DNA of 40,263 nucleotides from positions 1 through 40,263 of the forward strand of contig JAKSIC010000028.1 in assembly GCA_024399015.1 (NCBI GenBank), in the 5' to 3' direction. The DNA comes from Fibrobacter sp. GTDB lineage: Bacteria; Fibrobacterota; Fibrobacteria; Fibrobacterales; Fibrobacteraceae. Numbering within the stretch: position 1 is the first letter of the stretch; each line of letters opens with the position of its first letter. The notes under the pieces were generated by a model, which did no database searches, was not told where the DNA came from, and saw nothing but the letters and a program-made list of their open reading frames with translations. Positions 1-40,263 of the stretch are shown in pieces. Position numbers and translations under genes: made by a program.

Positions 1-51
1 GATAAAGAAAGTTGCAAAGTCTGGGACGAAAACGGAAATTTAAAGAAGTAA
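1..51 (+). CDS. C-terminal end of an upstream gene (partial)
   Basis: The first frame is open from base 1 to a TAA at 49-51 and encodes 16 residues ending CKVWDENGNLKK. The 5' end lies outside the window. A rho-independent terminator follows at 61-95, which is what one expects after a real plus-strand gene. The WDENGNLKK ending resembles the last turn of a MORN_2-type repeat (consensus-like Y/W-DENGKLK), but 16 residues are too few for a family call. Confidence 0.45.
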   Translation, partial: DKESCKVWDENGNLKK

Positions 52-60
52 AAAAACACA

Positions 61-95
61 AAAGATCTCGTCACACAAGACGAGATCTTTTTTTA
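61..95. terminator. Bidirectional rho-independent terminator
   Basis: A perfect 12-bp stem (61-72 with 79-90) closes a 6-nt loop and is followed by a T run on the plus strand. The minus strand also ends in T-rich sequence. It can serve both the truncated plus-strand gene at the left edge and dut, which converges on it. Confidence 0.85.
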
Positions 96-130
96 TCCAA
101 TCGCTCGTTTATTTCGCGCCGGTGCTGTTA

Positions 131-565
131 TTATTTCACGCCAGTGCTGCCGAAGCCACCGCGATCCTTGTCGGCTAACTCGCCTTCTTCAAATTCCAGC
201 GTAGGCTGGATTTCCATAATGCGGAACTGTGCGATACGGGAACCTTTTTCGATGGTTACATCTTCGGTGGCGTAGACCGGCATTTTCCACCAGTCGCCCT
301 TGCCGCAGTAGCTGGAATCAACGACGCCAACGGAATTGGTCTGCAAGATCTTAAAGTTCTTGAAAGTGGAGCTGCGGGGAGCCAGATGAGCTTCGTAGCC
401 TTCCGGCAACTTCATGGCAACGCCCAGGTGAATCAGCTTGAATTCGCCCTTCTTCAAGGTCACGGTTTCTGCAGCGCTAAGGTCAATCCAATCGGACTTT
501 CCGCCCACATACGTAAGGCGTGGGATGGTGTTGTCCAGATATTGGATAGTGATTTTCATTGCCAT
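131..565 (-). CDS. dut: dUTP diphosphatase (dUTPase)
   Basis: Hydrolyses dUTP to dUMP and pyrophosphate, keeping uracil out of DNA and supplying dUMP for thymidylate synthesis. The 144-aa length matches the trimeric dUTPase family. Visible family motifs: APRSSTF (motif II, about residues 62-68), [14 protein letters not shown] (motif III, substrate pocket), RIAQFRI (motif IV), and the Gly-rich C-terminal arm RGGFGSTG (motif V). The ATG at 565 has an AAAGG ribosome-binding site about 8 nt upstream; a second in-frame ATG lies at 559. The gene is monocistronic, ends near a bidirectional terminator, and has an unusual array of GTAC motif pairs in its upstream region (586-807). Confidence 0.95.
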
Positions 566-585
566 AAGAAGCCTTTTTGCATTTT

Positions 586-807
586 TAGGGTACCAACACG
601 CTTTTTATTTGCAATTTAGTACCCCAATTTTTACTTTATTCTAAAAAAATCTTGTTTATTGAACCTAATCTACATTCCACTAGGGTACCAACCCTGCTAA
701 TTTTCACGATTCGGTACCCGGAATCACCGACAAGCCTTCAAAAAACGATTACTTTGTTCACAAATCAAGGTACTAAAAAACAGTTTCTCACAACTCTAGT
801 ACCCCAT
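586..807. repeat. Three paired GTAC-centred inverted motifs with 29-bp spacing
   Basis: Six short motifs of consensus GGGTACYA or its complement occur in this 276-bp intergenic space, with GTAC cores at 590, 619, 685, 714, 770 and 799. They fall into three inverted pairs, and in every pair the two cores are exactly 29 bp apart. The 21-nt interiors are unrelated in sequence. Each pair could form a 6-7 bp hairpin in RNA or a paired protein-binding site in DNA. The array lies between the 3' end of the TrmJ-like gene and the start of dut, so it could be a dut operator array. No known family was recognised. Confidence 0.7.
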
Positions 808-841
808 TCCGCCATATTTCATCGTTTCTTGAACTGATTTT

Positions 842-1657
842 CTATTTTTTCTCTTCGGAGGCGTTGTTCGCTGCATCAGCAGAATCAGCAGCCTCTGCGG
901 CCTTTGCGGCTGCAGCCTTGGCGCGGTCTTCTGCCTGTTCCAAGCGAGCGGGCTTACCAGCCACATTGCGGAGCAAACCAAACAAAGCGGAAAGTTCGTT
1001 ACGAGTGGGATGCAGTCTCTGGAGCAAAGTATTCAGGAAGTTATCGCGCCATGCCTGATCGTGATACTGGCCAGTCAAATAGCGGTCCAAGAACTTCTTG
1101 AAACCGTTGATTTGGTCGATGGTTGCGGGAGCAGTTTCGCAGGCACCCTTGGAACCGCGCTTTGCACGGCCTTCGCCATTGGCCAAGGCGCCAGAACGGC
1201 AAAGTTCATAAAGGGAAATGGAAACTGCCTGACCCAAGTTCAAACTCATAAGGCCCGGCACCGGAATTTCGCACTGGTAGGTGCAAGCGTTCACTTCTTC
1301 AAGAGCGAGGCCGCAAGATTCACGACCAAACACCAGAGCGATGGTTCCTTCTTCGGGAAGCATTTCGGAAAGGTTCTGCACCATGCAATGCTTGATGGCA
1401 CTGCCAAAAATACGGCGGCTAAAAGCGATAGCGCAAGCACAGTCACCAATAGCTTCCTGGAAGGTATGCACAATCTTTGCATTGTCCAGAATGTCGTGGC
1501 TGTTGGCTGCAGTGTGGTAGGACTTTTCCATCACTTCGTTGCGCTTGGGGTACACAATGCAAAGTTCCGGCAAGGCGTAGCAGTGCATGGCGCGGGCAAC
1601 AAAGCCCACGTTGTGAGGATGTTCCGGTTCAACAAGTACTACTCTAAATTTTCGCAT
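842..1657 (-). CDS. TrmJ-like SpoU-family RNA 2'-O-methyltransferase
   Basis: A SPOUT-fold enzyme that would transfer a methyl group from S-adenosylmethionine to a ribose 2'-OH, most likely at tRNA position 32 if it is TrmJ. The three SpoU motifs are present in order: VEPEHPHNVGFVARAM (residues 9-24), VFGRESCGL (about 109-117) and MSLNLGQAVSISLYEL (about 136-151), which forms the knotted SAM site. The last 30 residues are an Ala/Glu-rich low-complexity tail beyond the usual family core. The ATG at 1657 has no clear Shine-Dalgarno, and a heptamer repeat array begins 7 bp upstream of it. Family membership is firm; the exact RNA target is inferred. Confidence 0.88.
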   Translation of the reverse strand: MRKFRVVLVEPEHPHNVGFVARAMHCYALPELCIVYPKRNEVMEKSYHTAANSHDILDNAKIVHTFQEAIGDCACAIAFSRRIFGSAIKHCMVQNLSEMLPEEGTIALVFGRESCGLALEEVNACTYQCEIPVPGLMSLNLGQAVSISLYELCRSGALANGEGRAKRGSKGACETAPATIDQINGFKKFLDRYLTGQYHDQAWRDNFLNTLLQRLHPTRNELSALFGLLRNVAGKPARLEQAEDRAKAAAAKAAEAADSADAANNASEEKK

Positions 1658-1664
1658 AACTAAT

Positions 1665-1694
1665 AGTGGTTAGTGGTTGGTGGTTAGTGGTTAG
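1665..1694. repeat. Heptamer tandem array, AGTGGTT type, upstream of the TrmJ-like gene
   Basis: Four consecutive 7-bp units (AGTGGTT, AGTGGTT, GGTGGTT, AGTGGTT) start 8 bp from the start codon of the TrmJ-like gene. An inverted partial copy lies at 1728-1747. The same unit family recurs at 18396 and 31790. Confidence 0.85.
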
Positions 1695-1727
1695 AAAAAA
1701 TAAAATGAATTCTATCAACATTTCTGC

Positions 1728-1747
1728 TTACTAACCACTAATCACTG
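1728..1747. repeat. Inverted partial copy of the AGTGGTT array
   Basis: On the minus strand this reads as AGTGATT, AGTGGTT, AGTAA units. CTAACCACTAA at 1731-1741 is perfectly complementary to TTAGTGGTTAG at 1684-1694, so an 11-bp stem with a 36-nt loop is possible. It lies between the 3' end of the nucleotidyltransferase gene and the array before the TrmJ-like gene. Confidence 0.8.
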
Positions 1748-1752
1748 TTTAC

Positions 1753-2703
1753 TTAAATCTTCCAGCTAAATCCCTTACCGCGGATTTCATTTTCCACAGT
1801 TTCGCCAGGTGCAAGTTCTGCACCATCAAAAAGTAACGTATTGTTCAGCGAAACACCTGCAGGAATCATCACGTTTGCTCCAATCACGGAATGCATCATC
1901 TTCAGACCCTTCCCGAAAGGAACATCGAGGAACATCAAGGGATACCTCTTGGAGCATTCCGGATGAATCCAGGAATCCACATCAAGCTCCTTCAGGCGGG
2001 CGTCACAGGCATCCTTCAAACCTTCGGGAGAACCCATATCGATCCAGGTGGCGTTCAGCTGGCTCATGTCCACAAAGGGCGGGCGACCAGCAGCAATTTC
2101 CTGCTTCCAGAATTCTCGAATATCGAATTCGCCATCCTTGATGCGGGCCAAAGCTTCGTCGCTATAATAAGACACACCGGAGAATGTGGCGGCACGACCT
2201 TCATCCAAGCCAAAGCGATCTGCAACACCATTCAAGCGACCATCTTCGCCCACACGGAAAGTATTCACCTTGGGGAAATCAACGGCAAGCAAAGCCACAC
2301 CCGGGGCGGCACTATTCTGCGCTCCAGCGGCAAAGGCTGCCTTGGCATTTTCAACGAAAGCCTTCAAGTCAAAACTGCAGTAGGCGTCGCCGTTCATAAT
2401 CAGCAAGCCACCGCGGTAACCTTCGTTATAAATTCTCTTTAGCGGACCAGCAGTTCCCAAAATTTCAGGTTCAACCCAAACCTTTTCAAAGCCCAGACGT
2501 TCACCTTCAACAACAATCTGATCGGCAAGGTAATGGGCATTGGCGTGCAAACGAACATCGCCAATAGCACGAGCCTTAATAGCCTGCTGTTCCAAAATGC
2601 TCTTGTCCACCACAGGAACCAGGGGCTTCGGCACATCGCTTGTAAGCGGGCGAAGTCGAGTTCCCAAACCGGCGGCAAGAATTAAAACATTCAATTGATC
2701 CAT
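1753..2703 (-). CDS. Sugar-1-phosphate nucleotidyltransferase (GT-A-like NTP transferase)
   Basis: Couples a sugar 1-phosphate to an NTP to give an NDP-sugar and pyrophosphate in the cytoplasm. The N-terminus has the family signature LAAGLGTRLRPLT followed by PKPLVPV (residues 9-31). GTAGPL and NGDA mark the nucleotide pocket and the metal-binding Asp. Residues after about 240 look like a short left-handed beta-helix segment, as in GlmU- and ManC-like proteins. At 316 aa it resembles MurU or mannose-1-phosphate guanylyltransferase-like enzymes; substrate cannot be fixed from sequence alone. A second, distinct member of the superfamily is at 6200-7123. The ATG at 2703 lies just beyond the terminator of the barrel-protein gene, so it probably has its own promoter. 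Confidence 0.85.
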   Translation of the reverse strand: MDQLNVLILAAGLGTRLRPLTSDVPKPLVPVVDKSILEQQAIKARAIGDVRLHANAHYLADQIVVEGERLGFEKVWVEPEILGTAGPLKRIYNEGYRGGLLIMNGDAYCSFDLKAFVENAKAAFAAGAQNSAAPGVALLAVDFPKVNTFRVGEDGRLNGVADRFGLDEGRAATFSGVSYYSDEALARIKDGEFDIREFWKQEIAAGRPPFVDMSQLNATWIDMGSPEGLKDACDARLKELDVDSWIHPECSKRYPLMFLDVPFGKGLKMMHSVIGANVMIPAGVSLNNTLLFDGAELAPGETVENEIRGKGFSWKI

Positions 2704-2741
2704 CGGGATAAAAAAATAGAAAACCTCGCCTTAAGGCGAGG
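2704..2741 (-). terminator. Rho-independent terminator of the barrel-protein gene
   Basis: A perfect palindrome at 2724-2741 (7-bp arms CCTCGCC and GGCGAGG around TTAA) is followed on the minus strand by a T-rich tract at 2706-2722. It lies 6 bp past the end of the gene at 2748-3701. Confidence 0.85.
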
Positions 2742-2747
2742 ATTCTG

Positions 2748-3701
2748 CTAGAACTTGTGATCCCAAATCAAGGCGATTCTATAGAAGGACCATTCGCGTC
2801 CAGTCTTCACAAGCAACGGTTCCTCAGAAGACTTTTCGTGAGGTGTTGCAAAGCTACGATCGCCTTCAATAGTGAACAAAGTCTTAAGACCATTCTTGTC
2901 GTTCAGCTTGAAATCAAGGAGCAGGCTCAAATCAATCCACATAAATTCGCCATCAAAGGTTTTTCCAGTTTTGCGGATGCCCTTATCAAAATCGGAGCGA
3001 TCGAAATGGCCATAGAATTCAGCCATAAAGCCCACCATCTGCAAAACCAAGGGCATCTTGTAACCAAGGACACCTGTCACATAATACTGCCAACCGTTGG
3101 CTTCGCCAGGGATTACCTGCCATTCCCAGATATCGCCATCGTCAACGCCGGTAATACCCTTATAAATCCACTGGTAGGTGGCAAGCATCACCACATGGGT
3201 CCAGTCACCAGGAACCAGGGCGCCAACATCGAACTGGAATGTAGCGGAAGCCCACAAGTCATAGTAATAGTGAGCAAACGGAGTCAAGGCCTCGTACTCC
3301 TGCTTGCTAAAGTTGTAGACGCTCATGCCGTCGAAGCCAAGAGGATTCCAGCCCGTACCAACGGAGCCACCAGCACCAAACACCAGGAACGGCACCGGAG
3401 TAAACTCAGCCTTCAACTGGGGACGAATGGACAAGGGGGAAAGTTCAAAACTTCCAGTCAATTCCACGTTGGCATCCTTCACCAGCCAATGGGCTCCGAG
3501 AGGCGTGGGAATGGTGTACTTTGCGTTAAAAGTCGTAGCTGCCTTTGCGCCATTGAAGGGTCCGGCCACAGAAGCAAAGTGGTCTTCACCAGGTTCAATT
3601 TCGCGTTCCAGGTAATCGGCGGCGGCCGTAGTCAGAGAATAGCTGAATTCTCCGGCAAAAACTGCGGCAGGAATCAAAAGCAAGGGTAGCAGACGTTTCA
3701 A
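2748..3701 (-). CDS. Putative outer-membrane beta-barrel protein
   Basis: A signal peptide is visible (KRLLPLLLIPAAVFA, cleavage likely before GEFSYS). The rest is rich in alternating aromatic and hydrophobic strands with Gly turns, and the chain ends in a terminal Phe (IALIWDHKF), typical of barrels inserted by BamA. I chose the TTG at 3701 because AGGAG sits 8 nt upstream and the signal peptide then starts correctly; the frame is open 14 codons further upstream, but that extension would precede the signal peptide with non-typical residues. Mature length is about 300 aa. No family recognised; a porin-like or structural role is inferred from topology only. The gene diverges from the AsmA-like gene at 3808. 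Confidence 0.7.
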   Translation of the reverse strand: MKRLLPLLLIPAAVFAGEFSYSLTTAAADYLEREIEPGEDHFASVAGPFNGAKAATTFNAKYTIPTPLGAHWLVKDANVELTGSFELSPLSIRPQLKAEFTPVPFLVFGAGGSVGTGWNPLGFDGMSVYNFSKQEYEALTPFAHYYYDLWASATFQFDVGALVPGDWTHVVMLATYQWIYKGITGVDDGDIWEWQVIPGEANGWQYYVTGVLGYKMPLVLQMVGFMAEFYGHFDRSDFDKGIRKTGKTFDGEFMWIDLSLLLDFKLNDKNGLKTLFTIEGDRSFATPHEKSSEEPLLVKTGREWSFYRIALIWDHKF

Positions 3702-3794
3702 AACCAAATCTCCTAAAAATTGTAAGTAAAATATAACAATCAAAGAGAACGGCTAGTTGAACAACATTACAAATAAATAAAAAAACAATCTTGC

Positions 3795-3807
3795 TATAAT
3801 TAAAACC
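3795..3807 (+). promoter_or_regulatory. -10 hexamer 7 nt before the ATG (likely leaderless start)
   Basis: A perfect TATAAT at 3795-3800 is separated from the ATG at 3808 by seven bases, so the predicted transcription start falls on or next to the start codon. No Shine-Dalgarno sequence and no good -35 hexamer are present. Confidence 0.55.
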
Positions 3808-6150
3808 ATGAAGAAGCGTTACATAGTCCTGATTGTCCTCGCTGCACTTTTCATCCTCCTCATTGCAGCATTGAAAATTGGTCCCACCATTGCAAAGAAC
3901 TATGTGGTCAGCCACTCCGAAGAGTTGATCGGCCGCAAGATGAACATTGCAAGCGTGAACTTCTCCCCCACCACATTCACCGTGGAAGTGGACAGCTTCG
4001 CAATTTTTGAACCCGATGGTTCCACACCGTTTGTAGCCTTCGAAAAGTTCCGTATTAACGTGAACCCCACCCGACTCCTGGCAAAGGAAATCAGCGTTAG
4101 CGAAATCTACCTGAAGGGTCTCTACACCAGAGTCATCCAGAACGGAGAACGTTTTAACTTCAGCGACATTTTGGATAAGCTTGCCGAGGGCGATACCACC
4201 GCCATCGACACTACCGCTAGCGCAGTCGATTCTACCGCTGCCGACACGACCTCTGCAGATTCCGCACAGGCCCTGAACCTGAACCCGTCTGAATCCTTGG
4301 GCGGTTTAAGCATCGCCGTAGAGAACATCGTTCTCGAAAAGGGCAACATCATTTATCAGGACCAGAAAGTCGGCTCCAAGTTCCACCTTCAGGACTTCTC
4401 CGTAGAAATTCCCGCAGTCTACTTTGCCAACCAGGACACCGACATCGGAGTCACCCTCAAGTTTGCCGATGGCGGCGACCTGAACGTAAAGGTTCTCTTC
4501 AACATGGAAACCCAGGGTTTCAACGTTTCCGTAGGTCTGAACCAGTTCGCCCTGGCCTGCATCAAGCCCTACCTGAAGGACTTCATCAACTACAAGGATT
4601 TCAGCGGAGCCCTCAACATCCACCTGAACGTCCAGGGTAACGTCAACGACGTTCTCTCCTCCAACGTCAGCGGAAACGTCAACCTTTCTGACATTGTCCT
4701 TACGGAAACCTCCGGCAAGACCATCGGCGTAAACCGCGTAGACGTGGGCATCGCCAAGGCCAATCTCAACGAGAACGATTTCAACGTGGACTCCGTCGTC
4801 GTGGACGGCGCTTTCGCGCATCTGGATTTGCTTAAGGGCGGAAAGACCAACATCGATATTTTGCTGAACCCCAAGGGAGCCGCCGCAGACACAACCGCAG
4901 CCGTAAGCGCAACGGTTCTGGACACCACAACGGTGATCGTCCCTGACGCACCGGCAGACTCCTCCGCCCAGGTTGCAGCCCCGGCCGAACAGAAACCCGC
5001 AGAAAAAGAAAAGCCCCTGAAGTTCGTGCTGAAGAAACTGCAGGTCAAGAACACCAGCGTTTCCGCCAACGACCAGACCATCAAGAAGCCTTTCTCCTAC
5101 ACCGTCAGCAACATTAACGTCAACGGCAGCAACATCAATTTCAACACTCCCTGCACAGTGAATGTAGGCGCCTCCTTCCCAGGTGGCGGCACCCTCTCCC
5201 TCAAGTACAAGGGCGCCCTTTCTGACATCAGCACCATGGACATTTACCTCAGCGTAAAGAACCTGGCCCTGAGCCACTTCTCCCCCTACAGCTACCATTT
5301 CACCGGCTACCCCATCAGTTCCGGCACCTTGGCCTTCGCCAGCGAAAACAAGCTGAACAAGTGGGACATCGACAGCAAGAACACCATCGACATTTACAAC
5401 ATCGACGTAGGCGACAAGGATCCCAACTCTGAACCGGAATTCAACGTACCCATGAAAATTGGCCTGTACATTCTGAAGGACAAGGATGAAAAAATCCAGT
5501 TCGACGTTCCGGTAAAGGGCAACGTCCAGGATCCGGAATTCTCCTACGGAAAGATTATCTGGAAAACCGTCATGAACCTGCTCATCAAGGTGGCACTCTC
5601 TCCGCTGAAGCTGGTGGGCAACCTGGCCACCTCCGGCGCAAACGCCTTGGGCATGGACCTGGGCAAGAACGATGAAGTGGTCATCGACCCCTTGAGCAAC
5701 AATCTGGAAAGCGAACAGTACGCCAAGGCCATCAAGATGGTAGAAGCCGTCGTCAAGGACCCCAAGCTGAAGCTGAACTTCGTGCAGTCCTTCCCGCTGA
5801 AGAAGACCGTGGAAGCCTACAAGACCCGCAAGCTGAAGACCGACTACTACATGTCCACCAGCGGCAAGAAGACCTTGAACGAACTTGATGAAAAGAGCAT
5901 CATCGACATCAAGGATGACGACAGCCTCTACGTTGCCTACGCCAAGGAACATGCCGCAGCACTGGATCGCAAGACTCTTGAAAAGGAACTTCTGGAAAAG
6001 GCAAACAAGCGCAACCAGGAACTTCTGAAGACATTGCAGCAGCAGAAGGGCGTGACCAAGAAGAACGTCACCATTACTACGGCGCCTCGTAGCGAGCTGG
6101 CCAAGCACAAGGGAAAACCTGCATATAAGGTCCAACTGGACGTTCAATAA
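3808..6150 (+). CDS. AsmA-like / DUF748 envelope protein
   Basis: A 780-aa protein anchored by one N-terminal membrane segment (residues about 5-25), with the rest predicted periplasmic. The start of the soluble part (GRKMNIASVNFSPTTFTVEVDSF) and the C-terminal KIGLYILKD / FDVPVKGNVQDPEFSYG pattern are typical of the DUF748/AsmA superfamily, relatives of TamB and YhdP that are thought to move lipids or assist outer-membrane biogenesis. Two Thr/Ala/Asp-rich linkers (about residues 128-150 and 350-400) separate beta-rich blocks. It is monocistronic, with a likely leaderless promoter and a strong terminator. Superfamily assignment is good; the molecular role is inferred. Confidence 0.82.
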   Translation: MKKRYIVLIVLAALFILLIAALKIGPTIAKNYVVSHSEELIGRKMNIASVNFSPTTFTVEVDSFAIFEPDGSTPFVAFEKFRINVNPTRLLAKEISVSEIYLKGLYTRVIQNGERFNFSDILDKLAEGDTTAIDTTASAVDSTAADTTSADSAQALNLNPSESLGGLSIAVENIVLEKGNIIYQDQKVGSKFHLQDFSVEIPAVYFANQDTDIGVTLKFADGGDLNVKVLFNMETQGFNVSVGLNQFALACIKPYLKDFINYKDFSGALNIHLNVQGNVNDVLSSNVSGNVNLSDIVLTETSGKTIGVNRVDVGIAKANLNENDFNVDSVVVDGAFAHLDLLKGGKTNIDILLNPKGAAADTTAAVSATVLDTTTVIVPDAPADSSAQVAAPAEQKPAEKEKPLKFVLKKLQVKNTSVSANDQTIKKPFSYTVSNINVNGSNINFNTPCTVNVGASFPGGGTLSLKYKGALSDISTMDIYLSVKNLALSHFSPYSYHFTGYPISSGTLAFASENKLNKWDIDSKNTIDIYNIDVGDKDPNSEPEFNVPMKIGLYILKDKDEKIQFDVPVKGNVQDPEFSYGKIIWKTVMNLLIKVALSPLKLVGNLATSGANALGMDLGKNDEVVIDPLSNNLESEQYAKAIKMVEAVVKDPKLKLNFVQSFPLKKTVEAYKTRKLKTDYYMSTSGKKTLNELDEKSIIDIKDDDSLYVAYAKEHAAALDRKTLEKELLEKANKRNQELLKTLQQQKGVTKKNVTITTAPRSELAKHKGKPAYKVQLDVQ

Positions 6151-6163
6151 TCAAGTGCGACAT

Positions 6164-6197
6164 CAAAAAAAAGAGCCTTTTGAAAGGGCTCTTTTTT
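6164..6197. terminator. Bidirectional terminator between convergent genes
   Basis: Stem AAGAGCC (6171-6177) with GGCTCTT (6187-6193), flanked by an A run on the left and a T run on the right. It serves the AsmA-like gene (plus) and the nucleotidyltransferase at 6200-7123 (minus). Confidence 0.88.
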
Positions 6198-6199
6198 AT

Positions 6200-7123
6200 T
6201 TATTCGTGAACGATTACGTTGTCCAAGGTCTTGCCAGAAACCTTGACGCCATCCCAGACCACCACATCCTTGAGAGTGCAGTTTTCAATGACGGCTCCGT
6301 CACCAATGGCAACGTTAGGACCAATGGTGCTATTTGAAAGTTTCACGTTCTTGCCGATATGGCAAGGCGCGATAATCTTACAACCTTCTGCTGAAACGCT
6401 GGCAGAGTTGTCGTTTCGCTTCAGCACATGGGCGTTGGTTTCAAGAAGGGTTTCAGCCAAGCCGCAATCCAGCCATTTCTGGACCGGAGCAGTGCTGAAC
6501 TTGCAGCCCTTTTCAAGCATCATTTCCAGAGCGTCGGTCAGCTGGAATTCATTCTTGGTACGGATGTTATTGTCCATCAAGTACTTCAAGCTTTCCTTGA
6601 GAACCTTCACATCCTTGATGTAATAGATGCCCACGATAGCTTCGTCGGAAACGAATTCCTGGGGTTTTTCAACCAAACGTTCAATACGACCATTGGCGTC
6701 AGTTACAGCTACACCAAAGCGCTTCGGGTCTTCAACCTTGAATGTATAAAGGATGTTTTCCTGAGCGTTGTTCAAAATGGAAAGATCAGCTTCGAACAAG
6801 GTATCGCCAAGAATGATCAGGAGCGGTTCATCATCGTTCACAAAGGGCAAGGAAAGGCTGATTGCTTCACCCAGACCCTGAGGATTGCTCTGCACAACAG
6901 TGCGAGTAGCCCCCCAAGCCGGACGCTTGGTCAAGAACTGGTCGACAACATCGGCCTTGTAGCCCGTAATGAAGATGGTTTCAGACGGCTTCAAAGAAAG
7001 GGAATCTTCGACAATCCAGTCCAAAATGGTCTTACCGGCCACCGGAAGCAAGCACTTCGGCACATTTTCGGTATAAGGACGCAGACGCAGACCATTTCCA
7101 GCAACGGGCAGTACAATTTTCAT
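6200..7123 (-). CDS. RmlA-like sugar nucleotidyltransferase with C-terminal hexapeptide repeats
   Basis: The N-terminal domain starts VLPVAGNGLRLRPYT then PKCLLPVAGK, the nucleotide-binding signature of glucose-1-phosphate thymidylyltransferase/uridylyltransferase-like enzymes. QGLGEAI and LGDTLF follow, with the metal-binding Asp in GDT. VEKP and the Thr/Asn-rich TKNEFQLTDALE segment are also typical. Residues after about 245 (IIAPCHIGKNVKLSNSTIGPNVAIGDGAVIENC) form left-handed beta-helix hexapeptide repeats. At 307 aa it resembles the long RmlA/GlmU-like forms. It could supply a dTDP- or UDP-sugar to the glycan locus at 20-26 kb, but the substrate is not determined. It lies downstream of the tRNA terminator, so it has its own promoter. 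Confidence 0.85.
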   Translation of the reverse strand: MKIVLPVAGNGLRLRPYTENVPKCLLPVAGKTILDWIVEDSLSLKPSETIFITGYKADVVDQFLTKRPAWGATRTVVQSNPQGLGEAISLSLPFVNDDEPLLIILGDTLFEADLSILNNAQENILYTFKVEDPKRFGVAVTDANGRIERLVEKPQEFVSDEAIVGIYYIKDVKVLKESLKYLMDNNIRTKNEFQLTDALEMMLEKGCKFSTAPVQKWLDCGLAETLLETNAHVLKRNDNSASVSAEGCKIIAPCHIGKNVKLSNSTIGPNVAIGDGAVIENCTLKDVVVWDGVKVSGKTLDNVIVHE

Positions 7124-7213
7124 CTAAAAACCAATAAAAAAAACAAAACTTGTAATAGTCTTACAAAGATAGCACTTTATATAGAGAGTATACAAAATAT
7201 GACAGCTAAAAGC

Positions 7214-7246
7214 ATAAAAAAAACTCTCTCATTTCTGAGAGAGTTT
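7214..7246 (-). terminator. Terminator of the tRNA-Lys transcript
   Basis: A 10-bp perfect stem (7221-7230 with 7237-7246) and 6-nt loop, followed on the minus strand by a T run at 7214-7223. It begins just 2 nt beyond the 3' end of the second tRNA. Confidence 0.9.
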
Positions 7247-7248
7247 CG

Positions 7249-7321
<73 letters not shown>

Positions 7322-7417
7322 ATAAAGGTCGTAAAAAATCAAAAGTCGAAGTTTCAAAGTTCACCAAAGTGCTTAGCTTTGTCTGTCGCTTTTGTATGTA
7401 TCCTCTTTCGAGGTTAG

Positions 7418-7490
<73 letters not shown>

Positions 7491-7512
7491 ATAGTCGCTT
7501 AGGACGGGCTCA

Positions 7513-7541
7513 ATATTAGAATTATTCAGAACACTTGGCAA
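7513..7541 (-). promoter_or_regulatory. Promoter of the tandem tRNA-Lys genes
   Basis: On the minus strand a -35 TTGCCA (7541-7536) and a -10 TAATAT (7518-7513) are separated by exactly 17 bp. A GC-rich discriminator (GAGCCCG) follows, as is common in stringently controlled stable-RNA promoters. Confidence 0.75.
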
Positions 7542-7574
7542 GGGGAAAAGCAAATTTTTTTTAAAAATTTTTGC

Positions 7575-7602
7575 AATTATGAATTATGAATTACTAATTA
7601 CA
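7575..7602. repeat. Heptamer tandem array, AATTATG type, upstream of xer
   Basis: Four 7-bp units: AATTATG, AATTATG, AATTACT, AATTACA. It lies in the AT-rich space between the tRNA promoter and the Xer recombinase gene and shares only its period with the other heptamer arrays. Confidence 0.75.
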
Positions 7603-7660
7603 AGATTTGCAGGTAGGGACCGACGCAAAAACCGGTAAACATTTATATATTCGGCTCATC

Positions 7661-7688
7661 TCGCAACTTGCAATTCGCAATTCATAAC
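7661..7688. repeat. Heptamer tandem array, TCGCAAT type, immediately before xer
   Basis: Four 7-bp units: TCGCAAC, TTGCAAT, TCGCAAT, TCATAAC. It ends 12 bp before the preferred start codon (7701). A longer possible reading frame of xer begins inside this array, which argues against that longer start. Confidence 0.75.
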
Positions 7689-7700
7689 CGGATTTATCCT

Positions 7701-8657
7701 TTGAGCAACAACTCTAATCGTCTAGACGCCTACATGGCCTTTTTGGGAGTGGAGCGAAACCTTTCGCCCATGACCATCCAGAGCTACCAGGAGGACCTGC
7801 GACACTTTATCGCATGGCTAGACGACAATGGAATTGATTTGAAGGAATTGACTCCCCAGAAGTTGGACGAGTTTCTGACCGCGGCAGCAAGCCAGGTTAG
7901 CGCCGGCAACGACGGCAAATCCGCCAGCCGCGACGGGGATGCTGCCGTCTATGCAGCCACCAGCATCGCAAGGCATTTTTCCAGTCTCCGCGGGTTCCTG
8001 AAGTACATGCAGAACCAGGGCGAATACGATTTCAGCACCGAAAGCATGCTGGCCACACCACGCCTCGGCCACTACCTCCCCCAGTACTTGACCCGCGACG
8101 AAATCGACAGCGTTTTCGAGAGCGCCGCCCGCGGCAAGAACCCGCTACGAGACACTGCCCTTTTCGAATTGATGTACAGCGCCGGACTCCGCATTTCGGA
8201 AACCTTGAACATCAAGTTGGCTCAACTGGATTTGGACAACGAATGGCTAACCCCCATCGGCAAGGGCAACAAGCAGCGTCTGATTCCTCTGGGCAGCAAG
8301 GCCAAGGAAAACCTTCGTGAATGGATCGAGCGAGGCCGCCCCCTCACCCACCCGGAAACAGATAACGTAATATTAAATTCTCGCGGAAAACCCATGAGTC
8401 GCATGGGGGCCTGGAAAATTGTGCAACAGCATACGCTCCACCTGACCAAGCAAGTTTCACCACACACCTTTAGGCACAGCTTCGCCACACACTGCCTAGA
8501 AGCGGGAATGGACCTCCGCGTTTTGCAGGAACTTCTGGGACATGCCGACATCAGCACCACCCAGATCTACACCCACATCGACAAAGAATTCATCAAGCAG
8601 GAACACAAGCAGTTCCATCCACGAGAAGTGGCAGAACGGGAATCACCAAAAAAATAA
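7701..8657 (+). CDS. Tyrosine recombinase, XerC/XerD family
   Basis: A site-specific recombinase, probably the chromosome-dimer-resolving Xer protein acting at dif. All catalytic residues are visible (numbering from 7701): Arg164 in SAGLRISE, Lys191 in GKGNKQR, His255 and Arg258 in HTFRHSF, His281 in LGHADIS, and the nucleophile Tyr290 in IYTHID. The N-terminal SAM-like core-binding domain (FLGVERNLSPMTIQSYQEDLRHF) is present with a short Gly/Ser/Asp-rich insertion near residues 65-82. I prefer the TTG at 7701 (weak GGA upstream); the frame is open to a TTG at 7668, but that start lies inside a heptamer array. XerC and XerD cannot be told apart here. Confidence 0.9.
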   Translation: MSNNSNRLDAYMAFLGVERNLSPMTIQSYQEDLRHFIAWLDDNGIDLKELTPQKLDEFLTAAASQVSAGNDGKSASRDGDAAVYAATSIARHFSSLRGFLKYMQNQGEYDFSTESMLATPRLGHYLPQYLTRDEIDSVFESAARGKNPLRDTALFELMYSAGLRISETLNIKLAQLDLDNEWLTPIGKGNKQRLIPLGSKAKENLREWIERGRPLTHPETDNVILNSRGKPMSRMGAWKIVQQHTLHLTKQVSPHTFRHSFATHCLEAGMDLRVLQELLGHADISTTQIYTHIDKEFIKQEHKQFHPREVAERESPKK

Positions 8658-8683
8658 AAATCTACTCCCTTTTTCTTGCAAAA

Positions 8684-8711
8684 TCTCTCGTCTTTCGTCT
8701 CTCGTCTCTCG
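8684..8711. repeat. Heptamer tandem array, TCTCTCG type, upstream of leuB
   Basis: Four 7-bp units: TCTCTCG, TCTTTCG, TCTCTCG, TCTCTCG, followed by a T-rich stretch. It lies between xer and leuB, 48 bp before the leuB start. Confidence 0.85.
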
Positions 8712-8744
8712 TCTTTTTTCTAAATTTACCCCGTTCAAATTTAA

Positions 8745-9851
<1,107 letters not shown>

Positions 9852-9875
9852 TCGCAATAAAGAACCTGCGACTAG

Positions 9876-9921
9876 CGAGTGCTCTCGTCACCACAGCCGG
9901 TTAATACCGGCTGCTTGTGAC
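9876..9921. other. Stacked hairpins in the leuB 3' region
   Basis: A small hairpin (CGAG 9876-9879 with CTCG 9884-9887) abuts a larger one: GTCAC (9887-9891) with GTGAC (9917-9921), enclosing CAGCCGG (9894-9900) with CCGGCTG (9907-9913) and loop TTAATA. There is no adjacent T run, so it is not the terminator, which follows at 9966. It could be a 3'UTR structure or a small RNA. Confidence 0.5.
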
Positions 9922-9965
9922 TCACGGATTGCTGCACTGAAGTAATTCGAGCATAACAATGCGAA

Positions 9966-10002
9966 AAAGACCAGTTCTCATTTTGAGGCTGGTCTTTTTT
10001 TA
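9966..10002. terminator. Terminator after leuB
   Basis: Stem AAAGACCAG (9966-9974) with CTGGTCTTT (9989-9997) followed by a plus-strand T run. The A run on the left would also allow it to end the convergent CotH gene. Confidence 0.88.
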
Positions 10003-10019
10003 CCCAAACAAACTTCGAA

Positions 10020-11534
10020 TTAATACGCGGCCACTATACTCGAGTAATCAGCAATCCTTTTTTGCAGCCAGCTTTTAAGGGAGGCAACATCCGTGACGTA
10101 ACTGCGTTTGGGTTGCCAGCGTGCGGCATCATTTTCCAGAGCTTTCTGGCACTGCGTCACATAGCCGTCTAGATTGGCGGTTGCATAATCAAACAAAACA
10201 TCTTTCAGTTCATTCCAGCGGGCCTTATAGGCAGCCAGGAATTCTTCGTTGCTGAACATGTTGGTAAAGAAACCGCTTTCGCCGTAGCCATCCCAGGCCG
10301 CTGCGGAACCGCCGAGACCAAACCCGCCGAATCCACCCATACCGCCGCGGCCGCCGGCCCCATTATTTGCGGTGTTACAATAACCCCATGCGCTCATATT
10401 TTCTGCGACACAATTGAAGGGACTCTTGCTAGGATTGCCGCTACTTAAGATCCAGGAATTCTCGCCGAAGTATTCAAAGGTTTCTTCATTCCAGCTGTAG
10501 CCAAAGCCTCCATCGTAATCCCAAATAGGACCGAAGGCATATTTTCCCTCGGCGCTTTCCTTATAGAGGTAAGTACTGCGGGGAGCCTCCAGTTCCACAT
10601 TGCGGGTCACTTCCTGAATAATCAAGTAGTCTATGAAAGTCGCCACATCCATCAGGGCAGAGAACGTTGCGAAATCGCCATCAGCAACGGCCTGCTCCAC
10701 CTTGGCGAAATCCGCCTGAATCGTTTCCAAGGCAGACGCGGTCACGTCCTTAGGATACTTCACCGCCATAGGCAACTTGTAAACACTGCTCCAGAAATTG
10801 TTGTGATCCCAAGTGTTCAATTCCGGACCATCGTCCTTATCCATATTGAACAGCACACCTGTGGCCTTGTCAATGTTCACGCGGCTGGTGGCCTGCTCGA
10901 TCTGTTCCGTCAGCTGGTAGATTCCCTTGTAATCCCCGTTCACTTCTACTTCTACAAAACGGTTGGCGTTCACGAACTTGAAGTTTCCCATGTTGCGGGC
11001 CATATCAAAAACAACCGCATTCATGAACTTGCTCTGATCGCGGTAATTGGCTAGCAACACCCAGTCCTTATTGGCAGCTAACCCAAGTAGCTCAGTCTTT
11101 TCATTAAACTTAATGCGATACGGTTTCTTCGGGTACCACAGGCGTGTGGAATTTCCACGGTAGCGCACCTTCCCCGCCATCGCTGGAACATCGCCATACA
11201 AGCCATTTCCTGCGATCTCAATGACGGCCTCGCTATAGACAGCCTCGCCATTTTCTGTTGTATCATTTAGTGCGGCACTATCGGGAACTGTAATGCGAAT
11301 ATAAGGAATGCCATTATTCGGCAAGGGGGTAGACACAGAACTGGAGCTTTCCTCAAAAGTCGTTTCATCACCAGTCTCTGGACTTGCAACATTTTCGGAG
11401 TTTGCAATATTTTCTGGACTCGCAACATTTTCGGAGTTCGCAATATCTTCCGGACCTGTGGATTTTTCCCCACAGGCAATCATCAAGCCACACCATACAA
11501 AAACAGCCACCCAACGCCAAAACATCCCGATCAT
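10020..11534 (-). CDS. CotH-family lipoprotein (CotH kinase domain)
   Basis: A lipoprotein: the signal sequence ends in the lipobox MIAC followed by GEKSTG. A linker of near-identical repeats (ENVASP/ENIANS) and a Ser run lead to the CotH domain. This begins about VRYRGNSTRLWYPKKPYRIKF and includes LANYRDQSKFMNAV, NRFVEVEVNGDYKGIYQLTEQIE and GPIWDYDGGFGY, the last containing the metal-binding Asp pair of the CotH kinase fold. A Gly-rich loop (AGGRGGMGGFGGFGLGG) interrupts the C-terminal part. Bacterial CotH domains are protein kinase-like; in Fibrobacter and clostridia they are often surface or cellulosome-type proteins, but the substrate here is unknown. I chose ATG 11534 (GAGG 6 nt upstream) over a TTG at 11546 that overlaps the ribosome-binding site. 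Confidence 0.85.
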   Translation of the reverse strand: MIGMFWRWVAVFVWCGLMIACGEKSTGPEDIANSENVASPENIANSENVASPETGDETTFEESSSSVSTPLPNNGIPYIRITVPDSAALNDTTENGEAVYSEAVIEIAGNGLYGDVPAMAGKVRYRGNSTRLWYPKKPYRIKFNEKTELLGLAANKDWVLLANYRDQSKFMNAVVFDMARNMGNFKFVNANRFVEVEVNGDYKGIYQLTEQIEQATSRVNIDKATGVLFNMDKDDGPELNTWDHNNFWSSVYKLPMAVKYPKDVTASALETIQADFAKVEQAVADGDFATFSALMDVATFIDYLIIQEVTRNVELEAPRSTYLYKESAEGKYAFGPIWDYDGGFGYSWNEETFEYFGENSWILSSGNPSKSPFNCVAENMSAWGYCNTANNGAGGRGGMGGFGGFGLGGSAAAWDGYGESGFFTNMFSNEEFLAAYKARWNELKDVLFDYATANLDGYVTQCQKALENDAARWQPKRSYVTDVASLKSWLQKRIADYSSIVAAY

Positions 11535-11568
11535 AAAGCACCTCAAAAGGCAATTTAGACCAATCTGT

Positions 11569-11580
11569 TTTTCATGAAAA
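11569..11580. promoter_or_regulatory. 12-bp perfect palindrome upstream of the CotH gene
   Basis: TTTTCATGAAAA is a perfect palindrome about 35 bp upstream of the CotH start codon, with a TAAATT -10-like hexamer between them. It could be an operator, but a 12-bp AT-rich palindrome can also arise by chance. Confidence 0.3.
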
Positions 11581-11623
11581 GGGCTGCTTCCAAGATTCAG
11601 AACAATTTCGTGTTAAGGATGTG

Positions 11624-12112
11624 TTAAGCCTTAAGCAAATTCTCAATATCGACCCGGCTCAGGTAAGTGCGCTGTTCCAGGCCGTCCACAATGGCAAGCA
11701 AGGACTTCTGGCAAGCCATCAGAATATTGTAGCACTGTTCCACCACATTGGTTTCAGCCAGTTGGAAATAATAGCAGGCAGCCTGAAAACTCTGGTAGTC
11801 AACATCACTGCGGTTCAATTCCATAGGCAGTTCACGCATCACCGTATCCAAGTCGCAAGCGAAGCCTTTGCGGATAATGAATTCGGAAATATGACCCGCA
11901 ATGGCAATGTGTGCGGAGCCATCCAGTTCGCTTCCCGTAATGCGGGTAATGCCCGGACGTTCCTTGGAATTGGTCATCTTCACATATTCCAGCGGACGCT
12001 TGAATAAAAACGCAATGAGGGCATGGCCTGCTTCATGGCGGCACAGCCTGGTATATTCTTCTTCACCGAAGAATTCCACCAAGGATTCACGAGTTAAAAT
12101 CTGTTCGGACAT
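11624..12112 (-). CDS. Stand-alone M41-like zinc metalloprotease domain protein
   Basis: A 162-aa soluble protein with the zincin motif HEAGH (residues 27-31) in the context CRHEAGHALIAFLF, closely resembling the peptidase M41 domain of FtsH. The following pattern (ITGSELDGSAHIAIAGHISEFIIRKGFACDLDTVM) mirrors the M41 segment in which an Asp supplies the third zinc ligand (SNDL-x-x-AT in FtsH; CDLDTVM here). There is no AAA+ ATPase domain and no membrane segment, unlike FtsH. It could be a small protease or an inactive binding protein. The ATG at 12112 lacks a Shine-Dalgarno but has TAGATT ending 6 nt before it, suggesting a leaderless message. Confidence 0.65.
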   Translation of the reverse strand: MSEQILTRESLVEFFGEEEYTRLCRHEAGHALIAFLFKRPLEYVKMTNSKERPGITRITGSELDGSAHIAIAGHISEFIIRKGFACDLDTVMRELPMELNRSDVDYQSFQAACYYFQLAETNVVEQCYNILMACQKSLLAIVDGLEQRTYLSRVDIENLLKA

Positions 12113-12153
12113 ACTTCAAATCTAGAAATTTCGCAGATCAAATTTGCGGTCAA

Positions 12154-12999
12154 TTAAAGCGCGGTATCCAGCACCATCATCAGGGAGAAGCCCAAAGCAA
12201 AAAGCAAGGTCACCCCATCGAAATGAACACCTTCGCTCGCCTCGGGCAAAAGTTCCTCTACCACCACGTAGATCATTGCCCCCGCCGCAAGGCTCAGCAA
12301 ATAAGGCATCACCGGCAGCAAAGCGCTAGCAAGAAAAATGGTAATGATGGCAGCACCCGCTTCTGCAATCGCAGAAACCACGCCCAGCCAGAAAGACTTG
12401 AGGCGGGTTTCACCTTCAGCACGCAGAGGCAAGGAAATAATCGCACCTTCCGGGAAATTTTGCAAAGCCATACCGATGGAAACCGCCACCGCAGACGCCA
12501 AGGATACAACACCCGCGACACTCTCCGCCACACCAACTGAACTAGCGGCGCCATCTACAATGCCAGCAGCACCAGCAAGCCATCCGGCAAACACAACACC
12601 GATAGCCATACCTTCAGGAATATTATGGATGGTCACGGCCAGCGCAAGCATGGTGGTGCGCTTCATTTTCACTTTGGGACCTTCCGGTTCATCACAACCC
12701 AAGTGCAAATGAGGCGTAATCTTATCAATCAAAAAGAGCAACAAAATGCCAATCCAAAATCCGGCCACCGGGGGAACAAAGGCGAGTTCGCCATAATTTC
12801 CGGATGATTCAATGGAAGGCAACAACAAACTCCATACAGAAGCAGCCACCATCACGCCCGCAGCAAAGGCCATCATTCCTCGCTGCACCTTGGGCGGCAA
12901 ACTGCCCTTCACGAAAAACACGCAGGCAGCACCAAGAACCGTTCCCAGGAAGGGAATTCCAATTCCATAAATTACAGGCAAGTAGTGAGTTAAATACAT
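12154..12999 (-). CDS. ZIP-family divalent metal transporter
   Basis: An inner-membrane permease for zinc, iron or related metals. The 281-aa chain shows about eight hydrophobic segments and the two ZIP metal-site motifs: HNIPEGMAIG (TM4) and ALQNFPEGAIIS (TM5), as in ZupT/GufA-type members. The cytoplasmic loop holds a modest His-containing segment (HLHLGCDEPEG). The ATG at 12999 (MYLTHYLPV) is preferred over an upstream TTG. A 14-bp-period repeat array begins about 28 bp upstream. The metal specificity is not evident from sequence. Confidence 0.88.
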   Translation of the reverse strand: MYLTHYLPVIYGIGIPFLGTVLGAACVFFVKGSLPPKVQRGMMAFAAGVMVAASVWSLLLPSIESSGNYGELAFVPPVAGFWIGILLLFLIDKITPHLHLGCDEPEGPKVKMKRTTMLALAVTIHNIPEGMAIGVVFAGWLAGAAGIVDGAASSVGVAESVAGVVSLASAVAVSIGMALQNFPEGAIISLPLRAEGETRLKSFWLGVVSAIAEAGAAIITIFLASALLPVMPYLLSLAAGAMIYVVVEELLPEASEGVHFDGVTLLFALGFSLMMVLDTAL

Positions 13000-13027
13000 A
13001 AACAACCAATTATTTCATCAAAGATGG

Positions 13028-13083
13028 CACGAACAAAATAACACAGACAAAACAACACGAACAAAATAACACATCTAAAACAA
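13028..13083. repeat. 14-bp (2 x 7) tandem array upstream of the ZIP gene
   Basis: Four 14-bp units, each made of two heptamers: CACGAAC-AAAATAA, CACAGAC-AAAACAA, CACGAAC-AAAATAA, CACATCT-AAAACAA. It lies between the ZIP gene start (12999) and the terminator of the Lys-tail barrel gene. Confidence 0.88.
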
Positions 13084-13103
13084 ACTAACCATATCAATTT
13101 ATG

Positions 13104-13127
13104 CAAGAAATGCCGCTTCGCGCGGCA
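13104..13127 (-). terminator. Probable terminator of the Lys-tail barrel gene
   Basis: Stem TGCCGC (13111-13116) with GCGGCA (13122-13127), followed on the minus strand by TTTCTT. The T tract is imperfect, so termination efficiency is uncertain. Confidence 0.55.
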
Positions 13128-13153
13128 CCTCTTGTTTCTTTAAAGTCAGAAAG

Positions 13154-14218
13154 CTACTTTTTCTTTTTGGTAGTTTTCTTGGTAGACTTTTTAGTGGTTT
13201 TCTTGGCCGCTTTCTTTGTGGTCTTCTTTGTTGTCTTTTTAGCAGCCTTCTTAGCCGGAGCCTTCTTGGCAGCGGGCTTTGCTGCAGGTGCCGGAGCAGG
13301 TTCAGCCTTAGGTTCTTCAGCAGGAGCTTCTTCAGCAACTTCTTCTGCAGGTTCAGAAGCAGCTTCTTCTGCAGTTTCTTCTGCAGGTTCTTCAGAGGCT
13401 ACTTCTTCGGAAGCGGCTTCTTCTGCAACAGGTTCTTCTGCGGCAGGTTCTTTAGAAGCAGTTTCTTCTGAAGGCTGTTCAGAAGCAGGATCACCATAAG
13501 CAGAATACGGATCATCGTAAGTCGATGTTTCGGTGTTCTCGCTGGATTCAGAAGAACCAAAGCTGCTAGAGTAGTCTTCGGCAGCAGGTTCGGCGACTGC
13601 AGCAGGCTGTTCTGCCTTCTGATCGCTGGAACTTGCGCCACCAAACAGATCAAAGCGAACCGTGATAGAACCTCCAATCTTGAGGGAGTTCAAACGGAAG
13701 TTCACATCTTCTGCTCTGTAGAACTTGTCCATAGTCAAGTAAGAGCAGTTCAGTTCTACACCCATATGGTACGGCAAGTGAACACCGAGGTTACCGCTGA
13801 TAACAAAATCAACAGGGTTTCTGAACCAAGACCAATAAGTGGACAGCGGAATGGGATAACCGACACGAACAGCAAAGTAGGGACGAGCCACCCACTGTTC
13901 AGGACCAATCACACCAACAGTTCCCCACAAAGGCAAAGACGGAATGACAATTCCCTTGTCACCATTCTGCAGCATGCTCAAGAAGCCAACGCCGCCACCG
14001 ACCATGACATAGTTTGCCGGGAATGCCAAGAATTCAGCACCCAAGCTCCAGGAAAAATCAGAATCGTAACTTGTGATTTTATTTGTGCCCTTGTCCGTTC
14101 TAACTTCTTCAACGGAACCAGGAGCAAAACCAGAAACAAAACCCTGAATCTGCGCAGCAGAACTTAACGTTGCAAAAGCGCCCACAGCGAGGGCCAATAC
14201 AGTAGAAACTCTTTTCAT
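13154..14218 (-). CDS. Outer-membrane-type protein with acidic linker and Lys-rich tail
   Basis: A three-part 354-aa protein. Residues 1-22 are a signal peptide (cleavage near SSAA before QIQGF). Residues about 23-200 look like a small beta-barrel with Gly/aromatic strands (YVMVGGGVGFLSM, YFAVRVGYPIP, LKIGGSITVRFDLFGG). Then follow a Ser/Glu-rich linker, about 80 residues of Pro/Glu/Ala low complexity, and a tail of about 40 residues of AAKK/TTKK repeats like eukaryotic histone H1 or bacterial HctB-type tails. The secreted N-terminus implies the basic tail is outside the cytoplasm, perhaps binding peptidoglycan, acidic glycans or substrate fibres; this is inference. The ATG at 14218 has GAAAGGG upstream. 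Confidence 0.72.
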   Translation of the reverse strand: MKRVSTVLALAVGAFATLSSAAQIQGFVSGFAPGSVEEVRTDKGTNKITSYDSDFSWSLGAEFLAFPANYVMVGGGVGFLSMLQNGDKGIVIPSLPLWGTVGVIGPEQWVARPYFAVRVGYPIPLSTYWSWFRNPVDFVISGNLGVHLPYHMGVELNCSYLTMDKFYRAEDVNFRLNSLKIGGSITVRFDLFGGASSSDQKAEQPAAVAEPAAEDYSSSFGSSESSENTETSTYDDPYSAYGDPASEQPSEETASKEPAAEEPVAEEAASEEVASEEPAEETAEEAASEPAEEVAEEAPAEEPKAEPAPAPAAKPAAKKAPAKKAAKKTTKKTTKKAAKKTTKKSTKKTTKKKK

Positions 14219-14230
14219 GATAAACCCTTT

Positions 14231-14260
14231 CTAATGACGCAAATATAGCTTTGTCATTAG
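14231..14260 (-). promoter_or_regulatory. Palindrome centred on a -10 hexamer
   Basis: CTAATGAC (14231-14238) and GTCATTAG (14253-14260) are perfect inverted repeats around 14 bp. The minus-strand -10 hexamer TATATT occupies 14247-14242, the exact centre. No -35 is evident at 17 bp. It looks like an operator overlapping the promoter of the Lys-tail barrel gene; a 5'UTR hairpin is the alternative. Confidence 0.5.
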
Positions 14261-14361
14261 CAAGGGGCGCGTAACTTTTGGTAAACAGAGATATTTCGCA
14301 AATCGTGTATAAATTTTTGTAAACATTATCAAAAGTTCCAAGCAACCTACACCCCTAAAAT

Positions 14362-14408
14362 GCAAAAAAAATCCGCCCCTGCAGATGTTGCAGGAAGCGG
14401 AATTTTTA
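14362..14408 (-). terminator. Terminator of purL
   Basis: A long stem around CCTGCA/TGCAGG, extended by G-T and CCG/CGG pairs, is followed on the minus strand by eight T residues (14370-14363 complement). It lies 40 bp past the purL stop codon. Confidence 0.82.
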
Positions 14409-14448
14409 GGCAGCGCGGACCTCTGATAGATTCGCAGCGAGACCTAGA

Positions 14449-17400
14449 TTAGCCCACGAAAATACGGCCGTTACGGAACAACTGCATCCACGGGCCGTCT
14501 TCGCCCCATTCAGCCGGATGCCAGGAGTACTGGCAGGTACGGAACACGCGTTCCGGGTGCGGCATCATGACGAGAGCACGACCGTCTTCAGAGCAGAGGC
14601 CGTTGATGGCAAACGGAGAACCGTTGGGGTTCAGCGGGTAGCGTTCGGTGTATTCGTGCTTGCCGTCCACGTAGCGGAGAGCCACGAGGCCAGTCTTCAG
14701 GCAGGCTTCTGCAGCGACCCGAGATGCGAATTCTGCGCGGCCTTCACCGTGAGCCACTGCGATAGGCAGCACGGAGCCAGCCATACCCTTCAAGAGGACA
14801 GCCGGAGTATCTTCAACCTTCAGAGAGCAGTAACGAGCTTCGAAGCGTTCAGAGAGGTTCTGAACGAATCGCGGCCAATGCTTTGCGCCAGGAATCAAGT
14901 CCTTCAGGTTGGAAACCATCTGGCAGCCGTTGCAGACGCCCAGAGTGAAAGTGTCCTTACGGTTGAAGTAAGCTTCGAATTCTGCGCGAGCCTTGGGGTT
15001 GAACAAGATGCTCTTTGCCCAGCCTTCGCCAGCGCCAAGAACGTCACCGTAGCTAAAGCCACCGCAAGCCACCAGACCGTTGAAGTCCTTCAGGCTTACG
15101 CGACCGCTCAAGATGTCGGTCATGTGAACGTCGATGGATTCGAAACCGGCCTTGGCAAACGCAGCAGCCATTTCCAGTTCACCGTTGACGCCCTGTTCGC
15201 GGAGGATAGCCATCTTCGGACGGCTAGAGTAATCCTTGATGATCTTAGCGCTTGCAGCCAGATCGAAGGTGACCTTCGGAGTGATACCCGGGTCATCCTG
15301 TTCCAGCTTCAAGGTGTATTCGCTTTCTGCGCAAGCCGGATTGTCGCGGAGGGCGGCGATGCGGCGGGTGGTATCGGACCAGATAGCACGAAGGTCAGAG
15401 AGGCCTTCTGCGTAGTCACCGATAACCAGGTTGTAAGTATCGTTCAGCTTACCGATTTCAGAAACGGTATCGCCCAGGCCTGCAGCGGCGAATGCAGCCT
15501 TAACAGCGGCAACGTCTGCATTTGCAACCTGAAGCACAGCGCCCAGTTCTTCGTTGAAGAGTGCGTCGATGACGTTGCCCTGGAGAGCGTTTACATCCAA
15601 AGTAACACCAACGTGGCCTGCGAAAGCCATTTCGGTAACGGTGGTATAGAGACCGCCATCAGACTTATCATGGTAAGCCATGATCTTGCCGTCGGCATTG
15701 AGTTTCTGGATGGTTTCGAAGAAGGCGCGGAGTTCCTTAGCGGAATCAACGTCCGGAGCCTTATTGCCAAGCATGTTGTAAACCTGGGCCGCAATGGAAG
15801 CGCCCATACGGTTCTTACCGCGAGCCAAGTCAACAAGCATCAAGGTAGTTTCCTTGTTCTGGATGAGCTGCGGGGTCATGGTCTTGCGAACGTCAGCGCA
15901 GGGAGAGAATGCGCTGATGACCAGGGAGATCGGAGCGGTAACGCGGTGGCTACCCTTTTCGTCCTGCCATACAGTGCTCATAGACATGGAGTCCTTGCCC
16001 ACCGGAATGGTGATGCCCAGTTCCGGGCAGAGCTCCATACCGATAGCCTTTACAGCTTCGTACAGGTCGGCACCGTCACCTTCGTAGTTCGGAGTAGCCA
16101 TCCAGTTAGCGGAGAGGTTTACGCGGCCCATATCCGGAACGTAAGCAGCAGCCATGTTGGTGAGAGATTCAGCAACAGTCATACGAGCTGCAGCGGCCGG
16201 AGAGATAAGAGCGATCGGAGCGCGTTCACCCATGGACATCACTTCACCTTCGTAGGTGTCGAGAGTTGCAGAGGTCACAGCGCAGTCAGCCACAGGAACC
16301 TGCCAGGGGCCGACCATCTGGTCGCGGCAGATCATACCGGTCACGGAACGGTCACCGATGGAGATCAAGAAGGTCTTATCAGCAACGGTGGGGTTAGCGA
16401 GAACGCGGTGTGCAATATCCTTGATGGATGCATCAGCAGGAACAACCTGAGAGGTCAGCGGACGCTTCTGGCTCTTTTCGTTACGGATCATGCGAGGCGG
16501 CTTGCCCAGCAAGACTTCCAACGGCATGTCAATCGGAGTAGAACCGAAGTGCTTATCGGTAAGAGTCAAGTGCTTTTCAGGAATAGCTTCGCCAACCACT
16601 GCGTACGGGCAGCGTTCACGCTTACAGATAGCGTCGAACACGTCCAGCTTGTTACCGGCAACGGCAATCACATAGCGTTCCTGGGATTCGTTACTCCAGA
16701 TTTCAAACGGGCTCATACCCGGTTCGTCGTTAGGCACGTTACGGAGTTCGAACTTACCACCCAGACCGCCATCGTTAACCAGTTCCGGGAAGGCGTTGGA
16801 AAGTCCACCTGCACCCACGTCATGGATAAAGGTAATGGGGTTTTCTTCGTCCATTGCCCAGCAACGGTCGATCACTTCCTGGCAACGGCGTTCCATTTCC
16901 GGGTTTTCACGCTGCACAGAGGCGAAGTCCAGAGATTCGTTACCGGCACCGTTAGCCACAGAACTTGCAGCACCGCCACCAAGGCCGATGAGCATAGCCG
17001 GACCACCGAGAACAACCAGGTGGTCACCCGGGTCGATGTGGCCCTTTTCGATGTGGTCATGCTTGATGTTGCCGAGACCACCAGCCAGCATAATGGGCTT
17101 GTGGTAACCGCGAACTTCGGAACCCTTTTCAGCAGAGACTTCCTGTTCGAAAGTACGGAAGTAACCGAGAATGTTCGGGCGGCCATATTCGTTGTTGAAT
17201 GCAGCACCGCCAAGAGGACCGTCAATCATGATGTCCAGAGCGGAAGCGATACGGGACGGGCTACCGAAGTCCTTTTCCCAAGGCTGAACGGCACCAGGAA
17301 GCTTCAGGTTGGAAACGCTAAAGCCAGTGAGGCCAGCCTTCGGCTTGGAACCCTTACCGGTTGCACCTTCGTCACGGATTTCACCGCCACTACCGGTTGC

Positions 17401-18324
17401 AGCACCCGGGAACGGAGAAATTGCAGTCGGGTGGTTATGGGTTTCCACCTTCATCAAGATGTCCACTTCTTCGTTGTGGAAGTCATACTTGTTGGTGCGG
17501 GGGTCAGCGTAGAAACGACCTGCGGTAGCACCCTTCATCACAGCAGCGTTATCCTTATAGGCGCTGAAGATGTTGGTGTTGTGCAATGCGTAAGTATTCT
17601 TGATCATCTGGAACAGGGACTTGTCCTGCTTGACACCGTCGATGGTCCATTCGGCACCGAACACCTTGTGGCGGCAATGTTCGGAGTTGGCCTGAGCGAA
17701 CATGTACAGTTCCACGTCGGTGGGATTGCGCTTGAGAGCGGTAAAGTTGTTGACCAAGTAGTCAATTTCGTCGGCGGAAAGAGCGAGGCCCATGGCCTTG
17801 TCAGCCTTCACCAGGGCTTCGCGGCCTTCGGTGAGCACCGGAATAATGTTCAGCGGACGAGGTTCTTCCTTGCTGAAGAGAACATCAAGAGATGCCTGGT
17901 CAGCGAACACAGCCTGAGTCATGCGGTCGTGAATCTTGGATTCGATGACCTTGCGAGCGTCTGCAGAAGCAGCACCGTCAAACTTCACGTAGTAGGCAAT
18001 AGCGCGTTCAATACGCTTGATAGCGGGAAGACCGCAAATGTGAGCGATATCGGTAGCCTTGGAGCTCCAAGGGCTGATGGTACCCGGACGGGGGCAAACC
18101 ACGAACATTTCACCTTCCAAAGCCTTAGCTTCACGCATGGGGCCGTAGTGGAGCACCTTTTCCAAGGTGGTCTTTTCATCTGCGGAGAGATCTGCGGACA
18201 GGTCCACCACATGGAGGAATTCAGCGTAGACGCTTGTGACGTTCAGGTTTTCTTTCTTGAAGTCAGCCAGAAGCTTCTGGAGACGGAAGTCCGACAGAGC
18301 CGGAGTACCACGAAGAATGAGCAT
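14449..18324 (-). CDS. purL: Phosphoribosylformylglycinamidine synthase, single-chain form
   Basis: Converts formylglycinamide ribonucleotide, ATP and glutamine to FGAM in purine synthesis. At 1291 aa it is the large proteobacterial-type PurL, with the PurS-like N-domain, two AIR-synthase-like synthetase halves and a C-terminal class I glutaminase fused in one chain. The glutaminase starts near residue 1036 ([14 protein letters not shown]); its triad is Cys1131 in GVCNGCQ with His1256 and Glu1258 in PHPE. The start [13 protein letters not shown] at 18324 matches the usual N-terminus and has AAGAGG 5-6 nt upstream; an open extension to 18354 is rejected. A hairpin directly 5' of the ribosome-binding site may be regulatory. 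Confidence 0.97.
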
Positions 18325-18334
18325 TTTTACCTCT

Positions 18335-18353
18335 TGCCGGGGGTTAGCCGGCA
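18335..18353 (-). promoter_or_regulatory. Hairpin abutting the purL ribosome-binding site
   Basis: TGCCGG (18335-18340) pairs with CCGGCA (18348-18353) around a 7-nt loop, immediately 5' of the AAGAGG ribosome-binding site. It could insulate or regulate translation of purL. A Fibrobacter cis-regulatory RNA candidate upstream of purF (Fibro-purF) is known, but I cannot tell whether this is related. Confidence 0.4.
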
Positions 18354-18395
18354 CCTTGTGTTATTTAAAATTTTACGAGGGGAAAGATAGTAAAT

Positions 18396-18430
18396 AGTGG
18401 TTAGTGGTTAGTAGTTAGTGGCTAGTGATT
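18396..18430. repeat. Heptamer tandem array, AGTGGTT type, upstream of purL
   Basis: Five 7-bp units: AGTGGTT, AGTGGTT, AGTAGTT, AGTGGCT, AGTGATT. This is the same family as at 1665 and 31790. It lies 72 bp upstream of the purL start codon. Confidence 0.88.
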
Positions 18431-18447
18431 AGCAGGTGAAGAAATGC

Positions 18448-18479
18448 AAAAAATCCCCGCATTTCTGCGAGGATTTTTT
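18448..18479. terminator. Terminator of the membrane-anchored protein pair
   Basis: A hairpin of about 14 bp with a TTTC loop (18448-18461 with 18466-18479), A-rich on one side and T-rich on the other. It ends the minus-strand operon at 18523-19641. Confidence 0.87.
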
Positions 18480-18522
18480 ATAAGTCTTTGAGAATCAAAG
18501 AGTTAGCTTGAGGCAAAGCGGA

Positions 18523-19071
18523 TTAGCGCTTCTTACCCTTCTTGCCCTTCTTACCCTTGGCAGCCTTCTTGGGAGCAGGTGCCGGAGCTTCTTCAACTTC
18601 TTCTTCCTCTTCTTCTTCGTCAGCTTCAACACCCGGAGTACCGAGGAGTGCGCTTACGTTCACAGAGGTAAGGCCAGCGAGAGACTTAACGCCAGTCTTC
18701 TTATCTTCTTCAACCTTTGCAAAGTTGGAGATGATGTAGTAGTTGGAGGTAGCTTCAAACTTACGGGTCTTGTTAGCAATGCTCATGGTACCCTTGGTAG
18801 ACGGGAAGAGCTTTGCTTCGAGACGAGCCTGGTCCTGGGAGGACTTTACAGTCTGGAGAACTTCCATAGCCAAGTTCCAAACGGACTTGTTGGTTTCAAT
18901 GGAGTTGTTCACGTATTCCACCACCTGGGAGCCGCTCTTATAGGACTTTTCGGTGGTCTTGGTGTAATGTTCGGTTGCCTGGGAAACGTAGCCACCCTTC
19001 TGCATAAGGAGGGTAACCAACAAAAGAACAACCACAGCTGCCAAAGCAATAGAAATAGTTTTTACGTTCAT
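18523..19071 (-). CDS. Membrane-anchored protein with acidic stretch and Lys/Gly tail (unknown function)
   Basis: A 182-aa protein with one N-terminal membrane segment (about residues 5-23: ISIALAAVVVLLLVTLLM) followed by KGGY, a helical middle region, an acidic run of Glu (about 150-160), an Ala/Pro linker and a basic tail (KKAAKGKKGKKGKKR). The ATG at 19071 has AGAGG 8 nt upstream; a TTG at 19077 is less likely. It is the second gene of a two-gene operon with 19084-19641, whose product has the same layout up to KGGY, suggesting an ancient duplication. No family recognised. The acidic-then-basic ending recalls the Lys tail of the protein at 13154-14218. Confidence 0.65.
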   Translation of the reverse strand: MNVKTISIALAAVVVLLLVTLLMQKGGYVSQATEHYTKTTEKSYKSGSQVVEYVNNSIETNKSVWNLAMEVLQTVKSSQDQARLEAKLFPSTKGTMSIANKTRKFEATSNYYIISNFAKVEEDKKTGVKSLAGLTSVNVSALLGTPGVEADEEEEEEEVEEAPAPAPKKAAKGKKGKKGKKR

Positions 19072-19083
19072 GGTCAATACCTC

Positions 19084-19641
19084 TTATTCGAAGCGGAATG
19101 CTGCGGGAGCTTCCAGTTTAAAGTTGTCAGCCATGTTGTAAGCAGCCAGAGCCTTGTAGTCAACGTCCTTCAGCTTGCCCTTGGCAAAGGTAAAGGTCAC
19201 GACGCAGTTCTTACCGCAAGCAACTTCCTTCACGCCGCCTTCGTTCTTGAGAACGAGCTTTTCAGCAAGGCCAGCCTTTTCATGAATGCTGTTCTGTGCC
19301 TGAGGAGGAATACCTGCAGCGGTGTACATGTAGGAAACCTGGTTGAAACGAGCGTCCTTGTCGGCTTCAATAGCCTGAGCAGCGGCATCGAAAGACTTTT
19401 CAGTCTTGTCGCCGGTCAAAGTAGCGTTCACAAGTTTCCAAGCCATGCCGTACTGATCCACGGACTTCCACTGTTCCTGGAGAACGGTGTTGTTCTGGTT
19501 GAGGTAAGCGTCCAGCTGTTCGCTAACAGACTTCTTGGCCTGTTCTTCGTAGCCGCCCTTGAGGATCATCATCAGCACAAAGAGGCCAACAATAAGCACG
19601 ATGTCTGCGATGAGCAGAATTTTGAACTTTTTATTATTCAT
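19084..19641 (-). CDS. Membrane-anchored protein, partner of the preceding gene (unknown function)
   Basis: A 185-aa protein with one N-terminal membrane segment (about residues 8-27: ILLIADIVLIVGLFVLMMIL) followed by KGGYEEQAKKSV and a mostly helical, Gln/Lys-rich exported domain. A Cys pair (ACGKNC, about 141-146) could form a disulfide. The ATG at 19641 has AAGGG upstream. The stop is 12 bp before the next start, so the two genes are almost certainly one operon. It shares the TM plus KGGY layout with its neighbour. No family recognised. Confidence 0.65.
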   Translation of the reverse strand: MNNKKFKILLIADIVLIVGLFVLMMILKGGYEEQAKKSVSEQLDAYLNQNNTVLQEQWKSVDQYGMAWKLVNATLTGDKTEKSFDAAAQAIEADKDARFNQVSYMYTAAGIPPQAQNSIHEKAGLAEKLVLKNEGGVKEVACGKNCVVTFTFAKGKLKDVDYKALAAYNMADNFKLEAPAAFRFE

Positions 19642-19751
19642 AGTATCCCTTTTTAGGTTTTTGCAAACTTGAATTTAATTCCTTATTTGTAAAATGCAAG
19701 CAAAAAAATATAAAACAACCCCGAAATTACGACAAAAACGGGGCATTTTGT

Positions 19752-19764
19752 TATATTCCTGCCC
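19752..19764 (+). promoter_or_regulatory. -10 hexamer 7 nt before the ATG (likely leaderless start)
   Basis: TATATT at 19752-19757 is followed by seven bases and then ATG at 19765, with no Shine-Dalgarno sequence. Confidence 0.5.
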
Positions 19765-20307
19765 ATGAGCGATAAACTTCCGTCCCAAATTATTTTTGAA
19801 AACCTCAAGGAACTGATGCGAGCCAAGAACACGGCCCACGAGTCCATATTCAAGTTCCACTGGAAAAAAATGTGGCCCTTCAACCTCATTTGGCCCCAGG
19901 TGGACTATGTCCGCATTGTACGCCTGATGGAAGAAATCCGCAAGAACATCATCAACCAGAAGAATCTTGTGGCCCAGGCCAAACCCAAGGCAAAGCCTTT
20001 CGAAAAGACCTTCCTGGACGCAGCCCCCGCCTACCTGGACGCCATGAGCGCCTCCTGCAAGAGCTTGGCCGACGCCGCCCAATGGAAGCAGGACATGCTG
20101 GAAAAGAAAATTCACAAGGATGTGAAGTTCAAGCGTGATGTTTCTGACTGGGCACGCATTCTTAAGGAATACGAAGACGCCCAGGGCAACCTGACCCGCG
20201 CAGGAGCCATCGTCAGCATCGGCTGGAACGAATTTGTGGCCGCAGGCGCCTTTGTGGAACCCGCACCGGCAGAAACTGCCGAAGCTAGCTCCGACGCTGC
20301 AAAATAG
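19765..20307 (+). CDS. Hypothetical helical cytoplasmic protein
   Basis: A 180-aa protein with no signal peptide or membrane segment, rich in Lys, Ala and Glu and predicted mostly alpha-helical. A Trp/Pro-rich patch (FHWKKMWPFNLIWPQVDY, about residues 31-48) and a short Ala/Glu/Pro C-terminal tail are its only marked features. I recognise no family. The gene diverges from the membrane-protein pair and is likely leaderless. Its 3' end overlaps the 3' end of the convergent glycosyltransferase gene by 23 bp, with no terminator between them. Confidence 0.65.
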   Translation: MSDKLPSQIIFENLKELMRAKNTAHESIFKFHWKKMWPFNLIWPQVDYVRIVRLMEEIRKNIINQKNLVAQAKPKAKPFEKTFLDAAPAYLDAMSASCKSLADAAQWKQDMLEKKIHKDVKFKRDVSDWARILKEYEDAQGNLTRAGAIVSIGWNEFVAAGAFVEPAPAETAEASSDAAK

Positions 20308-21049
20308 CCTTCAGCAAGTTAAAGCGCCAGCGGATACGTTGGCAAGAACTTGCAACCTTTTTATTGTCACCAGCGAACAAGTTGGTGGCATTACTTTTAT
20401 GCACACGATAGCTGATCAGTTTTTCAGGAACGGCCACTACCCCATTCTTTCGTTCGGCGAGAACCCCAAGCCACTGGTCATGCATAGGGAGATTTTTCGG
20501 GAAGGGCAAAGCCATTTCCAGCAGTTCGCGACGGAAGGCCAAACAGCAACCGGTAAAAGTATTTCTAAGCCAGTTGGCAAAGACTCCTGGCTTATAAGGG
20601 CGAGCAGTCCACATGGATTCACCGATGACCTTGCCTTCACCATTAATCACCTTGGAATCATGAACCGCAAGCAATGGGGCATTGGCTGCAAACGTTGCGC
20701 CGTCAAAGCCCAAGGCTTCTAGCATCTTGTCAACTTTTTTAGGGAGCCAGACATCATCCTGATCCGCAAGGAAAATGACATCGCCGGAGGCAGCCTGCAG
20801 AGCACGCTCAAAATTATACACCGGCCCCAAATGATTTCCCTGAGGCAACACATTTACACGTAAATCACCTAAGTCGCGGATTATATCCAATGTATCATCG
20901 GAAGAACCATCATCCGCGATAATGACTTCGGCACACTTTTCTCCAGCAACAGCCATAGGCAACTGAGAAAGAATGCTTTCCAGCTGTTCACGGACAAAAC
21001 GTCCTCCATTATAAGTTGCCATGCAAACGGAGATTTTCATACGGAACAT
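20285..21049 (-). CDS. Family 2 glycosyltransferase
   Basis: A GT-A fold inverting transferase acting on an NDP-sugar at the inner membrane face. Seen: N-terminal SVCMATYNGGRFVREQLESIL, the nucleotide-binding IIADDGSSDDT (about residues 44-54), the DXD-like LADQDDVWLP (about 95-104) and a downstream NWLRNTFTGCCLAFRRE segment, resembling rhamnosyl- and related transferases. At 254 aa it is complete. The ATG at 21049 shares one base with the TAA of the preceding gene (TAATG), implying translational coupling; an internal ATG at 21040 is the alternative. It is the last gene of the four-gene glycan operon. Confidence 0.9.
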   Translation of the reverse strand: MFRMKISVCMATYNGGRFVREQLESILSQLPMAVAGEKCAEVIIADDGSSDDTLDIIRDLGDLRVNVLPQGNHLGPVYNFERALQAASGDVIFLADQDDVWLPKKVDKMLEALGFDGATFAANAPLLAVHDSKVINGEGKVIGESMWTARPYKPGVFANWLRNTFTGCCLAFRRELLEMALPFPKNLPMHDQWLGVLAERKNGVVAVPEKLISYRVHKSNATNLFAGDNKKVASSCQRIRWRFNLLKAILQRRS

Positions 21050-21984
21050 TATGATTTACGTTTCATAAACGAAAGCAAGGTATTCAAGCGTTTCGGTAAG
21101 AGCAGCTTCAAGCTTCTAGCCCAGAAGTAGGTCGAGCAAGAAGCCAGTTCCGGCAAACGCTTCAAGGCTTCACCCTTATCGCAATTGGTAAGGGCGGAGA
21201 AGTAACGAGTCTTCATCAAGTTCCTTGCTTTTTTGTAAAGCGGATGGTCCTTATAGCAAGCCAAGGTGTCCAAAATGTTCTTGTAAAGGAAGTTGACATT
21301 TTCCACGGTATTTGCTGCAGACAAATTGTTTCCGTGAATACGGTAATGACAGCAATCCGTTGCAATTACCGGCAGCGGGGAACACTTGTGCAAAAGACGC
21401 AAAATCATGGGAAGATCTTCCTGACCGATATTCGGATCGAACCCGCCCATTTCCTTAAAGATTTCCAGATTCAGCATTTCAGAGCAACCGTGAACTTCAC
21501 GAGCACCAAGGAAAATCTGTTCAAAGGTTATCTGAGGAATAGACTGCAAATAACGGGGATCGAAATTTTCGGCAACATTTCCGTCAGCATCCATCTGTTT
21601 AATTTGTCCAAAGCAGGCAATATACTGTGGATGCTTTTCAAGGTAAGCACTCTGTTCTGCCAAACGTCCCGGCGGCATAATATCATCAGAAGCGAACGTG
21701 CAGAAATACTTGCCCTGGGCCATGTCGAGAAGTTCATTCAATGTGGCCACGACACCTTTATTTTCACGATGCCTGTAGGTGAAGTTCAATTCCTTGGACA
21801 GGGCTTCCAAAATCTGGGGTGATGAATCTTTACTGCCGTCGTCTATGACAATCAGTTCAAATTTCACACCTTCTTGAGCCATGATGGATCGAACCGCGGC
21901 TTCTACATATTTTTCATGATTGTAGCTCGCCAGCAGCACAGAGACCACAGGTTCTACGACATTACTGGTTATTGAACATTCCAC
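21049..21984 (-). CDS. Family 2 glycosyltransferase
   Basis: 311 aa. Typical GT2 pattern: VSVLLASYNHEKYVEAAVRSI, LIVIDDGSKDSS and the metal-binding FASDDIMPP, followed by the acceptor-side QEDLPMILRL motif. It starts with GTG at 21984, supported by a strong AAGGAGG 5 nt upstream. The start overlaps the end of the flippase gene by 16 bp, and its stop overlaps the next start. It probably adds one sugar of the repeat unit on an undecaprenyl carrier; donor and acceptor are unknown. Confidence 0.9.
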   Translation of the reverse strand: MECSITSNVVEPVVSVLLASYNHEKYVEAAVRSIMAQEGVKFELIVIDDGSKDSSPQILEALSKELNFTYRHRENKGVVATLNELLDMAQGKYFCTFASDDIMPPGRLAEQSAYLEKHPQYIACFGQIKQMDADGNVAENFDPRYLQSIPQITFEQIFLGAREVHGCSEMLNLEIFKEMGGFDPNIGQEDLPMILRLLHKCSPLPVIATDCCHYRIHGNNLSAANTVENVNFLYKNILDTLACYKDHPLYKKARNLMKTRYFSALTNCDKGEALKRLPELASCSTYFWARSLKLLLPKRLNTLLSFMKRKS

Positions 21985-23222
21985 TTGAGCCTCCTTACCA
22001 CAATAAAGAGAACCACAAAATAAAGGAAGTTTTCAATAGCATAGGCAAGCATAGGACCATTAAATTCAACAAAACGCATCAACACCAATGAACTCACCGT
22101 CAAGAAAATTTCGGAACAAGTTTCAACAATCAAAAAGGACTTCGTTTCACTGCGGGCAATAAGCACCAAAGCCAAGGCATAGCCTCCGGCTCTAAAGAAA
22201 TCGCCAACCAGTTGCAACGGCAAGTAATCCGCCGCACCTAAATAGGCCTTGGAAAACAGAACCTGAACCAAAATATCTCTTCCGAAATACAGGGCGAGAA
22301 CCGTAACCAGCGAAATACCCATCACGCGAAGAAGCAACGGGTTGAACAATTTCAAGAAATCCTGCTTGGTAAGTTTTGCAGAAACCTTCGGCAAAATGAT
22401 AACTGTCAAAATAGCGGACATCATCATAAAGATGAAGTCGGAAACCTTCCAGACGCTTTGCCAAATTCCTGCGGCATCGGCACCAAAGTTTTCGCTGACA
22501 GAAGTTCGGATAACAGTGAGAGCTATCGGTGTAAGCACCATGGGTACAAGTCCCATCAATGCATAGGGATACCACGGACCGCGATAATCCGCCACTGTTT
22601 TCCAAATTTGCTTAACGCTAAAACCAGCACGAGCGGCAATCTGTGCTGCAAAGACTCCTGCAACCACCGACTGTGTTGCAATGATTGACAATACCGACAG
22701 GCGACCCGTGTAAAGGAAGAACGCCACCCACAGCACCTGCCAAATGGAGGACACCATATTTATCAGGGCCCAGTTGCGGTTCTTGCCCATCCCGTTCATC
22801 ACGGCGGCACAGATGGTCACAATGTTAGAAGCCAGAATACCAGGCATCGCGAAAAGAATGGCAGCCTGAACCAAGCGGGGATTCATTCCCGGGAACAGGG
22901 ATTCCAACGGAGCCATGACGCAAAACAGAATTGCGGCAATGCAAGTGAAAATCGTGGCAAAAGTTGTAAGGCGAGTACCGCCATGCCAAATGCCAAGCAA
23001 ATTATTTTGATCATCCTTGTTCTGGGCAGTCAGCGAAGTCCATCCATTCTGGAGAGCCAAACTGGAAGTGGCTTGACCAATGGACATCAAGTTCAAGAAC
23101 TGGCCTACACAAGCAAATGCGGCTGGAGGCAGAAAAATTGCCAAAAGTTTATTGATGGCAAAAGCACGCAGGGCATTAAATGCCGTTACCGCCCCGGAAC
23201 CAAGAAAACTTTTCATGAACAT
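21969..23222 (-). CDS. Wzx-like polysaccharide flippase (O-antigen translocase)
   Basis: A 417-aa integral membrane protein with about 12 hydrophobic segments and the MATE/MOP-superfamily layout of lipid-linked oligosaccharide flippases (GSGAVTAFNALRAFAINKLLAIFLPP at the N-terminus, as in WzxE-like O-antigen translocases). It would move the undecaprenyl-linked repeat unit across the inner membrane. The ATG at 23222 overlaps the TGA of the aminotransferase gene (TGATG). The family is clear; the substrate glycan is inferred from the neighbours. Confidence 0.88.
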   Translation of the reverse strand: MFMKSFLGSGAVTAFNALRAFAINKLLAIFLPPAAFACVGQFLNLMSIGQATSSLALQNGWTSLTAQNKDDQNNLLGIWHGGTRLTTFATIFTCIAAILFCVMAPLESLFPGMNPRLVQAAILFAMPGILASNIVTICAAVMNGMGKNRNWALINMVSSIWQVLWVAFFLYTGRLSVLSIIATQSVVAGVFAAQIAARAGFSVKQIWKTVADYRGPWYPYALMGLVPMVLTPIALTVIRTSVSENFGADAAGIWQSVWKVSDFIFMMMSAILTVIILPKVSAKLTKQDFLKLFNPLLLRVMGISLVTVLALYFGRDILVQVLFSKAYLGAADYLPLQLVGDFFRAGGYALALVLIARSETKSFLIVETCSEIFLTVSSLVLMRFVEFNGPMLAYAIENFLYFVVLFIVVRRLKWNVQ

Positions 23223-24484
23223 CAGCAATCCACCTTGAATCTATTGACTGCATCAATCACGGACTGAATTTCATCATCACTCATAAAAGGATGGAGAGGC
23301 AAGCTCAATTCTTCACGGGCTAACTTTTCTGCCTTCGGGTAGCTTACAGAACCATACTGGTCCACAAACGCCTTTTGCAGATGAGGCGGTGTGGGATAAT
23401 GAATCAATGTTTCAATCCCGAGGGAAGCTAAATGTTTCTGAAGTTCATCGCGACAGCTGGAGCCATCGGCGGTTTTGCAGTTCGAACCGTCGGCAAAACC
23501 ACAATGCACGGGGAAAATGTGCCAGACGTTGTTCGTCAGCGAATTTGCGGCGGACGAACCTGCGGCGGAATCAACGTCCTGTGCGTCAACCAAGGAAACC
23601 GCAGGCTTCGGCAGGCGAACCAAGGGATTCTTGATTTCTGCAAGATAGCGCTTGGCAATTTCGTTACGGCGAGCGTTGTCTGCATCAAGATGCGGAAGCT
23701 TCACCGAAAGAACGGCAGCCTGCATTTCATCCAGGCGGGAATTTTCGCCTACATATTCGTGAACATACTTCTGTTCTGAACCATAATTAGCAAGCATTCG
23801 GACAACGCGAGCCAGAGCCTCGTCAGAGGTAACTACAGCACCGGCATCACCAAGAGCACCCAGGTTCTTGCCAGGATAGAAACTGAAACCTGCAGCATCG
23901 CCCAGATTTCCAGCGCGGCACACCTTTTGAGAGCCGTCTGCGCCAGGCATATTCATGGAAGCACCATGAGCCTGGGCGGCATCTTCCAGCAAAAGCAAAT
24001 GACGGTCTTCAGCGTAAGCCCTCAAACGGTCCATGGGGCAAAGGCGTCCATACAAATGAACCGCCAAAACAGCCTTTACACGAATTCGGCTAAACTGGGC
24101 ATGAATCACCGCACGTTCCACGGAACCCAAAGTCAAGACACAAGATTCTTCATCAGGTTCAGCCGGGAACGGTACAAGTCCTGCAGCCTTCACCGCAAGC
24201 CATGTGGCAATAAACGTATTGCTGGGCACAATGACACCGTCGCCCGGTTCCAAGCGACCCAGTTCCATATAGCCCTTCAAAATCAAAGAAAGAGCCTCAA
24301 GACCATTCCCCACCCCGACACAGAATTTGGAGCCACAATATTCAGCGAAGGAAGCCTCAAACTTACGGCATTCTTCTCCTCGAATAAACCAGCCGGATTC
24401 CACCACGCGAGAAGTCGCCTGCTGCAGTTCCTGCCCATAGGATTCCACAACTCGTTTCAAAGGATAATAGGGAACTTGAATCAT
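23222..24484 (-). CDS. DegT/DnrJ/EryC1-family sugar aminotransferase, FdtB-like
   Basis: A PLP-dependent aminotransferase that probably aminates a dTDP-3-oxo-6-deoxyhexose at C3. Seen: VGVGNGLEALSLIL, VPSNTFIATWLA, the PLP-binding EDAAQAHGA (Asp168), and the Schiff-base Lys206 in FYPGKNLGALGD. At 420 aa it is about 50 aa longer than typical FdtB/QdtB, owing to low-complexity insertions near residues 178-188, 297-318 and 328-344, with repeated ADGS units, between otherwise normal motifs (NVWHIFPV, RDELQKHL). It heads the operon. No Shine-Dalgarno; TACTTT lies 7 nt before the ATG. With the FdtA-like gene at 25691 it suggests a 3-amino-3,6-dideoxyhexose pathway. Confidence 0.88.
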   Translation of the reverse strand: MIQVPYYPLKRVVESYGQELQQATSRVVESGWFIRGEECRKFEASFAEYCGSKFCVGVGNGLEALSLILKGYMELGRLEPGDGVIVPSNTFIATWLAVKAAGLVPFPAEPDEESCVLTLGSVERAVIHAQFSRIRVKAVLAVHLYGRLCPMDRLRAYAEDRHLLLLEDAAQAHGASMNMPGADGSQKVCRAGNLGDAAGFSFYPGKNLGALGDAGAVVTSDEALARVVRMLANYGSEQKYVHEYVGENSRLDEMQAAVLSVKLPHLDADNARRNEIAKRYLAEIKNPLVRLPKPAVSLVDAQDVDSAAGSSAANSLTNNVWHIFPVHCGFADGSNCKTADGSSCRDELQKHLASLGIETLIHYPTPPHLQKAFVDQYGSVSYPKAEKLAREELSLPLHPFMSDDEIQSVIDAVNRFKVDC

Positions 24485-24497
24485 GGTGTTTAAAGTA
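24485..24497 (-). promoter_or_regulatory. -10 hexamer 7 nt before the aminotransferase ATG
   Basis: On the minus strand TACTTT (24497-24492) is followed by seven bases and the ATG at 24484, with no Shine-Dalgarno. This is the likely leaderless start of the glycan operon. Confidence 0.45.
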
Positions 24498-24579
24498 GAA
24501 AATATCCATTTTTCAAAAGCGCAAAAACGTCAATTATTTGATAAAACTGCTGTTTTGCAGGATGAATGATTACTAATTT

Positions 24580-25569
24580 ATGGTTATGTACGAAATTTTG
24601 CCCTACACCAAGGAATTGGACAGTCGCATCGACCGTTTTGTGAACCAGGAATCCGTCAACGGAACATTCCTGCAGACAAGACGATTCTTGAACTATCATC
24701 CTGAAGGACGATTCAACGACGCCAGTTTCGCATTGCAAAAAAGCGGAATCATCGCAGCCTATTTTCCCGGTGTAAAAATTGCTGGCAACGCAGGTGAAAA
24801 GCCCGCTTTCATTTCCCACGCAGGATCCACTTTTGGCGGACCCCTCATGGGCAAACCATTTTACAACGGTGCAAAAATTCAGGAAGTCCTTTCCGAAGCC
24901 GACGCATACTTGGCACAGAATTTTTCTGAAGTTCGTCTTAAAATGACACCGGCTCTTTTCTCTGAAGAAAGTCCCGACCTGCTTGAATATATTTTGGAAC
25001 ATCTTGGCTACCAGCGCCACACAGAACTGAGCTGCAGCACGCCCATTAAGAAAAGCGAAGACCCCCTGGAACTTTGCGACGCGAAGCACCGTCATCAATT
25101 TGCAGCCAGCGAGAATTACAAGCTCACTTACCGTGAGCTGGAAAGCGAAGAAGATTTCTCCACATTCTACAAGTTCCTTGAAATTTCCAAGGCCAAACAC
25201 CAGACCAAACCCGTTCACTCCTTGGCAGAACTTTTGGATTTGAAGAAGCGGATCAAGAAGAACATTCGATTCAAGAGCCTTTGGCTGGACGACCGCTACG
25301 TCTGCGGTATGATGCAGTTCCTGTTTCCGAAAACAGGTGTGGTTCACGACCAGTATATTTCTGCAGACGAAAGTTTTGAATTGTTCCATCACACCACGGC
25401 AATGCACGTGTACGCCATGCGCGAAGCCGCCGAAGAAGGCTACACTAATTTTTCCTGGGGAATTTCCACCGAAGAACACGGCGACATTCTCAACGAAAAC
25501 CTCTATCGATTCAAGGAAGCCTTTGGCGCAAAGCCCTGCGTCAATGTCACCTTCACCAAGAAATTCTAA
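24580..25569 (+). CDS. GNAT/FemAB-like acyltransferase
   Basis: A 329-aa protein with a two-lobed GNAT layout like FemAB and related N-acyltransferases: an N-terminal lobe with FLQTRRFLNYHPEGRF, then a second lobe (about residues 185-329) with a helical arm and the C-terminal HVYAMREAAEEGYTNFSWGIS, typical of a GNAT core. Lying between FdtA- and FdtB-like genes, it could acylate the 3-amino sugar (an FdtC-like role), but FdtC is usually a hexapeptide-repeat enzyme, so this is a guess. Two in-frame ATGs occur (24580 and 24586); TAATTT 6 nt before the second favours a leaderless start there. Confidence 0.7.
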   Translation: MVMYEILPYTKELDSRIDRFVNQESVNGTFLQTRRFLNYHPEGRFNDASFALQKSGIIAAYFPGVKIAGNAGEKPAFISHAGSTFGGPLMGKPFYNGAKIQEVLSEADAYLAQNFSEVRLKMTPALFSEESPDLLEYILEHLGYQRHTELSCSTPIKKSEDPLELCDAKHRHQFAASENYKLTYRELESEEDFSTFYKFLEISKAKHQTKPVHSLAELLDLKKRIKKNIRFKSLWLDDRYVCGMMQFLFPKTGVVHDQYISADESFELFHHTTAMHVYAMREAAEEGYTNFSWGISTEEHGDILNENLYRFKEAFGAKPCVNVTFTKKF

Positions 25570-25690
25570 AGGGGTGCCCCCCCCCTTTGCATCTTGCAAT
25601 CAAAAAAAAGTGGGTGCGAAGTCACCCATCGGCCAGGCTTTTGCGAAGCAAACGCCGGCGGGGTTCCAAGGGGGTGTACCCCCTTGCGCC
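25568..25690. repeat. Hairpin-dense intergenic element, probable dispersed repeat
   Basis: Four hairpins in 120 bp: 25568-25588 (AAAGGGG/CCCCTTT), 25611-25628 (TGGGTG/CACCCA), 25640-25652 (TTTGC/GCAAA) and 25668-25685 (AAGGGGG, TGTA loop, CCCCCTT). The two end hairpins have similar sequences, as in REP/BIME- or MITE-like elements. It fills the space between convergent genes and may also act as a terminator. Confidence 0.55.
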
Positions 25691-26098
25691 TTATACTTTT
25701 TTCAAGAAGTCTTCGTATTCGTAAATGTAATCTTCGGCTTCGTAATGTTCTGAAGCAAGAACCATGCACACAGCGCCAGAGGAGAAGTTCTCGATTTCAC
25801 GCCAAGTCATGGTTGGAATGTACAATCCCTTGTAGGAACGGTTCAACTGGAACTTCTGACGGGTTTTGCCGTTATCCAGAACCACATCAAAACTACCGCT
25901 GGCCGCAAAAATCAGTTGGCGAAGCTTACGATGGGCATGACCGCCACGAGTAGATCCTCCCGGAACATCGTAGAGGTAGTAAACTCGCTTGATATCGAAG
26001 GGGACCAGCTGGCCACCTTCAACAACGCTCAAGTTACCACGTTCATCATGGACGATGGGGATGTCAATCAGTTGCGGTTCGTTCCAATTCATGCCCAT
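25691..26098 (-). CDS. FdtA/QdtA-like dTDP-4-oxo-6-deoxyhexose 3,4-ketoisomerase
   Basis: A small (135 aa) cupin enzyme that moves the keto group of dTDP-4-oxo-6-deoxyglucose from C4 to C3, giving the substrate for a 3-aminotransferase. Seen: DERGNLSVVEGG, FDIKRVYYLYDVP, GGHAHRKLRQLI (catalytic His residues of the WxcM/FdtA family), YIPTMTWREIENFSSGAVCMVLAS and the C-terminal EAEDYIYEYEDF. FdtA (fucose-like product) and QdtA (quinovose-like product) cannot be told apart here. Two ATGs occur (26098 and 26092) with TAATTT just upstream, suggesting the second and a leaderless message. Confidence 0.88.
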   Translation of the reverse strand: MGMNWNEPQLIDIPIVHDERGNLSVVEGGQLVPFDIKRVYYLYDVPGGSTRGGHAHRKLRQLIFAASGSFDVVLDNGKTRQKFQLNRSYKGLYIPTMTWREIENFSSGAVCMVLASEHYEAEDYIYEYEDFLKKV

Positions 26099-26155
26099 AA
26101 ATTACAAAAAATCCGTAAAAAGCGGACCAAAGGTGCCGGTTCAACAGATAAAACG

Positions 26156-26185
26156 TTGAAAAAACTGTGGAAATTTCTATATATG
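26156..26185 (+). promoter_or_regulatory. rpsD promoter
   Basis: A -35 TTGAAA (26156-26161) and an overlapping -10 TATATA/TATATG (26178-26185), 16-18 bp apart, predict a start near 26190. This leaves a leader of about 73 nt. Confidence 0.6.
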
Positions 26186-26190
26186 GGTCA

Positions 26191-26263
26191 CAACTTAGCG
26201 TATGTCGTGTTAAGCTCTACCAACATACGTGTTAACCAAAGAGCTTCCTTTAACGAGGTTAAT
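26191..26263 (+). promoter_or_regulatory. Candidate ribosomal-protein leader (pseudoknot) of rpsD
   Basis: Stem 1 is CGTATGT (26199-26205) with ACATACG (26223-26229). Its loop holds AAGCTCT (26212-26218), perfectly complementary to AGAGCTT (26240-26246), giving an H-type pseudoknot with two 7-bp stems. A third pairing, TTAACC (26232-26237) with GGTTAA (26257-26262), covers the GAGG ribosome-binding site (26255-26258). S4 is a known autogenous regulator that binds a pseudoknot in E. coli, so autoregulation is a reasonable inference. Confidence 0.55.
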
Positions 26264-26869
26264 ATGTCCTCTTTCCGTGGACCTAAGGGCAAGGTTGCCC
26301 GTTCCTTGGACCTTGCTGTTTCTAACAAGACTCAGAAGGCTCTCGACCGTCGTCATTTTGCACCTGGTCAGCATGGCCAGAACCGCAAGAAGTCCGCTTC
26401 TGTGTACAAGCAGCAGCTCGTCGAAAAGCAGCGTCTTCGCTTCACCTACAACATTTCCGAAGCTCAGCTTGCTAAGGCTTATGCCGAAGCAAACCGTCGC
26501 GCCGGTTCTGCAGGTGACAACCTGATGATCTTGCTCGAAACCCGTCTGGACGCAGCAGTGCTCCGCATGGGCTTCGCTCGCACCATCTTCGCTGCTCGTC
26601 AGTACGTTGCACACGGTCACTTCATGGTGAACGGCGTACGCAGCTTCTCTCCGTCTCGTCAGCTCAAGGCTGGTGACGTGATTGCAGTTCGCGAACAGTC
26701 TAAGGAACACGTTCAGATCAAGGAAGCCCTGGCAGCAGGTGCAACCGTTCCTGAATATCTGACCGTTGATGCAGGCAAGATGGAAGGCTCTCTCGTGAAG
26801 CTCCCGCTCCGCGACCAGATCCCCGTTCAGCTGCAGGAACAGCTGGTTGTGGAATACTACTCTCGCTAG
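26264..26869 (+). CDS. rpsD: 30S ribosomal protein S4
   Basis: A primary 16S rRNA-binding protein that nucleates small-subunit assembly. 201 aa. Seen: N-terminal RGPKGKVARS, RRHFAPGQHGQNRKK, and the S4 RNA-binding domain (LETRLDAAVLRMGFARTIFAARQYVAHGHFMVNG, about residues 93-126). No zinc-binding Cys cluster, so it is the Cys-minus form. The frame is open 116 codons upstream, but ATG 26264 with GAGG 5 nt upstream matches the family N-terminus. It is monocistronic here, not in the usual rpsM-rpsK-rpsD-rpoA cluster, and has its own promoter, leader and terminator. Confidence 0.96.
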   Translation: MSSFRGPKGKVARSLDLAVSNKTQKALDRRHFAPGQHGQNRKKSASVYKQQLVEKQRLRFTYNISEAQLAKAYAEANRRAGSAGDNLMILLETRLDAAVLRMGFARTIFAARQYVAHGHFMVNGVRSFSPSRQLKAGDVIAVREQSKEHVQIKEALAAGATVPEYLTVDAGKMEGSLVKLPLRDQIPVQLQEQLVVEYYSR

Positions 26870-26905
26870 TCGAAGAGTTCTTCCAACGACAACTGGAACA
26901 TTTGG

Positions 26906-26937
26906 AACACTCGCAGAAATGCGAGTGTTTCTTTTTT
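26906..26937 (+). terminator. Terminator of rpsD
   Basis: A 10-bp stem (AACACTCGCA, GAAA tetraloop, TGCGAGTGTT; 26906-26929) followed by TCTTTTTT. Confidence 0.92.
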
Positions 26938-26949
26938 ATTCCGCCCACC

Positions 26950-27462
26950 ATTCCGCCTTTACAGAAAAGCCCCCGGCTCCAGCTTTTTAACGAGAATCAC
27001 GACACCAACCGCATCTACAGCCAGCTGAAAAACAAACAGGACAATTTCGTTCAGCATCTGCTGTTCTACACATTGCCGGGTGTTCCCACAATATATTACG
27101 GCGAAGAATTTGGTTTGGATGCAACAAAGGGTGGTTGCGACGACTGGAATTTGCGACCGTCTTTGGACCTTGCAAAATTCGCAAACCAAATTCCCGCAGG
27201 CCAAGAAAATCTTCTTTCAGAAATACGCCATCTTGCTAGCGTTCGCCTAGATTGCGATGCCTTGCGCGAAGGCGGCTACCAGCAAGAATTTGTACACTCC
27301 CAGCAATTTGCATTTTGGCGAACCCACCAAAATGGCGACGCTTTGGTTCTTATAAATCAACAGGACCTTCTTTCCAACGAATTCATCAAAATCAACAACA
27401 GCAAAATCACCGTCTTAATCCCGCCTAAGTGGGGCCGCATCCTTGTACCTAGCGGTATATAA
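26950..27462 (+). pseudogene. C-terminal fragment of a GH13 alpha-amylase-family enzyme
   Basis: The encoded segment from about 26970 reads like the last third of a GH13 catalytic domain: LFNENHDTNR (conserved region IV, with the NHD transition-state residues), then HLLFYTLPGVPTIYYGEEFG, ending in a beta-rich C-terminal domain (FWRTHQNGDALVLINQ). The first two thirds, including the catalytic Asp and Glu regions, are missing. The fragment starts directly after the rpsD terminator, with no start signals of its own. It is most likely a deletion relic beside another broken gene. Confidence 0.75.
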
Positions 27463-27464
27463 AG

Positions 27465-27476
27465 TATATTTGAATC
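27465..27476 (+). promoter_or_regulatory. -10 hexamer 6 nt before the tetR ATG
   Basis: TATATT (27465-27470) is followed by six bases and then ATG at 27477, with no Shine-Dalgarno. The start signal is intact although the gene is not. Confidence 0.4.
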
Positions 27477-27925
27477 ATGAGCACCAAGGAAGTTTTATTA
27501 CAGCAGGCATTGATCCTCTTCCGTAAGGAAGGCTACGACGCTACCGGCGTGCAGAAAGTCGCCGACGCCGCAGGTGTAGGCAAACCTACGCTGTACCATT
27601 ACTTCGGAAACAAGCGGGGTCTTTTAAACGCACTGCTCACCGCCCATCTGGAAAACTTCTGGAAGGACTTTGAAACCGCTGCGACCTACAATCACGACAT
27701 CGTCAAAACTCTGGAACAGGTCGCCCGCGTCTACTTTGAATTCGCCAAGAAGAATCAGGAATTTTACGGCTGGTTCATGAGCATGGCCGCCACGAACGCT
27801 ACGCCTACACATTCCTGGGCATTATCAACGCTAGCATCCAGGCCTATTTCATGGGCCTCATAAAACTAAATGACAGGGACGTCTACGACACCTGCCATCA
27901 ATTTATGCACGGAATTTTCTCGTAG
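27477..27925 (+). pseudogene. TetR-family regulator, internally deleted and frameshifted
   Basis: The N-terminal helix-turn-helix is complete (LFRKEGYDATGVQKVADAAGVGKPTLYHYFGNKRGLL, residues about 14-49). After FYGWFMSMA (about 27790) the original frame turns to non-family sequence and stops at 27863. The genuine C-terminus (HERYAYTFLGIINASIQ, then HQFMHGIFS) continues in another frame to a TAG at 27923-27925. The joined product is about 149 aa against about 190 for the family, so roughly 35-40 residues were lost at the junction, probably by one deletion not divisible by three. The short motif TGAGCATGG at the junction might reflect microhomology. A sequencing error alone would not explain the missing residues. 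Confidence 0.75.
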
Positions 27926-27978
27926 CCTTGCAGTTTTCCCTGAAAATTCATATTTTTCACCTGAATCAAGGAGCCAAT

Positions 27979-28566
27979 ATGAAGAAAGGTTTTTCTTTAA
28001 TTGAAATTATGGTGGTCGTTGTCATCATGGGTATTCTTGCCGCCGTGGGAGTTCCCAAACTTTTCGGTCAAATTGAAAATGCACGCATCGCAAACGACAT
28101 CCAATCATTAAATGCGGTTAAAACAGCGGTCGTTGCGGCGTCCGTAGATGATGCTTTTCAAAACGCATTCAGCAAAACCATTGAGAACAGCGAAAGAGTA
28201 TTCCGAATTCGTATGACTTGGGCCGTGGCTAACGCCAAGAATTATGAATTTCAAAATGCAATTGTAGAAGCAATTAAGTCCAACGCAGGTAGCAATTACG
28301 TAGAAGTAGGCACTCGTGCAGGGCAAGATAAAATTGCCATCTACGAAAGCAAACTCCTAAAGAAAAAAGAATTGGATATGATGGTTCTTGTAATGGAACA
28401 CAGCGGTCACTTTAAAATTTGTGTTCTGCCCACAAATTCTGCCGGTCGTGATAATCCTATAAATGTATTTACCTATCGCGGAAAACCTGTAGCTGCAGGC
28501 GACATTCCCGGCGAAAAGGATTCCTGGAATGGTGTAAAATTCAAGTACGTTCCTCTAGAAGACTAA
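27979..28566 (+). CDS. Type IV pilin-like protein (major or minor pseudopilin)
   Basis: 195 aa with a class III prepilin leader: short MKKG, cleavage before Phe, then FSLIEIMVVVVIMGILAAVGVPKL, with the conserved Glu at mature position 5 and the hydrophobic assembly helix. The remaining globular part has a single Cys (ICVLP) and no disulfide loop. It would be processed by PilD-type peptidase and assembled into a type IV pilus or type II secretion pseudopilus; no other pilus gene is present here. The ATG at 27979 has AAGGAG 5 nt upstream. Confidence 0.9.
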   Translation: MKKGFSLIEIMVVVVIMGILAAVGVPKLFGQIENARIANDIQSLNAVKTAVVAASVDDAFQNAFSKTIENSERVFRIRMTWAVANAKNYEFQNAIVEAIKSNAGSNYVEVGTRAGQDKIAIYESKLLKKKELDMMVLVMEHSGHFKICVLPTNSAGRDNPINVFTYRGKPVAAGDIPGEKDSWNGVKFKYVPLED

Positions 28567-28590
28567 GTCCCATCTCAAAATACTTTATAC

Positions 28591-28630
28591 AAAAAAGACG
28601 TCTTGAACAAATTCAAGACGTCTCTCTTTT
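28591..28630. terminator. Bidirectional terminator between the pilin and FISUMP genes
   Basis: A 12-bp perfect stem (28596-28607 with 28612-28623) with CAAA loop, A run to the left and T-rich sequence to the right. The two flanking genes converge on it. Confidence 0.9.
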
Positions 28631-28648
28631 TACACCAAACAAATTACT

Positions 28649-29794
28649 TTATTCGTCTTTCACACAGCGAACATAGCGACGGCGCATCTTGGGGAAGTCA
28701 TTACGATCAATCTGGGTCGGTTGAATGTAACGCGTATAGACATTGGTTGCTGTGGTATCGACGCTTTCTGTAGCACTCCAAACGTGCAAGCTTTCACCAA
28801 AATTTTTCCATCCCTCGTTACTATTATTTTCAAGAGAGTACTGGTACTTTCCGCCAGGAATAGCAGAAAAACCATAGTCATCTGTCATAGGATAATTGTC
28901 ATATCCTTTCCATGCCCCATTAGGATCACAGAGACTTTGGCCGGCGGTAGCAATGCCATTACTTGCGTCAACAAAGTCAAACAACGTTTGCCATTCCGCA
29001 TCGGAAGGAATATGCCAACCCTTGGGGCAAATTCCACGATTGTAGCTCGTATCACTAATAACACCATCCTTCAGCGCAGATTGTGTCTGATACTTTTCAT
29101 CAATACCCATAGCCGTAGCCCATGTGTACAGATTACCATAAATCTCACAATTCTCAGGCATGTCGTTAAAGCACCAGCTAGAATCGATTCCTGTGGTTGT
29201 ACGAAGATTTTCCGCCATCCACATCTGAGTACCAATGCCTACAGTCTTATAGGTGTATCCATCATATTCCACGGTACCTTCAACGCGATCATGTACCGCA
29301 GAAGAACTGGATTCCAATTTTTCGTCACTTGCGCTAGAGGAACCTGCGGACGTTTCTTCGCCATCATCCACCTTCGCAGAACTGCTGGACGATTTTAAAC
29401 GGGAAGCTTCGACTTCACTATCGACAACCCACTTCCAAGTATGGGACGTATCCTGGATACAAACGACTTTGCTATATCCATATTTAAGAATTTCATTTTC
29501 GTTATTTTCACCGCAACCCAACTCAAAAAAGGCTTCGTTCTTACTTGCTTCCTTCCAGGAATTATCGCCACGGCACACATAAGATGTATCCTTGGCATGG
29601 ATAACCGCATTATGCAAATGGTTGTCACATGCATCAACAAGTTCATTGCCGCCAAGACACGCTTGCATCTCGGTGTTATATCCGTCGCCATTGCAGATAT
29701 CGTCGTTTAGGTCTCCAGAACTAGAAGAAGAACAACCAAACAACGAGAAAGCAGCGGCAGTCGAAACAGTAATTTTAAAAAGAGTTTTTTTCAT
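28649..29794 (-). CDS. FISUMP-domain lipoprotein
   Basis: A 381-aa lipoprotein: signal sequence with lipobox FSLFGC and a Ser run after the lipidated Cys. An N-terminal domain with several Cys (ICNGDGYNTEMQACLGG, VDACDNHLHN) is followed by two poly-Ser linkers, then a C-terminal Fibrobacter succinogenes major paralogous domain. The latter shows YKTVGIGTQMWMAENLR, GNLYTWATAMG, GICPKGWHIPSDAEWQTL, GFSAIPGGKY and the terminal RYVRCVKD. These domains are very numerous in Fibrobacter surface proteins; their function is not established. The ATG at 29794 has AAGGAGA 7 nt upstream. This gene is the best single taxonomic marker in the window. Confidence 0.93.
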   Translation of the reverse strand: MKKTLFKITVSTAAAFSLFGCSSSSSGDLNDDICNGDGYNTEMQACLGGNELVDACDNHLHNAVIHAKDTSYVCRGDNSWKEASKNEAFFELGCGENNENEILKYGYSKVVCIQDTSHTWKWVVDSEVEASRLKSSSSSAKVDDGEETSAGSSSASDEKLESSSSAVHDRVEGTVEYDGYTYKTVGIGTQMWMAENLRTTTGIDSSWCFNDMPENCEIYGNLYTWATAMGIDEKYQTQSALKDGVISDTSYNRGICPKGWHIPSDAEWQTLFDFVDASNGIATAGQSLCDPNGAWKGYDNYPMTDDYGFSAIPGGKYQYSLENNSNEGWKNFGESLHVWSATESVDTTATNVYTRYIQPTQIDRNDFPKMRRRYVRCVKDE

Positions 29795-29864
29795 AAGAAA
29801 TCTCCTTATTTTCAAAGATATACTTGAAAAAGGCATTAATGCTATAGGCGAAATAATTTTTTAG

Positions 29865-29903
29865 CAAAAAAAAGGGCATTCCATATTACAACATGGAATG
29901 CTC
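29865..29903 (-). terminator. Terminator of the 57-aa small gene / alsS transcript
   Basis: Stem GCATTCCAT (29876-29884) with ATGGAATGC (29893-29901), followed on the minus strand by a run of eight T. Its position, 25 bp past the small ORF, supports that ORF being transcribed. Confidence 0.85.
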
Positions 29904-29928
29904 TTGTCTTTAGATGAGGCTAAAAAGG

Positions 29929-30102
29929 TTAAAACTCGCTTTGTTTCTGCTGCTTGACATCTACCTTACCGGCCGTTTTCAGATGGCGGTAAACTGCGGG
30001 ATGCCCTGCAATGCTATGGATGGAGAGGAGGTTGGATGTTTCGGATACGGACACGCCGCTGGTTTCCGATTGACCTGTGAAGAGATGGTTCATGTATCCC
30101 AT
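29929..30102 (-). CDS. Small 57-aa protein downstream of alsS
   Basis: A short ORF with a good ribosome-binding site (AAGGA 8 nt before ATG 30102), 41 bp downstream of the acetolactate synthase stop and followed by a strong terminator. The product begins MGYMNHLFTGQSETSG and ends KVDVKQQKQSEF; it is Ser/His-rich, without a membrane segment or recognisable domain. It is probably cotranscribed with alsS. The position recalls a small regulatory subunit, but the sequence shows no ACT domain, so no function is proposed. Confidence 0.55.
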   Translation of the reverse strand: MGYMNHLFTGQSETSGVSVSETSNLLSIHSIAGHPAVYRHLKTAGKVDVKQQKQSEF

Positions 30103-30143
30103 TTGTTCGTTCCTTTTTTGCGTCGCGACTTACTGCGCGAGGC

Positions 30144-31784
30144 TTACACTTTTAAGTTTTTCAGTCGTTCAGACAGTTCCATGTTGGCGGAGTAATCCAC
30201 CGGGCACTCGATAATGCAGGGCACATCCTGTTCGAAGGCTTCCCGCAGGGTGGGCAGCAAATCTTCGGTACGTTCGATGCGGTAGCCCTTCAGGTGCATG
30301 GATTCTGCATACTTCACGAAATCCGGATTGGTGAATTCAATGGCGTAACTGTCGCCGTAGCGTTCTTCCTGCTTCCACTTGATGAGGCCGTAATTGCCAT
30401 CGGTAAACACCAGCGTTACGAAGGGAATCTTTTCGCGGTAAGCTGTTTCCAGTTCCTGGCTATTCATCATAAAGCCGCCGTCACCAGTAACTGCAAGCAC
30501 CTTCTTTTCGGGATTCAGGAGCTTTGCCGCAATGGCTCCCGGCACCGCAATTCCCATGGTGGCAAAACCGTTGGAAATAATGCAGGTGTTAGGATGGTAG
30601 CAGTGGTACTGTCGGGCAATCCACATCTTGTGCGCACCCACGTCCGAAAGGAGAATGTCGTCTTCGCCCATAACCAGGCGGATATCGTGAAGCACCTTCT
30701 GGGGCTTGGGCGGGAAGCTCTTATCCAAGTCATAGCGGGCATGGTCTGCGGCCATCTTTTCGCGGATGTACAAAGCCCATTCCGGATCCTTGGTGCTGGG
30801 GCAAAGCATGCTCAGCTTCTCCAGAGAAGCGGAAATGTTTCCAATGACTTCTTCTTCGGGCTGGTAGAATTTATTGATGTGGTTGGGAGTTTCATCAATA
30901 TGGATGATTCTCTTGTCGCCGGTGGAATTCCACCTTGCGGGAGCGTACTCCACGACGTCGTAACCAATGGCAATCACCAAGTCGGACTGTTCCATGATGT
31001 AGTTCTGGTAATCCTTCTGGGGAATACCGATGCACCACATGGAATAAGTGTTGTCGCAGGGAATCACGCCCTTGGCCATCATGGTGCTGACCACAGGAAT
31101 CTTCGCCGTGGAAGCAAACTTCGTGAGAGCGTCGGACGCTCCGTTACGAACTGCGGAATGGCCTGCAAGAATCACAGGACGCTTGGCTTCGGAAATCATG
31201 GCAGCCACCGACTTCAAAACATCATCGCTAGCATACACCACATTTTCGCGATGGTGCTTCAGCGGAGTCTGAGCCACTTCCCCAGCTACTTCCATGGCGG
31301 CAATGTTGCAAGGCAAGTCGATATGGCAAGCACCAGGCTTTTCCATTTCTGCATACTTGAAAACAATACGGACAATTTCATTCACCGTATCCGGGCGGAC
31401 CACCTGCTTGCTGCGCTTGGTAATCGGCGTAAACATGTTCACCAGATCCAGGTACTGATGGCTAGTCAAGTGCATACGTTCCGTACCCACCTGGCCCGTA
31501 ATGGCAATAAGAGGCGCACCATCGGAATTGGCGTCGGCCACGCCTGTGACCAAGTTCGTAGCGCCTGGGCCAAGAGTGGAAAGGCAAACGCCGGCCTTGC
31601 CCGTAAGGCGGCCATAGACATCGGCCATAAAAGCGGCACCCTGCTCATGACGAACCGTAATAAAACGGATAGAGGAATTCTTGATGGCCTCCATCAACTC
31701 CAAGGTTTCTTCGCCAGGGATTCCAAAGATATACTTGACACCTTCATTTTCGAGGCAACGGATTAAAACTTCTGCGGTATTCAT
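30144..31784 (-). CDS. alsS: Acetolactate synthase, catabolic (AlsS-like) type
   Basis: A TPP enzyme condensing two pyruvates to 2-acetolactate and CO2. 546 aa with three TPP-family domains. Seen: GIPGEETLELMEAI; the catalytic Glu in VRHEQGAAFMADVYGRLTG; GVCLSTLGPGATNL; GQVGTERMHL; and the TPP/Mg-binding GDGGFMMNSQELETA leading to FTDGNYGLIKW. The overall pattern fits the FAD-independent catabolic enzyme rather than IlvB, and no small-subunit ilvN-like gene follows. The product could feed acetoin/butanediol or branched-chain synthesis. The ATG at 31784 lacks a clear ribosome-binding site, and a heptamer array begins 6 bp upstream. Confidence 0.88.
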   Translation of the reverse strand: MNTAEVLIRCLENEGVKYIFGIPGEETLELMEAIKNSSIRFITVRHEQGAAFMADVYGRLTGKAGVCLSTLGPGATNLVTGVADANSDGAPLIAITGQVGTERMHLTSHQYLDLVNMFTPITKRSKQVVRPDTVNEIVRIVFKYAEMEKPGACHIDLPCNIAAMEVAGEVAQTPLKHHRENVVYASDDVLKSVAAMISEAKRPVILAGHSAVRNGASDALTKFASTAKIPVVSTMMAKGVIPCDNTYSMWCIGIPQKDYQNYIMEQSDLVIAIGYDVVEYAPARWNSTGDKRIIHIDETPNHINKFYQPEEEVIGNISASLEKLSMLCPSTKDPEWALYIREKMAADHARYDLDKSFPPKPQKVLHDIRLVMGEDDILLSDVGAHKMWIARQYHCYHPNTCIISNGFATMGIAVPGAIAAKLLNPEKKVLAVTGDGGFMMNSQELETAYREKIPFVTLVFTDGNYGLIKWKQEERYGDSYAIEFTNPDFVKYAESMHLKGYRIERTEDLLPTLREAFEQDVPCIIECPVDYSANMELSERLKNLKV

Positions 31785-31789
31785 AGGAT

Positions 31790-31817
31790 AGTAGTCAGTG
31801 ATTAGTGGTTAGTGATT
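31790..31817. repeat. Heptamer tandem array, AGTGGTT type, upstream of alsS
   Basis: Four 7-bp units: AGTAGTC, AGTGATT, AGTGGTT, AGTGATT. Same family as at 1665 and 18396. Confidence 0.85.
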
Positions 31818-32170
31818 AGGAACGCGGGAGATGTACTCCTATTGCATTCCAAACCACCTCCATAGTTTTATGTTGGGACATTTGCAAAATGCGTGCCATA
31901 GCGGATAAAAAACGTCAAATTTATTCGAATCGTCCGTCTTTTACAAGAAATGAAATAAAAAATGTTGATTCTAGGACTTCTTAAACGAAGAAACCATATT
32001 TATCCAGCAACTTTTACAAACAATTTCTGTAATGTATCCAAAAAATGTATCTACAAAATTGTTACACGAAAATTACCAGAAATTGCATTCTAGATTTTTT
32101 CTCGTTACGATGTCCTAAAAACCTTTAATCCTACCTGTTGGAACAGCAAACCTATCCAACAATTAAAACA
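31818..32170. other. AT-rich divergent control region between alsS and urtA
   Basis: No gene is seen in the 435 bp between alsS and urtA. Besides the heptamer array and the sigma-54 promoter it holds: a direct repeat AATGTATC at 32031-32038 and 32045-32052; a 9-bp inverted repeat CAATTTCTG (32021-32029) with CAGAAATTG (32077-32085); and a 7-bp inverted repeat TGTTGGA (32136-32142) with TCCAACA (32155-32161), 10 bp upstream of the -24 element. The more distant repeats are candidate enhancer-binding-protein sites. Confidence 0.45.
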
Positions 32171-32187
32171 TTGGCATGGCTTTTGCA
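32171..32187 (+). promoter_or_regulatory. Sigma-54 (-24/-12) promoter of the urt-ure operon
   Basis: TTGGCATG, four bases, TTGCA: the GG and GC dinucleotides are exactly 10 bp apart, and only one base differs from the TTGGCACG-N4-TTGCA consensus. The predicted start is near 32198, about 22 nt before the urtA ATG, leaving room for the AAGGAG ribosome-binding site. Confidence 0.88.
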
Positions 32188-32219
32188 TTTGATAGGGCGA
32201 AACCAACAAGGAGACCCCT

Positions 32220-33455
32220 ATGAATATCGCACGCAAGTTCCTATCCACCATTGCAGCTAGCACTGTAGTCCTGGGCGCATTTGGCCTCATGGGTTGCAAC
32301 GAAGATAAGGCTGCAGAATCCACATCCGTCAAGGTGGGCTTGCTACACTCTCTGACAGGCCCTATGGCCATCAGTGAAAAGTCCGTCCGCGATGCCGAAG
32401 TTCTGGCCATCGAACAAATTAACAAGGCCGGCGGCGTTCTCGGCAAGCAGATTGTTTTTGTTGAAGAAGATGGCGCTTCCGAACCTTCTACTTTTGCAAC
32501 CAAGGCCGAAAAGTTGATCGACATCGAAAAGGTCGCTACCGTTTTCGGCTGCTGGACCTCATCTTCTCGCAAGGCTGTAAAGCCCATCTTTGAAGAATAC
32601 AAGTCCCTGCTCTGGTATCCGGTACAGTACGAAGGTATGGAAATGTCTCCGAACATTGTCTACACCGGTGCCGCTCCTAACCAGCAGATCGTTCCGGCTA
32701 TTGAATACTTGATTTCCAAGGGCTACAAGAAGTTGTTCCTGCTGGGTTCCGACTATGTGTTCCCCCGCACCGCCAACATGATCATCAACGCACAGGCTAA
32801 GGCTGCAGGCATTTCTGTGGTCGGCGAAGAATACGCAGACATGGATCAGACAGACTTCGCAGCAATCATCGCAAAGATCGAAGCCGCAAAGCCCGATGTT
32901 ATCGTGAACACCTTGAACGGTACCGGCAACGTTTCCTTCTTCAAGCAGATGTCCGAAAAGAACTACTCCAGCAAGGAATACATGACCATGTCCTTCTCCA
33001 TTGCCGAAGAAGAAGTGGCAACCATCGGCCCCGCCATCTTGAAGGGTCATCTGGTTTCCTGGAACTACTACCAGACTACTTCCACCCCTGAAAACACTGC
33101 ATTCGTTGCAGCTTACAAGGAAAAGTTCGGTGCAAACCGCGTAACCTCCGACCCGGCAGAAGCTGCTTATGACGCAGTTTATCTGTGGGCAGAAGCTGTG
33201 AAGGCAGCAAAGAGCTTTGAAGTGGATGCAGTTCTTGCAGCAATCAAGTCCGGTTCCATTTCTTACAAGGCTCCGGAAGGCGTTGTGGCTATCGACGGCA
33301 AGAGCCAGCACCTTGCAAAGCCTGTCCGCGTGGGTGAAGTTTCCGAAGATGGTCTCATCAAGGAAGTTTACGCCACCGCAGCTCCTGTTGCACCGGATCC
33401 TTACCTGACCACCTACGATTGGGCAGTGAAGGCAGGCCTCCAGCCGCTGAACTAA
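32220..33455 (+). CDS. urtA: Urea ABC transporter substrate-binding lipoprotein
   Basis: A 411-aa periplasmic binding protein, lipid-anchored at Cys26 in the lipobox LMGC. The mature part starts VKVGLLHSLTGPMAISEKSVRDAEVLAIEQINKAGG, the type I binding fold of the Leu/Ile/Val-urea-amide family, with WTSSSRKAVKP and QYEGMEMSPNIVYTGAAPNQQ characteristic of UrtA. It captures urea for the UrtBC channel. The ATG has AAGGAG 6 nt upstream. It is the first gene of the operon, directly behind the sigma-54 promoter; the 139-bp gap to urtB with hairpins may lower expression of the downstream genes relative to this one. Confidence 0.94.
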   Translation: MNIARKFLSTIAASTVVLGAFGLMGCNEDKAAESTSVKVGLLHSLTGPMAISEKSVRDAEVLAIEQINKAGGVLGKQIVFVEEDGASEPSTFATKAEKLIDIEKVATVFGCWTSSSRKAVKPIFEEYKSLLWYPVQYEGMEMSPNIVYTGAAPNQQIVPAIEYLISKGYKKLFLLGSDYVFPRTANMIINAQAKAAGISVVGEEYADMDQTDFAAIIAKIEAAKPDVIVNTLNGTGNVSFFKQMSEKNYSSKEYMTMSFSIAEEEVATIGPAILKGHLVSWNYYQTTSTPENTAFVAAYKEKFGANRVTSDPAEAAYDAVYLWAEAVKAAKSFEVDAVLAAIKSGSISYKAPEGVVAIDGKSQHLAKPVRVGEVSEDGLIKEVYATAAPVAPDPYLTTYDWAVKAGLQPLN

Positions 33456-33478
33456 AATATACCCATCCTCATAAAGAC

Positions 33479-33540
33479 CGCAGGCTTTTCGCTTGCATTC
33501 TATAAAGGGAAGCGGGTCTCTGGGCCCGCCACCTTTTGTT
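33479..33540 (+). promoter_or_regulatory. Intercistronic hairpins between urtA and urtB
   Basis: Two hairpins: GCAGGC with GCTTGC around TTTTC (about 33480-33496), and GCGGG (33512-33516) with CCCGC (33525-33529), the latter followed by a T-containing stretch. This may act as a partial terminator or mRNA-stabilising structure that raises binding-protein levels over permease levels. Confidence 0.45.
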
Positions 33541-33594
33541 TCCACTCTTCATTCAACAACTTCAAAAACTAAACGCAAACGGACCGAGGACACC

Positions 33595-34497
33595 TTGGAA
33601 CAGACCATCAACATCCTTTTTAACGGCTTGAGTCTCAGCTCCATTATCTTGCTGACATCGCTTGGCCTAGCCATTACCTTTGGCGTCATGCGCGTAATCA
33701 ATATGGCCCATGGTGAATTCGTCATGATCGGCGCTTACATGACTTTTGTGGTCCAGCAGCTTTTCGCCAAGTTCCTGCCAGAATCTATTGGCGGACTCTA
33801 TTACTTCGTAGCCATCATCGCTGCATTTGGTGTCGCTTTCGGGCTAGGAAGCCTTCTTGAAAAATTCGTGATTTCAAGACTGTATGGTCGTGAAATCGAC
33901 AGTCTCTTAGCCACATGGGGCATCAGCTTGATTTTACAGCAAGGTGCACGCTCCATTTTTGGATCCCAGGGTGTAAACGTTACGGCTCCTTCCTTTTTAA
34001 GTGGCGGCATCACTCTCGGAGAATGCACTTTCTCCTATAACAGAATTTTCATCATCTTGCTGGTAGCTCTTTGCATGGGCGCCGTTTGGCTTGTGATGTA
34101 CAAGTCCAATTTCGGTCGCCAGATGCGAGCCGTCATGCAGAACCGTCCCATGGCACAGTGCATGGGCATCAACTCCCGCAAGGTGGACAACTTGACTTTC
34201 GCAATGGGCTCTGGATTTGCAGGTATCGCAGGATGCTCCGTAGCACTTCTCGGCTCCATTGACTCTACTGTCGGACAAAGCTATATCGTCAACTCCTTCA
34301 TGGCAGTTGTTCTCGGAGGCGTTGGAAATTTGATCGGAACAGTCATCGGCTCCGGCATCATCGGCATCAGCTCCATCTTTACCGAAAACTACACCTCCTC
34401 CACCATCGCCAAGGCAGTGGTATTGCTGATTGTCATCGTATTCCTGCAAAAGAGACCTCAGGGACTGTTCGTTATCAAGAGCAGAAATTTGGATTAA
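33595..34497 (+). CDS. urtB: Urea ABC transporter permease UrtB
   Basis: 300 aa, about eight membrane segments. LFNGLSLSSIILLTSLGLAITFGVMRVINMAHGEFVMIGAY is the LivH/UrtB N-terminal signature, and AVVLGGVGNLIGTVIGSGIIG is the cytoplasmic coupling region that meets the ATPase. I chose the TTG at 33595 because GAGGA lies 5 nt upstream and the product then aligns with the usual family start; the frame is open 34 codons further upstream, with no family similarity. It forms the channel with UrtC. Confidence 0.92.
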   Translation: MEQTINILFNGLSLSSIILLTSLGLAITFGVMRVINMAHGEFVMIGAYMTFVVQQLFAKFLPESIGGLYYFVAIIAAFGVAFGLGSLLEKFVISRLYGREIDSLLATWGISLILQQGARSIFGSQGVNVTAPSFLSGGITLGECTFSYNRIFIILLVALCMGAVWLVMYKSNFGRQMRAVMQNRPMAQCMGINSRKVDNLTFAMGSGFAGIAGCSVALLGSIDSTVGQSYIVNSFMAVVLGGVGNLIGTVIGSGIIGISSIFTENYTSSTIAKAVVLLIVIVFLQKRPQGLFVIKSRNLD

Positions 34498-34528
34498 GGT
34501 TTAACGAATAAGGATTATTGGTACAAAT

Positions 34529-35602
34529 ATGAAAGCATTAAGACTTTTCGAAAGACACGGATCCAACATCACTTTTGGAATTATCGTTTTTATTCTCGCC
34601 ATGATGCCCGTCCTTTTGATGATGGGCGTCGTTAGCGGCGGTTCCACCATTTTGTTCCTGGGCAAGTGCATTAGCTTTGCTATTGTCGCCATCGGTATCG
34701 ACTTGATCTGGGGCTACACAGGAATCTTGAGCCTTGGGCACGGATTGTATTTTGCCCTAGGCGGATACGCCATGGCCATGTACCTGAAAATGCAGGCAAC
34801 AGGCGGTCATTTGACCGATTTCATGCACATCGGTGGCCTTACCGAGATGCCTCTGATTTGGGTTCCTTTTACACTTTCTCCGGGAAGTCTGCTACTGGTG
34901 ATTATCGCCCCCGCCGTAGTCGCCTGGATTGTAGGTTACTTCATTTTCAAGAACCGTGTAAAGGGAGTGTACTTCTCCATTATTTCCCAGGCTCTTACTT
35001 GGGCAGCTTGCTCTCTGTTCATCGCCATGTCTCCCTACACCAACGGAAACGTGGGCATTACAGAAATCAAGTCTATCTTTGGAAGCATCAAGGGCAGCGC
35101 CAATCAGGGAAACATGTTCCTTCTATTCTATGTGTCCCTCATCGCCTTGATCGCTGTTTACGCACTTTCCAAATTCCTTGTAGAACGTAAGTTCGGTAAA
35201 GTGTTGATAGCCATTCGCGATGGCGAAAATAGGACTTATTTCTCTGGATATCCTGTAAGTCGCTACAAGACTTTCATCTACGTTCTCTCCGCTATTTTCG
35301 CAGGCATTGCAGGCGCAATCTTTGTCAATTTCAACGGTTGCATCACACCTTCCCAAATGACCATCACCTACTCCATCGGCATGGTGATCTGGGTGGCCAT
35401 CGGTGGACGCGGAACCATTATCGGCGCAGTCATCGGAGCGTTCTTCATAAACATCTGCGAGTACAATTTGAGTTCCGGAAGCACTGTAGAAATTTGGCAG
35501 TACATCATCGGAGTCCTTTTCTGCGTCACCATCCTGTTCTTCAAGGGCGGCATCGTAGGCTTAGTTCGCGACAAGGTTCCTTCTCTGTTCAAAAAGGTCT
35601 AA
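34529..35602 (+). CDS. urtC: Urea ABC transporter permease UrtC
   Basis: 357 aa, LivM-like. Seen: GIDLIWGYTGILSLGHGLYFALGGYAMAMYL, a UrtC hallmark, the loop RDGENRTYFSGYPVSRYKTFIYVLSA, and GRGTIIGAVIGAFFIN near the C-terminus. About nine to ten hydrophobic segments. It pairs with UrtB. The nearest AAGGA is 14 nt before the ATG, so translation may depend partly on the upstream gene 31 bp away. Confidence 0.92.
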   Translation: MKALRLFERHGSNITFGIIVFILAMMPVLLMMGVVSGGSTILFLGKCISFAIVAIGIDLIWGYTGILSLGHGLYFALGGYAMAMYLKMQATGGHLTDFMHIGGLTEMPLIWVPFTLSPGSLLLVIIAPAVVAWIVGYFIFKNRVKGVYFSIISQALTWAACSLFIAMSPYTNGNVGITEIKSIFGSIKGSANQGNMFLLFYVSLIALIAVYALSKFLVERKFGKVLIAIRDGENRTYFSGYPVSRYKTFIYVLSAIFAGIAGAIFVNFNGCITPSQMTITYSIGMVIWVAIGGRGTIIGAVIGAFFINICEYNLSSGSTVEIWQYIIGVLFCVTILFFKGGIVGLVRDKVPSLFKKV

Positions 35603-35611
35603 GGAGTTTTT

Positions 35612-36442
35612 ATGCAAACCGAAATCGTATCAAAAGAAGAACTTCTTGCCAAGAACCCCGCACCTATCAAAATCACACAGCTTTCAGAATCTGTATTGGA
35701 TATCAACCATGTTTCTGTTTGCTTTGATGGGTTTTATGCTCTAACCGATGTAAACACAAAAGTCAAGAGAAATACAATTCATTTCTTCATTGGCCCCAAT
35801 GGTGCAGGGAAAACAACATTACTTGACATTATTTGCGCCAAAACAAAACCCACCCAAGGCAATGTGGTTTACCATCCTATGTACAAGGATCCTGTAACCT
35901 TGACAGGGATGAAGGAATACAAGATTGTCTGGCTTGGAATCGGCAGAAAATTCCAGGTTCCCTCGGTGTTTGTAAACCTGACTGTGGAAGAAAACATGAT
36001 TCTCTCCCTGAAAAAAGGCAAGAGAATTATGGACACCATTCTGCGCAAGCCCAAGAAGGAAGAGTTGGATAACATCGATGCCACTCTGCAGAAAGTGGGC
36101 CTTGCCGACAAACGTCAATGGCGCGCAGGAGCTTTGGCTCACGGCGAGAAGCAATGGCTCGAAATCGCAATGCAGCTGGTGCAAAAGCCGGAAGTCATTA
36201 TGCTAGATGAACCCGCCGCCGGCATGGGCAAGCCAGAAACATTTAAAACCGGAGAAATCCTGAAGGAAATCAAGAAGGATTGTACCGTCATCGTTATTGA
36301 ACACGATATGGATTTCGTGAAGCAGGTTGCCGACAAGGTGACAGTCCTTCATGAAGGAAAAATTCTGATGGAGGGCAGCGTAACGGAAGTTCTTGCCGAT
36401 CCTACAGTGCAGAAAGTTTACCTGGGTCGTGGTGGAGAATAA
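35612..36442 (+). CDS. urtD: Urea ABC transporter ATPase UrtD
   Basis: 276 aa. Walker A GPNGAGKTT (about residues 64-72), Q-loop in the FQVPSVFVNLTVEENM region, signature segment LAHGEKQWLEIAMQL (the LSHGQKQWLEI variant typical of UrtD), Walker B VIMLDEPAAGM, switch His in VIEHDMDFV. About 35 extra N-terminal residues precede the ATPase core. Start ATG 35612 with AAGGAG; 9 bp after urtC. It works with UrtE to power urea import. Confidence 0.94.
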   Translation: MQTEIVSKEELLAKNPAPIKITQLSESVLDINHVSVCFDGFYALTDVNTKVKRNTIHFFIGPNGAGKTTLLDIICAKTKPTQGNVVYHPMYKDPVTLTGMKEYKIVWLGIGRKFQVPSVFVNLTVEENMILSLKKGKRIMDTILRKPKKEELDNIDATLQKVGLADKRQWRAGALAHGEKQWLEIAMQLVQKPEVIMLDEPAAGMGKPETFKTGEILKEIKKDCTVIVIEHDMDFVKQVADKVTVLHEGKILMEGSVTEVLADPTVQKVYLGRGGE

Positions 36443-36444
36443 TT

Positions 36445-37158
36445 ATGCTTTATTTGAAAAACATGGATTCCTATTATGGCGAAAGCCGCGTCATTGAAGG
36501 TTTGAGTCTGGATATCCCCAAGGGAAAAATCGTAAGCCTCATCGGTCGAAACGGCGTTGGAAAAAGCACCACACTAAAGAGCATTATGGGACTAGTAAAG
36601 ACGGGTCCAGAAACTTCTCTCGTTTTTGACGGAAAGGAAATCGCAAAACTTCCCGCCTACGAACGTGTACGCTGCGGCATTGGCTACGTCCCGCAAGGTC
36701 GAGATATTTTCCCGCAGATGACTGTCCAGGAAAATCTGGAATTGGGCATACAGCCCATTCTTGGCCGTGGAGAAAAGGTGGGTAAGAACAAGATTCCCGA
36801 ATATCTCTACGACCTGTTTCCTATCCTGCCCAAATTCGCCAAACGCCGCGGCGGCGATCTTTCCGGCGGTCAGCAGCAGCAACTTGCCATCGCACGCGCC
36901 CTGGTACAGGACCCAAAAATTTTGATTCTTGACGAACCTACCGAAGGTATCCAGCCATCCATCATTAACGACATTGGTCGCGCTATCCGTAAGATTAACG
37001 AATGGAAGGGCATTACCGTATTGCTGGTGGAACAGTATCTGGATTTCGTTATGGAAAACAGCCACTACATCAACATCATGGAAAAGGGAAACATCATTTT
37101 CCACAGGGAAACATCCCTTTGTGACAAGGCTGAAGTCCAAAAATTGATGACGGATTAA
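36445..37158 (+). CDS. urtE: Urea ABC transporter ATPase UrtE
   Basis: 237 aa, LivF-like. Walker [10 protein letters not shown] (about residues 35-43), the [21 protein letters not shown] segment typical of UrtE/LivF, signature [15 protein letters not shown], Walker [17 protein letters not shown], switch His replaced by Gln in [10 protein letters not shown] as usual in this subfamily. It begins 2 bp after the urtD stop and ends 2 bp before ureAB, so coupling is likely. Confidence 0.94.
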
Positions 37159-37160
37159 TT

Positions 37161-37841
37161 ATGCATTTAACTCCTAGAGAAACCGAAAAGTTGATGCTGC
37201 ACTATGCAGGCATTGTGGCAAGTGAAAGACTGCAACGCGGACTGAAACTGAATTATCCGGAAGCCATCGCCTACATTTCCAGCAAGTTATTGGAATTGGC
37301 TCGAGATGGCAAGACCGTTGCAGAATTGATGTCCGAGGGTCGAAAGATGCTGACTGCCGAACAGGTGATGGACGGCGTCGCAGAAATGATTCACGAAGTC
37401 CAGCTGGAAGCCACATTCCCTGACGGAACAAAGCTGGTTACCGTACACGATCCAATTCCTGCTACCGGGAAATTGATTCCTGGCGAAGTTCTCGTAGAGG
37501 AAGGTTTCATCGAACTGAATGCAAGCAAAAGAACGCTTACCTTGGACGTTACCAATACGGCAGACCGCCCAGTTCAAGTAGGTTCCCATTTTCACTTCTT
37601 TGAAGTCAACAAAAAACTGGATTTCAATCGCATGGCAGCCTATGGCATGCGTCTTGATGTACCCGCGGGAACCGCAGTACGTTTTGAACCCGGTGAAACA
37701 AAGACCGTAAACCTGGTTGAAATCGGTGGTAGCCGCGAAGGTCATGGATTGAACGGTCTAGTAGAAGGCCCTATGGATGATGAATTCGTAAAAACGGCTG
37801 CATTTGGCAGAGCATCAACCTCTGGTTTTACGGGAGCTTAA
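37161..37841 (+). CDS. ureAB: Urease gamma-beta fusion subunit
   Basis: 226 aa. Residues 1-100 match the urease gamma subunit ([47 protein letters not shown] near the end). From about residue 104 the beta subunit follows ([53 protein letters not shown]). Such fusion is known in Helicobacter UreA and some other bacteria; most bacteria have separate ureA and ureB. It forms the structural shell around UreC. The gene ends 1 bp before ureC. Confidence 0.95.
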
Positions 37842-37842
37842 C

Positions 37843-39555
37843 ATGTACAAGATTTCCAGAAAAGATTACGCTCAAATGTACGGTCCCACCGTAGGCGACC
37901 GCATCCGTCTTGCAGATACCTCCCTTATTGTAGAAGTAGAAAAGGATTATTGCGTTTACGGTGACGAAGCAAAATTCGGCGGTGGAAAATCACTGCGAGA
38001 TGGCATGGGCCAGGCAGCGCCCTTTAAGGATGACGAATGCCTAGACACCGTCATTACAAGCGCACTTGTCATTGATGCAACTGGAATTTTCAAGGCCGAC
38101 ATAGGCATTAAAGATGGCAAAATTGCTGGCATCGGAAAAGCCGGCAACCCCCACATGATGGATGGCGTTACCCCAGGCATGATCATCGGCAGTTCCACCG
38201 AAGCCATTGCTGGCGAAGGCCTGATCTTGACTGCCGGCGGTATCGACACCCACATTCACTTTATCTCTCCCACACAAGTTCGTACAGCTCTTTATAGCGG
38301 CGTCACCACCATGATTGGTGGCGGCACAGGCCCTGCTGACGGAACCAACGCTACCACTTGTACGCCCGGCGCATTCAACATCCACAAAATGCTGGAAGCT
38401 GCAGAAGATTTGCCTGTCAACTTAGCCTTCCTCGGCAAGGGAAATGGATCCTGTGCAGAAACCTTGAGAGAACAGGTGCGTGCAGGAGCTGCAGGCCTGA
38501 AACTTCACGAAGACTGGGGTTCCACTCCCAAGGCTATTGACACTTGCCTAGGCGTCGCGGATGAATTCGACGTCCAGGTTTCCATCCACACGGATACATT
38601 AAACGAAGGCGGCTTCGTAGAAGATACCATCTCAGCCTTTAAGGGACGCACCATCCACACCTACCATACGGAAGGTGCTGGCGGTGGACACGCTCCCGAC
38701 ATCATTCGCGCAGCCGCCTTCGAAAACGTCTTGCCATCTTCAACAAATCCGACAATGCCCTTCACCAGAAATACCATTGACGAACATTTGGACATGTTGA
38801 TGGTATGCCACCATCTGGACAAGAACAATAAAGAAGATGTGGCTTTTGCGGATTCAAGAATTCGTCCGGAAACCATCGCCGCCGAAGACATTCTTCACGA
38901 CATGGGAATTTTCTCCATGATGAGTTCTGATTCTCAGGCCATGGGCCGCGTAGGTGAAGTGATCACCCGCACTTGGCAAACCGCAGACAAAATGAAAAAA
39001 CAGCGCGGCACTCTCGAAACAGACTGCGAACGCAACGACAACAATCGCATCAAGCGTTACATTGCCAAGTATACCATCAACCCGGCCATTACCCACGGCA
39101 TTTCAAAGTACGTTGGTTCCGTAGAAGTTGGCAAAATCGCAGACCTTGTCCTTTGGCGTCCCGACATGTTCGGAGCCAAGCCCGAAATGATTCTGAAAAA
39201 CGGTTTTATTTGCGCATCCAAAATGGGCGATGCCAATGCCAGCATTCCCACCCCAGAGCCAGTTGTGTATACCGATATGTTCGGTGCCCACGGCAAGGCT
39301 TTAGCAAAAACCTGCATCACCTTCGTTTCGGAATACGCTTTTGCAAATGGCATCAAGGAAGAACTGGGCCTCGAAAGAATGGTCCTCCCCGTAAGCAACT
39401 GTCGAAACATCGGCAAGAAGGACATGGTTCACAACGACCGCATCGCAAAGCTGGAAGTAGATCCTGAAACCTACACTGTAAAGGTGGATGGTGAACGAAT
39501 CACCTGCGAAGCCGCCACAGAACTTTCTCTTGCAAGAAGGTACTTCCTTTTCTAA
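37843..39555 (+). CDS. ureC: Urease alpha (catalytic) subunit
   Basis: 570 aa, full length. Hydrolyses urea to ammonia and carbamate at a di-nickel centre. All key residues are present: His137 and His139 (GGIDTHIHF), the carbamylated Lys220 (GLKLHEDWG), His222, His249, His275, Asp363 (SSDSQAMGR), and the flap Cys322-His323 (MVCHHLD). Each is exactly three residues later than in Klebsiella UreC. The ATG at 37843 has GGGAG 6 nt upstream; the open extension to 37804 lies within ureAB and is rejected. Confidence 0.97.
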
Positions 39556-39579
39556 AAAGCAATCTGCAAGGAGTCAAAA

Positions 39580-40089
39580 ATGATTGCCGATAAAATTCTC
39601 GGAAACATCCATCACGGAAACGAAGTTCCTTCCAAGACCGTGGTAGACATTCCATTCGAATGGTTTGAACTAGACAAGCATCGTATTTTTAAAGTTGCCG
39701 ATGACGGAACCGAATTAGGAATTCAGATTGAGGAATCCCTTTCTGATGGCGATGTTCTCGCCGTCAGTCCCGATAAAATTTACGTTGTAAAGATCAACAA
39801 GGCAAAGCTGGTTCGCATTCCCGTCAAGACTATGGAAGATATGGGGCGCCTCGGATTTGAATTGGGCAACAGGCATCTTTCCCTGCAAATTACAGAAAAG
39901 GATGTCACCATACCTTATGACGAGCCCACATTTGAATACCTAGCCCGTTTGGGATTTCTCCCTCAGATTGTAGAAGATGTTTTTTCTGACTACATCGTCT
40001 GCAAGGCACACGGTGCAAGTAACGGTCACTCCCATAGCCACGACCATGACCATCATGAGCATGGCCATCATCACGAGCACCATCATTAA
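39580..40089 (+). CDS. ureE: Urease nickel metallochaperone UreE
   Basis: 169 aa. The N-terminal peptide-binding domain and C-terminal nickel-binding domain (RHLSLQITEKDVTIPYDEPTFEYLARLGF, with YDE and LGF typical of UreE) are followed by a long His-rich tail (GHSHSHDHDHHEHGHHHEHHH) that would bind several nickel ions. It delivers nickel to the UreFGD-apo-urease complex. AAGGAG precedes the ATG. Confidence 0.94.
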   Translation: MIADKILGNIHHGNEVPSKTVVDIPFEWFELDKHRIFKVADDGTELGIQIEESLSDGDVLAVSPDKIYVVKINKAKLVRIPVKTMEDMGRLGFELGNRHLSLQITEKDVTIPYDEPTFEYLARLGFLPQIVEDVFSDYIVCKAHGASNGHSHSHDHDHHEHGHHHEHHH

Positions 40090-40097
40090 TACTAAAT

Positions 40098-40263
40098 ATG
40101 CTTGCAACTCTCCGAATGATTCAAGTTTGCGATAGCCTCTTTCCCATTGGAGCATTCACACTCTCCAATGGTCTTGAGACTTTAATTGCTAACAAGACCA
40201 TCACAAACGGAGACGCCCTCCAGGAATATGCTTCTAGTTTTTTAAGCGTGCTTCCCTACAACG
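40098..40263 (+). CDS. ureF: Urease accessory protein UreF (5' part, cut by window end)
   Basis: The first 55 codons read MLATLRMIQVCDSLFPIGAFTLSNGLETLI, the UreF start (usually LLQLSDSALPIGGFSHSNGLE). UreF is part of the GTP-dependent UreFGD complex that loads nickel. The start lies 8 bp after the ureE stop. ureG and ureD probably follow to the right. Confidence 0.9.
   Translation, partial: MLATLRMIQVCDSLFPIGAFTLSNGLETLIANKTITNGDALQEYASSFLSVLPYN

Follow-up and report, generated by a model that had tools for sequence, protein, structure and literature searches.

Amongst the closest described counterparts to the arrays reported herein is the REPIN-RAYT system, composed of repetitive extragenic palindromes and their tyrosine transposases (PMC3116915). 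Several features are common to this and to the Fibrobacter system, including extragenic palindromes that are dispersed (here as 40 dispersed arrays between genes), classes of palindrome that each match one of several single-copy genes, the placement of arrays beside the gene and the presence of several classes within one genome. The REPIN-RAYT partner is, however, a Y1 HUH transposase, whilst that in Fibrobacter is a PD-(D/E)XK protein, and the Fibrobacter units differ in being spaced inverted half-sites that are grouped in threes and phased to the helix. In addition, REPIN-RAYT palindromes are high in copy number and near-identical, whereas Fibrobacter has ~ten or fewer arrays per arm type per genome, with spacers that are ~57–77 % identical.

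A second likeness is to free-standing homing endonucleases of the EDxHD / PD-(D/E)XK kind (e.g. I-Bth0305I), in that the Fibrobacter family gene appears to adjoin its likely site, and that copies of the array flank some family genes on both sides. Unlike homing endonucleases, the candidate sites are multi-copy chromosomal arrays, many of them gene-less, no intron or intein is seen, and the Fibrobacter protein has no sequence family match. The nuclease domain of PDC-S68 and HEAT_CxxC_PDDEXK is homologous to the C-terminal half of the Fibrobacter family, although PDC-S68 is ~1,200 aa in length, as opposed to 276 aa for the Fibrobacter protein, which has an N-terminal domain of its own as well as cognate arrays. 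Finally, the res sites of Tn3-family elements contain three resolvase dimer subsites, and the arrays resemble these in presenting three dimer-type sites able to form one complex; they differ in enzyme class and in subsite spacings, which here are mostly 5–10 turns, and no transposon is seen. The open-access literature yielded nothing relevant on such Fibrobacter arrays, or on nuclease-linked palindrome arrays, and a dispersed element of this kind seems to be previously undescribed.

The window considered here (the whole 40,263 nt stretch of a Fibrobacter sp. contig that was analysed) contains three palindromes in the 276 bp intergenic region between dut and trmJ (566..841, no strand), which carries the array with no gene of its own. 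The flanking genes are dut (131..565, minus strand), encoding a dUTPase-like protein of 144 aa, and a trmJ-like, RNA-methyltransferase-like gene (842..1657, minus strand), the stop of which lies 37 bp from the start of the array; names for these and the other window genes were given from sequence alone, with that of dut also drawn from the first-pass annotation. Each unit is 37 bp long and strandless, with unit 1 (588..624) reading GGGTACCAAC-N17-TTTAGTACCC, unit 2 (683..719) GGGTACCAAC-N17-TTCGGTACCC and unit 3 (768..804) AGGTACTAAA-N17-TCTAGTACCC. The GTAC cores were confirmed at 590/619, 685/714 and 770/799, every pair 29 bp apart, and these pairs form the cores of the palindromes. No GTAC pairs at 29 bp spacing besides these three occur in the window, and GGTAC-N25-GTACC is found 3 times within 215 bp, compared with 0.036 occurrences expected in the whole window. 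From centre to centre, units 1 and 2 are separated by 95 bp (9 turns), and units 2 and 3 by 85 bp (8 turns). The spacers additionally carry two WACAAASTAAY-like accessory boxes, GAATAAAGTAA (631..641, minus strand) and GAACAAAGTAA (749..759), the second on the same strand as the first.

Beyond the array, positions 1660–1752 of the window contain a TTAGTGGTTAGTGG-type repeat, degenerate in sequence and paired with an inverted partner further downstream; it looks like a separate repeat family, and a stretch resembling it is found upstream of dut at two other loci (L013 and L042). The window also harbours a tyrosine-recombinase-like gene (7770–8657) and a urease-alpha-like gene (37843–39555).

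With regard to distribution within the same genome, the arm GGGTACYAAA-N16..18-TTTRGTACCC is found again between genes elsewhere (C1:525606, C1:528721, C1:528892, C22:32394 and C40:98061), and hence the array is not dut-specific. A genome-wide check of the motif gave a divided outcome: the bare GGTAC-N25-GTACC was rejected as a signal, with 6 matches and no excess over the 6 of a reversed control, whilst the extended form with flexible spacing, GGGTACYA-N10..40-TRGTACC, is strongly non-random, with 12 strand matches in this genome and 0 in the control. The strict arm pattern is present in 14 of 80 Fibrobacter genomes (species) as well as in a single additional genome of the taxonomic family, and its units are mostly grouped in threes, sometimes in fours. 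Conservation upstream of dut, the other half of that check, was not borne out across Fibrobacter, as the array is absent from that position in most relatives.

The first-pass annotation took the 29 bp core spacing to be fixed, which holds for the three pairs of the window and fails across the family, where the range is 28–30 bp; the strictly constant quantity is instead the distance from unit to unit, which is a whole number of helical turns. For GGGTAC arrays the centre distances are 62.5–63, 73.5–74.5, 83.5–86.5, 94.5–96, 106.5 and 179–180.5 bp, with a best period of 10.6 bp (R 0.94, intercept 0.02). Other arm families give a period of 10.50 bp (R 0.90; 119 spacings, GGGTAC families excluded), which none of 5000 randomised sets equalled, the automatic array detector having required unit distances of 50–225 bp with no phase imposed. 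Since unit centres lie n × 10.5 bp apart, the signal acts as double-stranded DNA, and the whole-turn distances between centres would allow every unit to be bound from the same side of the helix. The original suggestion that geometry is selected, as in a paired DNA-binding site, is thereby supported, with inverted half-sites, 10.5 bp phasing and a likely cognate protein all in keeping with it.

More than 20 arm sequences occur across the family. In a species with a 98.6 % identical dut (L009), the trmJ–dut gap carries palindromes with GGACTCCA arms, and when 400 kb of genome G032 was scanned generically for inverted repeats with shared arms, further arm types such as GCAGACYAAA, GGGGCATATAAA and TAGGACTAAA came to light; the same scan over 400 kb of the window's own genome produced no convincing further array. 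Two tRNA-linked hairpins returned by the generic scan (L185 and L220) were set aside as perfect hairpins of a different type. In many spacers WACAAASTAAY boxes have set positions, close to the first and last units, and they lie on the gene strand in nearly every case. At a further locus (L010) the trmJ–dut gap contains a GTCATTCTGAACGAAGTGAAGAATCCAG-like repeat instead of an array, and at two loci upstream of a family gene (L250 and L251) the TAGGACTAAA arrays are built as tandem repeats of a 201 bp unit, present two to three times, in which half-sites are spaced at 32 bp and alternate in strand.

The same protein family is encoded beside arrays in four genomes. Its members (276 aa) comprise an N-terminal coiled-coil/beta-tip domain and a C-terminal PD-(D/E)XK domain, and searches of Pfam and NCBIfam with the protein gave no match, including none to a Pfam transposase. 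The C-terminal half is homologous to PADLOC PDC-S68 in 21/21 members and to HEAT_CxxC_PDDEXK in 10/21 (E-values of 6e-30 and 9e-6, respectively), whilst the PDB and Pfam provided no sequence match for the nuclease domain; RxRSKSE, PDF and WEH are invariant amongst the 21 aligned members. In the predicted structure (pLDDT 90), a restriction-endonuclease-like domain comes after a helical hairpin that has a three-stranded tip, and the predicted fold of this domain matches the I-Bth0305I catalytic domain with a Z-score of 8.8 (89 residues, 2.5 Å), a value tied with other rows and near the generic level. For the N-terminal fold no assignment is claimed, as matches were to generic coiled coils alone: with the full model, the coiled coil scored a Z of 8.4–8.8 to TasH, a Tas protein of the TIGR-Tas systems, prefoldin and Rad50 being tied with it, and TasH was not among the matches listed for the N-domain by itself.

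The family has approximately 130 matches, spread over 50 of 80 Fibrobacter genomes; a few of these matches are large proteins that share the nuclease domain alone. Outside of Fibrobacter, a phylum-wide search located full-length members in a single genome, belonging to the same taxonomic family (G108), where arrays are also present. In virus, plasmid and phage collections, matches are mainly to the C-terminal domain, often within records annotated as AAA-family ATPases. A near-full-length homologue with no phased array lies at 3048–3836 of MT839528.1 (L408), a human-gut contig labelled as phage (an UNVERIFIED record), on which ABC-transporter-like and leucine-rich-repeat-like genes are also present. 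In the genome of the window, a family member is situated outside the window beside miaB (G000:C40:96929-97756), next to a GGGTACYAAA array. This protein is the likely partner of the window array, and its N-terminal domain probably reads the GGGTACYAAA arms. TIGR02147 regulators were rejected as the cognate protein, since none of the 26 in this genome is beside a comparable array (one adjoins an AT-rich pair).

The association of gene and array is extensive, with a phased shared-arm array found within 750–900 bp of 82/90 member genes (66 upstream, 9 downstream and 7 both), or 84/90 if two identified by eye (L228 and L229) are counted. When the upstream side only is considered, arrays accompany 73/90 family genes and 10/511 control genes (Fisher P = 1e-65), a contrast that is understated because some of the ten controls are themselves arrays of this system. 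For 56 non-redundant members, the correlation between arm similarity and domain identity is r 0.53 for the N-domain and 0.40 for the C-domain; in partial Mantel tests the arms retain a correlation of 0.38 with the N-domain given the C-domain, and of −0.05 with the C-domain given the N-domain. Natural exchanges provide further comparisons: two alleles at the miaB locus (L223 and L226) have a near-identical C-terminal half and different N-domains, with arrays of GGGTACYAAA and GGRCTCC, respectively, whilst three members (L226, L228 and L229) have N-domain and arm type in common and a different C-terminal half. GGRCTCC arrays are found in 4/4 genomes with the matching N-domain, compared with 3/76 others (P = 2e-5). 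By these associations, arm similarity follows the N-terminal domain, and not the nuclease domain.

Alignment shows the dispersed arrays to be copies of gene-side arrays, full-length and diverged. Those of G032 align over their full length to the gene-side array of G063 (76.6 % over 274 bp, 68 % over 294 bp and 64 % over 277 bp), and none of 240 shuffled targets aligned at the length of these matches. The window array has weak similarity to the array beside the family gene in its own genome (G000:C40, L125 2880–3097), at 58 % over 231 bp (E-value 2e-5). Four genomes (G032, G007, G021 and G011) contain GGGTACY arrays with no detected family member beside such arms. The close relative G059 is without two of the G032 arrays, and the flanks there have 4 bp between them or a 4 bp overlap, in comparison to ~350–390 bp in G032; at the first of the two sites G018 likewise has a short gap. 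A single junction displays a possible 4 bp duplication (GCCG), which may be microhomology. Insertion of arrays in G032 is the simpler reading of these empty sites, with deletion in G059 possible. Seven family genes sit between two arrays in direct repeat that are 80–98 % identical, the top pair being 97.6 % identical over 335 bp.

There is good support for the window feature being one array of this protein-linked family, and we consider it very probable. We also lean, somewhat beyond an even judgement, towards the family being a mobile, REPIN- or homing-like system, of which the window feature would be a gene-less ('solo') copy. From the patterns described above we infer binding, dimer stoichiometry, cutting and movement, such that protein dimers would bind each palindrome and, being phased, would assemble into one nucleoprotein complex; the nuclease would then cut at or near such arrays, and repair or transposition would copy the array, either alone or together with the gene, into new intergenic places. 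Recombination between two gene-flanking arrays could likewise give rise to solo arrays such as that of the window. Rather more tentatively, at a little under even likelihood, the family may represent a hitherto unknown class of element that spreads itself, its nuclease recognising the phased arrays through an exchangeable DNA-reading domain, with domain swaps creating new specificities to which the arrays across the chromosome change to match.

A regulator, in which the N-terminal domain represses its own gene via the upstream array and controls dut and others via the dispersed arrays, with the nuclease domain kept for a side role, is the main rival and is unlikely by our assessment, although several observations favour it. 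Arrays lie upstream of family genes in the proportion given above, as operators would, integral-turn spacing is typical of cooperative repressors, and the accessory boxes keep to set places on the gene strand. Moreover, the dut locus and a glycoside-hydrolase-like locus retain arrays at the same place in both G000 and G039, with arms that differ between the two species and in each case match the resident protein. Such differences could be either in-place arm change of old arrays or places that were hit twice, and they fit co-evolving regulatory sites as well as repeated insertion. Against regulation stands the placement of the dispersed arrays, which for the 40 with resolved neighbours is tandem in 25 cases, convergent in 11 and divergent in 4. 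Intergenic regions of 200–900 bp in 800 kb of two genomes served as background (62 tandem, 19 convergent and 37 divergent), neighbour genes being called by a simple hexamer method. Divergent promoter regions are accordingly depleted (4/40 vs 37/118, P = 0.007), with some of the 40 arrays orthologous between genomes and thus not fully independent; the convergent excess amongst dispersed arrays was not significant (P = 0.16). It also counts against a regulator that certain family genes have the array downstream only, that neighbours of dispersed arrays look functionally unrelated, that nuclease motifs are invariant, and that dut arrays are mostly missing in relatives. Control of dut, as first proposed from the position of the array, is therefore unsupported, with arrays of the same arms near unrelated genes and divergent promoter regions avoided, and we regard dut regulation by the array as disfavoured.

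Less probable again is that the arrays are chromosome-organising or defence-linked sites, i.e. fixed landing arrays that hold or restrain the nuclease or mark self DNA, and are not mobile. The closest named relatives of the nuclease domain are indeed candidate defence proteins (PDC-S68), the arrays are intergenic and few per genome, and exchange of specificity domains resembles that of restriction systems; however, same-place arrays vary between close relatives, some genomes have arrays with no detected matching gene, and the dispersed arrays appear as copies of gene-side arrays. It is very improbable that the units act in transcripts as stem–loops with conserved stems and free loops, the hairpin family raised in the first-pass annotation, given that, whilst the arms are complementary and changes are matched on both sides at 16/46 deviating core positions (a count that mixes arm families), one-sided deviations are commoner (29/46), helical phasing at 10.5 bp belongs to duplex DNA and has no reason in single-stranded RNA, units are found upstream and downstream of genes as well as between convergent ones, and an Rfam search of positions 1–3000 of the window returned no family at gathering score.

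With these comparisons, a protein family that has no Pfam or NCBIfam entry, and more than 100 members in one genus, is now linked to its likely DNA sites. The more than 20 natural arm sequences, together with natural domain swaps, offer material for reading a recognition code. Should the mobile reading be true, the Fibrobacter system would be an analogue of REPIN-RAYT that uses a different enzyme. It would also provide, possibly along with a new set of sequence-specific nucleases, a clear example from a single genus of joint change in a DNA-reading domain and in its sites on the chromosome.
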